Positions 1 to 64,000 of a stretch of 64,000 nt of DNA are shown one piece after another. Each line of letters starts with the position of its first letter. Position 1 is the stretch's first letter. The notes under the pieces were generated by a model, which saw only the letters and a program-made list of their open reading frames with translations, was not told the origin of the DNA and made no database searches. A program made the translations under genes and the position numbers. The DNA lies in the NCBI RefSeq assembly GCF_001280425.1, contig NZ_LIUF01000001.1, positions 786,945-850,944 on the forward strand. The letters are read 5' to 3'. This stretch comes from Haloarcula rubripromontorii. Lineage in GTDB: Archaea > Halobacteriota > Halobacteria > Halobacteriales > Haloarculaceae.

Positions 1-1
1 C

Positions 2-3000
2 ATCGACGGAACCATCGGCAAAGACGAGGCAGACGAAGGCGAGGACTCGAAAGACGCAGACGGCGACGGCGCAGGCGACGGGGCGGACGACGACAGCAGG
101 GACGAGGCTGACGAGCAGGCAGGACCGCCGCGCGTCGAACCCGCCGATAAATACCTCCGGGACCTCATCGCCGGCCGGCCGGTGTTCTCCCATCCATCGA
201 AGGCAGGCGGGTTCCGCCTTCGCTACGGCCGGTCGCGCAACCACGGCTTCGCGACAGCCGGCGTCCACCCGGCGACGATGCATCTCGTCGACGATTTCCT
301 CGCGACCGGGACCCAGATCAAGACCGAGCGGCCGGGGAAAGCCGCCGGCGTCGTGCCGGTCGACACCATCGAGGGACCGACCGTCCGCCTCGCTAACGGC
401 GACGTGCGGCGCATCGACGACGCCGAGGAGGCGCTGGCAGTCCGCAACGGCGTCGAGAAGATACTGGACCTGGGCGAGTATCTGGTCAACTACGGCGAGT
501 TCGTCGAGAACAACCATCCACTCGCACCGGCCTCCTACACCGTCGAGTGGTGGGAGCAGGACCTCGACGCCGCCGGCGCGGACGTGCAGGCGATGCAGGA
601 CTCGCCCCACATCGACCTCGCCGACCCGAGCGCCGAGGAAGCCATCGACTGGGCGACCGACTACGACGCCCCGCTGCACCCGAAATACACCTACCTCTGG
701 CACGACGTGAGCGTCGATCAGGTGTGTGCGCTCGCCGACGCCGTCGCGGACGCACAGGTCGCACAGGCCGATGGTGCGTACGCCGACCCGGAGATGGACG
801 GCACAGCGGGCGACGCGTACAGTGACGCCGGCGCGCTCGTCCTGCCACGGAGCGACACCGTCCAGCAGACGCTCGAACACCTGCTCGTCGAGCACACGCA
901 AGACGAGGAGACGATTACGGTCACCGACTGGGTGCCGCTGGTTCGGACGCTTGGGTTCACTCGGACGCTGGAGCGGGACTGGACGCGGGACGACCTCTCC
1001 GAGCGCGCGCTGACCTACGGCGATAGCGAGTCGCTCGACGCAATCGGGGTTGCCGAAGACGCCGAGCGCGAAGACGGGCAGAACGCCATCGAGGCCATCA
1101 ACGAAATCGCGCCGTTTCAGGTCCGTGAGCGAGCCCCGACCCGCATCGGCAACCGGATGGGTCGCCCCGAGAAATCCGAGCGGCGGGACCTCTCGCCGGC
1201 CGTCCACACGCTCAGCCCCATCGGCGAGGCCGGCGGGGCACAGCGGGACGTGGCCAAGGCGACGAAACACGCTGACGGGATGAGCGACACGCCCGGCCAC
1301 GTCGAGGTGGAAATCGCCCGTCGGCGCTGTCCCGACTGCGGGACCGAAACCCACCAGGCGGGCTGTCCCGACTGCGGCGGCACCACCGAGCCGGTGTACG
1401 TCTGTCCCGATTGCGAAGCCGAGGTCGAGCGCGACGAGTCCGGCCGGGCGGAGTGTGCCCGGTGTGAGACGCTCGCCTCGCCGACCCAGTACAAAGTGCT
1501 CGACCTGCAGAAGGCGTATCGGGACGCCTTGCAGAACGTCGGCGAGCGCGAGACGGCCTTCGAGCAACTGAAAGCGGTCAAGGGACTCACCTCCGAGGAG
1601 AAGGTGCCGGAGCCGATCGAAAAGGGCATCCTCCGGGCGAAACACGACGTGTCGGCGTTCAAAGACGGCACGGTCCGCTACGACATGACGGACCTGCCGG
1701 TGACCGCAGTCCGGGCCTCGGAACTGGATGTCTCCGCCGAGCGACTCAGAGGACTGGGCTATACAGAGGACATCCACGGCGACCCGCTGACCCACGACGA
1801 CCAGCTGGTCGAGCTAAAAGTGCAGGACATCGTTCTCTCGGACGGCGCAGCCGAGCATATGCTCCAGACCGCCCGGTTCGTCGACGACCTCCTAGAGCAG
1901 TACTACGGGCTGGAGCGGTTCTACGAGTTCGACGACCGCGAGGATCTCGTCGGCGAACTCGTCTTCGGGATGGCCCCTCACACCAGCGCGGCGACGGTCG
2001 GCCGCGTGGTCGGCTTCACCTCCGCCGCCGTCGGCTACGCACATCCGTACTTCCACGCCGCCAAGCGCCGGAACTGCTTCCACCCGGACACCCGGCTGTG
2101 GTACGAAGACGAGAATGACGACTGGAAATACGGGACCATCGCGGAACTGGTCGAGGAACGGCTGGACGACCCCGAAGAAGACGACTTCGGGACGCTTGTA
2201 CAGGAGCTAGGCGGCGATCTTACCGTGTCATCGCTTGGCGAGAACGGCCCCTGTCGCCAGCCAGTCGACGCCGTCTCGAAACATCCCGCGCCGGACCACC
2301 TCGTCCGAATCGTCGTCGGTGACCGAACGCTCCGGGTCACGCCTGACCACACGATGCTCCGAGCCGGCTCTGACGGCCTCGAGGAGGTCCCGGCCAGCGA
2401 CCTGACTGCCGGTGACGAACTCCCCGCCTACGACGGCGGCGAGACGACGACAATGACGGCACACGGGGAGGACTCGACAGCACCCACTGACGGCGCAGCC
2501 CCGACAGACACCGTCGAAACTGTCGAGTACGTCGAAAGCGATGTCGACCACGTCTACTGTCTCACGGTCGCCGACACACACCGGGTGGCCGTCGAAGGCA
2601 CCTACGTCGGGCAGTGCGACGGCGACGAGGACTGCGTGATGCTCCTGATGGACGGCCTGCTGAACTTCTCGAAGTCGTACCTCCCGAACCAGCGCGGCGG
2701 CCAGATGGACGCCCCGCTGGTGATGTCCTCGCGTATCGACCCCAGCGAGATCGACGACGAGGCACACAACATGGACATCATGGACGCCTATCCCCGGGAG
2801 TTCTACGAAGCCACCCGCGAGATGAAAGACCCGACCGAGGTCGAGGACGTGATGAAAATCGCCGAGGAGACGCTGGGGACCGACCGCGAGTACACCGAGT
2901 TCCGCCACACCCACGACACGACCAACATCGCCGCCGGGCCGGACCTCTCGGCGTACAAGACGCTCGGCTCGATGGAGGACAAGATGGACGCCCAACTGGA

Positions 3001-3367
3001 GATTTCTCGGAAACTCAGAGCCGTTGTCGAGAGCGACGTGGCCGAGCGCATCATCGAGTACCACTTCCTGCCGGACCTCATCGGGAACCTCCGGGCCTTC
3101 TCCAGACAGGAGGTCCGGTGTCTCGACTGCGGGGAGTCGTTCCGCCGCGCACCCCTGACCGGCGACTGCCGGGAGTGTGGCGGCCGGGTCAACCTCACGG
3201 TCCACGAGGGGTCGGTCAACAAGTACATCGACACGGCCATCCGCGTCGCCGACGAGTTCGGGGCCCGCGACTACACGAAACAGCGGCTCAAGATTTTAGA
3301 GCGGAAAATCGAGTCGGTGTTCGAGAACGACCACAACAAACAGTCGGGCATCGCCGACTTCATGTGA
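2..3367 (+). CDS. polD2: DNA polymerase D large subunit (DP2), 5' end outside window, contains intein
   Basis: Catalytic subunit of the euryarchaeal replicative polymerase PolD. The frame is open from base 2, so the N-terminus lies outside the window; 1121 codons are visible. The first visible stretch (about residues 1-45) is an Asp/Glu/Gly-rich halophile insertion. A cluster of CxxC motifs (CPDCGTE, CPDCGG, CPDCEAE, CARCE) lies near visible residues 440-480. The catalytic motif NCDGDED follows the intein directly (positions 2072-2074 and 2615 onward). A second zinc module (CLDCGESF, CRECGG) lies near the C-terminus. The 180-residue intein must splice out to rebuild the active site. The partner small subunit polD1 is at 22337-23905. 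Confidence is very high from the family-specific motifs. Confidence 0.97.
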   Translation: MDGTIGKDEADEGEDSKDADGDGAGDGADDDSRDEADEQAGPPRVEPADKYLRDLIAGRPVFSHPSKAGGFRLRYGRSRNHGFATAGVHPATMHLVDDFLATGTQIKTERPGKAAGVVPVDTIEGPTVRLANGDVRRIDDAEEALAVRNGVEKILDLGEYLVNYGEFVENNHPLAPASYTVEWWEQDLDAAGADVQAMQDSPHIDLADPSAEEAIDWATDYDAPLHPKYTYLWHDVSVDQVCALADAVADAQVAQADGAYADPEMDGTAGDAYSDAGALVLPRSDTVQQTLEHLLVEHTQDEETITVTDWVPLVRTLGFTRTLERDWTRDDLSERALTYGDSESLDAIGVAEDAEREDGQNAIEAINEIAPFQVRERAPTRIGNRMGRPEKSERRDLSPAVHTLSPIGEAGGAQRDVAKATKHADGMSDTPGHVEVEIARRRCPDCGTETHQAGCPDCGGTTEPVYVCPDCEAEVERDESGRAECARCETLASPTQYKVLDLQKAYRDALQNVGERETAFEQLKAVKGLTSEEKVPEPIEKGILRAKHDVSAFKDGTVRYDMTDLPVTAVRASELDVSAERLRGLGYTEDIHGDPLTHDDQLVELKVQDIVLSDGAAEHMLQTARFVDDLLEQYYGLERFYEFDDREDLVGELVFGMAPHTSAATVGRVVGFTSAAVGYAHPYFHAAKRRNCFHPDTRLWYEDENDDWKYGTIAELVEERLDDPEEDDFGTLVQELGGDLTVSSLGENGPCRQPVDAVSKHPAPDHLVRIVVGDRTLRVTPDHTMLRAGSDGLEEVPASDLTAGDELPAYDGGETTTMTAHGEDSTAPTDGAAPTDTVETVEYVESDVDHVYCLTVADTHRVAVEGTYVGQCDGDEDCVMLLMDGLLNFSKSYLPNQRGGQMDAPLVMSSRIDPSEIDDEAHNMDIMDAYPREFYEATREMKDPTEVEDVMKIAEETLGTDREYTEFRHTHDTTNIAAGPDLSAYKTLGSMEDKMDAQLEISRKLRAVVESDVAERIIEYHFLPDLIGNLRAFSRQEVRCLDCGESFRRAPLTGDCRECGGRVNLTVHEGSVNKYIDTAIRVADEFGARDYTKQRLKILERKIESVFENDHNKQSGIADFM
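2075..2614 (+). other. Mini-intein in the PolD large subunit (180 aa, no endonuclease domain)
   Basis: The intein interrupts the DP2 catalytic motif between N and CDGDED. It starts with Cys (CFHPDTRLWY, block A), has a block-B motif RVTPDH and a block-F motif CLTVADTHRV, and ends GQ before Cys+1. The usual penultimate His and terminal Asn are therefore Gly and Gln. At 180 residues there is no room for a LAGLIDADG endonuclease, and the middle is a Thr/Asp/Ala-rich linker. Inteins at this DP2 position are known from haloarchaea and Pyrococcus, and a P. abyssi DP2 intein ending in Gln has been shown to splice, so this one is probably active. Confidence 0.93.
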
Positions 3368-3482
3368 GTCGTCCCGGGACCGCCCGCAGGACGCCTGACT
3401 GGCGGGGCGTGCCGGCGGGCCTTCCGTGTTCGGGACGGCATTTAAATTCGGACCGCGTTCTCACCTGCTTGCAATCAGGGCG

Positions 3483-3491
3483 AAATATATG
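3483..3491 (+). promoter_or_regulatory. Putative TATA box for the histidine kinase gene
   Basis: AAATATATG is centred about 34 nt upstream of the ATG at 3521, in a GC-rich background. A second AT-rich word, ATTTAAATTC at 3441-3450, could serve a longer leader. Confidence 0.45.
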
Positions 3492-3520
3492 CCGAATTCT
3501 GCTAGAGAGCGAGACAAGAG

Positions 3521-5587
3521 ATGGACAGAGACGTGCTGGTCGTCGACGATGCAGTCGACCCCGGGGTGTACGAGGCGGGCCTCGACCCGGCGTACAGCTA
3601 TTCGCTGGCCGAGACAGTGGACGGCATCGCGCCCTCGTTCGAGCGGGCGGACGTCGTCGTCTACGACCACGGACAGCCGGGGATGGGGGTCCGGGAGCTG
3701 AAAGAGACGGTCCGGGACGCCGGCGGGTCGTCCTACGTGGTCGTCGTGGCCGGGGCCGAGCCGACGCCGGAACTGCTCTCGCTCTCATGTGACGACTACC
3801 TCTACAAACCAGTCGACGGGGCAGCACTCAAGCAGGCAGTCGACCGGGCGATGGCGCTCGGGAACGGCGACCTCCGAGAGGCGGTGTCGCTGACACGGAA
3901 GGCACACGCCGTCGAGACGGCCCTGTCGAGGACGGAACTCGAAGGGAGTCCGGCGTTTCGCCACGCCTGCCGACGGCTCCGTGAGTTAGCGAGACCGGAG
4001 GTCCTGTGTGAACTCGAACGGGTCGACGCAGACGTTCTCTCCGCGCACCTCGGCCTGATACGGGGGGTCTGCGACGGACCGCAGGCGGCGCGGGCTGACG
4101 GCGGACAGGCGGACAGCAGGCGTCCGGAGGCCGGCGACATCAGCCCGTGGAAGTTCCGAGAGGCGGTCGAGAGCGCGGGCCACGCCGTCGTGTTCACGGA
4201 CACCGACGGCGTCATCGAGTACGTCAATCCGGCGTTCGAAGAGTTGACCGGGTACGCCGAGTCGGAAGTCGTCGGCCACACACCGCGAATCCTCAAGTCG
4301 GGTGAACACGACGAGGCCGTCTACGACGATCTGTGGGACACCATCAGTGACGGCGATGTGTGGCGGGGGGAACTGGTCAACGAGCGCCCCGACGGCGAGC
4401 GCTACGTCATCGAACAGACGATTGCACCGCTCCCACGAAACGACGAGCCGCATGGATACGTCGCCATCAACACGGACATCACCGAAAAGCGGCGGCGTGA
4501 AGCGAAGATAGAGGCGCTGCACGAGGCCACACGGGACCTTCTCAGTGCGGACAGGCCGTCGGCGGTCGCCGCCGAGGTCGGGGCGGCCATCGAGTCGATT
4601 CTGGAGTTCCGAATCAACGTGATCCGCGTCCATCGGAACGGGGAGCTACAGCCGTGTCACGTCAACGACAAGGCCGAGCAGTTGCTGTCGGAACGGCCCG
4701 TCTACGAAGTCGGCGAGGGGTTCCCCGGCGAGGCCTTCGCGGACCAACAGGCACAGATGTATACGGATATCCGCGACCACGACGGCGGCACGGCGCTCGA
4801 ACCGGTCGTCTCGTGGCTATATGTCCCAATCGGTGAGTACGGCATCATCAGCGTGGGACAGACGGAGCCGGACGCGTTCGACGAGACCGACCTGAACCTC
4901 GTCCAGATAATCGCGAACAACGCCGAGATTGCCCCCCAGCGGCTCCGCAAGGAGCGGGAGCTACAGCGGGAGAACGACCGGCTCGAACGGTTCGCGAGCA
5001 CCGTCTCACACGACCTCCGAAACCCGCTGCAGGTCGCCAAAGGGACGCTGAGCCAGCTCGACGACTGCACTGCCGGGGTCGACCGGATGCGCCAGGCCCA
5101 CGAACGGATGGAAGAAGTCATCGAAGGCGTGTTGACCCTGACCCGACAGGGGAATCGCGTCGAGGACCCGTCACCGGTTGATCTCAGTGCGATTGCGCGT
5201 GCCTGTTGGACCCACGTCAGCTCCTGTGACACGGAGCTGGTCGTCGAGGTTGACAGCCTCGTCGTTTCCGGGGACGACGCTCGCCTCAAACACCTTTTCG
5301 AGAACCTGTTCCGCAACGCCGTCACGCACGGGCAGGCGTCGACTATCCGGGTCGGGGCACTCGACAACGGGTTTTACGTCGCCGACGACGGGGTCGGGAT
5401 CCCCGCCGAAGAGCGGGACAGTATCTTCGAGAACGGCTACACGACACGTGACGACGGCACGGGGCTCGGCCTGACAATCGTCAAAGAAATTGCGAGCGCG
5501 CACGACTGGGACGTGTCTGTAACCGAAAGCGGGACCGGTGGCGCCCGCTTCGAGTTCGTCACCGCCACGCAGTACAGGGATGAGTGA
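3521..5587 (+). CDS. Receiver-PAS-GAF hybrid sensor histidine kinase
   Basis: This is a soluble two-component sensor of 688 aa with no membrane segment. The order is: receiver domain at 1-115 (VDD acidic pair near residue 9, phosphoacceptor D49 in YDHGQPGM, K96 in LYKP); a helical stretch resembling a HalX-type extension to about 190; PAS at about 208-325 (GVIEYVNPAFEELTGY, then ITEKRRRE); GAF at about 330-480; HisKA with H497 in TVSHDLRNP; and an HATPase domain with FRNAVTHG (N box), DDGVGIP (G1) and GTGLGLTIVKE (G2). All catalytic boxes are intact. The receiver is at the N-terminus of the kinase, an arrangement common in haloarchaea, and the ligand is unknown. The stop overlaps the ATG of a broken kinase remnant. 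Confidence 0.92.
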   Translation: MDRDVLVVDDAVDPGVYEAGLDPAYSYSLAETVDGIAPSFERADVVVYDHGQPGMGVRELKETVRDAGGSSYVVVVAGAEPTPELLSLSCDDYLYKPVDGAALKQAVDRAMALGNGDLREAVSLTRKAHAVETALSRTELEGSPAFRHACRRLRELARPEVLCELERVDADVLSAHLGLIRGVCDGPQAARADGGQADSRRPEAGDISPWKFREAVESAGHAVVFTDTDGVIEYVNPAFEELTGYAESEVVGHTPRILKSGEHDEAVYDDLWDTISDGDVWRGELVNERPDGERYVIEQTIAPLPRNDEPHGYVAINTDITEKRRREAKIEALHEATRDLLSADRPSAVAAEVGAAIESILEFRINVIRVHRNGELQPCHVNDKAEQLLSERPVYEVGEGFPGEAFADQQAQMYTDIRDHDGGTALEPVVSWLYVPIGEYGIISVGQTEPDAFDETDLNLVQIIANNAEIAPQRLRKERELQRENDRLERFASTVSHDLRNPLQVAKGTLSQLDDCTAGVDRMRQAHERMEEVIEGVLTLTRQGNRVEDPSPVDLSAIARACWTHVSSCDTELVVEVDSLVVSGDDARLKHLFENLFRNAVTHGQASTIRVGALDNGFYVADDGVGIPAEERDSIFENGYTTRDDGTGLGLTIVKEIASAHDWDVSVTESGTGGARFEFVTATQYRDE

Positions 5588-5858
5588 ACCAGATGCCGCG
5601 TGCTTCAGGGCACTGTTCGAACACACAAACGACGCTGTCGCCGAGGTCGTCGATGACAAGCCGATACTCCGGGCTATGTTGTTCGGCGACGAGCCGATAG
5701 CCCACCTCAGGCACAGCACCGGACTGGGACTGGGGCTGACGAAGTGGATACTGGCCTGTAACGGCGGGGACCTCGCCTATGATAGGCATAACGGGCGAAC
5801 GACGCTCACACTCCGGGTGCCGCTCACCGCGGAGTTCGGTGTCGGCGGCGACGACTGA
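5580..5858 (+). pseudogene. Internally deleted histidine-kinase remnant
   Basis: The ATG at 5580 overlaps the stop of the upstream kinase. The 92-aa product begins like a haloarchaeal PAS domain (FRALFEHTNDAVAEVVDD, then KPI) and switches after about 28 residues to the C-terminal half of a kinase ATPase domain (DEPIAHLRHSTGLGLGLTKW, then ILACNGG). The rest of the PAS domain, HisKA and the N/G1 boxes are missing. I read it as a kinase gene that lost its middle by an in-frame deletion. The frame is open and may be translated, but it cannot be a working kinase. Confidence 0.7.
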
Positions 5859-5909
5859 GACCGGACCTCTCATGGCGACTGACGGGCGCGTGACAGCCGT
5901 CCGACGGGT

Positions 5910-5918
5910 GTTTTTGCC
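5910..5918 (+). promoter_or_regulatory. Putative promoter element for the gene at 5940
   Basis: A TTTTTGCCC-type element is centred about 26 nt before the ATG at 5940, the spacing expected for a leaderless haloarchaeal transcript. Similar elements precede polD1 (22307-22315) and the XPD-type helicase. Confidence 0.4.
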
Positions 5919-5939
5919 CGTGGCGGTCCTGTCACGGGT

Positions 5940-6155
5940 ATGGCCTCGTCCCGCGATTCAGCACCGCCGTTCGACTCCGGGGACCGGTCGGGTTCCCCGT
6001 CACCATCGCCCCGGCAGACGCCCAGCACGATCTATCAGATACAGATCGCGCTGTTGCGCTCACAGGTAGCGACACTGGAAACCGCGCTCGAACAGGAACG
6101 CGAACACCGTCAGGCTGTCGTCGATCGGTACGAGCGCCTTCTCCACGGGGAATAG
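5940..6155 (+). CDS. Small coiled-coil protein, haloarchaeal hypothetical
   Basis: The product has 71 aa. The N-terminal third is Ser/Pro-rich and probably disordered. The C-terminal part (LLRSQVATLETALEQERE, then HRQAVVDRYERLL) is a clear amphipathic coiled coil, suggesting a homo- or hetero-oligomer. There is no enzymatic motif. The start fits a TTTTTGCCC element 26 nt upstream. I recognise the pattern as a small protein type common in haloarchaea but know no function. Confidence 0.7.
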   Translation: MASSRDSAPPFDSGDRSGSPSPSPRQTPSTIYQIQIALLRSQVATLETALEQEREHRQAVVDRYERLLHGE

Positions 6156-6186
6156 CCCGCGACTAGCTGTCGGAAAATCCGTTGTG

Positions 6187-7773
6187 TTACTCGTCGCCGA
6201 GTTCGACGTAGGTCGTCTCGATGATGCGGCTGTCACCGTTGAGCCGCTCGATGATGTCCTGTGGCGGCTGTTCGTCGAGATTGTAGACAGACAGGGCCTC
6301 CCCGCCGATGGTTTCGCGGCCGTTGAACATCCCGGCGATGTTGATGTCGGCCTCGCCCAGCACCGTGCCGATGAAGCCGATGGTGCCCGGCTCGTCACGG
6401 TTCCGGACGACCAGCATGTGGCCGTGGGGGACGGCCTCGATACGGTGGTCGTCGATACGGACGATTCGGGGTTCCTCGCCGCCGAACTGAGTCCCACAGA
6501 CCGAGACGGATTCCTCGCCGTCGGAGACGGTGACGGTGATGAGGCTCTGGTAGTCCTCGGAGGTGCGGGTCTTGGACTCGGTCACGTCGATGCCCCGGTC
6601 TTCGGCAATCTGCGGGGCGTTGACGGCGTTGACCTGCAAATCAGAGGGGGCGAACACGCCCTTCAGGGCGCTCGCGGTGACGTACTCTACGTCCTGCTCG
6701 GCGATGTCGCCCGCGTAGGTGACCTGCACTTCGGACATGTGCCCGCCGAAAAGCTGGACGGCGATGCGGCCGGCGGTGTCGGCGAGGTCGAGATACGGAC
6801 CGACCTGCTTGAACGTCGCCTCGTCGAGCGACGGCGCGTTCAGGGCGTTCGCGACGGGCTGGCCGTTGGCCGCGGCGATGATCTGATCGGCCGTGGAGGT
6901 GGCGACGTTCTCCTGTGCCGCCTCCGTCGACGCGCCCAGGTGCGGCGTGACGATGATGTCCTCGACGTCGAGCAGCGGGCTGTCCTCGGGGAGGGGTTCC
7001 TCGCCGAACACGTCGAGCGCTGCGCCCTTCAGGACGCCGTCCTCGACGGCCTCGGCGAGCGCCGGCTCGTCGATGATGCCGCCGCGGGCGCAGTTGACAA
7101 CGTAACCGCCCTCGAGTTCGGCGAGTTCCTCCTCGCCGATCATGTTCTCGGTTTCGGGGGTCAGCGGCGTGTGGATAGTGATGAAATCGGACTTGGCGAG
7201 GCAGTCTTCGAGGTCGTCGACCAGCTCCGCGCCGAACTGGTCGGCGCGCTCCTGGCTGATGTAGGGGTCGAACGTGACGATGTCCATACCCAGGCTGCCG
7301 AGCCGCTTTGCGACCTGCTGGCCGACGCGGCCGAAGCCGACGACGCCCAGCGTCTTGTTGTTGACCTCCGTGCCGAGGAACTCGCCTTTGGCCCATTCGC
7401 CGCTTTTCAGGCGGTCGTGGGCCTGCGGGATGGAGCGAGCAGTGGCAAACGCCATTGCGACGGAGTGTTCGGCGGCGGCGCGGACGTTACCTTCGGGGGC
7501 ATTGGCGACGATGACGCCGTGGTCTGTCGCGGCGTCGATGTCGATGTTGTCCACACCGATGCCGGCCCGACCGACGATGATGAGGTCGGGCGCGGCGGCG
7601 AACACCTCTTCGGTGACTTCGGTGCCCGAGCGGACGATCAGCGCGTTCGCGTCGGCCACTGCGTCGAGGAGCGCGTCGCCCTCGACCTCGTAGGCTGTTT
7701 CGACATCGTGGCCCGCCTCACGGAGTCGCGTGAGACCGGCGTCGGCGATAGGGTCCGTGACGAGTACCTTCAT
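6187..7773 (-). CDS. serA: D-3-phosphoglycerate dehydrogenase
   Basis: It catalyses the first step of serine synthesis, 3-phosphoglycerate to 3-phosphohydroxypyruvate with NAD+. At 528 aa it is the long form of the enzyme: substrate/nucleotide-binding domains at 1-315 with Rossmann motif VVGFGRVGQQ and the catalytic His in TPHLGAST; an intervening allosteric substrate-binding domain at about 320-450; and a C-terminal ACT domain (HMLVVRNRDEPGTIGFIGTV) that normally binds serine for feedback control. serB, for the last step of the pathway, lies 18 kb away and is not co-transcribed. Confidence 0.96.
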   Translation of the reverse strand: MKVLVTDPIADAGLTRLREAGHDVETAYEVEGDALLDAVADANALIVRSGTEVTEEVFAAAPDLIIVGRAGIGVDNIDIDAATDHGVIVANAPEGNVRAAAEHSVAMAFATARSIPQAHDRLKSGEWAKGEFLGTEVNNKTLGVVGFGRVGQQVAKRLGSLGMDIVTFDPYISQERADQFGAELVDDLEDCLAKSDFITIHTPLTPETENMIGEEELAELEGGYVVNCARGGIIDEPALAEAVEDGVLKGAALDVFGEEPLPEDSPLLDVEDIIVTPHLGASTEAAQENVATSTADQIIAAANGQPVANALNAPSLDEATFKQVGPYLDLADTAGRIAVQLFGGHMSEVQVTYAGDIAEQDVEYVTASALKGVFAPSDLQVNAVNAPQIAEDRGIDVTESKTRTSEDYQSLITVTVSDGEESVSVCGTQFGGEEPRIVRIDDHRIEAVPHGHMLVVRNRDEPGTIGFIGTVLGEADINIAGMFNGRETIGGEALSVYNLDEQPPQDIIERLNGDSRIIETTYVELGDE

Positions 7774-7920
7774 ACCGAATCGAACTTACTGGGGCGGCAT
7801 AACGCTTGTTTTCTCCGTCCGAGCAACTACGTGCGAGCACTCCGGCCGGAGCGGTCGCGCCGCTGCTAGGGTGGCCTGCTGAGCGGGATCTTCAGTGAAA
7901 AGGAATCGACTGAGCGGGAC

Positions 7921-8088
7921 CTATCGCCAGGCCGGGAGCGAGGCAGCGTCTGAGAGCGGGGTTGTGAGATAGGCGTCGTCTCGGGTCACGTCAGCGAGGA
8001 TAAACTGGTCCGTTGGACCCTTTTCGACGGATGCCATGATGTCTCCATCCGCGGCCATCTCGACCGGAGCGACAGGTTCCGACTCCAT
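7921..8088 (-). CDS. Small conserved haloarchaeal protein
   Basis: The product is 55 aa, starts MESEPVAPVEMAADGDIMAS, contains GPTDQFILADVTRDDAY and ends SLPAWR. A strong TATA-like box at 8111-8122 lies 28 nt upstream of the ATG, which fits a leaderless mRNA and supports the call. I recall very similar short proteins in other haloarchaea (possibly the family labelled DUF7556, not certain). There is no known fold or function. Confidence 0.75.
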   Translation of the reverse strand: MESEPVAPVEMAADGDIMASVEKGPTDQFILADVTRDDAYLTTPLSDAASLPAWR

Positions 8089-8461
8089 GCATGATAATAT
8101 GTAACAACCCTATAAAAATTTAGCGAAACCCAGAGAAGGGAGTGGTATGACGCTGGGCCAACTGTCTGACAATAGTTCGTGTCCTGTCAGGACTGGCGTG
8201 AGCGGGGGAGTAGGTCGGCACAGTTAGAGCCTGATATCTCAACCAATAGCAGTTGAGAAGTGATTTCTGCTCACGCGCAGAGACGCGATATCGATATGGC
8301 AAAAGACATAGTCGTTGCCGAGACAGCACGGTCTCTCGGTTTCCGGGATAGCGCCTGCACGGTCGTCAGGGATAGCCGATGGCCCTACAGCGTTCTACCC
8401 GAATGTCGAAAACGGACGGATGTTAAGGACTTAGTAGATGCGGGAAGGAAGTTCTGGCAGT
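8089..8461. other. Intergenic region without a supported gene
   Basis: This 373-bp divergent spacer holds the minus-strand TATA box above and the start region of the CBS gene. An open frame from 8275 runs into the CBS gene in another frame, but its codon pattern and basic, Arg-rich product are unlike real genes here. I see no tRNA, repeat or clear RNA structure. Confidence 0.5.
8111..8122 (-). promoter_or_regulatory. TATA box of the small gene at 7921-8088
   Basis: On the minus strand the box reads TAAATTTTTATA, centred 28 nt before the ATG at 8088. It is one of the clearest core promoters in the window. Confidence 0.65.
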
Positions 8462-9307
8462 ATGAACGTCGCAGACGCTATGACGCCACGCTCGGAGGTC
8501 GTCACGGTCACGATACCCGGGACCCGTGATGACGCACTGGAGTACCTCCAGGAGCAGGCCTTCTCGTCGGTCCCAGTTATCAAGGAAACCGACGAGGGCG
8601 AAGAGTTCAGAGGGATTATTTCGCGCGATGCACTCATCGAGAGCCCCGACGAGGACCAGCTCGCCCTGCTCGTCGAGGAAGTCCCGGCGATCAGCGAGGA
8701 CACATCTATCGAGGCCGCTGCACGGATGATGGTCGAAGACGGCGAACGTCGCCTGCCTATCGTCGACGGCCAGCTCAAAGGCATCATCACAGTGACCGAC
8801 GTGATTCGGTCTATCGCCAACGGCGACGTCGACGGCGACCAGATCGTCGGCGACCTCGCCAACCGAGACATCAACTGCGTGTACGAGGGGACGCCCCTGA
8901 CCGTCGCCGAGCGGGAACTCTCCCACGCGAACGTCCCCTACGGCGTCGTTCTCGACGACGACGGCGATATGTCGGGGATGCTCACTGAGGTCGACATCAT
9001 CGCGGTCGCCCGCGTCGTCGAGGGCGAAGACGACACCGGCGACTCCATCGCCAACCAGGACGACGACTGGGCCTGGGAAGGCATCAAAGCCGTCGGCGGC
9101 CGGTACATGCCCACTCGCAACGTCGAGCTCCCCGTCGAACCCGTCAGCGAATTCATGACCGCCGATGTCGTGACGGTGAACAAGCGCCGCACCGCCGAGG
9201 AGGCGGCACAGCTGATGATCGAACACGACATCGAACAGATCCCGCTGCTGTCCGGTGACGAACTCACCGGCATCGTCCGGGATATCGACCTGCTGCGAGG
9301 CCTATGA
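8462..9307 (+). CDS. Four-CBS-domain regulatory protein
   Basis: The product has 281 aa and consists of two tandem CBS pairs (about 1-120 and 130-281). Each CBS motif has the usual DVMTP/TPxxxV entry (MNVADAMTPRSEVVTV, NRDINCVYEGTPLTV, VSEFMTADVVTV). CBS pairs bind adenine nucleotides or S-adenosyl compounds, but no effector domain is attached, so the target is unknown. The ATG at 8462 matches the start of the first CBS domain, better than an in-frame upstream start at 8438. The stop overlaps the start of glyS by 4 nt (ATGA), so the two are translationally coupled. Confidence 0.9.
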   Translation: MNVADAMTPRSEVVTVTIPGTRDDALEYLQEQAFSSVPVIKETDEGEEFRGIISRDALIESPDEDQLALLVEEVPAISEDTSIEAAARMMVEDGERRLPIVDGQLKGIITVTDVIRSIANGDVDGDQIVGDLANRDINCVYEGTPLTVAERELSHANVPYGVVLDDDGDMSGMLTEVDIIAVARVVEGEDDTGDSIANQDDDWAWEGIKAVGGRYMPTRNVELPVEPVSEFMTADVVTVNKRRTAEEAAQLMIEHDIEQIPLLSGDELTGIVRDIDLLRGL

Positions 9308-11091
9308 GCGAAGGCGAACGCCTTACCGAGCTGGCCAAGCGTCGCGGTTTCTACTTCCCCTCTTCGAGCGCCTACGGCGGGGCGGCGGGCTTCTGGACCT
9401 ACGGGCCACAGGGCGCTGCGCTGAAATCGAACATCGAGGACACCTGGCGGGACCGCTATGTCGTCAAAGAGGGGCATCAAGAAATCTCCGCCCCCGACGT
9501 GATGCCCGAGCCTGTCTTCGAGGCGTCGGGGCACCTCGACGGGTTCGACGACATGATTGTCGAGTGCGGCGAGTGTGGCGCGACCCACCGGGCAGACCAC
9601 CTCGTCGAGGATAACACGGACATCGAAGAGGCCGAGTCACTCCCCAACGAGGAGGTGATGGACCTCATCGCCGACCACGGTATCGAGTGTCCTTCCTGTC
9701 ACACGTCGCTTGCCGACCAGCCGGTCGACAACTTCAACCTGATGTTCGAGACGAACATCGGGCCGGGGTCGTCGTCGCCGGGCTATCTCCGCCCGGAGAC
9801 CGCACAGGGCATTTTCGTGGAGTTCCCGCAACTCTCGGAGTACGCCCGCAATCAGCTCCCCTTCGGCGTCGCACAAATCGGGAAGGCCTACCGGAACGAG
9901 ATCTCCCCGCGGAAATCGCTCGTCCGCGTCAGGGAGTTCACCCAGGCCGAACTCGAACACTTCATCGACCCCGAGGAAGACGAACCGCCGCTTGACGAGG
10001 TCGCCGACGTGACGCTCCCGCTGTACTCCGCCGCCGAACAGCAGACCGAAGACGGCGGCCAGCGCGAACTCACCGTTCGTGAGGCCGTCGACGAGGACAT
10101 CATCGAGAGCGTGTGGGTCGCCTACTACCTCGGCGTCTCCAAGGAGTGGTACGAGCGCATCGGCGTCGATATGGACCGCTTCCGCTACCGCCAACATCTG
10201 GCCGGCGAACGCGCCCACTACGCCTCCGACTGCTGGGACGCCGAGAGCGAGGTCGACGGCGACTGGATCGAGATCACAGGCTTCGCCTATCGGGGCGACT
10301 ACGACCTCTCGAAACACGCCGACCACTCCGGCGAGGACTACACGGTGTTCAAGCAGTACGACGAGCCGATCACTGTCGAGCGCGCCACCGTCGACCCCGA
10401 CATGAGCTACCTCGGGCCGGAGTTCGGCGGCGATGCCGGCGCGGTCGCCGACGCACTGGAAGCGCTGGCCGAGCGGAATCCGGACGCCTTCGACGACGAC
10501 GAGGTGACCGTCGAGGTCGGCGGCGAGTCCCACACCGTCCCCGTCGCGGAGACGAACTTCAGCGTCGACGAGGTCACCGAGAACGGCGAACACGTCCGCC
10601 CGCACGTCGTGGAACCCTCCTTCGGCGTGGGCCGCATCATCTACACCGTCCTCGCACATTCCTACGAGACCGACGAGGTCGACGGCGAGGAGCGGACCTA
10701 CCTCGAACTCCCGCCGGAGCAGGCTCCGACCACGGTCGGCGTCTTCCCGCTGATGGACAAGGACGGGATGGGCGAGCTGGCGACCGACATCGCCGACGAC
10801 CTCCGGGCCGCTGGCCTCTCAGTCACCTACGACGACTCCGGGGCCATCGGTCGCCGCTACCGGCGGCAGGACGAGGTCGGAACGCCGTACTGCGTGACTG
10901 TGGATTACGAAAGTCTGGAGGACAGCGAGGCGCAACGCGCCTCGGACAGCGCGAGCGGCGATGAGCCGCGAGCGGGAACAGTCACAGTACGCGAGCGCGA
11001 CACGACCGAGCAGAAGCGGCTTCCCATCGACGGGCTGGCGGAGACGCTCGAACAGCTCAGTACCGGCGACCGCACCTTCGACGACCTGTAG
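9304..11091 (+). CDS. glyS: Glycyl-tRNA synthetase
   Basis: Class II synthetase of the archaeal/eukaryotic alpha-2 type, 595 aa, charging tRNA-Gly. Visible features are the N-terminal signature GFYFPSSSAYGGAAGFWTYG, a zinc-site pair (CGECGATHRADH and CPSCH), motif 2 (GKAYRNEISPRKSLVRVREF), the glycine-pocket stretch TQAELEHF, motif 3 in EPSFGVGRIIY, and a C-terminal anticodon-binding domain (TTVGVFPLMDKD, VGTPYCVTVDYE). The anticodon domain carries an extra Ser/Glu/Ala-rich segment encoded at about 10919-10976 with two hairpin-forming sequences. The gene is followed immediately by the next start codon. Confidence 0.97.
   Translation: MSEGERLTELAKRRGFYFPSSSAYGGAAGFWTYGPQGAALKSNIEDTWRDRYVVKEGHQEISAPDVMPEPVFEASGHLDGFDDMIVECGECGATHRADHLVEDNTDIEEAESLPNEEVMDLIADHGIECPSCHTSLADQPVDNFNLMFETNIGPGSSSPGYLRPETAQGIFVEFPQLSEYARNQLPFGVAQIGKAYRNEISPRKSLVRVREFTQAELEHFIDPEEDEPPLDEVADVTLPLYSAAEQQTEDGGQRELTVREAVDEDIIESVWVAYYLGVSKEWYERIGVDMDRFRYRQHLAGERAHYASDCWDAESEVDGDWIEITGFAYRGDYDLSKHADHSGEDYTVFKQYDEPITVERATVDPDMSYLGPEFGGDAGAVADALEALAERNPDAFDDDEVTVEVGGESHTVPVAETNFSVDEVTENGEHVRPHVVEPSFGVGRIIYTVLAHSYETDEVDGEERTYLELPPEQAPTTVGVFPLMDKDGMGELATDIADDLRAAGLSVTYDDSGAIGRRYRRQDEVGTPYCVTVDYESLEDSEAQRASDSASGDEPRAGTVTVRERDTTEQKRLPIDGLAETLEQLSTGDRTFDDL
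10919..10976 (+). repeat. Hairpin-rich in-frame insertion in glyS
   Basis: Between VDYESL and GTVTVRERD the gene has about 19 extra codons. They contain a perfect palindrome at 10927-10943 (GAGGCGC, AAC, GCGCCTC) and a second hairpin at 10955-10969 (GCGGC, GATGA, GCCGC), with GCGAGCGG occurring on both sides. The encoded residues are low-complexity. It looks like a small repeat that inserted in frame. Confidence 0.45.
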
Positions 11092-11682
11092 ATGGCCGAC
11101 GAGGTATCCCGGCGGCTCGTCCACGTCACTGGCGCGGCGGTCCCGCTGGCCCACCTTGGCTGGCCGGACTTGATTACGTGGCGCGTCGTGCAGGGGTTCC
11201 TGGCCGTGGCGCTGGTCGTCGTCATCGTTCTCGAAGCCGTGCGGCTGACGACCGGGCTGGACTGGGTGGTGTACGACCGGCTCACCCGCGAGTACGAGCA
11301 GGACAACCCCGCCGGCTACGCGCTGTACATCGTCGGGATAGCTATCGTCGCCTTCGCCGTGAGACTACCGAGCATGACCGAGACGATTGCAGTCCCGGCA
11401 ATGTTGATGCTCGCTATCGGGGACCCAATCAGCGGCCTGCTGGGGTCCAGCGATGCCAGCAACATCAAACAGGCCTGGGTCCTGCTGGTGATGTTCGGCG
11501 TCTGCACGCTGCTCGCCGCTCCGTTCGTCCCGCCTGCCGCCGCCGTGCTGGGCGGTGTCGCGGCGACGTTCGCCGACGGCGTCAAGCCCCGGGTCGCTGG
11601 CTACGTCGTCGACGACAACTTCTCGATTCCGGTACTGGGCGCGCTGGCGATGTGGGTCGGCGTCCAGTACCTCCCGTTCTGA
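11092..11682 (+). CDS. Dolichol-kinase-like / CTP-transferase-family membrane protein
   Basis: The 196-aa product has about five to six hydrophobic helices and motifs of the dolichol kinase/phosphatidate cytidylyltransferase-like group (RRLVHVTGAAVPL at the start, LAIGDPISGLLG and GGVAATFADGVKPR in the last half). Haloarchaea need such an activity to make or recycle dolichol phosphate, the lipid carrier for N-glycosylation; that role is inferred from the family. The ATG directly follows the glyS stop, suggesting one transcript from 8462. Confidence 0.78.
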   Translation: MADEVSRRLVHVTGAAVPLAHLGWPDLITWRVVQGFLAVALVVVIVLEAVRLTTGLDWVVYDRLTREYEQDNPAGYALYIVGIAIVAFAVRLPSMTETIAVPAMLMLAIGDPISGLLGSSDASNIKQAWVLLVMFGVCTLLAAPFVPPAAAVLGGVAATFADGVKPRVAGYVVDDNFSIPVLGALAMWVGVQYLPF

Positions 11683-11749
11683 CCGGCTACCGTTCACTTT
11701 CACCGCGGTATCTGAACCCTTAACCACCGGCGGGACGAACACGTGGGTA

Positions 11750-14236
11750 ATGGCGACCACCGACGCCGGTGGCGAACACGTCGAACGCCCGCTGGTGACG
11801 CCGGAGTTCCTGGAGAACCGCCGCTACCAGACCGAACTGGCGGAGACGGCGAGTGGCGACCACACGCTCGTCTGTCTCCCGACCGGGCTGGGCAAGACGA
11901 CGGTTTCGCTGCTGGTGACCGCCGAGCGACTCCACGCCGTCGGCGGGAAGTCGCTCATGCTGGCCCCGACGAAGCCGCTGGTCCAGCAACACGCCGAGTT
12001 CTACCGCGAGGCCCTCGAACTCGACGACGAGGAGGTCGTCGTGTTCACCGGCGAGGTCCGGCCCGACGACCGCGCCGCCCTCTGGGAGGACGCCCGAATC
12101 GTCATCGCGACGCCGCAGGTCGTCGAGAACGACCTCGTCGGCAACCGCATCTCCCTTACCGACGTGACTCACTGTACCTTCGACGAGTGCCACCGCGCGA
12201 CCGGCGACTACGCCTACAACTACATCGCCGACCGCTACCACGCTGACGCCGAGGACCCGCTCGTGACGGGGATGAGCGCCTCGCCCGGCGACGACGAGGA
12301 GGCGATACTCGAAGTGTGTGAGAACCTCGGGCTGTCCGAGGTGGCGGTGATGACCGAGGACGACGCCGACGTGGCCGAGTACACCCACGACACGAGCGTC
12401 GACTGGAACCGCATCGAACTGCCCGAGGTCGTCGTCGAGATTCGGGACGCGATAAACGAGGTCATTCAGGACCGGCTGGCGCAGTTGAAAGAGTTGGGCG
12501 TGACGAACAAGTCCTCGGCGGACATCTCCGAACGGGAGATTCAGGGGATGCAGGCCGAACTCCGGAAGCTGATGGACAACGACCAGAGCGAGGGGTACCA
12601 GGGGATGAGCCTGCTCGCGGAGGTACGGAAGCTCCGAACCGCCGTCACCTACGTCGAGACCCAGAGCGTCGAGTCCCTGCGGCGGTACTTCGAGCGCCTG
12701 AAGGAGGCCGCCCGCTCGTCGGGCGCGTCGAAGGCCGACCAGCGCCTCGTCAGCGAGCCGAAGGTCCGCGAGGCGATGCGCAAAGCCGAGTCCTACGACG
12801 ATCTCCACCCGAAGTTCCGCCAGACCCGGATGTTGCTCGCGGAGACGCTGGGCATCGAGAACGGCGAGCGCGTCATCGTGTTCACCGAGTCACGGGACAC
12901 CGCCGAGACGCTCGTGGACTTCCTCTCGGACCACTTCACGACACAGAAGTTCGTCGGGCAAAGCGACACCGACGGCAGCGAGGGGATGACACAGACCCAG
13001 CAACAGGAGACGCTGGATCGGTTCCGGAGCGGCGAGTTCGAGGTACTCGTCTCCACCTCCGTCGCCGAGGAGGGGCTAGACGTACCCGAGGTCGACCTCG
13101 TCCTGTTCTACGAGCCGGTGCCGACCGCGATTCGGGCTATCCAGCGCAAGGGCCGGACCGGCCGACAGGCCGAGGGCCGGGTTGTCGTCCTGCTGGCCGA
13201 GGACACCCGCGACGAGGCGTACTTCTGGAAGGCCCGCAACGACCAGAAGCGGATGAAACGCGAGCTGAACGAACTCAAGAGCGTCGCTGGGGAACTGGAG
13301 GCCCGGCTCGACCAGACCGGCCTCGACGAGTACGAAGGCGAAGCGGGGGGCGCTTCGGGTGGAACGGAAAACGAAGAAACCGCCACACGGCAGTCTGATT
13401 CCACTGGAAACGGGAGGGGTAGCACAGCTAACAAGTCAGCCGAGGAGAGAGACGGGCAAGCCGGACTGGACGCGTTCGCGGACGACTCGTCGGAAGCCGA
13501 CGACGACTCTCCCAGTAGCGAGGGGGATACCACGACGCCGGACGAGGGAACGGTCGCTACTGCCGGCCGCGATGACGAGGACGACCCCGTCGAGATCGTC
13601 GCCGACCAGCGGGAACTCGACTCGAACATCGCGCGGGACCTCTCGACCCGGGAGGGCGTGGAGACTCGACTCGAAACGCTGGCCGTCGGCGACTACGTTC
13701 TCTCGGACCGCGTCGTTGTCGAGCGCAAGACCGTCGCCGACTTCATGGACACGCTGACGGGCGGGGACCGGTCGATGTTCGAGCAGGTCGGGGACGCCGC
13801 GCGAAACTACGGCCGGCCCGTCGTCATCATCGAAGGCGAGGATCTCTTCGGCGCGCGCAACGTTCACCACAAGGCGATTCAGGGCGCACTCGCGTCGCTG
13901 GCGGTCGATTTCGGCGCGAGCGTGTTACGGACCAGCGGCGAGGACGAGACCGCTGACCTGCTGGAGGTCATCGCCGAACGGGAGCAGGAGGTGGCCGACC
14001 GTGAGGTGAGCGTCCACGGCGAGAAACAGTCGAAGACGCTCCCCGAGCAACAGGAGTACGTCGTCGCCGCCATCGCCGAAGTCGGCCCGGTGACCGCGCG
14101 CACGCTGCTGGACGCCTTCGGCAGCGTCGAGGCAGTGATGACCGCCGATAAAGAAGCCCTGCTAGAGGTGTCCGGTATCGGTGACGTAACCGCCGACCGG
14201 ATTCGAGAAGTCATCGCCAGCGACTACGCGCCGTAG
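11750..14236 (+). CDS. hef: Hef helicase-nuclease (XPF/FANCM-like)
   Basis: A structure-specific repair enzyme acting at stalled replication forks, 828 aa. The helicase half (about 1-520) has LPTGLGKTT (motif I), FDECHRA (II), GMSASPG (III) and QRKGRTGRQ (VI). A Gly/Ser/Thr/Asp-rich linker at about 525-605 joins an XPF-type nuclease with ADQRELDS, GDYVLSD and VERKTVADF. The C-terminal (HhH)2 region includes LLDAFGSVEAV and VSGIGDVTADRI. The ATG at 11750 has a CTTAAC promoter-like word 28 nt upstream; longer in-frame extensions overlap the previous gene in a different frame and are unlikely. The linker carries ORB-like sequences. Its 3' end faces the next gene with an 8-bp gap. Confidence 0.95.
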   Translation: MATTDAGGEHVERPLVTPEFLENRRYQTELAETASGDHTLVCLPTGLGKTTVSLLVTAERLHAVGGKSLMLAPTKPLVQQHAEFYREALELDDEEVVVFTGEVRPDDRAALWEDARIVIATPQVVENDLVGNRISLTDVTHCTFDECHRATGDYAYNYIADRYHADAEDPLVTGMSASPGDDEEAILEVCENLGLSEVAVMTEDDADVAEYTHDTSVDWNRIELPEVVVEIRDAINEVIQDRLAQLKELGVTNKSSADISEREIQGMQAELRKLMDNDQSEGYQGMSLLAEVRKLRTAVTYVETQSVESLRRYFERLKEAARSSGASKADQRLVSEPKVREAMRKAESYDDLHPKFRQTRMLLAETLGIENGERVIVFTESRDTAETLVDFLSDHFTTQKFVGQSDTDGSEGMTQTQQQETLDRFRSGEFEVLVSTSVAEEGLDVPEVDLVLFYEPVPTAIRAIQRKGRTGRQAEGRVVVLLAEDTRDEAYFWKARNDQKRMKRELNELKSVAGELEARLDQTGLDEYEGEAGGASGGTENEETATRQSDSTGNGRGSTANKSAEERDGQAGLDAFADDSSEADDDSPSSEGDTTTPDEGTVATAGRDDEDDPVEIVADQRELDSNIARDLSTREGVETRLETLAVGDYVLSDRVVVERKTVADFMDTLTGGDRSMFEQVGDAARNYGRPVVIIEGEDLFGARNVHHKAIQGALASLAVDFGASVLRTSGEDETADLLEVIAEREQEVADREVSVHGEKQSKTLPEQQEYVVAAIAEVGPVTARTLLDAFGSVEAVMTADKEALLEVSGIGDVTADRIREVIASDYAP
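13351..13420 (+). promoter_or_regulatory. Inverted pair of ORB-like boxes inside the hef linker
   Basis: 13399-13420 reads TTCCACTGGAAACG followed by GGAGGGGT. It matches the origin box at 18687 except for one C/T change, one extra base and a G/A change. 13351-13365 read on the other strand is GTTCCACCCGAAGCG, a degenerate box without the G tract. The codons used (GGA, AAC, GGG, AGG, GGT) are unusual for this gene. Orc1 binding is only a hypothesis. Confidence 0.35.
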
Positions 14237-14244
14237 CGGTCCGT

Positions 14245-15057
14245 TCAGAACCGCGTCGCATCCAGCGCTTCTGCCGCTTCTCGGGCCGCCTGCAGATGTT
14301 CGCGAGCCTCGCGTGGGTTCTCGGTGGCCGCGGCGCGCTCGGCGAAGCGGTGAACCGTCTCTGCCAGTAGCGCAGACGCCGCATCGAGATTGGCTTCAAT
14401 ATCGCCGGTGTGACTATCGGTTGTCCGGGTCTGTCGAGCGGAAACAGGGGGGTTCTGTGTCGCTGTCCCACGCGGCTGGTCGTTGGCAGTTCGGCCGCTA
14501 GGCTCCGACGACGCATCTGTTCGAGCAGTCTGTGGCGCTGTCTTCGAGTGGTCGGACGGCTGGGTCGACTGGTCACCCCCCGCTTCGGGTGGAGCGGCCG
14601 AATTGGGTGTCGACGCCGTCGGTTCGGCGGGAGACTGTGAAGCGGTGTCGGGCTGGGTGTGTGCGGTCTCCTGCTGTGCGTGTTCCTCCGTCGCGTCCGC
14701 CGCATTCTCGGCTGTGTCCGCGTCAGCATCGCCGAACTGGACGCGGGCCTCGTCGCTGGGGTCGGCAACCTCGATCTGGTCGCCGTCGTCGGCCTGATCT
14801 TCCTGACCGTCGGCATCCGAGGCCTCCGCGCCGTTTTCCTGTGCGTCACGGGCGACCGGCTTCTGGCAGGTGGGGCAGAACTCCTGGCCGTCGTAGCGGA
14901 AGATAGGGTCGCCGCAGTCGCTGCAGTGGGCGTTGGTCATCGTTGCGCCCTTCAACAGGAGTTCGCTCATCTGCTCGGTCGCCGCACGGTTTTCTTCCTC
15001 CTTCTCGAACTTCTCGCGGAGTTTCTCTCGCTCGGCTTCCTTGTCGAAGTCAGTCAT
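14245..15057 (-). CDS. Zinc-ribbon protein of the Sjogren autoantigen-1 (SSSCA1/p27) family
   Basis: The product has 270 aa. The N-terminus is a charged helix (FDKEAEREKLREKFEKEEEN) followed by MSELLLKGATMTNAHCSDCG and CPTCQKP, the CxxC/CxxC zinc ribbon typical of the family. The centre (about 80-200) is Asp/Ala/Thr/Gln-rich and probably disordered. The C-terminus (LDAASALLAETVHRFAERAA, then REAREHLQAAREAAEAL) is helical. The ATG at 15057 starts the conserved helix; longer versions would overlap the divergent mdh gene. The family has no settled biochemical function. Confidence 0.82.
   Translation of the reverse strand: MTDFDKEAEREKLREKFEKEEENRAATEQMSELLLKGATMTNAHCSDCGDPIFRYDGQEFCPTCQKPVARDAQENGAEASDADGQEDQADDGDQIEVADPSDEARVQFGDADADTAENAADATEEHAQQETAHTQPDTASQSPAEPTASTPNSAAPPEAGGDQSTQPSDHSKTAPQTARTDASSEPSGRTANDQPRGTATQNPPVSARQTRTTDSHTGDIEANLDAASALLAETVHRFAERAAATENPREAREHLQAAREAAEALDATRF
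14574..14595 (-). promoter_or_regulatory. Weak ORB-like sequence in the linker of the zinc-ribbon gene
   Basis: On the minus strand it reads GCTCCACCCGAAGCGGGGGG then TG, about 17 of 22 positions like the origin boxes, including the G tract. It may be a chance match in a Pro/Gly/Ala-coding linker. Confidence 0.2.
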
Positions 15058-15149
15058 ACGTGTCACAACGCCACGGGGCTGAAAACAGTTTACGGGTGCG
15101 AGACGCCGATACTGGCTGAACGATCCGCGGCGGAATCGGGGTTTCGACA

Positions 15150-15158
15150 CGTTTAACG
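15150..15158 (+). promoter_or_regulatory. Promoter element of mdh
   Basis: ACGTTTAAC is centred about 30 nt before the ATG at 15185, the position of a TATA box for a nearly leaderless transcript. Confidence 0.5.
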
Positions 15159-15184
15159 TTCGCGCCCGAGCCTTTTCGAATGGT

Positions 15185-16099
15185 ATGACAAAGGTAAGCG
15201 TAGTCGGCGCAGCCGGTACGGTCGGCGCAGCCGCAGGGTACAACATCGCGCTCCGTGACATCGCTGATGAAGTCGTTTTCGTTGACATCCCCGATAAGGA
15301 AGACGACACGGTCGGGCAGGCCGCTGACACGAACCACGGCATCGCCTACGACTCGAACACGCGCGTTCGCCAGGGCGGCTACGAGGACACCGCCGGCTCC
15401 GACGTGGTCGTCATCACGGCCGGCATCCCGCGCCAGCCGGGCCAGACCCGCATCGACCTCGCGGGCGACAACGCGCCGATCATGGAAGACATCCAGTCCT
15501 CACTGGACGAACACAACGACGACTACATCTCGCTGACCACCTCGAACCCCGTCGACCTGCTCAACCGCCACCTCTACGAGGCCGGCGACCGCTCGCGCGA
15601 GCAGGTCATCGGCTTCGGCGGCCGCCTCGACTCCGCGCGGTTCCGCTACGTACTGAGCGAGGAGTTCGACGCGCCAGTGCAGAACGTCGAAGGGACAATT
15701 CTCGGGGAACACGGCGACGCACAGGTTCCCGTATTCTCGAAAGTCCGCGTCGACGGCACCGACCCCGAGTTCAGCGATGACGAGAAGGAGCAACTGCTGG
15801 GCGACCTCCAGGAGTCCGCGATGGACGTCATCGAGCGCAAGGGCGCGACCGAGTGGGGGCCGGCCCGCGGCGTCGCTCACATGGTCGAGGCCATCCTCCA
15901 CGACACCGGCGAAGTGCTACCGGCCTCGGTCAAGCTGGATGGCGAGTTCGGACACGAAGACACTGCTTTCGGCGTCCCGGTCCGTCTCGGGAGCAACGGC
16001 GTCGAAGAAATCGTCGAGTGGGACCTCGACGACTACGAGCAGGACCTGATGGCAGACGCTGCAGAGAAACTCTCTGACCAGTACGACAAAATCTCGTAA
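15185..16099 (+). CDS. mdh: Malate dehydrogenase (LDH-like tetrameric type)
   Basis: NAD-dependent interconversion of malate and oxaloacetate in the citric acid cycle, cytoplasmic. The product has 304 aa. Visible motifs are the Rossmann loop [13 protein letters not shown], the NAD-specific acidic residue in [11 protein letters not shown], the substrate-binding [13 protein letters not shown] (with the Arg of the mobile loop), [21 protein letters not shown] and the catalytic His in [14 protein letters not shown]. It appears nearly identical to the structurally characterised Haloarcula marismortui enzyme, which is the main basis for the genus assignment. A T8 run follows the gene. Confidence 0.98.
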
Positions 16100-16142
16100 C
16101 CCGGTACCGCGAACTTTCGGGACTGACGCCGTCCCGGACTGC

Positions 16143-16150
16143 TTTTTTTT
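16143..16150 (+). terminator. T8 terminator after mdh
   Basis: A run of eight T residues 44 nt after the mdh stop in GC-rich DNA. Poly-T tracts are the usual archaeal intrinsic termination signal. Confidence 0.65.
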
Positions 16151-16209
16151 GCTGTCGTCGTAAGAGACGTAGCTGTAACTGCGAGTCGCCCGCTGACGGT
16201 CCGCGATGG

Positions 16210-16335
16210 TTACGCGGGGTCGTCCTGGTCGTCAAGCAGATCGCTGTCGCGCCCGTCGTCGTCGATATCAGCACCGAGGAGTGACGCCCACTCTTCGAGG
16301 TGTGACTCCGATGTCGAGAGTTCTCGGTGGCTCAT
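16210..16335 (-). CDS. Very small acidic protein with a good promoter
   Basis: The 41-aa frame begins MSHRELSTSESHLEEW and ends with an Asp-rich tail. The composition is that of a halophilic soluble protein, and a TATATAATA-type box lies 30 nt upstream of the ATG, so it is probably transcribed. I recognise no family. It lies between mdh and arvC and is too short for most gene callers. Confidence 0.5.
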   Translation of the reverse strand: MSHRELSTSESHLEEWASLLGADIDDDGRDSDLLDDQDDPA

Positions 16336-16360
16336 GGCGTTATCGGTAGCATCCACGGCA

Positions 16361-16370
16361 TATTATATAA
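16361..16370 (-). promoter_or_regulatory. TATA box for the small gene at 16210-16335
   Basis: TTATATAATA on the minus strand, centred 30 nt before the ATG at 16335. It is the best TATA match in this part of the window. Confidence 0.55.
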
Positions 16371-16468
16371 TGGTTGTGCCCGCATTGATACTCAATGGTG
16401 TATGGAGCGGTTCTACGGGGCAATTCGGGGTTAGCGAATCAGTAAAATCGACGAGAAGCCCGCACCGA

Positions 16469-17155
16469 TCACTCGGAGCGGATGGTTTCCGGGACCTGAA
16501 TCGAGTAGTGGCCGTCCTCCTGCAGCGCGATGATGTACTCCTCGCGGTCGTACAACTCCATCAGGTTCAGTTCGTACTGGCCGGGTTCCAGTACTTTGAT
16601 CGACTCGAACTGGTCGTTGAGTTCCGCTCGGAGTTCCTCCAGATCGGGGCGGTCCTCGCTGTCAGGCTCGGCCGGTGGGTCGGGGTCGGCACCGACGGGA
16701 CGGAACTGGTGTTCGGATTCGGACGCCGACGGGACGTTCGACGGAAGTTCGTCCGGCTCGACGACGTCCCCACGGGCGCTGGCCTGTGCCGAGTCTTCAG
16801 TCACAGACGGGCGGTCAGGTTCGGTCGACGGCGAGCCGGACGTGTGGGATGGGTCACTCGGCTGCGGGTCAGCCGACCGGTCGGCGTCGAAATGTGACTG
16901 CTCGGCGTCCCGGTCCCCGTCCGTAGCGGAACCGCTGACGAAGTCTCTCACCGAGGCAGCGGTTTTGCCAACGGTGCGGGCGACAGTACTGTCAGGTCCC
17001 GGTGGTTCCGGTGGCTCGGCGTCCGGGGTCTCGGAGATGTCGGCCCCTTCGGGCTGATACTGGAACTTGTTCCCGCCGCAGTTGGGACAGCCCGAGAGCA
17101 TCTCCTTCGACCCGTCGTCGAAGCCACGGCCACACTCCGTACACTGGTGGGGCAT
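16469..17155 (-). CDS. arvC: ArvC/OapC family zinc-ribbon protein
   Basis: The product has 228 aa. The N-terminal zinc ribbon (CTECGRGFDDGSKEMLSGCP, then NCGG) is followed by a long Ser/Asp/Pro-rich linker (about 35-160) and a conserved C-terminal domain (LEELRAELNDQFESIKVLEP, then GQYELNLMELYDREEYI). It is the third gene of the arvA-arvB-arvC operon (start overlaps the arvB stop by 1 nt). The same genes were named oapABC for their position beside the haloarchaeal origin, and arvABC after the GTPase was linked to extracellular-vesicle formation. The role of ArvC itself is inferred from the operon. Confidence 0.85.
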   Translation of the reverse strand: MPHQCTECGRGFDDGSKEMLSGCPNCGGNKFQYQPEGADISETPDAEPPEPPGPDSTVARTVGKTAASVRDFVSGSATDGDRDAEQSHFDADRSADPQPSDPSHTSGSPSTEPDRPSVTEDSAQASARGDVVEPDELPSNVPSASESEHQFRPVGADPDPPAEPDSEDRPDLEELRAELNDQFESIKVLEPGQYELNLMELYDREEYIIALQEDGHYSIQVPETIRSE

Positions 17156-17538
17156 TATTTCCGGGAGACGAGGGCGCTGATGAGCGTTTCGTCCTTGTGG
17201 AGCGTCTCTATCTGGTTCGCCGGCCCGATGACAGTGAGCTTCTGGGTCGACTGCTTGCCCATCAGCCGGTCGAGGATGCTGGCGTCGGCGGCCTCGGACT
17301 TGGGGTAGGTCTCGATCTCGATGCCGTTGAACTCGTCTGGGCTGATTTCGGTCATCGTCACTTCGATGAGCCGGGACTCCTCGTCAGGGGAGAGCCCCTC
17401 TTCGAGGATGACGATGTTGCCGTCACGAACCCCGTCGAGAATCATTCGGATCTTCTCCATCGAAGCCAGCCCGGCCATTCGTTCGCCGCTGATGAGGTCG
17501 ATCTGGACGCCGTCGTCTGGGTCTTTGACTTCCGCCAT
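17155..17538 (-). CDS. arvB: ArvB/OapB family protein (DUF2073)
   Basis: A 127-aa soluble protein containing SGERMAGLASMEKIRMILDG, IVILEEGLSPDEESRLIEVT and ILDRLMGKQSTQKLTVIGPA, diagnostic of the DUF2073 family, which is almost always next to the Era-like GTPase. It lies 4 nt downstream of arvA and overlaps arvC, so one transcript carries all three. It probably acts as a GTPase partner; no catalytic motif is visible. Confidence 0.88.
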   Translation of the reverse strand: MAEVKDPDDGVQIDLISGERMAGLASMEKIRMILDGVRDGNIVILEEGLSPDEESRLIEVTMTEISPDEFNGIEIETYPKSEAADASILDRLMGKQSTQKLTVIGPANQIETLHKDETLISALVSRK

Positions 17539-17542
17539 TATA

Positions 17543-18184
17543 TCACCCGAAGTACTCCGCTATTTTGTCGTAGACTTCGTCCATGTTGTCTCCCTCAAGC
17601 GCTGATAGCGGAATCGTCTCGTGCTGGGGGTATGCGTTTCGGATGCGCTGGACCGAAGACTCTTCGAGGTCGATCTTGTTCGCGAGGATCAACACCGGAA
17701 GGTCCTGGCTCTCGATGATGCCAATGAGCATGGTGTTGACCTGCGTGAACGGATCGGTCGCAGAGTCAAGTACGTAAATGACACCATCGACATCCTCGCG
17801 GAGCCAGTGCATCGCTTCAGCGACGCCTTCGGTCGCTTCACGGGAGCGACGGACGGCGTCGTCTTTCTCCATGTCGTGTTCAAGGAACTCGGTGTAATCG
17901 ACTTTCGTCGTCACGCCGGGCGTGTCGACGATGTCGATTGTCACTTTCTTCCCGTCGCGTTCTATCTCGACGTTCTCCTTTCGGCGCGCACGACGAGTCT
18001 CGTGTGGAACGTGACTTTCCGGGCCGACAGCATCGCCGGTCCAATCGCGTGCAATACGGTTCGCCAGTGTCGTCTTGCCGGCGTTCGGCGGGCCGTAAAT
18101 CCCGATACGCTTCGGGTCCTCTTCGGAGAACAGCGTCGATGCCGCGCGTGAAATACTATCTTTGAGGTTTGTTAACAATCCCAT
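17543..18184 (-). CDS. arvA: Era-like small GTPase ArvA/OapA
   Basis: The product has 213 aa. The N-terminal amphipathic helix MGLLTNLKDSISRAASTLF is followed by the G domain: G1 GPPNAGKTT, G3 DTPGV, G4 NKID, G5 SALEGD. In Haloferax volcanii this small GTPase is needed for extracellular-vesicle formation, which suggests that the N-terminal helix acts at the membrane. It is the first gene of arvABC and is transcribed away from the origin region that begins right at its 5' end, so its promoter lies inside the origin. Confidence 0.93.
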   Translation of the reverse strand: MGLLTNLKDSISRAASTLFSEEDPKRIGIYGPPNAGKTTLANRIARDWTGDAVGPESHVPHETRRARRKENVEIERDGKKVTIDIVDTPGVTTKVDYTEFLEHDMEKDDAVRRSREATEGVAEAMHWLREDVDGVIYVLDSATDPFTQVNTMLIGIIESQDLPVLILANKIDLEESSVQRIRNAYPQHETIPLSALEGDNMDEVYDKIAEYFG

Positions 18185-18411
18185 CCTATCCTCCCGCCGC
18201 CCGGAGTCGTCCGGTATGGCGGCTCTGCCCGTAAAAGAAGGGCGAATTCACTTAAGCCTACGTCAGACATTAGTCTATTTTCTGACATGTTAGGCCATAG
18301 CACTGATAAGCGTGCGGGCGTTGGCACGGAGACGAGCGAGAAGGGGAGGACTATTCGAGTCGAGTCAGCTCATTCTGAACCACGCGAGTTGGATTTAGGT
18401 GATCATCCTAG

Positions 18412-18439
18412 CCCCCCACCCCTTCGTTTCAGGTGGAAC
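18412..18439 (-). promoter_or_regulatory. Origin recognition box (ORB) A with G tract
   Basis: The minus strand reads GTTCCACCTGAAACGAAGGG and continues GTGGGGGG. It differs from box B at one position in the first 24. Its G tract points left, away from the AT-rich segment. Confidence 0.88.
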
Positions 18440-18540
18440 GGCCTGTACCCCTGGGGAGGGGTGGGAGACTTGCCGGTCGAATCGGGAACGCACCAGTTCT
18501 TCAGCTCGGTGCGACTTGTGACTTCACTAGCTAGAGCGGC

Positions 18541-18660
18541 CTAGACACTAGAAAACTGTACACTAGGCTCTACTAACTATTTGTTTTATCTAGTGCGGGT
18601 TTGGTTTATGAGATATCATATTAAATCTTTCCTCTTGGTACAGTACATTTTCGCCCTTCC
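18541..18660. other. AT-rich duplex-unwinding candidate in the origin
   Basis: The segment between ORB A and ORB B is strongly AT-rich and contains CACTAG/CTAGTG words in inverted positions around 18545 and 18590 and the stretch ATGAGATATCATATTAAATC. It is the most likely site of initial melting. Confidence 0.65.
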
Positions 18661-18686
18661 TACCCCCTCCCCCGGGCCTGTTTCCC

Positions 18687-18716
18687 GTTCCACCGGAAAC
18701 GAAGGGGTGGGGGGGG
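18687..18716 (+). promoter_or_regulatory. Origin recognition box (ORB) B with G tract
   Basis: The plus strand reads GTTCCACCGGAAACGAAGGG and continues with a long G run. It is inverted relative to box A, with the G tract pointing right, so the pair diverges from the AT-rich centre. Confidence 0.88.
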
Positions 18717-19071
18717 TTGGTCTGTGACAGTCGAGTTCCACCCCAAGTACCGACTCTTCATGTGCTGCCCTCATATTCACACCCGAACTGCACCACCGCC
18801 TTCTTTTCGTCCGATCACCAGCCTGCTGTATATTCTCTGTTCTACCCCAGTGAGACCGAAGCTATATTTCTCTTTACGGCAACAGGACTCATGCGACAGG
18901 AAATATAAATATACCAACATATATCTTTCACAGGTGGTGTACCGAAATATTTAATATCGAATCACGGTACGGTTCATGTGGTTCAACTGGACACACCGGA
19001 GAGCGCTGATGCTCACAAACAACGGCACTGACGCACTCCTCGCTCCCTCTGTTCCGGTGTCTCCAACTCTC

Positions 19072-19092
19072 TCCACACGAAACGAAGGGGAC
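19072..19092 (+). promoter_or_regulatory. Short ORB-like box C upstream of orc1
   Basis: TCCACACGAAACGAAGGGGA keeps the GAAACGAAGGGG core but lacks the long G run. It ends 14 nt before the orc1 ATG, so binding there could also repress orc1 (autoregulation, inferred). Confidence 0.6.
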
Positions 19093-19105
19093 CCCTCGAT
19101 CGATT

Positions 19106-20683
19106 ATGACTGACGAAAGCAACAACTCGGCCCCGGAATCCGATTTGTCGACGCCAGAGACGTCGAATGATACCGACGGGTCCGACGGGCAACCCGACTC
19201 CGAAACAGACCCCAATATATCGACCGGGCCATCAGATCTCGACGATGTCATTCTCGATAATCTCGATACTGGGTCCGATGATCCCTCAGACGAAGCGTCC
19301 CGTGGCCTGTTTGACGACCTTCTCGAAGGGGAACCCATTTTCGAGAACAAGGAGGTCCTTCGCCCCTCGTACACGCCACACAAACTCCCTCACCGCGAGG
19401 AGCAGATCAACAACATGGCGACGATTCTCGTTACTGCTTTGCGCGGTGATACGCCGTCGAATATCCTCATCTACGGCAAGACGGGAACAGGGAAAACCGC
19501 GTCCGCGAAGTTCGTCAGTGAGGAACTCGAAACGACTTCACAGAAGTATGAGGTTCCCTGTGAGGTCGAGTACATCAACTGCGAGGTGACCGACACCCAG
19601 TACCGCGTACTGGCCCAACTCGCCAATAAGTTCATCGACAAGAACGCCCGGCTTATCGACGACCGCATCACCGAACTCGAAGACCTCCAGTCGCGCGCAC
19701 GCGAGGACACGGCGGCTGCACTCGAAGAGACGGCGTTTGACTCCCTCGACGACATCGAAACCGAAATCAGTTCGCTGGAAGCAGACAAGGCGGAGTTCGA
19801 GGAAGTCCCGATGACCGGATGGCCAACGGATCGGGTCTACAGCTCCTTTTTCGATGCCGTCGACTACCACGAACGCGTGGTCGTCATCATGCTCGACGAA
19901 ATCGACAAGCTCGTCGAGAAAAGCGGCGACGATACCCTGTATAACCTCTCCCGGATGAACTCCGAACTGGAGAACTCCCGCGTCTCAATTATGGGCATTT
20001 CTAACGACCTGAAGTTCACTGATTTCCTCGATCCCCGGGTCAAATCAAGCCTCGGAGAGGAGGAGATTGTCTTTCCGCCCTACGACGCGAATCAGCTCCG
20101 GGACATCCTGCAGGCACGCTCGGACGTGGCGTTCAAAAACGACGCGCTCACCGAGGATGTCATTCCGTTGTGTGCGGCTTTCGCTGCACAGGAACACGGG
20201 GACGCACGCCGTGCGCTTGACCTCCTCCGGACGGCCGGCGAACTCGCCGAACGCGACCAGACGGACAACGTCCTCGAAGACCACGTCCGCCAGGCCCAGG
20301 AGAAAATCGAACTCGACCGTGTCGTCGAAGTCGTCAGGACGCTCCCGACGCAGTCGAAAATCGTCCTCTTTGCCATCATCCTCCTGGAGAAAAACGGCGT
20401 CCACAACATCAACACCGGCGAGGTGTTCAACATCTACAAGAACCTCTGTGAGGAGATCGACGCCGATATCCTGACACAGCGCCGCGTCACCGACCTCATC
20501 TCGGAACTGGACATGCTCGGCATCGTCAACGCCGTCGTCGTCTCGAAGGGGCGGTACGGCCGGACCAAGGAGATCTCGCTGTCGGTTCCGACCGAAGAGA
20601 CGGAGGCGGTACTCCTGTCGGATTCGAGACTCGGCGATATCGATGACGTCCAGCCGTTCGTCCAGGCCCGCTTTGACAACTGA
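19106..20683 (+). CDS. orc1: Orc1/Cdc6 origin-binding initiator
   Basis: An AAA+ initiator that binds ORB boxes and helps load MCM, 525 aa. The first 85 residues are a Ser/Asp-rich acidic extension usual in halophiles. Then follow PSYTPHKLPHREEQI, Walker A YGKTGTGKTASA (about 126), Walker B VVIMLDEIDKL (about 261), sensor 1 GISNDL, sensor 2 HGDARRALDLLR and a C-terminal winged helix (LPTQSKIVLFAIILLEKNG to RYGRTKEISLSV). An insertion rich in Glu/Asp (about 175-225) follows Walker A. It lies directly beside ORB C, as expected for the cognate initiator of this origin. Confidence 0.97.
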   Translation: MTDESNNSAPESDLSTPETSNDTDGSDGQPDSETDPNISTGPSDLDDVILDNLDTGSDDPSDEASRGLFDDLLEGEPIFENKEVLRPSYTPHKLPHREEQINNMATILVTALRGDTPSNILIYGKTGTGKTASAKFVSEELETTSQKYEVPCEVEYINCEVTDTQYRVLAQLANKFIDKNARLIDDRITELEDLQSRAREDTAAALEETAFDSLDDIETEISSLEADKAEFEEVPMTGWPTDRVYSSFFDAVDYHERVVVIMLDEIDKLVEKSGDDTLYNLSRMNSELENSRVSIMGISNDLKFTDFLDPRVKSSLGEEEIVFPPYDANQLRDILQARSDVAFKNDALTEDVIPLCAAFAAQEHGDARRALDLLRTAGELAERDQTDNVLEDHVRQAQEKIELDRVVEVVRTLPTQSKIVLFAIILLEKNGVHNINTGEVFNIYKNLCEEIDADILTQRRVTDLISELDMLGIVNAVVVSKGRYGRTKEISLSVPTEETEAVLLSDSRLGDIDDVQPFVQARFDN

Positions 20684-20755
20684 TCTGTGGATTGTATGAG
20701 CGCCCGACAGTCTCCGCCGCTGCAGGTGAAACAGTCCCCTTTCTAGAGATACGAG

Positions 20756-21466
20756 CTATCCGGACACAGTCGTGTTCACGGCTGTTGACCCTGTTTCGTT
20801 CGTCACTGCCGGTCCTGTCCCGCTTGGTACTACGTCGGTCGCTCCGGCCTGATTCCACTGGAGTCGGACCTGCCCCAGCAGTGGGACTCGCATTTCCGCG
20901 GTACCGACGACCCACCCGGGCTTGACCGGTTCGCTGATGGGGCTGGAGCCGACCTGGTCGTACCGGCCGTTGTTGTCGCCCTTGGTGATGAAGCCGGCGT
21001 GGTCGGCCGGACAGGAGCTGAGTTCGTCACAGCTGTCCGCACTCCCGATGTAGTCCTTGTTCGCCCGACCGTACCAGTTCTCGCCGGCATCAACCCACAG
21101 CATCGCTCGGTGGATGATCGGGGTCTGTCGACTGTTGCCGTCGGGCTCGTATACGATAACGTCGCCCGGTTGCTGGAACTTCTGATAGCTGTCGTCGTTC
21201 GCCGCGGTAACGACACCACTGTGATCTCCCGGGCCGGAGAACCGCTCCTCTTCCATCACGAACACGAGGTCGCCTTCCTTGATATGTGGGTCCATGCTCG
21301 GGCTTTCGATAGCGACCAGTGGGGGCCACACACCACTAACGGCAAACAGCAACACCCCGACAAGCAGGACCGAACCGGCGCTACTGACGATATCGGTCAC
21401 GTACATCATCCCTCCCGGTCCCTCGGTTTCGTCTCCGTCCGACGACCGATTGTCTGACCCGGCCAT
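20756..21466 (-). CDS. sec11: Signal peptidase I, Sec11 type (copy 1)
   Basis: A membrane peptidase that removes signal peptides of Sec-exported proteins. From the ATG at 21466 it has 236 aa: one N-terminal membrane helix (SSAGSVLLVGVLLFAVSGVW), the nucleophilic Ser in IESPSMDPHIKEGD, the catalytic His of the archaeal/ER type in TPIIHRAMLW (His rather than bacterial Lys), and Asp motifs in KGDNNGRYDQ. A frame upstream to 21664 exists but would overlap the neighbouring paralogue; the chosen start gives the same length as that paralogue. It is the downstream member of a tandem pair. Confidence 0.9.
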   Translation of the reverse strand: MAGSDNRSSDGDETEGPGGMMYVTDIVSSAGSVLLVGVLLFAVSGVWPPLVAIESPSMDPHIKEGDLVFVMEEERFSGPGDHSGVVTAANDDSYQKFQQPGDVIVYEPDGNSRQTPIIHRAMLWVDAGENWYGRANKDYIGSADSCDELSSCPADHAGFITKGDNNGRYDQVGSSPISEPVKPGWVVGTAEMRVPLLGQVRLQWNQAGATDVVPSGTGPAVTNETGSTAVNTTVSG

Positions 21467-21537
21467 TCGTACCACGAATTCTCGGAGGCGACCAATCAAC
21501 TTTCTGTTGTTAGAGCGAACACTACCGTCCGAGTTGG

Positions 21538-22248
21538 TCAACTCGCCGTCGGCGCTGAAGCTTCTCGGACCGCTATCGACGCTGATGGGTGCCATAGCTG
21601 AGACGGCTGGACCCGGACGTACCCGAGACGCGGGATTCGGAAGATTCCGGTTCCAATGACCCACTCCGGGCGCACAACAGTACTCGCTCCGGTGACCTGA
21701 TCGTATCTAGTGTTGGTCACTTTGTTGTCACCTTTCGTGATAAATCCAGCGTGGGGGGCTGGGCAGTTCCGAAGCTCGTCGCAACTGTCCGCGCTTCCGA
21801 TGTACGTCTGGTTCGCTCGGTCGTACCAGTTCTCGCCGGCATCAACCCACAGCATCGACCGGTGGATAATCGGCGTTCGCTGTTCGTTACCGTTGGGTTC
21901 GAAGACGATGACATCTCCGGACCGCTGAAAGGTTCGATATCCGGTTTCGGCCCCGGCCGCTGCTGTTACAACGCCGTGACGCGCCTCCTGTCCAGGGAAC
22001 CGCTCTGCGTCCATGACAAACACCATGTCACCGGTGTCGATGTGTGGCTCCATACTCCCGCTCTCGATGGCGACAAGCGGGGGCCACACCCCGCTGACGG
22101 CAAACAGGAGCGCACCGACGAGCATGACCGCTCCGACGCTCGTACCGATGTCGCGGACGTACAGGCCGAGACGAAACGTCGGGCTGGTGTCCACAGCCTC
22201 CTCTGTTCCGTCTGGCGACGTGCTGCTGGTCGATTCGTCCCGGCCCAT
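21538..22248 (-). CDS. sec11: Signal peptidase I, Sec11 type (copy 2)
   Basis: The product has 236 aa and is a close paralogue of the adjacent copy, with the same membrane helix (VGALLFAVSGVWPPLVAIES), catalytic Ser in SGSMEPHIDTGD, His in TPIIHRSMLW and Asp region KGDNKVTNTRYDQ. The shared stretches MLWVDAGENWY and YIGSADSCDEL show a recent tandem duplication. The N- and C-terminal tails have diverged, so the two may differ in substrate range. It lies 71 bp upstream of copy 1, divergent from polD1. Confidence 0.9.
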   Translation of the reverse strand: MGRDESTSSTSPDGTEEAVDTSPTFRLGLYVRDIGTSVGAVMLVGALLFAVSGVWPPLVAIESGSMEPHIDTGDMVFVMDAERFPGQEARHGVVTAAAGAETGYRTFQRSGDVIVFEPNGNEQRTPIIHRSMLWVDAGENWYDRANQTYIGSADSCDELRNCPAPHAGFITKGDNKVTNTRYDQVTGASTVVRPEWVIGTGIFRIPRLGYVRVQPSQLWHPSASIAVREASAPTAS

Positions 22249-22306
22249 TCTATCTCGGATTGCCGACAGCGGGGTATCAATCTTGTGACGGCCGTCGGTC
22301 CGCTAT

Positions 22307-22315
22307 CCTTTTGCC
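22307..22315 (+). promoter_or_regulatory. Promoter element of polD1
   Basis: CCTTTTGCC lies about 26 nt before the GTG at 22337. This supports the second of two in-frame GTG codons as a leaderless start. Confidence 0.4.
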
Positions 22316-22336
22316 CGCAGACACTGAGTGTGGAAC

Positions 22337-23905
22337 GTGCCTCTGGAGACGCCGGCACGAATCGTCAGCGAACTCGCGAGCCGGGGCTACAACGCGGAGC
22401 GCGAGGCAGTGACCCGGATCGCCGATACCCCGGATCCATCGGCGACGCTGGAACGCGCACTCGAAACCCTCCCCGATGACGCCCTGAAGCTGACAACCGA
22501 CCACGTCGAATCTGTGATTGAAACGACAGAAGATAGGGAAAACACGCCGAATACCGGATCAGAATCCGGAGATGAAATCACCGGCACTCCACCCAAGTCA
22601 CACCCCTCCGTTTCAACTGGAACAGATCCAGTCCCGTCGACCGAACCGGGTGCGTCTCCTCCACCTGAAACGGAGGGGTCACGGGACGTGGACACATCCC
22701 TCCGGGCAATCGAGGTTGCGAACGATATGACCGGCCAGTCAACTGGGACTGGCGAGTATTCGGACTTCGTCTCGGTGTTCCGGGACCGCTACGAGAAACT
22801 GGCGAGCAAACTCCGGGGTAGAGTGAACCACCGGCCGACCGACGCAATCGAAAACATGGGCGGCGGCAGCGACGCGGCGCTGATCGGGATGGTCTCGGAC
22901 ATCCGCTCGACCGCCAGCGGGCACTGGCTCGTCGAACTGGAAGACACGAACGGAACCTTCCCCTGTCTGGTGATGAAAGACCGCCCTATCGCCGACCTCG
23001 TCCAGCAGTTGCTCATGGACGAGGTCATCGCCGTCGAGGGGACGCTGGCCGACGACGCCGGCATCCTGTTTGTGGACTCGCTTTACTTCCCGGACGTGCC
23101 CCGAACGCACAGCCCCTCGACCGCTGACCGTCACGTTCAGGCGGCGCTCATCTCCGACGTTCACGTCGGGAGCCAGGAGTTCATGGAGGACGCCTGGCAC
23201 CGGTTCACGGACTGGCTCCACACTCCGGAGGCTGAGACCGTCGAGTACCTGCTCATCGCCGGCGACATGGTTGAGGGCGTCGGCATCTACCCCGAGCAGG
23301 ACGAGGAACTGGACATTATCGACATCTACGACCAGTACGAGGCCTTCTCGGAGTACCTCAAGGAGGTCCCGGGTGACATGGAGATCCGGATGATTCCGGG
23401 CAACCACGACGCCGTCCGACTGGCAGAGCCACAACCCGGCTTCGACGAGGAGTTGCGGGACATCATGAGTGCCCACGACGCGCAGGTCCACTCGAACCCG
23501 TCGCTGGTCACCGTCGAGGGCGTCACAGTGCTGATGTACCACGGCGTCTCGCTGGACGAGGTCATCGCCGAACTTCCGGACGAGGAGGCCAGCTACGAGG
23601 AGCCACACAAGGCGATGTACCAGCTCCTGAAGAAGCGCCACGTCGCGCCCCAGTACGGCGGCCACACCCGGCTCGCCCCCGAGGACCGCGACTATCTGGT
23701 CATGGAGGAGGTCCCGGACGTGTTCCACACTGGCCACGTCCACAAGCTCGGCTGGGGCGAGTACCACAACGTCGTTGCGCTGAACTCCGGGTGCTGGCAG
23801 GCCCAGACCGCATTCCAGAAGAGCGTCAATATCGACCCCGATGCCGGCTTTGCACCAATTCTGGACCTGGATACGCTTTCGATGACAGTCCGGAAGTTCT
23901 CCTGA
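22337..23905 (+). CDS. polD1: DNA polymerase D small subunit (DP1)
   Basis: Proofreading 3'-5' exonuclease subunit of PolD and partner of the large subunit at the window start. From GTG 22337 the product has 522 aa: a helical N-terminal domain (PLETPARIVSELASRGYNAE), a Ser/Thr/Pro-rich linker at about 65-130, an OB fold (ALIGMVSDIRSTASGHWLVE) and a calcineurin-like phosphodiesterase domain with LISDVHVGS, AGDMVEG, PGNHDAV, YHGVS and HTGHVHKLG, the full set of metal ligands. The alternative GTG at 22328 adds only three residues. The linker contains two inverted ORB-like boxes in unusual codons. A double-hairpin repeat begins 2 nt after the stop. Confidence 0.96.
   Translation: MPLETPARIVSELASRGYNAEREAVTRIADTPDPSATLERALETLPDDALKLTTDHVESVIETTEDRENTPNTGSESGDEITGTPPKSHPSVSTGTDPVPSTEPGASPPPETEGSRDVDTSLRAIEVANDMTGQSTGTGEYSDFVSVFRDRYEKLASKLRGRVNHRPTDAIENMGGGSDAALIGMVSDIRSTASGHWLVELEDTNGTFPCLVMKDRPIADLVQQLLMDEVIAVEGTLADDAGILFVDSLYFPDVPRTHSPSTADRHVQAALISDVHVGSQEFMEDAWHRFTDWLHTPEAETVEYLLIAGDMVEGVGIYPEQDEELDIIDIYDQYEAFSEYLKEVPGDMEIRMIPGNHDAVRLAEPQPGFDEELRDIMSAHDAQVHSNPSLVTVEGVTVLMYHGVSLDEVIAELPDEEASYEEPHKAMYQLLKKRHVAPQYGGHTRLAPEDRDYLVMEEVPDVFHTGHVHKLGWGEYHNVVALNSGCWQAQTAFQKSVNIDPDAGFAPILDLDTLSMTVRKFS
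22601..22623 (-). promoter_or_regulatory. ORB-like box D inside polD1
   Basis: The minus strand reads GTTCCAGTTGAAACGGAGGG then GTG, about 20 of 23 positions like ORB A. It is written across codons CAC CCC TCC GTT TCA ACT GGA, several of them unusual in this GC-rich gene. Confidence 0.6.
22658..22680 (+). promoter_or_regulatory. ORB-like box E inside polD1
   Basis: The plus strand reads CCTCCACCTGAAACGGAGGG then GTC. It is inverted relative to box D 35 bp away, the same divergent arrangement as ORB A and B. Codons CCT CCA CCT are unusual here. Confidence 0.55.
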
Positions 23906-23906
23906 A

Positions 23907-24012
23907 CCACCTTTTTCAGCGTCGCCTTTCCTCGCTCGCTTGGCTCGCTGCGGGAAGGCTCCTTGAAAAACGTGGGCGAAAAATGCCGGTCGCTCACTGG
24001 GTTCGCGACCGG
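23907..24012 (+). repeat. Intergenic double-hairpin element, copy 1
   Basis: It starts CCACCTTTTTCAGCGTCGCC, then a hairpin (GCCTTTCC with GGGAAGGC, one G-U pair), the spacer CTTGAAAAACGTGGGCGAAA, and a perfect 8-bp hairpin CCGGTCGC/GCGACCGG with loop TCACTGGGTTC. Copies at 28374 and 35195 share spacers and loops while the stems covary. The rest of the spacer up to metY (24013-24291) holds GC-rich sequence with further short hairpins but no gene that I can support. Confidence 0.75.
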
Positions 24013-24291
24013 TGAAACCGCTCGCCGCCGGCGAGCGGTATGCTACTACCCATTCACGCCGGCGGGCCTGCCCTTCCCCGGGTCGCTTCGGGTGCGACAG
24101 TCGTCGCACCACTTGCTCCCGGCCGTCCGCGTGTTCGCGCGTTGTCTCGACAGCATTCCATCGACCTGTACTCTGGCCAATCATGGACGAATGTATTCGG
24201 TAGTAGTGCGAAGAATCACCGCTATCTCGTAGCAGTGGCGGGGCTCACCGGTGTGGTCGCAATTAAGGCCTGTCAGGTGGAAGTGGGGTGT

Positions 24292-25587
24292 ATGAGTGAC
24301 GACCAAGACCACGGATTCGAAACCGACGCCTTGCACGTCGGGCAAGAGCCGGACGCCGAGACACGCTCGCGCGCCCCGCCGCTGTACCAGACCACCTCGT
24401 ACGTCTTTGAGGACGCGGAGGACGCGGCAAAGCAGTTCGCACTGGAGAAGCCGGGCCACATCTACTCGCGGCTGATGAACCCCACCGTCGGGATGCTCCA
24501 GGAGCGCCTCGCCGCACTTGAAGGCGGCGTCGGCGCGGTCGCCACCGCGTCAGGTATGGCGTCGCTGAACCTGGCGACGTTCCTGCTCGCGGACGTCGGC
24601 GACAACGTCGTCACGGCGTCGTCGCTGTACGGCGGGACCTACACCTACTACACCCACACCGCGCCGCGCAACGGCGTCGAAACCCGCTTCGTCGACACGC
24701 TCGACTACGACGCCTACGCCGAGGCTATCGACGAAAACACGGCCTACGTCCACTGCGAGACCATCGGCAACCCGGCGCTCGTGACGCCCGATTTCGAGCG
24801 GCTGGCCGATATCGCCCACGACCACGGCGTCCCCCTCTTCGTCGACAACACCTTCGCGACGCCGTACCTCTGTAACCCCATCGAACACGGGGCTGACCTC
24901 GTCTGGAACTCCACGACGAAGTGGATTCACGGGCACGGCACCACCGTCGGCGGCGTTCTCGTCGACGGCGGCTCGTTCCCGTGGGAGGAACACGCCGACA
25001 AGTACCCCGAAATCGCCGGCGACAACCCCGCGTACCACGGTGTCAACTTCCGTGAGCGATTCGAGGACGCGGCCTTCACCTACGCCGCCATCGCTCGCGG
25101 TCTCCGTGACCTGGGCTGCCAGCAGTCCCCCTTCGACGCCTGGCAGACGATGCAGGGCCTCGAAACCCTCCCGTCCCGGATGGACCGCCACTGCCGGAAC
25201 GCGATGGCCGTCGCCGAGTTCCTCGACGACCACCCCGAAGTCTCCTGGGTCACTTACCCCGGCCTCGATGACCACGAGACCCACGACACGGCCAGCGAGT
25301 ACCTGGACGGCGGCTACGGCGGTATGATAACCTTCGGTCTCGACGCGGGCTACGACGCCGCCCGGACGACCGTCGAGTCGACGGAGATCGCCTCCCTGCT
25401 GGCCAACGTCGGCGACGCGAAGACGCTCATCATCCACCCGGCCTCGACCACCCACCAGCAACTCACGGACGAGGAGAAGGCCGCCGCCGGCGTCACCGAC
25501 GACATGGTCCGCCTGTCGGTCGGCACCGAGTCCGTCGAGGACATCAAAGCCGACCTCGACCAGGCAATCGGCCAGGCAACTAACTAA
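24292..25587 (+). CDS. metY: O-acetylhomoserine sulfhydrylase / aminocarboxypropyltransferase
   Basis: A PLP enzyme joining O-acetylhomoserine with sulfide to homocysteine in methionine synthesis (Cys/Met-metabolism family). The product has 431 aa. Motifs: ETDALHVGQEPDAETRSRAP at the start, Tyr in YSRLMNPT, GVGAVATASGMASLNLA, DNTFATPYLCNPIEHGADLV and the PLP lysine at about residue 210 in NSTTKWIHGHG, then PSRMDRHCRNA and LIIHPASTTHQQL near the end. MetY proteins are about 430 aa, longer than MetB (about 380), which favours MetY. The ATG at 24292 begins the family N-terminus. Confidence 0.92.
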   Translation: MSDDQDHGFETDALHVGQEPDAETRSRAPPLYQTTSYVFEDAEDAAKQFALEKPGHIYSRLMNPTVGMLQERLAALEGGVGAVATASGMASLNLATFLLADVGDNVVTASSLYGGTYTYYTHTAPRNGVETRFVDTLDYDAYAEAIDENTAYVHCETIGNPALVTPDFERLADIAHDHGVPLFVDNTFATPYLCNPIEHGADLVWNSTTKWIHGHGTTVGGVLVDGGSFPWEEHADKYPEIAGDNPAYHGVNFRERFEDAAFTYAAIARGLRDLGCQQSPFDAWQTMQGLETLPSRMDRHCRNAMAVAEFLDDHPEVSWVTYPGLDDHETHDTASEYLDGGYGGMITFGLDAGYDAARTTVESTEIASLLANVGDAKTLIIHPASTTHQQLTDEEKAAAGVTDDMVRLSVGTESVEDIKADLDQAIGQATN

Positions 25588-25693
25588 CGAAAAATACAGT
25601 ATTCTTCGGAATTTTTCTGGACGAACGTACCAAACTGTCGCAATAATTCACCTATTCACTAGTTTTATTACGGGAGAAGACAATGTATTCAAT

Positions 25694-25810
25694 GAACCGT
25701 CGCAGATAGCGAGCACGCGTCGGTTCACGCTCAACCATACTCTGTCATTGGTCCGACAACGACTGCTCGCGTCCGTGGGGAGCGTGCCTCTCCCCGTTTG
25801 TTCTCCGTCT
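25694..25810 (+). ncRNA. Candidate structured RNA between metY and serB
   Basis: A TATA-like AGTTTTATTACG at 25661-25672 precedes a stretch with no gene that can form a hairpin GAACCG/CGGTTC (25694-25726), an alternative pairing of GCGAGCA (25709-25715) with TGCTCGC (25764-25770), and a strong GGGGAG/CTCCCC hairpin (25777-25795) followed by a T-rich tail, like a terminator. An eight-codon frame (MYSMNRRR) overlaps the 5' part. It could be an sRNA or a leader; no known RNA family is recognised. Confidence 0.35.
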
Positions 25811-25859
25811 ATCGTGCAGCGTCCAGGTCGAGACCGTGAGCGACAAAAACAGAGGTTCG

Positions 25860-26492
25860 TTACAGGATTCCTTCGGCTTCCAGCAGCTCGTACAGTTCGT
25901 CCATTGTCTCGACCGTCGTGTCACACGACGGCGCGACGGCTGGTTTTGGGTCGAAGCCGATAGCCAGATTCGCCACTTCGAGCATCGGCAGGTCGTTGGC
26001 CCCGTCGCCGACGGCGACCGTCGCGTCCCGGTCTTCGCCGGTGACGGCGGTGACGACCTCCATCGCGTCGTCTTTCGTCCCGGAGATGAGCGGCCCGCGC
26101 ACTTCGCCGGTCAGCTTTCCGTCTGCCACGGGCAGTCGGTTGGCGACGATGGCGTCGACCTCGACCCCCTCCGTTTCGAGTGCAGCCTCGACGCCGCGCT
26201 CGAACCCGCCAGTGAGGATGGCGACGTAGATGCCGGCGTTCCGCAGGGCCTCGATGACGTCGGCCGCACCGGGGCGCAGGGCCACTTCGTCGAAGGCCGT
26301 CTGGGCCTGCTCGTCCGAGAGGCCCTCCAGCAGCGCACACCGTTGGCGGAGGCTCTCGGCGTACTCGATCTCGTCGTTCATCGCGCGCTCGGTGATATCG
26401 GCCATGTCCTCGGCCGTCCCGTTCTGGCTCCCGAGCAGGACCGTCATCTCCGAGTCGGAGAGCGTCCCGTCGAAGTCGAAGGCGACTAGCAT
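25860..26492 (-). CDS. serB: Phosphoserine phosphatase
   Basis: Last step of serine synthesis. A HAD-superfamily protein of 210 aa with motif I VAFDFDGTLSDSE (nucleophile Asp and acid/base Asp), motif II AILTGGF, the conserved Lys in SGTKDDAM, and motif III VAVGDGANDLPML. The ATG at 26492 puts motif I at residue 4, as in haloarchaeal relatives; the upstream in-frame extension is not conserved-looking. A 220-bp spacer follows on its 5' side with no further gene visible. Confidence 0.92.
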   Translation of the reverse strand: MLVAFDFDGTLSDSEMTVLLGSQNGTAEDMADITERAMNDEIEYAESLRQRCALLEGLSDEQAQTAFDEVALRPGAADVIEALRNAGIYVAILTGGFERGVEAALETEGVEVDAIVANRLPVADGKLTGEVRGPLISGTKDDAMEVVTAVTGEDRDATVAVGDGANDLPMLEVANLAIGFDPKPAVAPSCDTTVETMDELYELLEAEGIL

Positions 26493-26712
26493 TACCCGTC
26501 CGTTTCGCGTGGAGGGTTTCAAACTATCCGGTTTCAGCTGGTCAGCTGACAACGCCGAGCGGGCGGTCGATGATCCGAGGTAGGCTCTCAGTCACGGTGA
26601 ACCGGTCTCACACGCCCTGCGGGTCATGACTCGGGAGCTTGAGCGGGCACTGCTAATACGGAATTGGTGAAGCAGCCGTCCCGACCGGTAGTTCACGGAT
26701 GACGTTCTGTGG

Positions 26713-28122
26713 TTACGCTGACCCGGAGAACGCTGCGGGCGAGACTTCGCGGATGAAAACGACGCCATCCATCAGTTCATCAGGGGGTTCCGGAAGTGCC
26801 ATGGCACCTCGTTCAGGTACCTTCGGGGCTGTCAGTTGAAACTTCGCCGTATCCGCTGCCGAGCGGTCAATCGATGCTCGCTCCCGTACGTCTGCGAAAT
26901 CAATGAAAAACTGTGGGTGTGACGCCTCAGCTAGCGTCGCTTCCAGCGTCTCGGCGACTGGACCACCGAGTTCAAACGTCTCGAACTCGGTTTTCTTGTG
27001 GTTTGCCGGCACTGCGAACGACCCCGACCCGAACAGCAGCCCGAGCGAGTAGTAGTCCGAGCCAAACCGTTCCGTCAGGTGCTGGCCCATTCGCGTTCCG
27101 CTCTCTGATGTGTCACCGACATTTCTCGTCGTATGGTTGGCGTTCCCCATCACGATGGCGCGCTCCGAGTCCGTCCATTCACGGAGCCACGCGACGTTGT
27201 CGGCCATCGCCGCGTCACGGATCGTTTTACCCTGTGTGTACTCCTCTGCAGCGAGCTTCTCAACGAACCGTAACCCTCGCCCGAGCGTCCAGACGTGGCG
27301 CTGTATAAGCCGGAACTCGGTCTCCGAACGCTGTTCCACGTAGCGGCTCTTGTGAGTTCGCAGTCGTTCCTTCAGATCCTCGAGCAGTGCCATCTGAGAA
27401 TCAGTCGCGACCGCGGCGGGATCGGTCGTCTGGAACCGCGTCGTCAACGGTTCGAGCGAGTCCTCGATCTCCGCCAGATACTCCGGGTCCACGCTATCGA
27501 GGTACGTCCGGATGGCCCTCGCGTTGATGTGATAGAACTGGGCATCGTACCCACGCACGACAGCCTGGTCCGCACTGGGTCGCCCGTCGTTGAACTCCCG
27601 TAGCCACTGGAACAGCCGGCGGATCTCGTCGGTCTGCCAGAAGTAGAATTCGAGTGACGACAGCGCCGTGTCGAGGTCCCCCTTCCCGTCAGTAACGTAC
27701 GCATTCACGGGAGCGAAGTCACCGAGCGTCCCCTCTATCGCCACCAAGCGGTAGCCGTGGTCGCCGACCAGCCGCTGGACGAGTTGTCGAGGAATCTCTT
27801 TGAATTCTTTCACCCCGTGTGAACTCTCTCCGATCCCGACGATCGGCGTCTCAGCGAGTCGGGCGGCGATATCGTCGAGCCCACTGGACGAGGCTGTCAG
27901 GTCGAACGGAATTGCCTGGTTATCGATAGCCCTGAGGAGGTCGCTTGTCTCTGTTGCTCCGTCACCGGTCGGACTCGAGCCTGTCGTGTTCCTATCAGTG
28001 GTCTCTATCGCTGATTCTGTGGTTTCAACAGTGTTCCCGGAACAACCCGCTAACGCACTGGCGGTAACTGCGCTGGCCACCGTGACAAACTCGCGACGTG
28101 AGATATCTGTTGTTGGCTTCAT
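26713..28122 (-). CDS. Erythromycin-esterase-family lipoprotein exported by Tat
   Basis: The product has 469 aa. The N-terminus SRREFVTVASAVTASALAGC combines a twin-arginine motif and a lipobox Cys, so the protein is probably exported folded by Tat and lipid-anchored outside. The mature part after a Thr/Ser-rich spacer has erythromycin-esterase-like motifs: GIGESSHGVKEF, LVAIEGTLGDF, AAMADNVAWLREW and MGNANHTTRN. The family cleaves macrolide lactones in bacteria, but the archaeal substrate is unknown. It is followed downstream by serB on the same strand at a distance. Confidence 0.85.
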   Translation of the reverse strand: MKPTTDISRREFVTVASAVTASALAGCSGNTVETTESAIETTDRNTTGSSPTGDGATETSDLLRAIDNQAIPFDLTASSSGLDDIAARLAETPIVGIGESSHGVKEFKEIPRQLVQRLVGDHGYRLVAIEGTLGDFAPVNAYVTDGKGDLDTALSSLEFYFWQTDEIRRLFQWLREFNDGRPSADQAVVRGYDAQFYHINARAIRTYLDSVDPEYLAEIEDSLEPLTTRFQTTDPAAVATDSQMALLEDLKERLRTHKSRYVEQRSETEFRLIQRHVWTLGRGLRFVEKLAAEEYTQGKTIRDAAMADNVAWLREWTDSERAIVMGNANHTTRNVGDTSESGTRMGQHLTERFGSDYYSLGLLFGSGSFAVPANHKKTEFETFELGGPVAETLEATLAEASHPQFFIDFADVRERASIDRSAADTAKFQLTAPKVPERGAMALPEPPDELMDGVVFIREVSPAAFSGSA

Positions 28123-28340
28123 CGCGCTTTCTCAGGACGTGCGGTTCAAAACCGCGGAGAATAAAGCTACGAGCAGTTTTCCAGTCTTTGCAAACGATTC
28201 GACGTATCGACGACTTTATATTTAAACCGGCAGCAGAATCAAAATTAGCCTATGATGAACACAGCGACTATCGCAGGGCCATCTGAGTCTGAGTCCCTTC
28301 TACAGCGGACTTACGGAAATACTCCACAGATTAACTCTAC

Positions 28341-28366
28341 GGCTTCGGCGGCGGCCCGTCGTAGGC
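28341..28366 (-). repeat. Duplicate of the 3' end of the XPD-type helicase gene
   Basis: These 26 bp are identical to 28494-28519 inside the helicase gene. Read on the minus strand in the gene's frame, the duplicate encodes AYDGPPPKP and ends with its own stop (TAG instead of TGA) after a synonymous CCG/CCC change. It lies beyond the hairpin element, so the gene tail occurs twice, 153 bp apart. The remaining spacer 28123-28340 holds the promoter region of the esterase gene (an AAATATAAA word near 28220) and nothing else that I recognise. Confidence 0.7.
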
Positions 28367-28373
28367 CCCGGCA

Positions 28374-28478
28374 TCCACCTTTTTCAGCGTCGCCGTTCCT
28401 CACTCGCGCCGCTCGTTGCGGGACGACGCCTCGAAAAACGTGGGCGAAAAACGGTGTGTTCTCACTCCGCTCGAACAC
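28374..28478 (-). repeat. Intergenic double-hairpin element, copy 2
   Basis: The plus strand reads TCCACCTTTTTCAGCGTCGC, a stem with GGGACGACGC, the spacer CTCGAAAAACGTGGGCGAAA, then the hairpin GTGTTC/GAACAC with loop TCACTCCGCTC. In the direction of the adjacent helicase gene it lies directly after the stop, with T5 runs after the first hairpin, so it could act as a terminator. Confidence 0.72.
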
Positions 28479-28489
28479 ATGTCACTGAC

Positions 28490-30667
28490 TCAGGGCTTCG
28501 GCGGCGGCCCGTCGTAGGCGTCCATGTCCTGGTAGAAGTTCAGCATCGCGAACTTGAGTTTCTCGGGCCCGATGTCGACCATCTCGCGGCGCTCCTCCGG
28601 CGGGAAGGTCCCGCGGACGGCGTAGTCGTGCATCTCCATCTCGGCGGCCTCCGTGTAGCGCTTGTCCAGCAGGATGCGCGCGCCGAAGTCCTCGGGCGAG
28701 CGGACCACCCGCCCGAGGGCCTGTCTGGTCTTCCGGACCGTCGGAATCTCGACGGCGTAGCGCCAGCCGGCGTCGTCCTCGTCGTCGCCGAAGGCCACGT
28801 CGTAGGCGTCCTGGACGGCGTCCATCCGGTCGTCCAGATGGGGGTAGGGAACGCCGACGACCACGACGGTCCGGGCGTCGTCGCCGTCGTAGCTCACGCC
28901 CTCGCCCAGCGTCCCCCACAGCGAGGTGTAGAGGACGCCGTCGTCGCCGTCGGTGAAGGCCTCCCGGAGGTCACGGGCTTGGGTGCCCGGTTCGTCGAGG
29001 TATCGGGTCGCGCTCACGGCGGTCATGTCGTGGTAGCGCTCGGCCTCGCTGTAGGACGGGCAGAACACGAGCGTGTTGCCCGGCGTGAAGCGCACGATGT
29101 CTTCGAGCGTGCGGGCGATGCGCTGCTGGGTCTGTGGGTCGTCCCGCTCGCTGGAAAACAGCGCGGGGCCGTCGACGGCGTAGGTCCGGCGGCGCTCCTC
29201 GGGGAACTGCGCGCCGTAGGCCATCGTCACCGGGTCGTCGACGCCGACCACGTTCTCGGTCACGTCGAACGGCCGGAGCGTGGCGCTCATCAGCACCGCT
29301 GCGTGCAGGACGCCGAACAGGTCGCGGGTGACCTGCTCCGGGATGCAGGTGTACAGCTCCGCGCGGCCGTACACCTCGTCCGTCGACTCGTCCCGGCGGA
29401 CGCTGACGACGGGGTACTGTCCGGTCTCGTCCGTCTCGTCGAGCCAGTCGGCGATGAAGCCGGCGGCCTGCAGGGTCTGACACTCCTTTCTGGTGTCGAG
29501 GTCGCCCTCCTTGAACGCCTCCTGGTAGCGGGCGTCGAGGTCTCGGCCGAGTTCCAGCGCGTGGTCCAGTTCCTCGTGGAACCCGGGGCCGGTGTACCCC
29601 TGGAGGAAGGCGAGCGTCAGGTCGTCCTTCCGGTCGTCGTTGGCGATGGTCACGTCGTCCCAGTGCTCGTCGACGGCCTCGCGCCCGCCGAACTCGAATG
29701 AGTCCTCGTAGGCCTCGACGAGGGCGTCCCGAAACGTTCCGATGACGTTGGCTGCGGCGTCGGCCCGGGCGTCATCCTCGCCGTCGAGTTCGTCCAGCGC
29801 CTGGTCGAGCGTGTTCTCGGTCAGCGTCCGCCGGGCGTGGTCGCGGGCCGCGGACTCGACGTTGTGGGCCTCGTCGAAGACGGCGATGATGTCTTCGGGG
29901 TCGCGCCCGATCCAGTGGAAGAACTGTTCGCGGATGGTCGGGTCCAGCAGGTGGTGGTAGTTACAGACGACGAGGTCGACGCCGTCCATCCCCTCTTTCA
30001 GCAGTTCGTAGCCACACAGTCCCTGCTCGTGGGCGTACTCGTACACGTCGTCGGGCGTGCGCACGTCGTCGAACAGCCAGGAGTAGAACTCGCTGGTGTC
30101 GACGGTGAGGTTCCGGTAGTAGTGGTCGCAGGTCGAGCGCTCGGTCTCGATCTCCTCGCGCTCGTCCTGCAGGTCCCGCAGTTCCTCGACGACGGCGTTG
30201 CGGGCCTCCATCGCCTCGCTGCTGCCGGCCTGCCCGTCCGAGAGGAGTTCCCCCTCGCGCTGTTCGAGTTCGGCGATGTCGCTTTCGACCTCGACGAGGT
30301 CGCGGGTCGTGTCACGCAGGGCCTGACACTCCTCGTAGTCCACGTCGATATGGCACATCGACCCTTTGCCGCGGAAGACCACGGCCCGCAGCCGTTCCTG
30401 GTCCGTTATCGCTCTGGCGTCCTCGACGAACTGGCGCATCTGCTGGTGAACGTTCGTCGTGATGACGACGGTCTTGCCCGTCTCGCGGGCGTGTTCCAGC
30501 GCGGGGACCAGCGACGCGAGCGTCTTCCCGGTCCCGCAGGCCCCTTCGAACAGCACGTCACGGCCCTCGTCGAGCGCGTCGTAGATAGTCCCCATCGCCT
30601 CCTGCTGATGGTCGTACGGCTCCTCGAAGGGGAAAAACCGCATGTAGCCGTCGTCCGTTGTCGCCAC
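28490..30667 (-). CDS. XPD/Rad3-type (DinG-like) ATP-dependent DNA helicase
   Basis: A superfamily-2 5'-3' helicase with an iron-sulfur domain, 725 aa from GTG 30667. Motifs: RFFPFEEPYDHQQEAM (Q region), FEGACGTGKTLASL (I), cysteines in SMCHID, EECQAL, STCDHY and GLCGYE (4Fe-4S cluster), VCNYHHLLDP, AVFDEAHNVES (II), SATLRPF (III) and QALGRVVRSPEDFGAR (VI). A helical Glu-rich stretch separates the first two cysteines from the rest. The GTG at 30667 has AACCCTTTTG 27 nt upstream; ATG 30643 is the alternative. The C-terminus AYDGPPPKP is duplicated downstream. Confidence 0.9.
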   Translation of the reverse strand: MATTDDGYMRFFPFEEPYDHQQEAMGTIYDALDEGRDVLFEGACGTGKTLASLVPALEHARETGKTVVITTNVHQQMRQFVEDARAITDQERLRAVVFRGKGSMCHIDVDYEECQALRDTTRDLVEVESDIAELEQREGELLSDGQAGSSEAMEARNAVVEELRDLQDEREEIETERSTCDHYYRNLTVDTSEFYSWLFDDVRTPDDVYEYAHEQGLCGYELLKEGMDGVDLVVCNYHHLLDPTIREQFFHWIGRDPEDIIAVFDEAHNVESAARDHARRTLTENTLDQALDELDGEDDARADAAANVIGTFRDALVEAYEDSFEFGGREAVDEHWDDVTIANDDRKDDLTLAFLQGYTGPGFHEELDHALELGRDLDARYQEAFKEGDLDTRKECQTLQAAGFIADWLDETDETGQYPVVSVRRDESTDEVYGRAELYTCIPEQVTRDLFGVLHAAVLMSATLRPFDVTENVVGVDDPVTMAYGAQFPEERRRTYAVDGPALFSSERDDPQTQQRIARTLEDIVRFTPGNTLVFCPSYSEAERYHDMTAVSATRYLDEPGTQARDLREAFTDGDDGVLYTSLWGTLGEGVSYDGDDARTVVVVGVPYPHLDDRMDAVQDAYDVAFGDDEDDAGWRYAVEIPTVRKTRQALGRVVRSPEDFGARILLDKRYTEAAEMEMHDYAVRGTFPPEERREMVDIGPEKLKFAMLNFYQDMDAYDGPPPKP

Positions 30668-30743
30668 GTGCCCCGATTGGCCGTTCACCGGCAAAAGGGT
30701 TCGCCCCCACAGCTACTTGCCGCCAGCGCCCCTCACGGAACGC

Positions 30744-31496
30744 ATGTGGCGCGCCACGCTCGCCGTCGGCATTGCCCTTCTCGCGGGGTGTTCCGGCTTC
30801 CTCCCGGCTGGCTCGACGGTGGACGACAGCAATCGGGTGACGCCAGCGCCCGTCCCCACCAGTTCGCCGGACGCCACGGTCCCGGTCCCGACCAGCGACG
30901 GGGTAGTCGACGTGGACCGACTGCTCGAACGCCACGAGCGGGCACTTTCGAACCGGAGCTTCCACCGACACGTCGAACAGGCCGGGCCACAGAACACGCT
31001 CGATGTCTGGATCGACCGTCAGCGAGGCATCCAGCGGGTCAGACAGCGGTTCGGTCCGATATCGGACGACGTGGTCCTCGCCGACGGGACGCTGTACACG
31101 AACGTCCGGGACGACCCCGATACGCCGTACGCCACCACGCCAGCGACGCCGAACACGTCGCTTGCCGCCTCGCCGCCCGGAGTTGACCTGCTTCGACGGC
31201 TCCTGTCGAACACTGCGTATCGGACGGTGGATTCCGTCCAGCGGAACGGACGGCCTGTCGCTGTTCTGGCCGCAACGAATACGGTCGAGACACCAACTGC
31301 CGAGAATGAATCCGCGGTCGGGCGGTCGCGGCTGTACGTCGACCGACAGGGGGTAATCAGACACGTCGAACACACTGAACAGCGACCGGAGCGGCCGGAC
31401 ATCGACACGACGATGACGGTCACAACCGATATCGCCCGCGTCCCGATCCCGTGGTGGCTCGAAGACAGCGACCCTTACAGTTCCGGCTCGACGTAG
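30744..31496 (+). CDS. Haloarchaeal lipoprotein of unknown function
   Basis: The product has 250 aa. MWRATLAVGIALLAGC is a short signal with a lipobox Cys at residue 16, followed by a Pro/Thr/Ser spacer and one globular domain (about 60-230) containing LLERHERALSNRSFHRHV, DGTLYTN and SRLYVDRQGVIRHVEH. It resembles the haloarchaeal lipoprotein groups often annotated as DUF7537, built like LolA/LppX beta proteins; that is a fold guess. The gene starts 77 bp from the divergent helicase start and overlaps the convergent CDF gene by 22 bp at its end. Confidence 0.78.
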   Translation: MWRATLAVGIALLAGCSGFLPAGSTVDDSNRVTPAPVPTSSPDATVPVPTSDGVVDVDRLLERHERALSNRSFHRHVEQAGPQNTLDVWIDRQRGIQRVRQRFGPISDDVVLADGTLYTNVRDDPDTPYATTPATPNTSLAASPPGVDLLRRLLSNTAYRTVDSVQRNGRPVAVLAATNTVETPTAENESAVGRSRLYVDRQGVIRHVEHTEQRPERPDIDTTMTVTTDIARVPIPWWLEDSDPYSSGST

Positions 31497-32446
31497 ACTT
31501 TCCTGATGTCGTCGTTAGTGTCCTGCATCGCCGATTCCAGCGCCGTTATTTCTGCATCCATCGACTCCGTATCGAGGGCAGGGTCGAACCGCAGGTCGGC
31601 GAAGACGAGGACCTCGTTCGGGCCGAAATACACCGTCCGGAAGCCGATAATTTCGTCCACGTTCCCGTTCTGCATAACAACGTCACGAAGCCGCTGTTCC
31701 TCGTCCGTCGGGAGACTTTCTCCCAGCAACAGACGCTTGTTCTCCCAGGCCAGCGCCAGGGCAAAGCCCATCAGCATGATGCCGATGAGCAGCGCGGAGA
31801 TCCGGTCGAAAAAGGGGTTGCCGGTCTGCTGTTCGAGGAACAGGCCGACCAGCGCGATGACGATACCCGCGAGCGCGATGGCGTCTTCTGTCAGTGCGGT
31901 CAGTGTGGTCACGTCGCTGGTCTTGCGGAACGCCTCGCGGTAGCCCGACCAGTCGTTGCGGTCGATCTGGCGTTTCATCTCGGCGCGGGCCTTCACGAGC
32001 GCGTACGTCTCAAACACGAACGCGCCGAGGAGGACGGTGTAGTTGACCCACAGCGGGTCCAGCCACGCCGGGGGCTGGAAAGAGAAAAACAGGAACTCGA
32101 CGGCCTCGCCGGCGTGTCCACCCCCGCCGTGGCCGCCGGCCGTGAGCTCGTTCCAGCCGTGTTTCGCGCTCTCCCAGCCGGCGATGCCGAACAGGAACAC
32201 GGAGACGAGGAAGCTATAGAAGAACTGCGCCTTGCCGTAGCCGAAGGGATGACGGCGGTCGCGCTCCCGCTCGCTGAACCGGATACCGATGAGCAGGAAC
32301 ACCTGATTCCCGGTGTCTGAGATGCTGTGGTACGTCTCCGACAGCATCGCGGCACTCCCCGTAAGAAGGAAGCCGAAGAACTTCAGAATCGCGATCGCGC
32401 CGTTGGCTATCAGTGCGGCGATGACGACCGATTTACTCCCTGCCAT
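31475..32446 (-). CDS. Cation diffusion facilitator (zinc/iron/manganese-type exporter)
   Basis: A 323-aa membrane antiporter with six predicted helices. Motifs: SETYHSISDTGNQVFLLIGI (metal site A region, with His/Asp in HSISDTGNQ), RHPFGYGKAQFFYSF after it, a His/Gly loop AGGHGGGGHAGEA, TEDAIALAGIVIAL for the second half of the metal site, and a C-terminal cytoplasmic domain (VFADLRFDPALDTESMDAEI). Metal specificity cannot be read. The ATG at 32446 gives the family N-terminus MAGSKSVVIAALIANG. It is divergent from the phosphoesterase gene. Confidence 0.9.
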   Translation of the reverse strand: MAGSKSVVIAALIANGAIAILKFFGFLLTGSAAMLSETYHSISDTGNQVFLLIGIRFSERERDRRHPFGYGKAQFFYSFLVSVFLFGIAGWESAKHGWNELTAGGHGGGGHAGEAVEFLFFSFQPPAWLDPLWVNYTVLLGAFVFETYALVKARAEMKRQIDRNDWSGYREAFRKTSDVTTLTALTEDAIALAGIVIALVGLFLEQQTGNPFFDRISALLIGIMLMGFALALAWENKRLLLGESLPTDEEQRLRDVVMQNGNVDEIIGFRTVYFGPNEVLVFADLRFDPALDTESMDAEITALESAMQDTNDDIRKVYVEPEL

Positions 32447-32512
32447 TATTTTTCCGTCACGACCGTAACGCAAAATGCTTCTGGATTTATACCTGGCTCC
32501 GCTACCGTCAGT

Positions 32513-33022
32513 ATGCTCACTGCTATCTCAGACACGCACGGAACGGAGGACCATCGGCTGACAGGTCGGACGCTTGACGCTGTCCGCGAAGCCGACCATG
32601 TTCTCCATGCAGGCGATTTCATGACCGAGCAGGTCCTCGATTCTATCGAGGCCGAATGCGACGAACTGACCGGCGTTGTCGGGAACAACGACAGACCAGC
32701 GGTCCGTGATCGACTCCCAGACGTTGCGACTGTCTCCTGGGAGGGGCTGACTATCGTCGTTGTCCACGGGCACGAGCACACCGAAACCGCACTCGGCATG
32801 CTGGCCCGACAGGAGGAGGCCGACATCGTCGTCGTCGGTCACTCACACAAACCCGTACTGACCGATTTCGGCGGCTGGACGCTGGTCAATCCGGGTAGCT
32901 ACGCCGACCCGCGGCGCTATCAACCGGCCCACGCGGAACTGGACGTGATGGCTGGCGACGTTCGCGTCCGCCTTCGCTCCCCGGACGGGACGCCGATTTC
33001 GACGACTATCGTCGAGCGGTGA
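32513..33022 (+). CDS. YfcE/MJ0936-type metallophosphoesterase
   Basis: The product has 169 aa and is a single calcineurin-like domain with SDTHG, AGDFMT, VGNND, VVHGHE and VGHSHKP, all ligands for a binuclear metal site, ending in the family stretch LVNPGSYADPR. Such proteins hydrolyse phosphodiesters of unknown physiological identity. The start at 32513 begins the first beta strand. It is divergent from the CDF transporter with a 66-bp shared promoter region. Confidence 0.92.
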   Translation: MLTAISDTHGTEDHRLTGRTLDAVREADHVLHAGDFMTEQVLDSIEAECDELTGVVGNNDRPAVRDRLPDVATVSWEGLTIVVVHGHEHTETALGMLARQEEADIVVVGHSHKPVLTDFGGWTLVNPGSYADPRRYQPAHAELDVMAGDVRVRLRSPDGTPISTTIVER

Positions 33023-33085
33023 GCGTATCGTAGCGACGCTACCTGTGGTCACTTTGGGATACCGGAGCAAAACAGCCGCAAGCGG

Positions 33086-33769
33086 TTACTGTCGCAGATA
33101 CCACAGCGCCGCCATGCCCGCGATGACGAATGCGCCGCCAGCAAAGAACGCCAGGCCCGGCGGAATCACGGCAGCAGCGGCCTCGGCGCCGCCCTGTGCG
33201 GCGGTGTCGAGTGCGCCCGCAGTAGCCTCGAAGCCGCCGTCGGTCACAGTCGCGTTCTCGGCGTAAAAACTCGGGTCCCGGCTGCCAGTGTCCGCACTTC
33301 CGGACGACACTGTTGGGCCGCCAAACAGCGTTCCCAGCCCGCTCCCGAACACTTGCTGGATCAGCAGGCTGGCGAAGCCGATAATCGCGAGACCGCCGAT
33401 AATGTTCGCCAGCGCTGCCCGCAGTCCCGATGTCTCCTGTTCGTCACCGGCACAGATAACGAGTGGCTGGTTGGCCGGCGCGAATACGTCCATCTCGCGC
33501 CCCTTCTCGGAGTACGCCGTGTCGACGACCTCGACTGCACCGGCGTTCTTCAGTTTCTTCAGGTGATACTGTGCGTTCTGCAGCGACGTATCCACCCGGT
33601 CGGCCAGCTCTGACGGCGGCGCCGGCTCCTTGTTTAGTTCTGACAGTAAATTGCGCGCTGTCTCTGCCGAGAGTGCCGACAGCACGTCGTCCGCATCATC
33701 ACTGTCGACACCGATGACTCGGGGTTCGGCGTCCGGGGTCGCCGGGTCCCGAGAGGGCAGCAACGACAT
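33086..33769 (-). CDS. Winged-helix DNA-binding protein with C-terminal membrane segments
   Basis: The product has 227 aa. Residues about 25-110 form an ArsR/TrmB-like winged helix (VLSALSAETARNLLSELNKE, ADRVDTSLQNAQYHLKKLKN, and a wing SEKGREMDVFAP). Two hydrophobic helices follow (ANIIGGLAIIGFASLLIQQV and PGLAFFAGGAFVIAGMAALW) separated by an Asp/Thr/Gly-rich, probably external loop. It is a membrane-tethered regulator, a common haloarchaeal type; target genes and signal are unknown. Confidence 0.85.
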   Translation of the reverse strand: MSLLPSRDPATPDAEPRVIGVDSDDADDVLSALSAETARNLLSELNKEPAPPSELADRVDTSLQNAQYHLKKLKNAGAVEVVDTAYSEKGREMDVFAPANQPLVICAGDEQETSGLRAALANIIGGLAIIGFASLLIQQVFGSGLGTLFGGPTVSSGSADTGSRDPSFYAENATVTDGGFEATAGALDTAAQGGAEAAAAVIPPGLAFFAGGAFVIAGMAALWYLRQ

Positions 33770-33928
33770 GACTATCTGTATGTTCTATGGGATTATGAGT
33801 CTTTGCCAAAGGACAGTGGTCGTTGTAGCTATCGGTCAAACCCCTGTTTTACCCTCCAAAATCGACCGGCAGACGCCCGAAGGCACCCCTCCCGAAAGCA
33901 TTTTCATCTCGGCTCGACAACCGCTGGT

Positions 33929-34054
33929 ATGGCTGACCTGCTCACGTACGCGCTCCTCGCTGCTGTGCTCCTGTTTTTCTTTTTCATGTATCTGATGCTC
34001 CGGCGGACCTTTCAGGGGTTCAAGGAAGGGTTCCAGCAGAGCAAGAAGAAGTAG
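33929..34054 (+). CDS. Small single-pass membrane protein
   Basis: The 41-aa product MADLLTYALLAAVLLFFFFM continues to a basic tail FKEGFQQSKKK. One membrane helix followed by a positively charged tail implies a cytoplasmic C-terminus. It lies 43 bp upstream of the aminopeptidase gene on the same strand and may share its transcript. I recall similar short proteins in haloarchaea, without function. Confidence 0.7.
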   Translation: MADLLTYALLAAVLLFFFFMYLMLRRTFQGFKEGFQQSKKK

Positions 34055-34097
34055 CCGGGAGGGTAACGATTAGGAGGCGTCGGTGGTGCCTATCTGT

Positions 34098-35189
34098 ATG
34101 GACCCACGTATCCGCGAACACGCGGAAGTCATTGTTGACCACTCTATCGATTTGAGCGAAGGCGACAACCTCGTTATCGACGCGCACCCTCAGGCTGCAG
34201 ATCTCGTTACCGCCCTCCACGAGTTCGCCGCCGACCGTGGCGCAAATCCGCTCGTCGTGCAGGACCGCCTCGGCGAGCGGTTCCGTCGCGCCTACCTCCG
34301 CAACCGCGACGAGTTTGAGACACCGAGCCACGTCGAGGCGCTGTACGAGGAGATGGACGCGTATATCGCGATCAAGGGTAGCGACAATGTCACCGAGACC
34401 AGCGATGTCGACCCCGAAACAACGGCCGCCTATCAGCAGTCCCAGCAGCCGCTCCTGAACGAGCGGCTCTCGAAGACCTGGTGTCTCACGCAATATCCTG
34501 CGCCCGCCAACGCACAGCTCGCCCAGACGTCCACGGAAGGGTACGAGAACTTCGTCTGGGATGCTGTCCTCAAAGACTGGGACGCCGTTCGCGAGCACCA
34601 GTCACAGATGGTCGAGATACTCGACCCCGCCGACGAAGTCCGCATCGTCTCCGGGGAGACAACAGACGTGACGATGTCTATCGCCGGCAACGAGACGCTC
34701 AACGACTACGGCGAGAAGAACCTCCCCGGCGGAGAGGTATTCACCGCCCCCGTCCCCGACAGCGTCGAGGGCGAGGTGCTGTTCGACAAGCCGCTGTACC
34801 ATCAGGGTCGGGAAGTGACTGATGTTTTCCTTCGCTTCGAGGGCGGCGAAGTCGTCGAGCACAGCGCCGCGAAGAACGAGGACCTCCTGACAGAGGTGCT
34901 ATCGACTGATGATGGGGCGAGCCGACTCGGCGAACTGGGTATCGGAATGAACCGGGATATCGACCAGTTCTCCTACAATATGCTGTTCGATGAAAAGATG
35001 GGCGACACCGTTCATATGGCGGTAGGGCGAGCCTACGACGCCACTGTCGGCGAGGAGAACGACCAAAACGAGTCCGCAGTCCACGTGGACATGATTGTCG
35101 ACATGAGCGAGGACTCGTTCATCGAAGTCGATGGCGAAGTCGTCCAGCGGGACGGGACGTTTGTCTTTGAAGACGGGTTCGAGGACTGA
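34098..35189 (+). CDS. M29-family aminopeptidase
   Basis: A cytoplasmic metallo-exopeptidase of 363 aa, related to thermophilic aminopeptidase T/AmpS. It starts MDPRIREHAEVIVDHSIDL; the C-terminal metal-site motifs are visible: LPGGEVFTAPV, FFxxEGG-like LRFEGGEVV, LGELGIGMN, FDEKMGDTVHMAVGRAYDAT and ESAVHVDMIVDM. Substrate range is unknown. Its last codons (VQRDGTFVFEDGF) are repeated, with three synonymous changes, 149 bp further on beyond a hairpin element. Confidence 0.92.
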   Translation: MDPRIREHAEVIVDHSIDLSEGDNLVIDAHPQAADLVTALHEFAADRGANPLVVQDRLGERFRRAYLRNRDEFETPSHVEALYEEMDAYIAIKGSDNVTETSDVDPETTAAYQQSQQPLLNERLSKTWCLTQYPAPANAQLAQTSTEGYENFVWDAVLKDWDAVREHQSQMVEILDPADEVRIVSGETTDVTMSIAGNETLNDYGEKNLPGGEVFTAPVPDSVEGEVLFDKPLYHQGREVTDVFLRFEGGEVVEHSAAKNEDLLTEVLSTDDGASRLGELGIGMNRDIDQFSYNMLFDEKMGDTVHMAVGRAYDATVGEENDQNESAVHVDMIVDMSEDSFIEVDGEVVQRDGTFVFEDGFED

Positions 35190-35194
35190 GTATC

Positions 35195-35283
35195 GACCGC
35201 GAACGGAGTGAGCGGTCGGCTTTTTCATCGACGTTTTTCGAGGAGTGGTCGCCGAAGGTGACCCGACGATGAAAAAGGTCGGT
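35195..35283 (+). repeat. Intergenic double-hairpin element, copy 3
   Basis: In the direction of the aminopeptidase gene: hairpin GACCGC/GCGGTC with loop GAACGGAGTGA, then GGCTTTTTCATCGACGTTTT TCGAGG, a second stem (GGTCGCC with GGTGACC), then GATGAAAAAGGTCGG. This is the same design and the same orientation relative to the gene as copy 2. The T5 runs make it a plausible terminator. Confidence 0.72.
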
Positions 35284-35287
35284 GCAG

Positions 35288-35331
35288 GTCGTCCAGCGGG
35301 ACGGGACGTTCGTCTTTGAGGACGGGTTTGA
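35288..35331 (+). repeat. Diverged duplicate of the aminopeptidase 3' end
   Basis: These 44 bp repeat 35139-35182 with three differences, each at a third codon position and silent (TTT/TTC, GAA/GAG, TTC/TTT). The duplicate would encode VQRDGTFVFEDGFEG in the same frame, but there is no start; it is a non-coding remnant of a gene end. Confidence 0.75.
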
Positions 35332-35426
35332 AGGGTACCGCCAGACCCACACTGTGTGGCTGCCCCACATTCTGTCCTCACACACTGGACAGGAAGCTTA
35401 TGATGCCGGCTGAGGTAGGGTCAGGT

Positions 35427-35801
35427 ATGAGTGAACAGCGGTCCCTCTTTGTCAGGGCGGTGTGGTTCCTGCTCGTCGGCTGGTGGGTGACCGGCATCTG
35501 GCTCTCGGTCGCGTGGTTCCTGAACGTCACAATCATCGGCCTCCCGCTGGGCATCAAGATGATAAACAAGGTGCCACTGGTGCTGACGCTCAAGCGACGT
35601 GATCGGCTCGTCACGGAGAGTGCTGGCGGCTCGCAGCACTCATTGCTCGTCCGGGCGATCTGGTTCGTCCTCGTCGGCTGGTGGGCCAGTGGCGTCTGGA
35701 CCGGTGTCGCGTACGCGCTGTCGTTGACAATCGTCGGCCTGCCGCTGGCAATCTGGATGTACAACAGGCTCCCGTTCGTCGTTTCGCTGTACCAGTACTG
35801 A
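35427..35801 (+). CDS. YccF-family membrane protein
   Basis: The 124-aa product has two repeats of the YccF domain: LFVRAVWFLLVGWWVTGIWL to NVTIIGLPLGIKM, and LLVRAIWFVLVGWWASGVWT to SLTIVGLPLAIWM. The IGLPLGI/VGLPLAI loops are the family signature. It is an integral membrane protein of unknown function. The start MSEQRS at 35427 is preferred; an in-frame ATG at 35403 would add eight residues. Confidence 0.85.
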   Translation: MSEQRSLFVRAVWFLLVGWWVTGIWLSVAWFLNVTIIGLPLGIKMINKVPLVLTLKRRDRLVTESAGGSQHSLLVRAIWFVLVGWWASGVWTGVAYALSLTIVGLPLAIWMYNRLPFVVSLYQY

Positions 35802-35804
35802 CGG

Positions 35805-36320
35805 TCACTCCAGATACGGCTTTTCGATGTCCGTTTCGCCCGTAATGAGTGCAGTTATCCGGCCAGTGATGCCATCGAACAGGGTGATAAGCGGGGAGAG
35901 TACGCGCTCGACGAGTCGGACAGGCGACGCGACAGTCAGTGCCCACGCCTGTGCGTTGCCGAGGCCGAACGCCTTCGGCACGATCTCACCGAAAATCAGG
36001 ATCAGGACGCTTGTCACGACCGTGGTTGCAACGACCGCCGGTCCGGGTGAGAGATAGCTCGCGACGAGGACGGTGATGATGCTCGAAATCGCGATGTTGA
36101 CGATGTTGTTGCCGACCAACAGCGTCACCAGTAGCCGGTGTGGATTATCGTACAGTTCTTGCAGCACCTGCGCTCGTCGTTCCCCCGTCGCTGCCTGTTG
36201 TGCTATCCAGTCTTTCTGCAGCGAGAACACTGCTATCTCCGAACTTGAAAAGAACGCGCTCAGTCCGAGAAGCAAGACTACAGCGAGGACGCTACCGATT
36301 GCCGCGATAAGACCACTCAT
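35805..36320 (-). CDS. DUF21 (CNNM-type) membrane protein without CBS domains
   Basis: The product has 171 aa and three to four membrane helices. SAFFSSSEIAVFSL and VTLLVGNNIVNIAISSIIT, then LILIFGEIVPKAFGLGNAQA, are the CNNM transmembrane signature found in Mg/Co transport-related proteins (CorC/CorB). The usual cytoplasmic CBS pair and C-terminal domain are absent: the frame ends shortly after the domain. Either this is a natural short form, as seen in haloarchaea, or a truncation. Confidence 0.82.
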   Translation of the reverse strand: MSGLIAAIGSVLAVVLLLGLSAFFSSSEIAVFSLQKDWIAQQAATGERRAQVLQELYDNPHRLLVTLLVGNNIVNIAISSIITVLVASYLSPGPAVVATTVVTSVLILIFGEIVPKAFGLGNAQAWALTVASPVRLVERVLSPLITLFDGITGRITALITGETDIEKPYLE

Positions 36321-36427
36321 ACCCTGTCTTCAGCGAGACGAGGCAAGAAGGCGTTGACGCCGCCTGACGGCCCGAAAGCCGACGGCTGCGGCGAAGGATA
36401 CTCGACTATCCAGTTCATTGTGAGCAT

Positions 36428-36748
36428 ATGGCACTCGGCCAGGTAGAGCTGGCGGTACGCGTCATCGCTGGCCTGTTCGTCATCGTCGCGCCGACGCTGC
36501 TGTTTCTGGGGCTCTGGCGCGGCCTCGAAGCGATGCGTGACGACGAACTCATCCAACAGGTCCACCAGCACGCCGAGATGCAGGACCAGTCGCCGGCTGG
36601 CCCTGACTGGCCGGTCGACGCAGTCCGTGACGCTGAGTCGTCGCCGCTGTCGGAGACCAGTCTGTCAGTCGTAACCTGTGACACCTGCGGCACGCCGAAC
36701 ATGGAAGATGCCACCTACTGCCAGGAGTGTCTCACAGAACTGGCGTAG
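36428..36748 (+). CDS. Membrane-anchored zinc-ribbon protein
   Basis: The product has 106 aa: an N-terminal membrane helix (LAVRVIAGLFVIVAPTLLFL), a short charged linker, and a C-terminal zinc ribbon CDTCGTPNMEDATYCQECL. The helix-plus-ribbon design is common in haloarchaea (I recall it under the DUF7577 label, not certain). Function unknown. Its stop abuts the stop of the convergent gene with no gap. Confidence 0.75.
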   Translation: MALGQVELAVRVIAGLFVIVAPTLLFLGLWRGLEAMRDDELIQQVHQHAEMQDQSPAGPDWPVDAVRDAESSPLSETSLSVVTCDTCGTPNMEDATYCQECLTELA

Positions 36749-37588
36749 TCAGTCTATCGTGTCGCTCTCGCCGACCTGAACCACCAGCGTTGGCTCAGAG
36801 CGCTCCGTACTGCAGTCAAGTCCCTGTTCGATGGCGTACGTTTTTGACTCCGTCCGGTTCGGGTCAATCGGTAACTCAGCCCTGACGGCGTAGGACTTCG
36901 TCGTCGAAGCACCGATGGTGTCCTCATCCCACTGGATATCGGTGTTTATAAAGACGGTTTCATCCGGGTGTTCTGTCGGGCCGACCAGACAGCCCGAAAG
37001 TGAGGGGAGATCTAGCGCCCGCAGAAACGGAGACGGGTTCGACACGGTCACGGCTCCGATCTCCCCCTCGACGTACGGGTACCTGTTCGGGGTGTGTTCC
37101 GTCTCCGGGATCGAGACGGTGACGGACTCGTTCGTCTGCACATCGTAGGTCACCCCGCCGCTGAGCGCGTCGGCTCCCACGAGTCCAGCACTCACGATGA
37201 GGAGGCCGCCGAGGGCGGCCGCCGCCGTTCGCCGCGACGGCGTCGGAATCCCTGCCCGGAGTGCGTAGCCGAGCCCGACGAACAGTCCTGCGGACATGGC
37301 GAGCAACAGGAACGTTCCCGTCTCGCCGGGCGAATACCGAACGACGACGTAGCCGACGAACACGACGTAGGTCACCCCACTGAGAGCGAAGGCGACGACG
37401 TCAAGCACGTCTCGTTCGAGGGCTACACCCGCAACAAACAGCGCAATAAAGGCCAGCAACAGCAGCGCCGCTTTCACCGTTATCGAGAGATCGAACACGA
37501 CATCACGGACAAAATACAGGAGCGCTGCCGCGGCGAACAGGACACCGAGGGCGTACAGGAGTTTCCCGCTGTCGATGGCGAATCGCAT
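36749..37588 (-). CDS. Multi-helix membrane protein with external C-terminal domain
   Basis: The product has 279 aa. Five hydrophobic helices occupy about 8-155 (LYALGVLFAAAALLYFVRDV, AALLLLAFIALFVAGVALE, and so on), followed by a roughly 120-residue polar domain (VTYDVQTNESVTVSIPETEH onward) with several potential N-glycosylation sites (NES, NRT), probably outside the cell. No family function is recognised. Confidence 0.7.
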   Translation of the reverse strand: MRFAIDSGKLLYALGVLFAAAALLYFVRDVVFDLSITVKAALLLLAFIALFVAGVALERDVLDVVAFALSGVTYVVFVGYVVVRYSPGETGTFLLLAMSAGLFVGLGYALRAGIPTPSRRTAAAALGGLLIVSAGLVGADALSGGVTYDVQTNESVTVSIPETEHTPNRYPYVEGEIGAVTVSNPSPFLRALDLPSLSGCLVGPTEHPDETVFINTDIQWDEDTIGASTTKSYAVRAELPIDPNRTESKTYAIEQGLDCSTERSEPTLVVQVGESDTID

Positions 37589-37648
37589 GGAGGGTCACCG
37601 GCACTTCTCTCAGATGACAGATAAAACTCCGCCCGGACCCGGCGGTCC

Positions 37649-38677
37649 TCAGTCGTCGGCGGTGGCCCGGTCACCGGTCGCGGGACCCGACAGCGGCGTC
37701 CGCTCGACGACCGTCCCGTCGTAGGTCGGGTACTGCTCGACGATTTCGCCCTTCTCGAGGTCGCCTTCCTCGACCATCTCCTCTAACAGCCACCAGGCGA
37801 GCTCGACGTGCTCGGACTTGACGGTGTAGTACTCCTCGGGGACGCCGAGCGACTCCAGCCGGGCCTCCGAGGTCCAGGCCTTCCCGTAGACGAGCGTCCC
37901 GTCCTCGGTCACGTCGTCGAACGGACGCCGGATGTTTCGGGCCATCCGCTTGAGCCGCGAGCGGTGTTGCGCGGCGTCTTTGAACACACTCGTACAGAAG
38001 TACACCTTCTCGTGGTCGCCCATTGTCTCCAGAATGTCGTGGCTCCCTTCGACGGCGCTCATGTGGTCGTCTTTCAGCTCGAAGCCTTCCTCCTGCATCC
38101 GGCGGTAGTTCCCGTCGGACATCTCGAATTCGTTGATGTTACAGAAGTCGGCCGCGCCCTCGTCTAAGAATTCGAGGAACTCCTCCTCGGCCCGGATGCC
38201 GGGGATCTCGAAGGCCGGCGTCAGCCCCTCCTCGCGGGCGATGTAGAGGATGTCCTCCCACTCGGTCCCGTGGAGGTCGCCCCACTGCTCCAGCGGCGGG
38301 TGGAAGCGAATCTCGTCGAGGCCCGCTTCGGAGAGGCGGCGCATGTTCTCGCGGCCGCCGGGGATACCGGTGTAGAGGTGCGTGTGGTGGTCCTCGCCGA
38401 ACTCGTCTTTCAGCAGTTCCAGATAGTGACAGGTCCGGTCGAGTACTTCCTGGGGTTCGCCACCTGTAATCGAGGTGCCCAGCGCGCTCATGCGCTTGGC
38501 TTCCTCGATAACGTCAGCGTCATCCTCGACGGGCCGCTCGTTGGCGTACATCTGGGTGACGTTCTTGCGGTTTTCCCCGAGGGGACAGTAGAAGCAGTCT
38601 CGCTGGTCGCAGTAGCCGTAGACGAACAGCACCATCTTGCCGCCTTTGGCGCACTGTTCGCAGCCCTCGGAAATCAT
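37649..38677 (-). CDS. Radical SAM protein with unusual cysteine spacing
   Basis: The product has 342 aa from ATG 38677, beginning with CEQCAKGGKMVLFVYGYC. The cluster motif reads GYCDQRDCFYCPLGENRKN, that is CX4CX2C rather than the canonical CX3CX2C. SAM-binding features follow: SITGGEP, HLYTGIPGG, LDEIRFHPP. It resembles the uncharacterised archaeal group related to pyruvate formate-lyase activase (COG2108-like). In-frame sequence upstream to 38899 is Arg/Pro-rich and overlaps the divergent MFS gene, so it is unlikely to be translated. Confidence 0.85.
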   Translation of the reverse strand: MISEGCEQCAKGGKMVLFVYGYCDQRDCFYCPLGENRKNVTQMYANERPVEDDADVIEEAKRMSALGTSITGGEPQEVLDRTCHYLELLKDEFGEDHHTHLYTGIPGGRENMRRLSEAGLDEIRFHPPLEQWGDLHGTEWEDILYIAREEGLTPAFEIPGIRAEEEFLEFLDEGAADFCNINEFEMSDGNYRRMQEEGFELKDDHMSAVEGSHDILETMGDHEKVYFCTSVFKDAAQHRSRLKRMARNIRRPFDDVTEDGTLVYGKAWTSEARLESLGVPEEYYTVKSEHVELAWWLLEEMVEEGDLEKGEIVEQYPTYDGTVVERTPLSGPATGDRATADD

Positions 38678-38798
38678 TGTCTCTAGCCACCGCTCCCAGC
38701 GGGAAAAAGCGTGCGCATCGCGCTCGGCGTGCGAGACGAGCCCACGGACCGGCCATCGCCCCGGCGCGCTTATCCGCCGTCCCGACGCAGGGGCTGGT

Positions 38799-40145
38799 AT
38801 GACAGACACCGGGACCACAAGTACCGGGTCCCGCCGCCGTGGCCTCGCAGTGGTCTTCTTTGTCGTCTTTCTGGACCTCCTGGGCTTCGGTATCATCATT
38901 CCTATTCTCCCGTACTACACCCGGACGTTCCCCGGCGGGACGGAGTTCGTTATCGGCCTGCTGGCGGCCTCCTACTCCGCGATGCAGTTCGTCTTCGCCC
39001 CGTTGCTTGGTTCGCTGTCGGACCGCGTCGGCCGCCGACCGGTGCTGGTGGTGTCGCTGTGTGGCTCGGTCATTGCGTGGACGGTGTTCGGGCTGGCCGA
39101 CGCGCTCTGGCTCCTGTTCGTCTCCCGGATGCTCGCCGGCGCGATGGGCGGGAACCTCTCGACGGCCCAGGCCTACGTCGCCGACGTGACGCCGCCGGAG
39201 CGCCGGGCCGCCGCCCTTGGCTTTATCGGGGCCGCGTTCGGCCTCGGCTTCATCTTCGGCCCCGGCATCGGTGCGGTGTTGAGTTTCGACGCCACGGTCG
39301 CTGCCGTCGACGCCGTCCTGCCGGCGGCTGTCCCCGTCACCCGGTTCTCGCTCCCGAGCTTCGCCGCCGCGGCCGCGAGCCTCTGTGGCGTCGTCGTCGC
39401 CCTGCGCTTTCTCCCCGAGTCCAAATCTGTCTCTGAGTCCGCGGACGCGCCCACCACCGAACGCACCTCATCGATTTCCCAGCTCTGGACGGCGGTTTCG
39501 ACCCCCGGCCTCCGCCCGTTGCTGGTGGCTTTCTTCCTCGTTTCCTTCGCCTTCTCGGGTGTCCAGGTGATGTTCGTCCCCTACGTCGCCGACATCTACG
39601 GCTACACAGCTGCACAGAGCGCGCTCCTGCTGACCTACATCGGCGTCCTCGCGGTCGTCACGCAAGGCGTGCTGGTCGGGCGGCTCTCCGCCCGCTACAG
39701 CCCGGTCCGGCTCTCGCTGTTCGGGACCGGGCTGCTCGTCGTCGGCGTCGGTACCATTCCGGCCTCGCGGCTCCTCGGTTCGGTCCTTCCAGACCTGACC
39801 GCGCTCGCCCCGTTTCTCACCGCCGACCTGCTCGGCCTGTTGCTCGTGTTGACGCTCTTGCCGCTTGGCAACGGCGTCCTCTCGGTGACGTTGACGGCGC
39901 TCGTCTCCCAGCGAGCCAGCGCCGCCCTCCAGGGGAGCGCCTTCGGCATCACGCAGGGCGCTGGCAGCCTCGCCCGGACCGTCGGCCCGCCGGTCATGGG
40001 TGGACTGTACTTCGCCGTCGGCTACTGGTCGCCGTTCGTCGTCGGCAGCGTCCTGTTGCTCCCAGTGCTGTGGCTCGTTGCCAGACTGGGCACGACGCCG
40101 GACACTTACCAGCCGCGACCGTCAGACCCGGGCCACGCCAGATAG
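38799..40145 (+). CDS. Major facilitator superfamily transporter (DHA1/TetA-like)
   Basis: The product has 448 aa and about 12 membrane helices. The start has FFVVFLDLLGFGIIIPILPY (typical of TetA-like drug:H+ antiporters), then the motif A loop GSLSDRVGRRPVL and motif C-like GFIFGPGIGAVLS. An unusually hydrophobic insertion with VDAVLPAAVPVTRFSLPSFA follows helix 5. The substrate is unknown; drug or metabolite efflux is the family expectation. It is divergent from the radical SAM gene. Confidence 0.88.
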   Translation: MTDTGTTSTGSRRRGLAVVFFVVFLDLLGFGIIIPILPYYTRTFPGGTEFVIGLLAASYSAMQFVFAPLLGSLSDRVGRRPVLVVSLCGSVIAWTVFGLADALWLLFVSRMLAGAMGGNLSTAQAYVADVTPPERRAAALGFIGAAFGLGFIFGPGIGAVLSFDATVAAVDAVLPAAVPVTRFSLPSFAAAAASLCGVVVALRFLPESKSVSESADAPTTERTSSISQLWTAVSTPGLRPLLVAFFLVSFAFSGVQVMFVPYVADIYGYTAAQSALLLTYIGVLAVVTQGVLVGRLSARYSPVRLSLFGTGLLVVGVGTIPASRLLGSVLPDLTALAPFLTADLLGLLLVLTLLPLGNGVLSVTLTALVSQRASAALQGSAFGITQGAGSLARTVGPPVMGGLYFAVGYWSPFVVGSVLLLPVLWLVARLGTTPDTYQPRPSDPGHAR

Positions 40146-40182
40146 GGACCGCTTTGAATGGGCTGGCGTTCGTTTCGTGTGT

Positions 40183-40683
40183 ATGGATGACGAGGAGGCC
40201 GACCCCGTAGGCGGGCCGCTACCGGCCGCGGAGTCGCTCGATGATAAGCTACTCGGCTACAGCGAGACGGCCATCCGGTACGTCGAGGTGGTCGCGGCGC
40301 TGGTGCTCGTCCTGCTGTTTGCCATCGGCGTGTTCGACCTGGGGCTGCAGATATTCCAGAGTGCGCTCCGTGGCGACATCACCGATCCGCTGGTCGTTGT
40401 CGGCTTCATCGACACCGCCCTGCTCCTGTTTATCATCGTCGAGGTGTACCAGACCGTCGTCGCCTACACCCAGGAGAGCGAGACCCGGCGTATCGTCCGC
40501 CTTGTCATCTACACGGGCGTCATCGCGATGGTCCGGAAGGCCATCATCTTCCGCACCGGCGAGTACGCCTCCGAAGAGGCTGCCCTCCTCGCGGCCGGGG
40601 CCTACACCCTCATCATCCTCGGACTCGCGGCCCTGCTGCTCGTCGAACGCCGGACCCGAGGCACGCTCCCGGAATCAGGGTGA
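40183..40683 (+). CDS. PsiE-like four-helix membrane protein
   Basis: The product has 166 aa, with an acidic N-terminus and four membrane helices. The pattern (YSETAIRYVEVVAALVLVLL; VGFIDTALLLFIIVEVYQTV; RRIVRLVIYTGVIAMVRKAI) matches the phosphate-starvation-inducible PsiE family. Whether it responds to phosphate in this organism is unknown. It lies 37 bp after the MFS gene and 45 bp before the DUF373 gene, all on the plus strand. Confidence 0.8.
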   Translation: MDDEEADPVGGPLPAAESLDDKLLGYSETAIRYVEVVAALVLVLLFAIGVFDLGLQIFQSALRGDITDPLVVVGFIDTALLLFIIVEVYQTVVAYTQESETRRIVRLVIYTGVIAMVRKAIIFRTGEYASEEAALLAAGAYTLIILGLAALLLVERRTRGTLPESG

Positions 40684-40728
40684 CCCGGTCCCGAAAGAAG
40701 TTAAACACAGACGGCGTAGCGCCGACAG

Positions 40729-41826
40729 ATGCTGCTGGTGCTGTGTATCGACCTCGACGACGACCTCGGCCGCAAGACCGGCATCGAGACGCCCGTCATC
40801 GGGCGCGATGCCGTCGTGGACGCAGCGGTGGCGCTGGCCTCGAACGACCCGGAGGACTCCGACGTGAACGTCCTGTTCGAGGGCGTTCACATCTACGACG
40901 ACATCACCGACGAACCGGTCGAAGTCGCGGCCGTCACCGGCGTCGACGGGAGCGATGTCGCCGCCAACCGCGCGGTCGGCGAGGAGGTCGATACCGTTCT
41001 CGCCTCGCTGGCGGCCAGCGAGGACGTGCGGGCGCTCATCGTCACCGACGGCGCACAGGACGAGTCGGTGGTCCCCGTCATCCGCTCGCGGGTCCGCATC
41101 GACGGCGTCCGCCGCGTCGTCGTCCGTCAGGCCCAGAACCTCGAATCGATGTACTACACCATCAAGCAGGTACTTGATGACCCGGAAACCCGCGGCACGA
41201 TTCTGGTGCCGCTGGGTATTCTCCTGCTAATCTACCCGCTGACAATCGCTATTGAAGCGCTTGGCTACCCCGGCTCTGCGCTGGGCGTCATCTCCGGCCT
41301 GCTCGGACTCTATATCCTCGCCCGAGGCCTCGGCGCCGAGAAGATACTGGACGAAGCGGTCGAGCGAACGACCGCCGGACTGTACGCCGGGCGCGTGACG
41401 ATTATCACCTACGTCGTCGCGGCCGCACTGCTTGCTATCGGCGGCGTCAACGGTGTTCAGGAACTCGAACGCCAGACGGACCCCGATGCACTCGAAGTCA
41501 TCGCGTCGCTGGTGTCGGGCGCGATCCAGTGGTTCGCCGCCGCCGGTATCACCTCCAGCCTCGGTCGGGTGACCGACGAGTATCTCGACGGGAGCTTCCG
41601 GTGGCGATATCTCAACGCTCCCTTCTACGTCCTCTCTATCGCCCTCGTGTTACACGCCGTTAGCGCCTTCTTCCTCGGCGCTCAGGACTTGGAGTACCTT
41701 GCCATAATGCTCACTGGCGGGACACTGCTCGGGCTGGTCAGTACGCTTGCCTTTGCCGTCGCGGAGGCCCGCTTCGACCGCCCCGAACAGCACAATCAAG
41801 GCCCCGGCGGCCCCTCGTCCGAATAA
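40729..41826 (+). CDS. DUF373-family membrane protein
   Basis: The product has 365 aa. The N-terminal soluble domain (CIDLDDDLGRKTGIETPVIG, GREAV-like GRDAVVDAAVALA, GVHIYDDI, IVTDGAQDESVVPVI) is the archaeal DUF373 signature. It is followed by about six membrane helices (LVPLGILLLIYPLTIAIEAL onward). The soluble part looks nucleotide-binding-like, but no activity has been established to my knowledge. The last A of the TAA stop is the first base of the next ATG. Confidence 0.9.
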   Translation: MLLVLCIDLDDDLGRKTGIETPVIGRDAVVDAAVALASNDPEDSDVNVLFEGVHIYDDITDEPVEVAAVTGVDGSDVAANRAVGEEVDTVLASLAASEDVRALIVTDGAQDESVVPVIRSRVRIDGVRRVVVRQAQNLESMYYTIKQVLDDPETRGTILVPLGILLLIYPLTIAIEALGYPGSALGVISGLLGLYILARGLGAEKILDEAVERTTAGLYAGRVTIITYVVAAALLAIGGVNGVQELERQTDPDALEVIASLVSGAIQWFAAAGITSSLGRVTDEYLDGSFRWRYLNAPFYVLSIALVLHAVSAFFLGAQDLEYLAIMLTGGTLLGLVSTLAFAVAEARFDRPEQHNQGPGGPSSE

Positions 41827-42122
41827 TGTACGTCTCCCGTGCCGTCGAGAGTCTGCGCGCCGACCCGGTTGACGGCGAACCCGTCGATCTGGTTCTCGAA
41901 ACGGCTGACGGTGCTGACCCCGAGCGCGTTGCCGCCGCTGCGGAGGCCGCCGGTGCGACCGTCGAGCGCCACCTCCAGTTCGACGACCTGCTGGTCTCGA
42001 CGACACAGGACGAAATCGACGCTCTCTGTGGGCTGGATGGACTGGCAGCGATTCAGACCGGCAACGTGAACGCCATTACAACGCCCGACGATGTCGAAGA
42101 AGACCTCGACCCCCACGACTGA
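41826..42122 (+). CDS. Conserved haloarchaeal protein, unknown function
   Basis: A 98-aa soluble acidic protein containing VDLVLETADGADPERVAAAA and LLVSTTQDEIDALCGLDGLA, an alternating alpha/beta pattern like a small ferredoxin-like fold. It is translationally coupled to the DUF373 gene (1-nt overlap), so it may work with that membrane protein. No motif for catalysis. Confidence 0.78.
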   Translation: MYVSRAVESLRADPVDGEPVDLVLETADGADPERVAAAAEAAGATVERHLQFDDLLVSTTQDEIDALCGLDGLAAIQTGNVNAITTPDDVEEDLDPHD

Positions 42123-42176
42123 CTGCCGACTGTGTTCCGCATTTCTTTTGTCACTACCGGAAGTACACGACAGCGA

Positions 42177-42281
42177 GGGCACGTAGCTCAGTCCGGATAG
42201 AGCGTCGGACTTCTATCCCCGCTGGCGCTGCCATCGGGGGAAGACATCCGACGGTCGTGGGTTCGAATCCCACCGTGCCCG
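42177..42281 (+). tRNA. tRNA-Arg(UCU) with a 30-nt archaeal intron
   Basis: The acceptor stem GGGCACG/CGTGCCC, D arm GCTC/GAGC, anticodon stem TCGGA/TCCGA, loop C TTCTA A after splicing with anticodon TCT, and T arm GTGGGTTCGAATCCCAC all pair. The intron (42216-42245) lies between positions 37 and 38. It forms a textbook bulge-helix-bulge: 4-bp helix CTTC/GAAG with 3-nt bulges TAT and ACA. CCA is not encoded. Confidence 0.96.
42216..42245 (+). other. tRNA-Arg intron (BHB type)
   Basis: Cut sites are predicted after 42215 and after 42245 within the two 3-nt bulges. The outer part of the intron pairs as CCCC (42217-42220) with GGGG (42236-42239). Confidence 0.92.
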
Positions 42282-42406
42282 TGACGCTGTTGAACGATAC
42301 CGAAGCGTGCCGAAACACACAGGAGATTCCGAACACGAGAGCCACTGCCTTCGTCTCGTGGTCGAGAAGCCCACTCGCCTCTGGGATGAAAACCTGACAC
42401 GACCAG

Positions 42407-42769
42407 CTACGCCTCAACGATGTCGTCTTCCATGGCAGCGACTTCGGTGAGGATCGCTTCGATGTCGTCGTCGGGGACCCCGTTCTCGCGGAGCGCAGCT
42501 TCGAGATGGGAGGCGACACTGGCGAAGGCGTCCGCTGTGATTCCCATGCCCTCGTGGGCGGTCTGCATATCGTCGCCGTCGTATTCGACCGGACCGCCGG
42601 CGACGGCACTGATGAACTGCGCCTGGTGGCTGCGGAGCTGGTCCATGTCGGTCTCCTCGAAGTACGGTTCGAGCAGCGGGTCGTCAAGCACGCGGTCGTA
42701 AAAATCCGAGACCACCGCCTCAACCGCGTCGCGACCGCCGATCCGCTCGAAGATGGACTGTGATGCCAT
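42407..42769 (-). CDS. Truncated haemoglobin (group I, GlbN-like)
   Basis: The product has 120 aa and a single 2-on-2 globin domain: SIFERIGGRDAVEAVVSDFY (B helix with Phe/Tyr), DDPLLEPYFEETDMDQLRSH (E region), HQAQFISAVAGG and the proximal His in TAHEGMGIT. Such proteins bind O2 and NO and often detoxify NO. The start MASQS at 42769 matches the family N-terminus; the frame continues upstream without conservation. Confidence 0.92.
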   Translation of the reverse strand: MASQSIFERIGGRDAVEAVVSDFYDRVLDDPLLEPYFEETDMDQLRSHQAQFISAVAGGPVEYDGDDMQTAHEGMGITADAFASVASHLEAALRENGVPDDDIEAILTEVAAMEDDIVEA

Positions 42770-42894
42770 TGCCGGAGGACACGGAAGCGGTCGGCATGAC
42801 AGTTGTGGAAGAACATATTCGGCACAGACCAGCGTGCCGGTGCTCGGACGCGATGCCTGCGGCGTCGCTCTCAAAACAGGCGAGTCTGGAAAGG

Positions 42895-44340
42895 TTACAG
42901 TCGCTGGCGAGAGACCAGCACCACCGTCAGCATGCCCAGCGTCCCGAGGACGGTCCACTCTCCATGGCGGTCGGTGACCGGTCGCGCAGTACCGACGCCG
43001 GCTCCGGACCCGTCCCCGGCGCTGGTCGCTGTAGCGGCGCTCTCGACCGCCGGCGCGGCGTTCATCGGCCGCTCAGTCGTGTCTGCCGACCCGCTCCGTC
43101 GCGGACCGAGGTCGGTGAGCGCGTCCATCGGGACCGGCGGCGCGTCGCCAGTGACGGCGTCCCGAACGAACGCGTCGAGGTCCGTCCCGGCGACGGAAGA
43201 CACCGTCTCGGCGAACAGCGCGAGAGTGACGCGGTCGTCCTGCTGCATCAGCCTGCCGAGGACGGCTTCGAACGTCTGGCGACCGTCGGTCGCCTGTCGG
43301 AGGCGGGCGTCGATGGCTGCGACGACGCGCGTTCCCTTGTGGTACTGCGGCCCGGGGCCGTCCCAGCTGTCGGGCTGTGTCAGATCGGCGGTTTCGTGGC
43401 GCTCGGTCGTGACCCTGTCCCGGAACCGGTCTTCGCCAATGTCGCCCGCGGCGTAGGTCAGCGCCGCCGTGTGGTAGTCGGCGCTGCCCTCTTCGAGCCA
43501 CACCATCGCCGGTGTCGACTCGAACGTCTGTCGGGTGTGGCGGTACTCGTGGACCCAGACGTTGACCGGGGAGCGGACGGGTTCCCCGGCGTTGACGATG
43601 ACGTCCGGCTCGCCGTTCGAGGGGGCGTACCCGCCGGACGCGAGTTCGTTCGGCGCGACAAACACGCGGACGTGGTTGTGGTCTCTCCCGGCGGTTGAGG
43701 CACGCTTCGCATGGCTGATAGCGTCTAGAATGGCGTCTCTCTCGGGTCGCAGCTCCGACGCTGCCGGGACGATGAGCGTGATTCGGTCGCCATCGACCGT
43801 CTTGGTTTCTGTCCCGTGGGGACCGATGTAGGCGGCTGTCCGGCCGGCGACACCGCTCTGACCGGGCGCGAGCGCGAGCGACTCGTTCCACGTCGGCCGC
43901 GGCCCGACGTGCCAGCGCCAGCGGGCACGCAGTGACACTTCCTGTCTGGCTAATAGCGTCCAGTTGCGGGTGTCGGCGGTCCGCTGGCCGAACGTCGTCG
44001 AGAGTCCGACTGGCACAGTGTAGGTCAACTGTGCTGTTCTGGCAGCACCGCTGAGACGCCAGCGGTCACCATCGGGGTGAAGTCCGTCAGCTCTGTGGAC
44101 TGTCGTCTCCGCCGGCGTCCGTACTGACAGTCCAGTGACGTGCCGTGGTCGCTTAATCGTCGCGGTCACCCGGACGTGACCGGTCTGGTTCGGCTCTCTG
44201 TCGATTGTGTACTCGACGGCAATCGAACTGTCGCCGCCGGGACTGCCCGGCTCTGGCGGTCCCGACTCGACACCGAGGGCGACCGGGGACGCGCAAACCA
44301 GAAAGAGACAAACCAGTCCTGTCAACAGCTGCGTTCTCAT
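42895..44340 (-). CDS. Secreted, C-terminally anchored HEXXH metallopeptidase
   Basis: The product has 481 aa. A Sec signal (LLTGLVCLFLVCASPVALGV) precedes a beta-rich domain. The gluzincin motif is HEYRH in NVWVHEYRHTRQTF, with the third ligand Glu 23 residues later in WLEEGSADYHTAAL, as in the M1/M61 clan. A C-terminal Ala/Thr/Ser-rich stalk ends in a membrane helix (TVLGTLGMLTVVLVS) and a basic tail. It would act outside the cell on peptides; the substrate is unknown. Family placement below clan level is uncertain. Confidence 0.78.
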   Translation of the reverse strand: MRTQLLTGLVCLFLVCASPVALGVESGPPEPGSPGGDSSIAVEYTIDREPNQTGHVRVTATIKRPRHVTGLSVRTPAETTVHRADGLHPDGDRWRLSGAARTAQLTYTVPVGLSTTFGQRTADTRNWTLLARQEVSLRARWRWHVGPRPTWNESLALAPGQSGVAGRTAAYIGPHGTETKTVDGDRITLIVPAASELRPERDAILDAISHAKRASTAGRDHNHVRVFVAPNELASGGYAPSNGEPDVIVNAGEPVRSPVNVWVHEYRHTRQTFESTPAMVWLEEGSADYHTAALTYAAGDIGEDRFRDRVTTERHETADLTQPDSWDGPGPQYHKGTRVVAAIDARLRQATDGRQTFEAVLGRLMQQDDRVTLALFAETVSSVAGTDLDAFVRDAVTGDAPPVPMDALTDLGPRRSGSADTTERPMNAAPAVESAATATSAGDGSGAGVGTARPVTDRHGEWTVLGTLGMLTVVLVSRQRL

Positions 44341-44485
44341 AGCTCTGGGTGCTGCCGAATGCTACGCGACAACCAGCGAGTGGCGGTAAAATGTGTGCCG
44401 GTGAAAATCTCAAAGGTAATAACAGGCCGTGTACCTCGGACACGGGGTCGCAAGCGTTTTGCCAGCGGCCACGTTATCCCCTGAT

Positions 44486-44938
44486 ATGGCCGACTGTCCG
44501 CTCGCAGACGACTGTCCCAAATTCACCGAACGAATCCAGGGGATGGGCTGTACCCACTACGGCGACCGCGGCGGTGCCGAGTGGTGCAATCACTACAATC
44601 AGCCGATCTCGGAACTCAAGAGCCAGCCGGTCAAGATGGGCGAGGAGGTCACCGTCGACGTCGAAGACATCCACGAGAGCGGGGCCGGTGTCGGGCGGAC
44701 CGAGGACGGCTTCATCATCATGGTCGATGGCGTGCTCCCGCCGGCTCGCTCGCTCGTCAAAGTGACGAACGTCCACTCGAACCACGCCCGGGCCGAGGAA
44801 ATCGAGCGCCTAGAGATGGACGAAGCACCGTCCGAAGCCGAATCCGGTGAGAGCGACGCCGAGACCGACGAGACGGACGACGACCCCGACGATGACGGCC
44901 GCCGTCTCGGAAGCCGGGACAACTTCTGGGGCAGCTAG
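44486..44938 (+). CDS. TRAM-domain protein with N-terminal cysteine motif
   Basis: The product has 150 aa. The N-terminus is Cys/His-rich (CPLADDCPKF, CTHYGDRGGAEWCNHY), a possible metal site. Residues about 50-110 are a TRAM beta barrel (PVKMGEEVTVDVEDIHESGA to GFIIMVDGVLPPARSLVKV), a nucleic-acid-binding fold found on tRNA-modifying enzymes and small archaeal RNA chaperones. The tail is acidic. RNA binding is the likely role. The ATG at 44486 starts the cysteine motif. Confidence 0.88.
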   Translation: MADCPLADDCPKFTERIQGMGCTHYGDRGGAEWCNHYNQPISELKSQPVKMGEEVTVDVEDIHESGAGVGRTEDGFIIMVDGVLPPARSLVKVTNVHSNHARAEEIERLEMDEAPSEAESGESDAETDETDDDPDDDGRRLGSRDNFWGS

Positions 44939-45000
44939 GACAGTCAGTCGAATCGTTTGCGAGCGGGACTTCTTTGAGCCAGTCAGTCCTTCCTGTCAGT

Positions 45001-45783
45001 ATGGATCTTGAACTCGATGGCAACGCAGCGCTGTGTACCGCCGCGACCAGCGGACTCGGACTCGCGAGCGCCGAAGCCCTCGCCGCCGAGGGCGCGAACG
45101 TCGCCGTCTGTGGCCGGACATCGGACCACGTCGACGCGGCCCGGGACCAACTCGAATCGGTCGGCGACGGCGACGTACTGGCCGTCGAGGCGGACATCAC
45201 CGACCCCGACCAGGTCGAGGCGCTCGTCGAGCAGACCGTCGACACCTTCGGCGGCCTTGACCACGTCGTCACCAGCGCGGGCGGTCCGGCCCCCGGCCCG
45301 TTCATGGAGACGACAGAGCGCGAGTGGTACAGCGCCTACGACCTGCTGGTGATGAGCGCCGTCTGGACCACCCGGACCGCCTACCCGTACCTCCGGGATT
45401 CCGAGGCCGGCACCATCGTCAACATCACGTCCCGCTCGGTCCGGGAGGTCATCGACGACCTGGTGCTGTCGAACGCCGTCCGCCGGGCCGTCATCGGCCT
45501 GATGAAGACGCAGGCCCGGGAGTTCGCGCCCGAGGTCCGCGTCAACGCCGTCCTCCCCGGCGCACACGAGACGCCCCGAATCGAGGAACTGGTCGAGGCC
45601 GCCGTCGAGCGCGGCGAGTACGACTCCTACGAAGAGGGTATCGAGTCGTGGTCCGACGCGCCCTTAGAGCGTGTCGGCCAGCCCGAGGAACTCGGCGACG
45701 TGGTCGCGTACCTCTCCTCGGCCCGCTCCTCCTACGTCACCGGAACGGCCATTCCGGTCGACGGCGGCTCGATGCGGAGCTAG
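45001..45783 (+). CDS. Atypical short-chain dehydrogenase/reductase
   Basis: The product has 260 aa. The Rossmann loop is TAATSGLGLASAEAL, followed by VVTSAGGPAPGP and INITSRS with the catalytic-region Ser. The usual YxxxK is replaced: the equivalent stretch is LSNAVRRAVIGLMK, giving Ser where Tyr is expected and Arg where Lys is expected. The C-terminus ERVGQPEELGDVVAYLSSAR and TGTAIPVDGG is normal. A subgroup of SDRs with LSN-R in this place exists, so the gene is probably functional but with altered chemistry. Confidence 0.88.
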   Translation: MDLELDGNAALCTAATSGLGLASAEALAAEGANVAVCGRTSDHVDAARDQLESVGDGDVLAVEADITDPDQVEALVEQTVDTFGGLDHVVTSAGGPAPGPFMETTEREWYSAYDLLVMSAVWTTRTAYPYLRDSEAGTIVNITSRSVREVIDDLVLSNAVRRAVIGLMKTQAREFAPEVRVNAVLPGAHETPRIEELVEAAVERGEYDSYEEGIESWSDAPLERVGQPEELGDVVAYLSSARSSYVTGTAIPVDGGSMRS

Positions 45784-45804
45784 CGGGCCTGGCCGTCGGT
45801 CCGG

Positions 45805-46797
45805 TCAGAAGCGCCCGTCGTCCCGCAGTTCTGCCACCACTTCCCGAACCCGCTGGGCCTCGTCTTTCGGGACGACGAGCGTGCGGTCGTCGAAGGACGC
45901 TATCACGAGGTCGTCGACGCCGACGGCGCTGACGTGGCCGTCGCTCGCCAGCACGTTCCCGTTGGCGTCGATGGTGACGGCCTCGCCCAGTACCGCGTTC
46001 CCGTCCCGGCTGTCGAGGACGCGCTCGAAAGCATCCCACGACCCTAGGTCGTCCCAGTCCAGCGCCGCCGGAACGACGAAGGCGTTCTCGGCGTCTTCGA
46101 GCACAGCGTAGTCGACACTCACCGGGTCGACAGCGCCGAACGCCGCATCGGCGTCCTCGTCGAGTCGCTCGACCATGGATGCAAGCGGCGAGGACGCCGC
46201 GGCCGACAGGAGGGCGGTCGGCGTCCACGCGAACAGGCCGGCGTTCCAGTAGAACCCCTCCCGGACGTACTCCGTCGCGGTCTCCCGGTCGGGCTTTTCG
46301 TGGAACGTCTCGACCGGCGCGAACCCGTTCTCGGACTCGCCGGGCTTGATGTAGCCGTAGCCGGTCGCTGGCCGGTCCGGCTCGATGCCGACGGTGACGA
46401 GTCCCTCGGTTTCCACTGCGACTCGCGCGGCCGTCCGTGTAACTGTCTCGAACGGCCCCGAAATCCGGTGGTCGCTGGGCAGACACAACAGGACGCAGTC
46501 CCCGACCTGTTCACGGATGCGGTGGGCCGCGTACGCAAGCGCCGGCCCGGTATCTTTGGGTTCCGGTTCGGTCAACACTGCTGCATTCGGGACGCGCTCT
46601 CGGACCCCGTCGGCGAACGACTCCCGGGTCAGCACGTAGGTCTCGTCCGCGAATCCGACCCGGCCGACAGTCTCGGCGAGCAGCGACTCCTCGCCCCCGA
46701 ACGAGAGGAACTGTTTGGGCCGGTCGCTCCGGCTCGCCGGATACAGCCGTGTGCCGGTCCCGCCGGCCAGAATGAGCGCGACGATTGGTCGCTCCAT
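45805..46797 (-). CDS. Mannose-1-phosphate guanylyltransferase-like sugar nucleotidyltransferase
   Basis: The product has 330 aa. The nucleotide-binding signature LILAGGTGTRLYPASRSDRP, then KQF, and EPEPKDTGPALAYAA, LLCLPSDHRI, ATGYGYIKPG, FHEKPD and YWNAGLFAW match the ManC/GMP family. It would make GDP-mannose (or a related NDP-sugar) for glycoprotein or polysaccharide synthesis. The usual mannose-6-phosphate isomerase part is absent, as in other short forms. Confidence 0.9.
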   Translation of the reverse strand: MERPIVALILAGGTGTRLYPASRSDRPKQFLSFGGEESLLAETVGRVGFADETYVLTRESFADGVRERVPNAAVLTEPEPKDTGPALAYAAHRIREQVGDCVLLCLPSDHRISGPFETVTRTAARVAVETEGLVTVGIEPDRPATGYGYIKPGESENGFAPVETFHEKPDRETATEYVREGFYWNAGLFAWTPTALLSAAASSPLASMVERLDEDADAAFGAVDPVSVDYAVLEDAENAFVVPAALDWDDLGSWDAFERVLDSRDGNAVLGEAVTIDANGNVLASDGHVSAVGVDDLVIASFDDRTLVVPKDEAQRVREVVAELRDDGRF

Positions 46798-46879
46798 ACT
46801 CTGCGTTCAGCCGGCCGGTGCTAAAGTGTTGTACTGGCGACCGAGGTAAAGACCGGCCGAACCCACTGCCGGCAGCGAC

Positions 46880-47164
46880 TTACCACGTCTCTATCGTGCC
46901 GTCCCTGATGTCCTCGACACAACCCTGGCAGTCCGGGTTCTCCGCGTCGTAACACACTGGCCGCCGCTTCTCGTCCATCGACACCGCGCGGTACTCGGCG
47001 TGGCGGCGGCAGACGATGCGGGCCCGCCCCTCCTCGTCTCTGGGCAGGCCGGCCTCCGCCGACCGCTTGCCGTTCTGATAGGCCTTCTTGGCGTCGGAGA
47101 GTTGCTGCTCGGCCGACCGCAGGGTCTTCCTGATGAACCGCGCGAGTCGCTCGTCGTCGGCCAT
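46880..47164 (-). CDS. Small Cys-containing haloarchaeal protein
   Basis: The product has 94 aa. It starts MADDERLARFIRKTLRSAEQ with a basic helix, has GLPRDEEGRARIVCRRHAEY in the middle, and ends VCYDAENPDCQGCVEDIRDG, a cysteine cluster that may bind a metal. I recall this as a haloarchaea-specific family (labelled DUF7091 I believe). It is divergent from rpa. Function unknown. Confidence 0.8.
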   Translation of the reverse strand: MADDERLARFIRKTLRSAEQQLSDAKKAYQNGKRSAEAGLPRDEEGRARIVCRRHAEYRAVSMDEKRRPVCYDAENPDCQGCVEDIRDGTIETW

Positions 47165-47307
47165 GACGGCTGTTGTGTCCGCCGACAAATCAATCTTCTC
47201 GCGTTTCCCGGATTTCACTTTCACTCCGCTGGGCGAGTGTTTATAACCGAAGGCGACCAACCTTCGATTGTCTCCCAACGAAAACCAGGCGGAGACAGTG
47301 AAAGCCA

Positions 47308-48252
47308 ATGACTGAGTCAGATTTGCGTACCCACGCGACAGAGATACACGAGCAGTTTTCCGACCAGCTAGAGATCGATGTCGACGACGTCGTCGAGCGC
47401 CTCGACACGCTGGTAAACGATTATCAGGTCCCCATCAGCGAGGCCCGCCGGAGCGTCGTCAACACGTACCTCGACGAGGCCGGCATGGACCGCGACCAGC
47501 TGGGCGGCGGCGATGGCGGCGGCAACGAGCAGGTGAACGTTGCTGACGTCGACGCCCCCGAGGAGTGGGTCGACGTCCGCGCGACGGTCGTCGAACTCTG
47601 GGAGCCACGCGCCGACGCCGTGGCCCAGGTCGGCTTGCTGGGCGACGAGACGGGCACGATCAAGTTCACGAAGTGGTCGAAGTCCGACCTCCCATCGCTC
47701 GAAGAAGGCAAGTCCTACGCCCTGCGCAACGTCGTCACCGACGAGTACCAGGGCCGCTTTTCCGTGAAGCTCAACCGGACGACCACTATCGAGGAACTCG
47801 ACGAAGCAATCGAGGTCGGCGACGACAGCGTCGAGGCCGACGGCGCGCTGGTCGACATCCAGTCGGGCTCCGGGCTCATCAAGCGCTGTCCGGAGGACGA
47901 TTGCACACGCGTCCTGCAGAACGGCCGCTGCAACGAACACGGCGAGGTCGAAGGCGAGTTCGACCTCCGCATCAAGGGCGTTCTCGATGACGGCGAGGAA
48001 GTCACCGAGGTTATCTTCGACGAGGACGCGACCGAGGAACTGACCGGTATCGCCCTCGAAGAAGCGAAGGAGATGGCGATGGACGCGCTCGATACGACCG
48101 TCGTCGCAGACGAGATGCGACAGAAGATCCTCGGCCGCTACTACCGCGTTCAGGGGCCGACCTTCGGCCGCTACTTGCTCGCCGACGAGCAGGAGCGACT
48201 GACCGGGGCCGTGGATGCAGATGAAATCCTCATCAAAGCGAGGTCGATCTAA
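47308..48252 (+). CDS. rpa3: Replication protein A, single-stranded DNA binding (Rpa3-like)
   Basis: The product has 314 aa. An N-terminal helical domain (1-60) is followed by a Gly-rich linker, an OB fold (EEWVDVRATVVELWEPRADA to TIKFTKWSKSDLPSLEEGKS), a second OB-like segment with a zinc finger (CPEDDCTRVLQNGRCNEHG) and a C-terminal region. The length and the directly following partner gene match the Haloferax rpa3-rpap3 operon. It coats ssDNA in replication and repair. GTTTATAACC at about 47230 is a likely promoter. Confidence 0.93.
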   Translation: MTESDLRTHATEIHEQFSDQLEIDVDDVVERLDTLVNDYQVPISEARRSVVNTYLDEAGMDRDQLGGGDGGGNEQVNVADVDAPEEWVDVRATVVELWEPRADAVAQVGLLGDETGTIKFTKWSKSDLPSLEEGKSYALRNVVTDEYQGRFSVKLNRTTTIEELDEAIEVGDDSVEADGALVDIQSGSGLIKRCPEDDCTRVLQNGRCNEHGEVEGEFDLRIKGVLDDGEEVTEVIFDEDATEELTGIALEEAKEMAMDALDTTVVADEMRQKILGRYYRVQGPTFGRYLLADEQERLTGAVDADEILIKARSI

Positions 48253-48867
48253 ATGGCGAGTACACCTACCCGCGAGGTCGCACGGCGCGTCTTCGCACGC
48301 GAGTTCAACGACGCGAGTTACACGTTCAAGGAATCCGACGACGACCGCGCGCCGGTGTACGTCCTCCTGCCGACCGGCCAGCGCGCTAACCGCGTGTTCT
48401 TAGTCGGCACCCTCACCGAGACCGAGGACGTCGGCGAGGACAGCGAGTACTGGCAGGGACGGGTTGTCGACCCCAACGGCGACACGTTCTTCATGTACGC
48501 CGGGCAGTACCAGCCCGACGCGGCGTCGATGCTGCGCGAACTGGAGCCGCCGGCCTACGTCGCCGTCGTCGGCAAGCCACGCACCTACGAGACCGACGAG
48601 GGCGAAGTGAACGTCTCGATTCGGCCCGAGTCTATCTCGGAAGTCGACGAGGCGACGCGGGATCGCTGGGTCGTCGAAACGGCCGAGCGAACCCTCGACC
48701 GGGTCAAGCGGTACAAGGAGGCCGACATGGAGGACCCGGCCGTCGACGAGTACATTGCGATGGCCGACGAGGAGTACGACCAGCTCTCAATCGAGAACTA
48801 CCGGCAGTCGGTCGTCGGTGCGCTGGAGAGCCTACAGGACGAGCAGGCCGAAGCCAGCGCGGACTGA
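48253..48867 (+). CDS. rpap3: RPA-associated protein (Rpap3-like)
   Basis: The 204-aa product belongs to the COG3390 type. It starts STPTREVARRVFAREFNDAS, contains an OB-fold core (RVFLVGTLTETEDVGEDSEY, WQGRVVDPNGDTFFMYAGQY) and a helical C-terminus. The ATG is the first base after the rpa stop, so both are made from one mRNA in fixed ratio. In Haloferax the equivalent protein binds its cognate RPA. Confidence 0.92.
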   Translation: MASTPTREVARRVFAREFNDASYTFKESDDDRAPVYVLLPTGQRANRVFLVGTLTETEDVGEDSEYWQGRVVDPNGDTFFMYAGQYQPDAASMLRELEPPAYVAVVGKPRTYETDEGEVNVSIRPESISEVDEATRDRWVVETAERTLDRVKRYKEADMEDPAVDEYIAMADEEYDQLSIENYRQSVVGALESLQDEQAEASAD

Positions 48868-48868
48868 A

Positions 48869-48890
48869 TCCGGCCGGCGGCTTTTTTCGG
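48869..48890 (+). terminator. Terminator of the rpa operon
   Basis: A CCGGCCGG-type GC-rich stretch is followed by T6 (48882-48887) directly after the rpap stop. Confidence 0.6.
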
Positions 48891-48898
48891 GACAGACG

Positions 48899-49327
48899 TT
48901 ACGGCTCCAGTAGCTCGATTCGGTTCCCTTCAGGGTCGACAACGAACATGATTGTCGTCCCGCTCTCGGTCGTCTGCGGGCCGCTGAGTGTCTCGACATC
49001 GTCGGGCAAGCGGTCGGCAACAGCGTCGAGGTCGTCGACTTCCAGCCCGGGGTGGGTCGCCCCCGGTCGATTGAGGTCGGGATCGGGCATTTCCTCGCCC
49101 TCGGGCTCGTATGTCGCCAGTTCCAAGCGCGCGTCGCCAGCGTCAAGATGTACCAGTTCGGCACTGGCTCCCTCGATGTCGACGGCGGTTCCGAACGCCT
49201 CGCCACCGACGGCAAAGCGCGTCAGTACGTCAAGTCCAAGCACGTCGCGATAGAACTCGACGGCGCGGTCCAGGTTGCTGACGATGATGCCGAAGTGGTG
49301 AGCGGTTGCGTCGATGTCTGTCGCCAT
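48899..49327 (-). CDS. VOC-family (glyoxalase-like) protein
   Basis: The product has 142 aa. TAHHFGIIVSNLDRAVEFYR with the first metal His, AELVHLDAGDARLELATYEP, GATHPGLEVDDLDAVADRL and TIMFVVDPEGNRIELLEP with the last Glu are typical of vicinal-oxygen-chelate enzymes such as methylmalonyl-CoA epimerase or glyoxalase I. The reaction cannot be assigned from sequence alone. It is convergent with the rpa operon. Confidence 0.85.
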   Translation of the reverse strand: MATDIDATAHHFGIIVSNLDRAVEFYRDVLGLDVLTRFAVGGEAFGTAVDIEGASAELVHLDAGDARLELATYEPEGEEMPDPDLNRPGATHPGLEVDDLDAVADRLPDDVETLSGPQTTESGTTIMFVVDPEGNRIELLEP

Positions 49328-49416
49328 CTCTGTCCGGAACGGGGGTCGGCCGGCTGTTAAATCACAGCGGTTCGAGCGTTGCCAGTGGCACGCGCCGGTG
49401 GTAGCGTCTGACAAAC

Positions 49417-49425
49417 GATTAAATA
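49417..49425 (+). promoter_or_regulatory. TATA box of the CdrL-like gene
   Basis: GATTAAATA is centred about 31 nt before the ATG at 49452, implying an almost leaderless mRNA. Confidence 0.55.
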
Positions 49426-49451
49426 CGTTGCTGCTAAAACAGTACATAACT

Positions 49452-49886
49452 ATGGGCAACAAAAACAAGACGATCTCCTTTCGCGTCAGCGAGGACAAAT
49501 TCGAAACCCTCCGCGAAATCGCTGAGGAGCGCGATATCTCGCTCTCTGCAGTTTTCCGGGACTACGTCGACACGCTCGTCTCCCACGACGGCCAGGTGAA
49601 GGTCGCGCCGGAACACGAGTTCGAGGACGACGCAACCGAGACCAGCACCGAGAGCTTCCCCCCGAAGGTCGAAGTTCCGAAGAGCTTCGTCCGCGAACAC
49701 GAGCGGCTCGAACTCGAAGCCGAGCACCTCCGGGAACAACTGGAAGAACACAAGCGCTACGTCACGAAGCTCCGGCAGCAACTCGACGAGATGGACCAGG
49801 ACGAGGTCATCCACCTCGAAGACCTCGACCAGGGCGAGGAGGACGACGCCTCCTACCGCATCGGCAGTTTCGACGACTTAGAGTAA
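49452..49886 (+). CDS. Ribbon-helix-helix regulator with coiled coil, CdrL-like
   Basis: The product has 144 aa. The N-terminus NKTISFRVSEDKFETLREIA is a MetJ/Arc ribbon-helix-helix domain (beta strand then two helices), followed by an acidic linker and a long coiled coil (about 85-125, EHERLELEAEHLREQLEEHK). Length and design match CdrL, the haloarchaeal protein linked to control of the cdrS-ftsZ2 cell-division operon. I assign it by resemblance only. The end overlaps the convergent gene by 9 bp. Confidence 0.72.
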   Translation: MGNKNKTISFRVSEDKFETLREIAEERDISLSAVFRDYVDTLVSHDGQVKVAPEHEFEDDATETSTESFPPKVEVPKSFVREHERLELEAEHLREQLEEHKRYVTKLRQQLDEMDQDEVIHLEDLDQGEEDDASYRIGSFDDLE

Positions 49887-50330
49887 TCGCTGGCGTTTCT
49901 GTTGCACGTCTTCGGCCACGTCGTCGCGCCCATCGACGTCGGCCAGGGTTTCCACGGCTTCTAACGTTCTGACGGAGTTATCGAGGAAGGAGAGCACGTC
50001 ACCCGGATAGGCATACAGCATGTAGTCGTCGCTCATCACGTCGACGATGGCGTCCGGTCCCATCCCCTGCTCGCGCAGTTCCAGCAGGTACGAGATGAAC
50101 TTCCGCTCGGCACAGCCACAGTGGGGGTTGGCCTCACAGTCACAGTCCAGAAAGTCTTCAGCGAAATCGAGCACCCGCTCTCTGGAGGCCTCGTCGAGCT
50201 TTGCCAGCCCCTCGCCCTGAAAGAGGATGTCCAGCGTCGCACCCTTGAACGCGCCCTTCGGGAAGCTCGTCTCTAGCTGGGAGGCGAGCTGCTGGTGGTT
50301 CTTGACGTAGATTTTGTCTGTGATGGCCAC
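49878..50330 (-). CDS. Conserved haloarchaeal protein with CDC-HCGC cysteine motif (DUF5814-like)
   Basis: A 150-aa soluble protein. AITDKIYVKNHQQLASQLET and FPKGAFKGATLDILFQGEG precede FLDCDCEANPHCGCAERKFI, four or five clustered cysteines and a His that could hold zinc or iron-sulfur. DAIVDVMSDDYMLYAYPGDV follows. The family is common in haloarchaea; I believe it is DUF5814 but cannot confirm. No function is known. Confidence 0.75.
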   Translation of the reverse strand: MAITDKIYVKNHQQLASQLETSFPKGAFKGATLDILFQGEGLAKLDEASRERVLDFAEDFLDCDCEANPHCGCAERKFISYLLELREQGMGPDAIVDVMSDDYMLYAYPGDVLSFLDNSVRTLEAVETLADVDGRDDVAEDVQQKRQRLL

Positions 50331-50499
50331 GCGTAGGGACTTCTACGCCTCGGCCGTGTAAAAGCGTCTCGAAGCGGTCGAGGTCTCTGGCTGCCGCTTG
50401 CCGTCTCTCTGCTGTCACGCGCTCCCATGACTCACTGGTTCCCCGATTCGTAACGTATTTCTGTTCCAGCGGAATATCTACGGATGCTTCAGCAAGCGT

Positions 50500-50571
50500 G
50501 TCCGGGTTGGGGTAGTGGTATCCTTCAGCCTTGTGGTGGCTGAGACGTGGGTTCAATTCCCGCACCCGGAC
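50500..50571 (+). tRNA. tRNA-His(GUG)
   Basis: Acceptor TCCGGGT/ACCCGGA with the encoded G-1 (50500) facing C73, anticodon stem CAGCC/GGCTG, loop TTGTGGT with anticodon GTG, and T arm GTGGG-TTCAATT-CCCGC. No intron; CCA not encoded. Confidence 0.96.
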
Positions 50572-50669
50572 TGTATCAAGTTTTTAACATTTAACGTGGG
50601 GATATCAGCACGATTAGTCTCATTTTCACTATACTAGTATTTACTATCCACCTCATAGTTATCTATAGT

Positions 50670-51515
50670 GTGACAGAACACGAATGTCCTGCTTGCGGCC
50701 GGATGTTCGACAGTCGGCGTGGCCTTTGAGTGCATCACAGCCGCGTCCACGACGAGCGGTTACCGAATAGGGAGTGCAACCACTGCGGAGACTCCTTCTA
50801 TTGTGAGTCTGCCCGTACCTACTGTTCTGAGGACTGCCACGATGCCGCCGTATCGTACGAAGGAGAAGCGAATCCGAATTTTTCGGATGCAACGGAGCAG
50901 ACGAACTGCGAGGTCTGTGACGCTGAGTTCGAGTACTATCCATCAGAAAAAGGCGGCGTGTACTGCCCTGACTGTGTCGAGAATGTGGCGTGGCGCGACC
51001 CACCACAAATCTCTGGGACTGCACACCACTCGTGGTCCGGTGGCAAACTATCGGTCTCCTGTGACGTTTGTGACGCCCGTGTTGAACGATATCCGAGTCA
51101 GATCCAGAGTGAAGTCATCCTCTGCAGCCGCGAGTGCCACGCCGAGTGGCTCTCGGAGGCGTTCACCGGTGACGGACATCCGAACTGGCGCGGCGGTGGC
51201 GTCGGCGACTACGGGCCGGGCTGGCGGGCAGTGCGCGAACGAGCCTTAGAGCGGGACGACCACGCCTGCGTCCTGTGTGGTGCTGACGCCGACGAGCTGG
51301 GGCGGAACCCGGATGTGCACCACATTGTGCCGGTCCGGCTGTTCGCCGCGCTGCCGGTACTCGCGGTTCGGGACGCACACACGCTGGACAACGTTGTCTC
51401 GCTCTGTCCGGGCTGTCACCGGCGAGCAGAGTTCGGACGGGTCTCGCGGACGGAACTGCGGTGGCGGGCCGGAATCCCCCGGACGGACGCCCCTGCCTCT
51501 GGTGTGCCGGCGTAA
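50670..51515 (+). pseudogene. Zinc-finger / HNH endonuclease gene interrupted by an in-frame TGA
   Basis: From GTG 50670 the frame encodes VTEHECPACGRMFDSRRGL, then TGA at 50727-50729, then VHHSRVHDERLPNRECNHCG onward. The first part plus VHHSRVH makes a complete C2H2 finger, so the stop cuts through it; CGA to TGA is the simplest change. Downstream are several CxxC modules (CNHCGDSFYCES, CEVCDAEFEYYP, CDVCDARVERYP) and an HNH domain (RDDHACVLCGADADELGRNP, DVHHIVPVRLF, LDNVVSLCPGCH). Translation could restart at GTG 50730, giving 261 aa with the nuclease domain intact. The AT-rich upstream region (50572-50669) differs from its surroundings, suggesting acquired DNA. Confidence 0.78.
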
Positions 51516-51553
51516 CCGGAACCTACACAATCGGTCCCGCCGCCCGTGTTGGT

Positions 51554-51832
51554 ATGTCACCAACTGTCGACGAACTGCGGAACGAGATCCGCGAGGCTGT
51601 CGGGCGGTACGAACGGCCGGTCTCGACTGCGTTCACCAAGGAAGCGCTGGCGGCGATCTGTGAGGCTGTCGGATACGACATCGACACGGACCGACTCCCA
51701 TCGAAGCCACAGATGCGGGCGGGAATTCTCTGGCAAATCGGAGAGCAGGGGGACGACGACCCTGCGGACGCAGAGCGACCCTTCCGGAAGGGGGAACTCG
51801 AAGCGGTCGCCGCGGCGCTGGACACCGAGTAA
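51554..51832 (+). CDS. Small conserved haloarchaeal protein
   Basis: The product has 92 aa and is helical: SPTVDELRNEIREAVGRYER, VSTAFTKEALAAICEAVGYD, then RPFRKGELEAVAAALDTE. The pattern suggests a SAP-like or other small helical domain, which is a guess. It is a single gene after the HNH gene; no operon partner is obvious. Confidence 0.65.
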   Translation: MSPTVDELRNEIREAVGRYERPVSTAFTKEALAAICEAVGYDIDTDRLPSKPQMRAGILWQIGEQGDDDPADAERPFRKGELEAVAAALDTE

Positions 51833-51914
51833 CGATGTCCTCCGGTTAGCGTGCGGTTTCCAGTTGACCATCTGAATGCGGAAATATTTGCATCCCGACA
51901 GCGAACTAACCAGT

Positions 51915-52562
51915 ATGGGACGCAACCGCTCTCCGACGTTCGAGAACAGGCAGGCGGCTGGAAAACGGCTAGGAGAGGCGTTGCGCGAGCGGGACATCGA
52001 AGTCGACATGGTCCTCGCGATACCGCGTGGTGGGCTGCCGGTGGGGCGTCCAGTCGCTGACGCGCTCGGTGTGCCGCTGGATATTGCGGTCGCGAAAAAG
52101 ATCGGTGCACCGAACAACCCCGAGTACGCTATCGGCGCTGTCGCCGCCGACGGCTCGGTCTGGCTCAACAGCGATGTCATCAACCGACGAGAGATTCCCC
52201 GTGACTACGTTGCAAACACGCGAGCGGAGATGGCCGAAGCCGCCCGACAGAAAGCCCAGCGCTACCGTGATTCGGAGTCATCGCTGTCACTCACGGGCAA
52301 GCGGGTGTGCCTCGTCGACGACGGCGTGGCGACAGGCGCGACGGCCCGGGCCTGCATCGAGCAGATTCGACAGGCTGACCCCGAGCGGCTCGTCCTCGCG
52401 GTGCCGGTCGCTTCGCCGCGGGCGATATCGGACCTCGAAGCGCTGGTCGACGAGGTGATCTGTCTGGTGGTTCCGTCGGAGTTCCGCGCCGTCGGCCAGT
52501 ACTACGAGCAGTTCGAGCAGGTCTCTGACGAGGCGGCGATGTCGTATCTCGCCGCGGAGTGA
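51915..52562 (+). CDS. Type I phosphoribosyltransferase
   Basis: The product has 215 aa. The PRPP-binding signature is VCLVDDGVATGATARA, with a hood region AIPRGGLPVGRPVADALGVP and GAPNNPEYAIGAVAADGSVW. It resembles the PRTase-fold proteins of unknown base specificity found across haloarchaea and cyanobacteria rather than hpt or apt. The ATG at 51915 has the family start FENRQAAGKRLGEAL; an upstream in-frame ATG at 51876 is possible but less likely. Confidence 0.85.
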   Translation: MGRNRSPTFENRQAAGKRLGEALRERDIEVDMVLAIPRGGLPVGRPVADALGVPLDIAVAKKIGAPNNPEYAIGAVAADGSVWLNSDVINRREIPRDYVANTRAEMAEAARQKAQRYRDSESSLSLTGKRVCLVDDGVATGATARACIEQIRQADPERLVLAVPVASPRAISDLEALVDEVICLVVPSEFRAVGQYYEQFEQVSDEAAMSYLAAE

Positions 52563-52565
52563 CCG

Positions 52566-53771
52566 CTAGCGCTCTATTCTGGACTCGGGTCGGACGGTTT
52601 CGGTTTCCGGCTCACCGATGGCGGTGTAGTCGCTGCTCGATTTGATAATGGAGAGGGCCGTCATGATGTCGGACCGGGTGAGCAGCCCTTCGAAGGAGTC
52701 GTCTTCGCCAGTGACAAGCAGCCGACCGACGGAGTTCTGTTGGAGCGAGGTCAGCGCGTCCATCACGTCGGTGTCCGAGCTGATCGTGATGATTTCCGTC
52801 GTCATCACGTCGCCGACGGTGTAGGCATCGCGCTCGACCTCCTGAACGGCGCGGGCGTCTTCGAGCGTGACGAGGCCGATGACCTCGCCGCCGCGCTCGA
52901 CCGGATAGCCGGTGTGGCGCTCCTTGAACATCGTCTGGATGAGCTCCCGGACGGACATGTCTTCGGGGACCGTTGTTACGTGGTCTGCCGGCGTCATCAC
53001 GTCCGCGACGGTGACCCCCTCGAACGCGGCCCGCATCGAGGTCTGGCGGGACTCGCCCGCTGCGCCGATGTAGATGAAGAAGGCCAGCCCGGCGAGGAAG
53101 ATATTTCCGAGGACGAAGATGCCAAAGAGGCCGAGAAAGACGGCGAACACCTTCCCAACCTCGGCGGCGAGTGTCGTCGCTCGGGCGTAGGACCGTCGGC
53201 GGGCCAGCAGCGCACGCAGGACGCGACCGCCGTCCATCGGGAACCCCGGGAGCATGTTGAACGCCGCCAGCGCGATGTTCATCAGCGCGAGATAGCCGAG
53301 GATGAACCGCGCTGATTCGATGGCCGTCGCCGCGCCGCTCGGGAGCAACTGGAACGCGACAAAACAGACAGCGCCGACGGCGATGCTGACGATGGGGCCG
53401 GCGATGGCGATGACCAGTTCCTGCTTCCAGTCCTCGGGCATCTCGCTGAGCTGGGCGATGCCGCCGAACAGCCAGAGCGTGATGGAGTCGATGGGAAAGC
53501 CATAGCGGATGGCCACGAGGGAGTGACCGAGTTCGTGGAGGACGACGCCGGCGAACAGGCCGACGGCCGCACCGATGCCGAGTACCCAGACGAGTGCGCC
53601 GTCAGTAAGGACGGCGGCGTCCAGCCCGGCGTTCAACGTCCCGTTCAACAGCTCTGTCGTCTGCTCGATCTGTGTCCCGATAATCCAGGCGAACAGCGGT
53701 AGCACGAGGAGAAACGTCAGGTCCAACTGGATCGGGATTCCGAACGCGCTTCCGATACGAAACCGGCGCAT
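52566..53771 (-). CDS. Site-2-protease-like (M50) membrane metalloprotease with CBS pair
   Basis: The product has 401 aa. Membrane helices carry the zinc motif VVLHELGHSLVAIRYG and the third ligand in NMLPGFPMDGGRVLRALLAR. Two C-terminal CBS domains (about 265-385: VTVADVMTPADHVTTVPEDM, YTVGDVMTTEIITISSDT) probably sense nucleotides. M50-CBS proteases cut membrane-bound regulators within the bilayer. The start MRRFRIGSAFGIPIQ at 53771 matches the family; 53807 is an alternative. It is divergent from the cupin. Confidence 0.92.
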   Translation of the reverse strand: MRRFRIGSAFGIPIQLDLTFLLVLPLFAWIIGTQIEQTTELLNGTLNAGLDAAVLTDGALVWVLGIGAAVGLFAGVVLHELGHSLVAIRYGFPIDSITLWLFGGIAQLSEMPEDWKQELVIAIAGPIVSIAVGAVCFVAFQLLPSGAATAIESARFILGYLALMNIALAAFNMLPGFPMDGGRVLRALLARRRSYARATTLAAEVGKVFAVFLGLFGIFVLGNIFLAGLAFFIYIGAAGESRQTSMRAAFEGVTVADVMTPADHVTTVPEDMSVRELIQTMFKERHTGYPVERGGEVIGLVTLEDARAVQEVERDAYTVGDVMTTEIITISSDTDVMDALTSLQQNSVGRLLVTGEDDSFEGLLTRSDIMTALSIIKSSSDYTAIGEPETETVRPESRIER

Positions 53772-53871
53772 ATCGAGGAGTTGACGCGGGACGGTCTTAA
53801 GCCCCATTGGCGGGACTGCTGCAGTCACCGCTGCCGGTACGGTTTTGCGCTGGACCCGCGATAGACCGCAT

Positions 53872-54237
53872 ATGAGCGAGCCACTGATTCACCGGGCCGA
53901 GGACATCGAGTACGAACCCGTCGACGCGGCCGACGGGCTGGAAAAGGGCGTCCTCGTCGGCGAAGAACAGGGCGGCGGGAATCTCGCTATCCGTCGCTTC
54001 ACCCTCGCCCCCGGTGGGAGCGTGCCGAAACATACCAACGAAATCGAACACGAGCAGTACGTCCTCTCGGGAAGCTACACCGTCGGTATCGAGGGCGAAG
54101 AGTACGAGGTCGAAGCCGGCGACAGCCTCCACATCCCCGCCGGCGCAGTCCACTGGTACCGCAACGAGGGAAACGAACCGGGCGCGTTCCTCTGTGCGGT
54201 TCCCGCCGGCGACGACGAAATCAAGCTCCAGAAGTGA
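53872..54237 (+). CDS. Cupin-domain protein
   Basis: The product has 121 aa and a single small beta barrel: GGSVPKHTNEIEHEQYVLSG (first cupin motif with two His and a Glu) and EAGDSLHIPAGAVHWYRNEG (second motif with His). The metal site looks complete, so it may be a metal-dependent enzyme or a small-molecule binder. Substrate unknown. Confidence 0.9.
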   Translation: MSEPLIHRAEDIEYEPVDAADGLEKGVLVGEEQGGGNLAIRRFTLAPGGSVPKHTNEIEHEQYVLSGSYTVGIEGEEYEVEAGDSLHIPAGAVHWYRNEGNEPGAFLCAVPAGDDEIKLQK

Positions 54238-54338
54238 CTACCAGCGGACGTTCTGGCTGGCAAACAAGCCGTCACAACACCAGCACCACTCACACCTAGT
54301 CCGAACCGCTCAAGTAGCGCAGTCGCCACTAGACAACT

Positions 54339-56384
54339 GTGTCACAGCAGGCCGCACAGGTAGAGACGCTGTTCCTCCACGAACACGGCGAGGAGTTCCG
54401 CGTCGCCGCCCACCGGGACGGCGAGCGGCTCTTCCACGGCATCCTCGAACTCAAGGAGACCGACGCCGGCCCCCGCCCGCGTCGCCTCCGCGTCAAGGAC
54501 GGGACCAGCGAGGAGCTTCGCTCGCCCGACCAGTTCGTCGACCTCGCCCGCCGTGCGGCCCGCATTCGGGTTTCAGAACAGACCGCCCCGCTTGCACGCG
54601 ACCGCATCCGCGAGATGCTCGACGCGTACCAGATCGAGGCCAAGGTCGTCCGGACCTGCCGGCTCTGTGCCTCTGACGGGCGCTACTCGCCGATCACGAG
54701 CGAGACCGCTATCGAGACCGACGACGAGACCATCTGCCCGGAGTGCGCTCGCCAGCAGCTCGACCGCGAACTCGCATTTAAAGGCAGTATCAGCGGCGAC
54801 GCCCGCGACCGCCTCGAAGAACTGCTGCTCGAAGTACAGGACCTCGACCGCGTGACGAACCTCCTGTCGGGCCAACTGGACCCGGACCTGACGAAGTTCG
54901 ACGAGATTTCGGCGACCGTCGACGAGGTCGACCCCGTCCGAGTGGACTCGCTGGACCTCCATCCGGGGATGCAAGAGCATCTCGAATCCCGGTTCGAGAC
55001 GCTGTTGCCAGTCCAGAGCCTCGCCGTCGAACACGGGGCCACGGAGGGCCGCGACCAGTTGGTCGTGAGCGCGACGGCGACGGGGAAGACGCTCATCGGC
55101 GAGATGGCCGGCATCGACCGCGTGCTGAACGGCAAGGGGACGATGCTGTTTCTCGTTCCGCTGGTCGCGCTCGCGAACCAGAAATACGAGCAGTTCCAGG
55201 ACCGCTACGGCGACATGGTCGACGTGTCGCTCCGGGTCGGTGCGAGCCGCATCGCCGACGAGGGCGGGCGCTTCGACCCCGAAGCCGATGTCATCGTCGG
55301 GACCTACGAGGGAATCGACCACGCGCTCCGGACCGGCAAGGACCTCGGGACCGTCGGCACCGTCGTCATCGACGAGGTCCACACGCTCGGCGAGGACGAG
55401 CGGGGCCACCGGCTCGACGGCCTGATTTCGCGGCTGAAGTACTACTGTGAGTCCGGGGGGTCGCCCGACAGCGGCGACACGCAGTGGATTTACCTCTCGG
55501 CGACGGTCGGTAACCCCGGCCAGCTGGCCGACCAGCTCCGGGCGACGCTCATCGAGTTCGAGGAGCGGCCGGTCCCCATCGAACGGCACGTCACATTCGC
55601 CGACGGGCGCGAGAAAATCGAGACGGAAAAGAAGCTCGTCAAGCGGGCGTTCGACAACAAATCCAGCAAGGGCTATCGCGGCCAGACAATCATCTTCACG
55701 AACTCCCGGCGGCGCTGCCACCAGATTTCACGCAAACTGGAGTACTCCTCGGCCCCGTACCACGCCGGACTGGACAACCGGAAGCGCCAGCGCGTCGAGC
55801 GCCAGTTCGCGGACCAGGACCTCGCGGCCGTCGTGACGACGGCGGCGCTGGCGGCGGGGGTCGACTTCCCGGCCTCGCAGGTCATCTTCGATTCGCTGGC
55901 GATGGGCATCGAGTGGCTCACCGTCCAGGAGTTCAGCCAGATGCTCGGCCGCGCCGGCCGCCCTGACTACCACGACAAGGGCACCGTCTACATGCTGGTC
56001 GAACCGGACTGCTCGTACCACAACAGCATGGAGATGACGGAGGACGAAGTGGCGTTCAAGCTCCTGAAAGGCGAGATGGAGCCGGTCATCACACGCTACG
56101 ACGAGGGGGCGGCCGTCGAAGAGACGCTGGCTAACGTCACTGTCGCCGGAAAGCAGGCCAAGCGGCTCAACGACCGGATGGTCGGCGAGGTGCCGACGAA
56201 ACACGCACTCGGGAAACTGCTCGAATACGAGTTCATCGACGGCCTCGAACCGACGCCGCTTGGCCGGGCTGTGACCCGGCACTTCCTCGCGCCAGATGAA
56301 TCCTTCCAGTTGCTCGACGGCATCCGGAAGGGACAGCACCCCTACGAAATCGTCGCCGACATGGAACTGCGCGACGAGCACTGA
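54339..56384 (+). CDS. Ski2-like DEAD/DEAH-box helicase with N-terminal zinc motif
   Basis: The product has 681 aa from GTG 54339. The N-terminal domain (1-190) has a CRLCASDGRY and CPECARQQ pair likely to bind zinc. The helicase core has ATATGKTLIGEM (I), FLVPLVALANQ (Ia), GTYEGIDHAL, VVIDEVHTLGEDERG (II), YLSATVGN (III), IIFTNSRRRCHQIS (IV) and QMLGRAGRPDYHDKG (VI). A winged-helix-like tail follows. It resembles archaeal Hel308/Ski2 relatives, but I cannot say whether its substrate is DNA or RNA. Confidence 0.9.
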   Translation: MSQQAAQVETLFLHEHGEEFRVAAHRDGERLFHGILELKETDAGPRPRRLRVKDGTSEELRSPDQFVDLARRAARIRVSEQTAPLARDRIREMLDAYQIEAKVVRTCRLCASDGRYSPITSETAIETDDETICPECARQQLDRELAFKGSISGDARDRLEELLLEVQDLDRVTNLLSGQLDPDLTKFDEISATVDEVDPVRVDSLDLHPGMQEHLESRFETLLPVQSLAVEHGATEGRDQLVVSATATGKTLIGEMAGIDRVLNGKGTMLFLVPLVALANQKYEQFQDRYGDMVDVSLRVGASRIADEGGRFDPEADVIVGTYEGIDHALRTGKDLGTVGTVVIDEVHTLGEDERGHRLDGLISRLKYYCESGGSPDSGDTQWIYLSATVGNPGQLADQLRATLIEFEERPVPIERHVTFADGREKIETEKKLVKRAFDNKSSKGYRGQTIIFTNSRRRCHQISRKLEYSSAPYHAGLDNRKRQRVERQFADQDLAAVVTTAALAAGVDFPASQVIFDSLAMGIEWLTVQEFSQMLGRAGRPDYHDKGTVYMLVEPDCSYHNSMEMTEDEVAFKLLKGEMEPVITRYDEGAAVEETLANVTVAGKQAKRLNDRMVGEVPTKHALGKLLEYEFIDGLEPTPLGRAVTRHFLAPDESFQLLDGIRKGQHPYEIVADMELRDEH

Positions 56385-56447
56385 ACCTGTCTCTCGACCG
56401 TCATCTCGGGGCACACATTCTTGTAGCGGCACGTACTTCCGGTGTCC

Positions 56448-58490
56448 ATGGGCCTGTTCGATACGATCCGTCGCGCCGTCGGTGGCGATGACTCGTCAAC
56501 CGACGGGGACGAACGGACGGCCGGAGGTGACTCCTCGTCCGACGATGGGCCGGACCGTCTGGACACGGCGACGCTTGACCCGACGGCGTTCCGGAAGTAC
56601 GCCGAGCGCGTCGTTGACGGCGCGGACCCGCTGACGTTCGACCCCGATGCGCTTGCCCGCCTCGATACAGCCATCGAGGAGAGCTACGGCGGCGAGACCG
56701 TCGGTGACGCCGCGGGGACGACGACCTACACCGAGAACACGGTCCGGTTCGGGAGCTATCTCGGCGAACTCCTCGTGCGAGCGTACGACGGCGAGTGGGT
56801 CCAGGCCGACGGTCGATGGGGTGTTACCGTTGCCGGCCCGGACGACGAGGTGGGTGTCGCGGTGTTCGACGTGGCCGCTCGCTCGTTCGGCGACGAGCCG
56901 GTGTTTGCGGCCGTTGTGACGCGTCTGGAATCCGAACTGGCACTAGATAGTATCCAGAACGACGGACCTGCAATCCCAGAGACGGACGAAACCGAGACCG
57001 ACAGCGTCGTCTCCGAGCCGACGCGGATCGTTAGCTGCGTCGACGATGGGCAGGCGGGTGAGCGCGACGCACCGCCCGAACCGACGGCGACAGACGAGCG
57101 AGGCGAGACAACTGCCGGCGAGACCGCTGCTTCTGCGCCGTCGCAGGCTGTCGAAACGGAGCCGACCCGAGTCGTTCGCCGGGTCGACTCCGACGCGGAG
57201 ACGGGTGACCGGTCGGACGACGCTGACCCCACGCCTGTCGCCGGTGACGTTGCTGACGAGCCAGCGAACGAGGCACCACCGGGTAACGAAACTGAGGATT
57301 CGGCTTCCGACATCGCTGGAGACGCGAACCCCGACCCGACCGATTCAGCGTCAGACGATGCCGGTAGCGAGCCGCCGACCGCTGAAACCACCGAAGCGAA
57401 ATCGACTGCTGTTCCGAGTGATAGGGAGTCGGCCACCGACACGCCTGCTGCCGCCGAAACAGCTACCGATGAGCCCGCTGGTACGGCCGCGGCCGACGAG
57501 GCGGCCGCATATATCGACGAAGCAGAGTCCTCGTTCGATAGTGCTACAGCCGCCCCCTCGGACGACGCGCCGGCGACCGAGACACCGCCAGAAGGCACGC
57601 CTGTCGACTCCCGCGACGATGACGGCGCTGGTGACACCGCGCCCGCGGGGCCGGCAACTGACACACCCGCTGACGAAGCAGTGACAGACACACCCGCTGA
57701 CGGACCGGTCGACGCATCGATGGACGACGAACCGACTTACCATAGCTCGTCGGATGCGTCGTCAGCCGACACTCCAGACGCAGAGGCGGCTTCCGAAACG
57801 ACGGCTGACGAGTCACTTGCAGACATCGACAACACCGCGGCGGTCGATGACGAGCCGGCAGCCGTTACGGAATCCGACGCCGGGAAACTGTCCGATGACA
57901 GTCCCGATACATCGGCCCCTGTTGCGGACGCCGAGGCGTCTGGTGCCACTGCTACTACACCGTTACAGGACGGCCCTGCTGATGAGACGGCCACGACAGC
58001 GGCCACCGACGAGAGTGAGCCGTCCGCTCCGATTAAGGGTGACTCGACGGCCCGCTCGTGGGACCCCGGCACGGTCCGCGCGGACCACGCCGACACCGCT
58101 GTCGAGTTCGCCGAGTTCTGGGGTGAACACGACCTCGATTTCTCGCCGGCCTCGCTGTCACGCCTTGATGACCTGGTCGACACAGAGTGGGACGACGAGC
58201 GCTTCGCCGAGACGACGTTCGGGAGCGATGCGGAGTTCGACGACCGTGCATTTACCAGCGTCGTGCGGGAACTCGGCGGCTACTTCGGCGAGGTACTCGT
58301 CCGACACCTCGATGGCGACTGGACCGACGAGACGGACCACGAAGCGGCCGTCGTCGTCGGCGGCCCGGACGGTCAGTTCGCCGTCCCCGTCTTCGAGGTC
58401 GCGATCACCTCGCTCAGAAAACGGGCCGTGTTCGGCCGGAGCTACGACGCTCTCCTCGACGACCTTGGCCGCGACGGGCCGACCCGGTGA
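56448..58490 (+). CDS. Two-domain acidic protein with a 370-residue disordered linker
   Basis: The product has 680 aa. An N-terminal domain (about 35-165: LDPTAFRKYAERVVDGADPL to VFDVAARSFGDEPVFAAVV) and a C-terminal domain (about 540-675: ADHADTAVEFAEFWGEHDLD to VFEVAITSLRKRAVFGRSYD) are clearly related copies: each has GGYFGE/GSYLGE followed by LVR and an Asp-rich strand. Between them lies a stretch almost entirely of Asp, Glu, Ala, Thr, Pro and Ser with small repeats (DTPADEAVTDTPADGPVD). No family function is recognised. The ATG at 56448 (MGLFDTIRRAVGG) is preferred. Confidence 0.75.
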   Translation: MGLFDTIRRAVGGDDSSTDGDERTAGGDSSSDDGPDRLDTATLDPTAFRKYAERVVDGADPLTFDPDALARLDTAIEESYGGETVGDAAGTTTYTENTVRFGSYLGELLVRAYDGEWVQADGRWGVTVAGPDDEVGVAVFDVAARSFGDEPVFAAVVTRLESELALDSIQNDGPAIPETDETETDSVVSEPTRIVSCVDDGQAGERDAPPEPTATDERGETTAGETAASAPSQAVETEPTRVVRRVDSDAETGDRSDDADPTPVAGDVADEPANEAPPGNETEDSASDIAGDANPDPTDSASDDAGSEPPTAETTEAKSTAVPSDRESATDTPAAAETATDEPAGTAAADEAAAYIDEAESSFDSATAAPSDDAPATETPPEGTPVDSRDDDGAGDTAPAGPATDTPADEAVTDTPADGPVDASMDDEPTYHSSSDASSADTPDAEAASETTADESLADIDNTAAVDDEPAAVTESDAGKLSDDSPDTSAPVADAEASGATATTPLQDGPADETATTAATDESEPSAPIKGDSTARSWDPGTVRADHADTAVEFAEFWGEHDLDFSPASLSRLDDLVDTEWDDERFAETTFGSDAEFDDRAFTSVVRELGGYFGEVLVRHLDGDWTDETDHEAAVVVGGPDGQFAVPVFEVAITSLRKRAVFGRSYDALLDDLGRDGPTR

Positions 58491-58521
58491 GCCAGTTCCC
58501 GGCGTGTCCACCTCGTCGTAG

Positions 58522-58695
58522 CTATTCGCTCAGGGCCACGACCGACGTGCTCCCACACTCGGGGCACTCGTCGTGGTCCGCGTAAAGCAGCGTCTCACAC
58601 TCGCTGCACCGGTGGGTGGCCTCGTCGTCAGACGCCTTTTCGACCTCCTGTTTCAACGTCTCGACTTTTCGACCGATATCGTTGAAAAGACTCAT
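58522..58695 (-). CDS. Small zinc-ribbon protein
   Basis: The 57-aa product starts MSLFNDIGRKVETLKQEVEK (amphipathic helix) and ends with CSECETLLYADHDECPECGS, a two-knuckle zinc ribbon. It is the typical haloarchaeal design of a helix plus ribbon. It is divergent from the permease gene and convergent with the two-domain protein. Function unknown. Confidence 0.78.
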   Translation of the reverse strand: MSLFNDIGRKVETLKQEVEKASDDEATHRCSECETLLYADHDECPECGSTSVVALSE

Positions 58696-58810
58696 TGGGG
58701 TAGTGTTCGACCCGGACAGGGATAAACGGCGGCCGCCGGGTCAAGGCGTCAGCGGACGCCCGAATCGCAAACGACCCATCCTTTTGTCACTGGCGGCGCA
58801 GGGGTCAGAC

Positions 58811-60712
58811 GTGTCGCTGCCACCTGTCACGCCGGGGATGTTGTTCGTGTTCGCGGTCATCGTCGCCGCGCTGGTGCTGTTTGCGACGGAGGCGCTGCCA
58901 GTCGACGTGACCGCTATCGCCGTCATGGTCGCGTTGATGCTGGCCGAACCGGTGACGGTACTCGCGGCCGATGTCGGGCTGCTCGCCGAGCCGGTGTACG
59001 TGTTACATCAGCCCGGTGACGGGCTGTCGCCGCTGGATCGCGGGCTTTCGGGATTTGCCTCGACGGCGACGATAACCGTGCTGGCGATGTTCATTCTCTC
59101 CGACGGCGTCCAGCGGACCGGCATCGTCCAGATCCTCGGCGCGAAAATTGCCTCCCTGACCGGGGATAACGAAACGAAACAGCTCGGTGCGACCGTCGGG
59201 CTGGTCGCACCTATCTCCGGGTTCATCAACAACACTGCCGCCGTCGCAATCCTCCTGCCGATGGTGACCGATATCGCGCACAAGGGCAAGCTCTCGCCGT
59301 CGAAACTACTGCTGCCCCTGTCCTACGCCTCGATGTTCGGCGGAATGTTGACGCTTATCGGCACCTCGACGAACATCCTCGCCTCGCAGCTCTCGGCGGA
59401 ACTGATCGGTCGCCCGTTCAGTATGTTCGAGTTCACCCAGCTCGGCATTATCGTGACCATCGTCGGGACCATCTATCTGCTCACTGTCGGGCGCTATCTG
59501 GTCCCGTCGCGTATCCCGGCCGAAGAGGACCTCACCCGGGAGTTCGAGATGGGTGAGTACCTGACCGAAGTCGTCGTCCGCGAAGACTCCCCGCTTATCG
59601 GCCAGACTGTAGAGGAGGCGCTCAGAGTCTCGGAGTTCGACGTGGACATCGTCCAGCTGGTCCGCGAGAAACGCACGTTCCTCGAACCGTTCGGACAGAA
59701 AGCGATCCGGGCTGGCGATGTCTTTGCCGTTCGGACGGACCGGGACACGCTCGTCGACCTCCTCGATGTCGAGGGGCTGGACGTGATTCCCGAAGTCGAG
59801 GTCGACGACGCGGAACTGGAGACCGCAACCGAGCGAAAGAATCTTGTCGAGGTCGTCGTCGCCCCCGGCTCCTCGCTCATCGGCGAGACGCTCGTCTCCA
59901 CGAGCTTCCGTCAGCGCTACGACGCGACCGTGTTGGCGCTTCGCCACGGGCAGGAGCTGTACCGCCAGCGAATGGACCACGTCACACTCCGAATCGGCGA
60001 TACGCTGCTGGTGCAGGCCACCCCAGACAGCATCGACCGCCTCAACCGCAATAACGACTTCATCGTCGCCCAGGAAGTCGAACGACCGGACTTCCGTCAG
60101 TCGAAGATTCCCGTCGCGGTCGGCATCGTCGCTGCCGTTGTCGGTGTCGCTGCGCTGACGCCGATTCACATCGTCATCTCGGCGCTCGGCGGCGCGCTCG
60201 CGATGGTCCTTACCGGCTGTCTCCGCCCGCCCGAGCTGTACGACGCCGTCCAGTGGGACGTCATCTTCTTGCTTGCCGGTGTCATCCCACTGGGTATCGC
60301 CCTGCAGGAGACCGGCGGCGCTGACCTGCTCGCGGAGCTGTTCGTCATGGGCGCCGGCAGTGTCCTCACTGCCGGTGGCGGCCTCGCCGTCGTCCTCGGA
60401 CTGATGTACATCGTCACAGCGCTGCTGACGAACATCATCTCGAACAACGCGTCCGTCGTCCTGATGATCCCGGTCGCCATCGAAACCGCTCGGCAACTGA
60501 ACGCCAACGCCTTTGCCTTCGTCCTCGCCGTCACCTTCGCTGCCTCGACGGCGTTCATGACGCCGGTCGGCTACCAGACGAACCTCCTCGTCTACGGTCC
60601 CGGTGGGTACCGATTCACCGACTATCTGAAGGTCGGTGCGCCGCTACAGGCTGTCTTCGCCGTCGCGACGACGCTCGGCATCGCATACTTCTGGGGCCTC
60701 GCTCCCGCGTGA
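58811..60712 (+). CDS. SLC13-family permease with two TrkA-C domains
   Basis: The product has 633 aa from GTG 58811. N-terminal helices include FVFAVIVAALVLFATEALPV and SGFINNTAAVAILLPMVTDI; two RCK/TrkA-C domains (about 235-310 and 330-415: SPLIGQTVEEALRVSEFDVD; SSLIGETLVSTSFRQRYDAT) sit in the middle, and the second helix set contains LLTNIISNNASVVLMIPVAI. This layout matches SLC13/DASS-like anion permeases of bacteria and archaea (sulfate or dicarboxylate); the substrate is not determinable. Confidence 0.9.
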   Translation: MSLPPVTPGMLFVFAVIVAALVLFATEALPVDVTAIAVMVALMLAEPVTVLAADVGLLAEPVYVLHQPGDGLSPLDRGLSGFASTATITVLAMFILSDGVQRTGIVQILGAKIASLTGDNETKQLGATVGLVAPISGFINNTAAVAILLPMVTDIAHKGKLSPSKLLLPLSYASMFGGMLTLIGTSTNILASQLSAELIGRPFSMFEFTQLGIIVTIVGTIYLLTVGRYLVPSRIPAEEDLTREFEMGEYLTEVVVREDSPLIGQTVEEALRVSEFDVDIVQLVREKRTFLEPFGQKAIRAGDVFAVRTDRDTLVDLLDVEGLDVIPEVEVDDAELETATERKNLVEVVVAPGSSLIGETLVSTSFRQRYDATVLALRHGQELYRQRMDHVTLRIGDTLLVQATPDSIDRLNRNNDFIVAQEVERPDFRQSKIPVAVGIVAAVVGVAALTPIHIVISALGGALAMVLTGCLRPPELYDAVQWDVIFLLAGVIPLGIALQETGGADLLAELFVMGAGSVLTAGGGLAVVLGLMYIVTALLTNIISNNASVVLMIPVAIETARQLNANAFAFVLAVTFAASTAFMTPVGYQTNLLVYGPGGYRFTDYLKVGAPLQAVFAVATTLGIAYFWGLAPA

Positions 60713-60767
60713 CACAGTCGCCTCGCAACGAAACCCTTTACTCACTGTCCGGTCGAAATGTTGGTAC

Positions 60768-60840
60768 GGGATCGTGGGGTAGCTTGGTAACCTTCGGGCC
60801 TTGGGTGCCCGCGCCCCTAGTTCAAATCTGGGCGATCCCA
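60768..60840 (+). tRNA. tRNA-Pro(UGG)
   Basis: Acceptor GGGATCG/CGATCCC with discriminator A, anticodon stem CGGGC/GCCCG, loop CTTGGGT with anticodon TGG, and T arm CCTAG-TTCAAAT-CTGGG. No intron; CCA not encoded. Confidence 0.96.
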
Positions 60841-61021
60841 TACTTAGATAACGAACGCGACCGTTCTATCGCTTCTACCGCTAATTCTCTATCGGCTGTC
60901 CTGTCAGTCCCATGCTGTCGTCGCTGCTCTCACTCGTACCCGTGGCCAGTCAGTACAATCATCTCGGCAGCGAATTACCGAGCAACACTGTGAAAAGAGC
61001 CCGCCGCGATGGCACGTCGCG

Positions 61022-63394
61022 TCAGTCGTCAGTCCCGTTGGGGGCCGAACGCGTGGTGCGCTCCCCGCCGACACCGGCGGCATCGCCGCGCTCGCCCGCT
61101 CCGCCGCTGGTGTCGAACTGATCGACGGTCTCGGCCAGCGAGTCGGCACGGTCGCGGAGTTCGTCCGCGCTCTGGGCGATTTCGGCGACGGATGCGGACT
61201 GCTCTTCCGCGGCTGCCGATACCTGCTCGGCGTCCTCCGTCACGTTCTGACTGATCTCGGACACCCCGTCGACGCGATGGACGACGCTCTGGGTCGCGTC
61301 GGCCTGGTCCTCGGTGGCATCCGCAATCTCCTGAATCCCGTCGTTGGCGTTCTCGATCGCGTCGACGGTGTCCTCAATCGCATCGGCAGCCTCACGGACA
61401 GTCTCGACACCGGTGTCGATGTGGTCGCTGGTCGCGCGGATGTCCGTGACGGTCTCGTCGGTCTCCGTCTGTACAGCCGCGATTTCGGCTTCTATCTCCG
61501 CTGCCGCCTGTTTTGTCTCCTCTGCGAGGCTCTTGACCTCGTCAGCAACAACAGCGAATCCCTCGCCGTCCTTGTCGGCGCGGGCGGCCTCGATGTTGGC
61601 GTTCAGGGCGAGCATATTCGTCTGCTCGGCGATATCAGAGATGAAGTCGACAATCTCACCGATGTCGTCCATGCGCTCCTGTAGTGCGAGAATCTGGTCG
61701 ACCGCGTCTGCCGACCGGGACTCGATTTCCGCCATGTCATCGATGGCTGACTCAGCGGCTTCCCGGCCCGTTTCGCCACGGTCGACGGCTTCCCTGGCCG
61801 TCTCTGCAACCGTCGTCGACGACGCTGCGACCTCCTCGATGCTCGCCGATAGCTCGTCCATCTCGGCGGCGGCCTCCGCAAGGTCGTCGTGCTGTCTGAT
61901 GGCACCGTCGGCGATCTCCTGTATGCGGTCACTGACGGTCTGGCTTGTCGTCTCGATTTCCTCGGCCCCAGTCGCGACCTCGATCGTGGCATCCGCGACT
62001 TCGTCGGCGAACGCTGCGACCTCGCTGACGGTGGCTTCGAGGCCATCGAGCATTGCGTTGAACTCCACCGCGACCTCTCGCATCGCCGTCTCCTCCGCGT
62101 CCTCGTCGAGTCGCTTCGTGAGGTCTCCGTCGGCGATGTCCTGCATCACCGCGCTGTACTCGGCAGCGCGCTCTTGGAGGCGCTGACTGGCTTCCTCTGC
62201 CTCTGCCCGTGCGTCCTCCGCTTCCGTCCGCAGTTCTTCGGCTTCCGCCCGCGCCGTCTTCGCTTCCTCGACTGCGTCCTCCGCTTCTTGAATACGGTTC
62301 TGCAGTGAGATCCGCATATCGTCGAAGGTGCCGTAGAGGCGACCGATTTCGTCGGCGCGGTTCGTTTCGAGGTCGACATCGAAGTCGCCGGCCTCGATGC
62401 GCTCGGCACGGTCCCGCAACTGCTTCAGGGGGTCGACCGTCCGTTTCCCGAGTACGAGGCCGACAGCCGACAGCGAAACGAGCGCCAGCAGGACAAGCAG
62501 TCCGACCGTCTGCCCGACCGTATCACGGACACTGAACGCCTGCGCCGTGTCTAGACTCGTCACCGTGACCCAGTTCGTCGTCGGGACGGGCGCGAACGCG
62601 TACACGCGACCATCCGAAACCGCTGTCACCGGTGCCGCAGTACCGTTTGCGTCGCGGATCGCCGCGAGGCTCTCACTGTGGGAGTCGGCATCGAACTCGC
62701 GGTCGATATTCAGTACTGTCTCGTCGTTGGTGTTCAGAATCGTGGTTTCTTTCGTGGAATTCGTATTGCTGAGGCGGTCGACCTGGCTCTGGATGCGCGT
62801 GACGACGACGAGATGCGAGCCGTCACGCTTCGGGACCGAGCTAGCGAACGCCATCACGGGCTCGTCGTTGAGGACCGGTGAGCGGTACGACCGGCTACTC
62901 GACCACACCTGACTGTTGTTCCCAGGCCCCTCCGGCACTTCGGCGTTCGTCCACGGCGCGTCAAGGTCTGACAGCGACCGCCCCTCCAGCGGGAGTTCCG
63001 TGCTGGCGACCACCTCGCCACGTGTGTCGTTTACGAGGTGCATACTGACAACATCATCAGGCAGTAGCTGGTCCTGCAGAAGGATGTACGCCGCGGCGCG
63101 CCGGTCGCTCCGGAGCGGCTCGCCCTGCGAAACGGAGCGCGTGTGCGTGCGCTGTTGCTCGACCCACGAGCCGATAGCGTCTCCTTCCAGTTGGCTGGTC
63201 TCGGCGAGCTGTTCGGTCGTCTGGCGCTCGACTGCTGTGGATGTCGCCTGGAAGGTGAACGCGCCAGCGCCCGCGATGACGAGCAACACGGCGAGGAACG
63301 CGACAGCGAACTTCGCAGCGAACCGCTGCCGGACGAACTCGGGGGCGACCCGATCAAGCGCGCTCGCCAACTCATCGAGTGGACCGCCCGCCAT
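61022..63394 (-). CDS. Methyl-accepting chemotaxis transducer with extracellular sensor
   Basis: The product has 790 aa. Membrane helix 1 at about 28-50 ([20 protein letters not shown]), an external dCache-like domain (about 55-275), helix 2 near 290 ([20 protein letters not shown]), a HAMP domain ([20 protein letters not shown]), a coiled-coil stretch with a second HAMP-like segment ([17 protein letters not shown]), and the signalling tip [20 protein letters not shown]. The start overlaps the stop of the binding-protein gene by 1 nt, so the two are made together. The signal is probably delivered through that lipoprotein. Confidence 0.93.
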
Positions 63395-64000
63395 CAGGCA
63401 CCACCCGTGCTGGAGCGCTCAGTGGGGACGACGATGTCGCCGCTGGCGATCTGCTCCCGCGATGTCGACAGCGCGGCCCTGACGTCATCGGGAATTGCCG
63501 GCTCGAGGGAGGTGCCATAGACAATGCCGACGCCGTCACTATCTAGCCCGAGGGAAACGACCTCACCAGCGGGGAGGCTGTCAGCGACTGTCGCCGTCGC
63601 CGCGTCGTAGACTGCGACGTTCACCCGCTTGACCATGCTCGCGAGCACGACATCCGCGTACCGGGGATTGCTGCGGGACTGGTCTGAGTCCACGCCGATT
63701 GCGTACCGGCCGTGGGCCTGTGCGGCCTGGAAGATGCCAACACCTGCGCCACCTGCTGCGTGATAGACGATGTCCGCTCCGTCGTCGTACATCCCGGCTG
63801 CGATGTCGCGGGCACCCTGCACGTCGTCGAAGTTCCCGAGGTACTCAGTGAGGACATCGACGTCCGCGTTCGCGTGCGCAACCCCGGCTTTGAAACCGGC
63901 TTCGAACTTGTGGATGAGCGGCTGGTCGAGGCCGCCGATAAACCCGACGGTCGTCTTCTCCGGGTTCGTCGCACCCGCACCGAGGTCGACATCTCTAGTC
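63394..64000 (-). CDS. BMP/PnrA-type substrate-binding lipoprotein, 5' end outside window
   Basis: The 201 visible residues are the C-terminal two thirds of a basic-membrane-protein (BMP) family binding protein: [67 protein letters not shown]-like [10 protein letters not shown]. The family binds nucleosides and related compounds, usually for an ABC importer. Here it precedes a transducer with a 1-nt overlap and no ABC gene is visible, which suggests a receptor for chemotaxis, like BasB/CosB that serve haloarchaeal transducers but of a different family. Confidence 0.9.

Follow-up and report, generated by a model that had tools for sequence, protein, structure and literature searches.

A palindromic element between two copies of a gene's end in Haloarcula: a probable non-coding cassette exchanged between species

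Where prophage e14 occupies the Escherichia coli icd gene, a 165-bp duplication with 12 changes is seen, two of them conservative replacements; the insertion gives the gene a new, mostly synonymous end, and the old end stands duplicated on the far side (PMC11148124). Small elements are also described in haloarchaea. The SMRs of Haloquadratum walsbyi span ~80–110 bp, carry inverted repeats and have no transposase (PMC3119063); they insert into other mobile elements (IS605/PATE) with no target duplication. DNA is lost in Haloquadratum and Halobacterium between short direct repeats, mostly <20 bp and up to 734 bp long (PMC3119063). The REP/REPIN and CGTC-tagged palindromes, as covered by the accessible part of PMC3733652, are small, dispersed and extragenic and lie near gene ends; that part describes no gene-end duplication and lists no archaeal family. 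Integron cassettes form arrays in which each unit ends in an imperfect palindrome (attC) with a variable terminal hairpin. Here we describe a structured, non-coding, imperfectly palindromic element of ~63 bp, termed E, which lies between two copies of the end of an M29 aminopeptidase gene in Haloarcula rubripromontorii.

The window analysed is a 64,000-nt stretch of this genome (G000), to which all positions refer. The parts of the locus are as follows.

34098..35189, + strand: M29 aminopeptidase gene (Pfam PF02073, Peptidase_M29, E-value 2.6e-65; ORF list); GTG 34083 is an alternative start
35139..35182, + strand: inner copy (D1) of the M29 gene end, after which GGACTGA completes the gene to 35189; part of the tract shared with H. 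vallismortis
35190..35220, + strand: 3' UTR with a terminator-like hairpin (about 35194-35218), absent in the E-less locus L098
35221..35281, + strand: core of E, an imperfect palindrome TTTTTCATCGACG...GAAAAAGGTCG (covariance model match, covariation, fold z = -4.2)
35288..35331, + strand: outer copy (D2), the end of the native allele, 6 nt past the E core; its flank agrees with E-less L098
35332..35426, + strand: native flank downstream of the gene end, as far as the YccF-like gene at 35427-35801; agrees with L098 and other relatives

The original prediction, that 44 bp of the M29 gene end recur 149 bp downstream with three synonymous changes and an insert of about 105 bp, was confirmed. The copies are identical at 41/44 positions and lie 149 bp apart, start to start. 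Their three differences in the M29 frame (TTT>TTC, GAA>GAG, TTC>TTT) are all silent, and the inserted stretch measures 105 bp. Of the window's local direct repeats 28 nt or longer, the 35139/35288 pair is the sole one above 82% identity (93%; next best 82%), and is therefore not due to chance. A looser scan, whose extension rule leaves out the 35139 pair, added a second gene-end duplication (28339-28369 and 28492-28522) that likewise flanks E, and an internal repeat in the YccF-like gene. That gene comprises two diverged copies of one domain, seen as a 25-bp direct repeat. The predicted hairpin between the M29 copies is present (covariance model match at 35221-35283, 82.9 bits, E-value 2e-17), but it is not a lone element, since E occurs three times in the window.

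Other Haloarcula strains had been proposed as the place to look for empty sites. Alleles without E were indeed found among relatives, which differ in arrangement rather than all sharing one. At the E-less locus L098 (G007) the gene end occurs once, as ...GGGTTCGAAGCGTAAcgccggacccacac, and its stop codon and flank agree with the outer copy of the carriers; the carriers' inner gene ends terminate GAGGACTGA. The outer copy is therefore native, and the inner end was brought by the cassette. This single native-type end and the differing stops support the view that an insertion supplied a new gene end. The outer copy was rightly read as the end of an allele, although it no longer works as one: its stop codon has since been lost (GAA GGG TAC...), leaving the reading frame open to 35413. 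With the inner gene end came its stop codon, the 3' UTR and its hairpin (35190..35220) and E, all from another allele.

An exchange tract is visible against H. vallismortis (G031; L008/L089). The two sequences differ at 29/364 sites up to 35102 and at none of the 186 bp between 35103 and 35288, past which they diverge again, in D2 and beyond. The chance of an identical tract of this length is about 2e-7 at the surrounding divergence of ~8%. UTR and E are identical between the two (96/96), compared with 84-90% identity between G000 and every other carrier; the M29 gene bodies are at 90-95%. H. vallismortis has two units in tandem at this locus. In H. sebkhae (G023; L010/L097), a partial E is joined to the outer gene-end copy via an internal deletion, a state of cassette decay.

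The window holds a second cassette host, a helicase gene, and a third E without a gene-end copy.

28490..30694, - strand: DEAD_2/XPD-type helicase gene (Pfam, ORF)
28492..28522, - strand: inner copy of the helicase gene end, terminating ...GAAGCCCTGA (sequence comparison, repeat scan)
28373..28451, - strand: E element 2 (covariance model, 69.1 bits)
28339..28369, - strand: outer copy of the helicase gene end, terminating ...GAAGCCGTAG (sequence comparison, repeat scan)
23905..23983, - strand: E element 3, no gene-end copy (covariance model); its right end abuts the stop codon of convergent gene 22328-23905 (DNA_pol_E_B/metallophosphatase domains)

At the helicase locus, E and the E/D2 junction GGTGGATGCCG are common to G000, G012 and G007, whose flanks are unrelated. 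E is missing from G001, with a flank as in G000, and from G020, with a G012-like flank. The stop codons are TGA inside and TAG outside in G000 and G012, and reversed in G007.

The points of exchange could be placed at a glutaredoxin-like gene with a 36-bp repeat, in which C/T at nt 3 and G/A at nt 21 are diagnostic. E-less G027 has D = ATC...GAAGAA. G000 has D1 = ATC...GAAGAG and D2 = ATT...GAAGAA, and donor-like G012 has D1 = ATC...GAAGAG and D2 = ATT...GAAGAG. In G000, D1 is thus recipient on the left and donor on the right and D2 the converse, as a single exchange within the repeat predicts. Both exchange points fall between nt 3 and 21, within ~20 bp, despite kilobases of homology on offer. 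Cassette aside, G027 and G000 are ~100% identical over ~600 bp (about -200 to +420). UTR and E are 101/103 identical between G000 and G012, while the gene differs by ~9% and the flank by ~18%. The direction is ambiguous because excision in G027 would give the same pattern, but the reaction is still localised.

We surveyed the genus for this arrangement. A direct repeat of upstream sequence stands just after E at 53/101 E sites, in 28/57 independent gene clusters, and in almost every case this repeat is the upstream gene's end; a reversed-sequence control gave 0. Gene-end copies occur at 8/21 E copies in G000 and at 16/38 E matches outside the genus, some of which share one array. At 10 of the remaining 13 G000 copies (L321-L338), the stop of a convergent gene lies -1 to 4 nt from the right end of E; in these 13, E lies 28-243 nt from the stop of the upstream gene. 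D2 often starts 0-10 nt from E. Duplications run from 26 to >150 bp with no fixed size, unlike the short, fixed-length target duplications of MITEs. The repeat is gene-specific, with 28 different sequences in 28 gene clusters and hence no single fixed attachment sequence.

Three silent changes had been taken to need coding selection, which such a small number alone does not demand. The case is made by many loci together: away from the E-proximal edge, 48/68 codon differences between D1 and D2 are synonymous; fully neutral change would give 30%, and coding in the inner copy alone 46%. The excess over 46% has p = 3e-5, or 1.6e-4 collapsed by gene, values that are approximate because sites are not fully independent. 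Both copies were therefore functional gene ends for most of their divergence, as imported alleles predict; this and the L098 flank bear out the outer copy as the end of another allele. Stop codons often differ between the two copies. Arrays also exist. A glutaredoxin-like gene in another genus (G087, L375) has six units spaced at 154-157 bp, in which gene ends 1-5 agree and the sixth and the outermost differ, and L376 has three units. Such a make-up is what repeated insertion and unequal exchange would give. Successive gene ends in the G087 array encode differing C-terminal tails.

E itself is conserved in structure. In an alignment of 50 diverse copies, a 19-pair structure is held in 95.6% of cells, with a covariation score of 0.311, where shuffles gave 0.069 and sliding no more than 0.078. 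The outermost two pairs are unbroken in 50/50 sequences with varying identity (CG, GC, AU, UA), and a G.G mismatch beside the T-run/A-run stem is present in nearly all. T-runs occur on both strands beside stop codons. This covariation fits RNA and folded DNA alike and does not tell them apart. The covariance model finds 21 copies in the whole G000 genome and matches in 167/195 sampled haloarchaeal genomes, covering 60/65 genera. A comparison of 13 E loci with Rfam 15 gave no match at an E-value of 1 or below over E itself; matches within these loci were confined to RNase P and one sub-threshold match inside it. Two unrelated G000 loci (C1:645902 and C5:241594) share a 67-bp core at 97% identity, and the match stops exactly at the core.

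In outcome, e14 in icd is the nearest documented parallel. Gene-end duplication with restoration, as for integrase-type elements, is found at the M29, glutaredoxin and helicase loci. However, e14 is an integrase-bearing prophage with a single target, whereas the cassette is non-coding, ~100-150 bp long and found at many genes with gene-specific repeats; the 105-bp insert of the M29 locus has no room for an integrase gene. The suggested likeness to site-specific integration did not hold up, since each gene has its own repeat, with the exchange points falling in homology specific to that gene. SMRs match E in size, inverted repeats, haloarchaeal host and lack of a transposase, but E sits at gene ends with gene-end duplications. 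E resembles the REP-type palindromes in its dispersal near gene ends and differs in having long variable hairpins and fixed linkers. Haloarchaeal repeat-mediated deletion offers a ready route for cassette loss, but accounts for neither gain nor exchange of alleles. Compared with integron cassettes, E units carry just a gene end, their junctions are homologous, no GTTRRRY-type box was seen in the E consensus and no integrase is known.

These observations are probably best explained by a non-coding cassette that haloarchaeal species exchange through homologous recombination inside the duplicated gene end. The cassette would run from the gene's last part through the stop codon, the UTR hairpin and E into the beginning of a second copy of that gene end. 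Homology would be provided on the left by the gene body or by the repeat's first half, and on the right by the second gene-end copy. With a gene-end copy as right arm, the cassette can enter any relative having the gene, whatever the downstream DNA. After insertion the gene would run on the incoming end and stop, and the resident end would be left beyond E as a decaying relic. Recombination between both copies would then lead to traceless loss of the cassette or to arrays. We infer ordinary homologous recombination as the agent of exchange; mating between haloarchaeal species at ~87% identity is documented (PMC12186497). Against this account stand the ambiguous direction where a close empty relative exists and the confinement of both glutaredoxin exchange points to ~20 bp. 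The frequent start of D2 within 0-10 nt of E goes beyond ordinary recombination and hints at a dedicated joining step. With E at convergent stops and 97% identical cores at unrelated loci, it leaves room for a dedicated enzyme. Our comparisons used one genome per species, and within no species was an insertion seen. The original prediction thus stands as to the imported gene end and the outer copy as another allele, and is not supported as worded on the selection argument and site-specific integration.

A wider scheme is possible and is offered tentatively. Non-coding mobile cassettes throughout the Halobacteria might use the copy of their target's 3' end as their own homology arm, such that a single exchange in this copy inserts or excises them (possibly as tiny circles), swaps gene ends between species and builds arrays, with the folded palindrome taking the role of an encoded enzyme.

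Should E instead be a genuine mobile element served by a dedicated enzyme, for instance an ssDNA transposase or a recombinase that acts on the palindrome in its folded form, it would insert at gene 3' ends with a long, variable target duplication, and homologous exchange would be secondary. The near-identity of non-orthologous copies over exactly the 67-bp core, the strong covariation with conserved mismatches, and a right end that always adjoins coding sequence or a gene-end copy all suit this reading. We nevertheless consider it unlikely, as no enzyme was found, the duplications vary widely in length, and the copies differ synonymously, like alleles. A Y1/RAYT mobiliser was rejected: G000 lacks a Y1 transposase, and with it the Y1 gene flanked by repeats, yet carries its 21 E copies, and among 22 Y1 loci of relatives one weak E match lay nearby. 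A diversity-generating retroelement was likewise set aside, the changes being synonymous and not adenine-directed and the insert too small for a reverse transcriptase gene. As to vehicles, an exact-pattern search found nothing in viral contigs, and a plasmid search gave two partial matches (78-79%).

We regard it as improbable that E is a plain conserved transcription terminator under selection, without a role in exchange, and that the gene-end copies are scars of ordinary interspecies gene replacement. Both gene-end duplications in the window lie at E and the outer copy regularly begins at its right end, which argues against this reading even though T-runs at stop codons on both strands, the position between convergent genes and the recombination of haloarchaea across species (PMC12186497) favour it. 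Local tandem duplication of the gene end and its native terminator by slippage or unequal crossing over, followed by decay, is very improbable. It would place E after the outer copy too, where the flank of E-less alleles is found instead; the synonymous excess and exchanged stop codons require two coding alleles, and the cassette is common to species with unrelated flanks. Arrays do exist, and unequal exchange between repeats surely changes copy number, but as sole cause tandem duplication is refuted at the glutaredoxin and helicase loci. The flank comparisons also rule out programmed slippage, and a simple slippage origin, named beforehand as a possible refutation, does not fit. A fold-back origin of the UTR hairpin, with its right arm made from the native left arm, fitted by eye at a few loci and was rejected: the D1-side stem was better than the native side in only 8/17 clusters.

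If exchange of a non-coding cassette is correct, DNA that encodes no enzyme of its own can spread by means of a copy of a conserved gene's end and common haloarchaeal recombination, with harmless insertion. Such cassettes could explain why gene ends show silent patchwork and altered tails, and provide naturally marked exchange tracts of just ~150-200 bp. With them comes the question of what recognises or folds a palindrome conserved throughout an archaeal class. No description of the element or its setting was found in open-licence papers, which is weak evidence of novelty.

Some further features of E were observed. Its right ends also lie at apparent tRNA 3' ends, judged by eye, and ~40 nt ahead of a gene for RNase P RNA (loci L163, L210, L134, L175 and L145). 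In many of the E copies that lack a gene-end copy, conservation reaches further upstream, taking in GACGGGGAAGGGCAGGCC, a hairpin after GCATACCGC, then GCGGTTTCACCG and, ahead of the T-run, another hairpin. Examples are the window copy at 23905-23983 (- strand), with its extension at about 23984-24150 (- strand), and L146, L136, L182, L186, L203, L209 and L216. This extended part is possibly a larger structured RNA. Lastly, the Natrialbaceae relatives L058, L072, L080 and L055 have a variant E (CGAAG-TTTTT...AAAAAG-TTCG) with a gene-end copy behind the same M29 gene, apparently through independent events.
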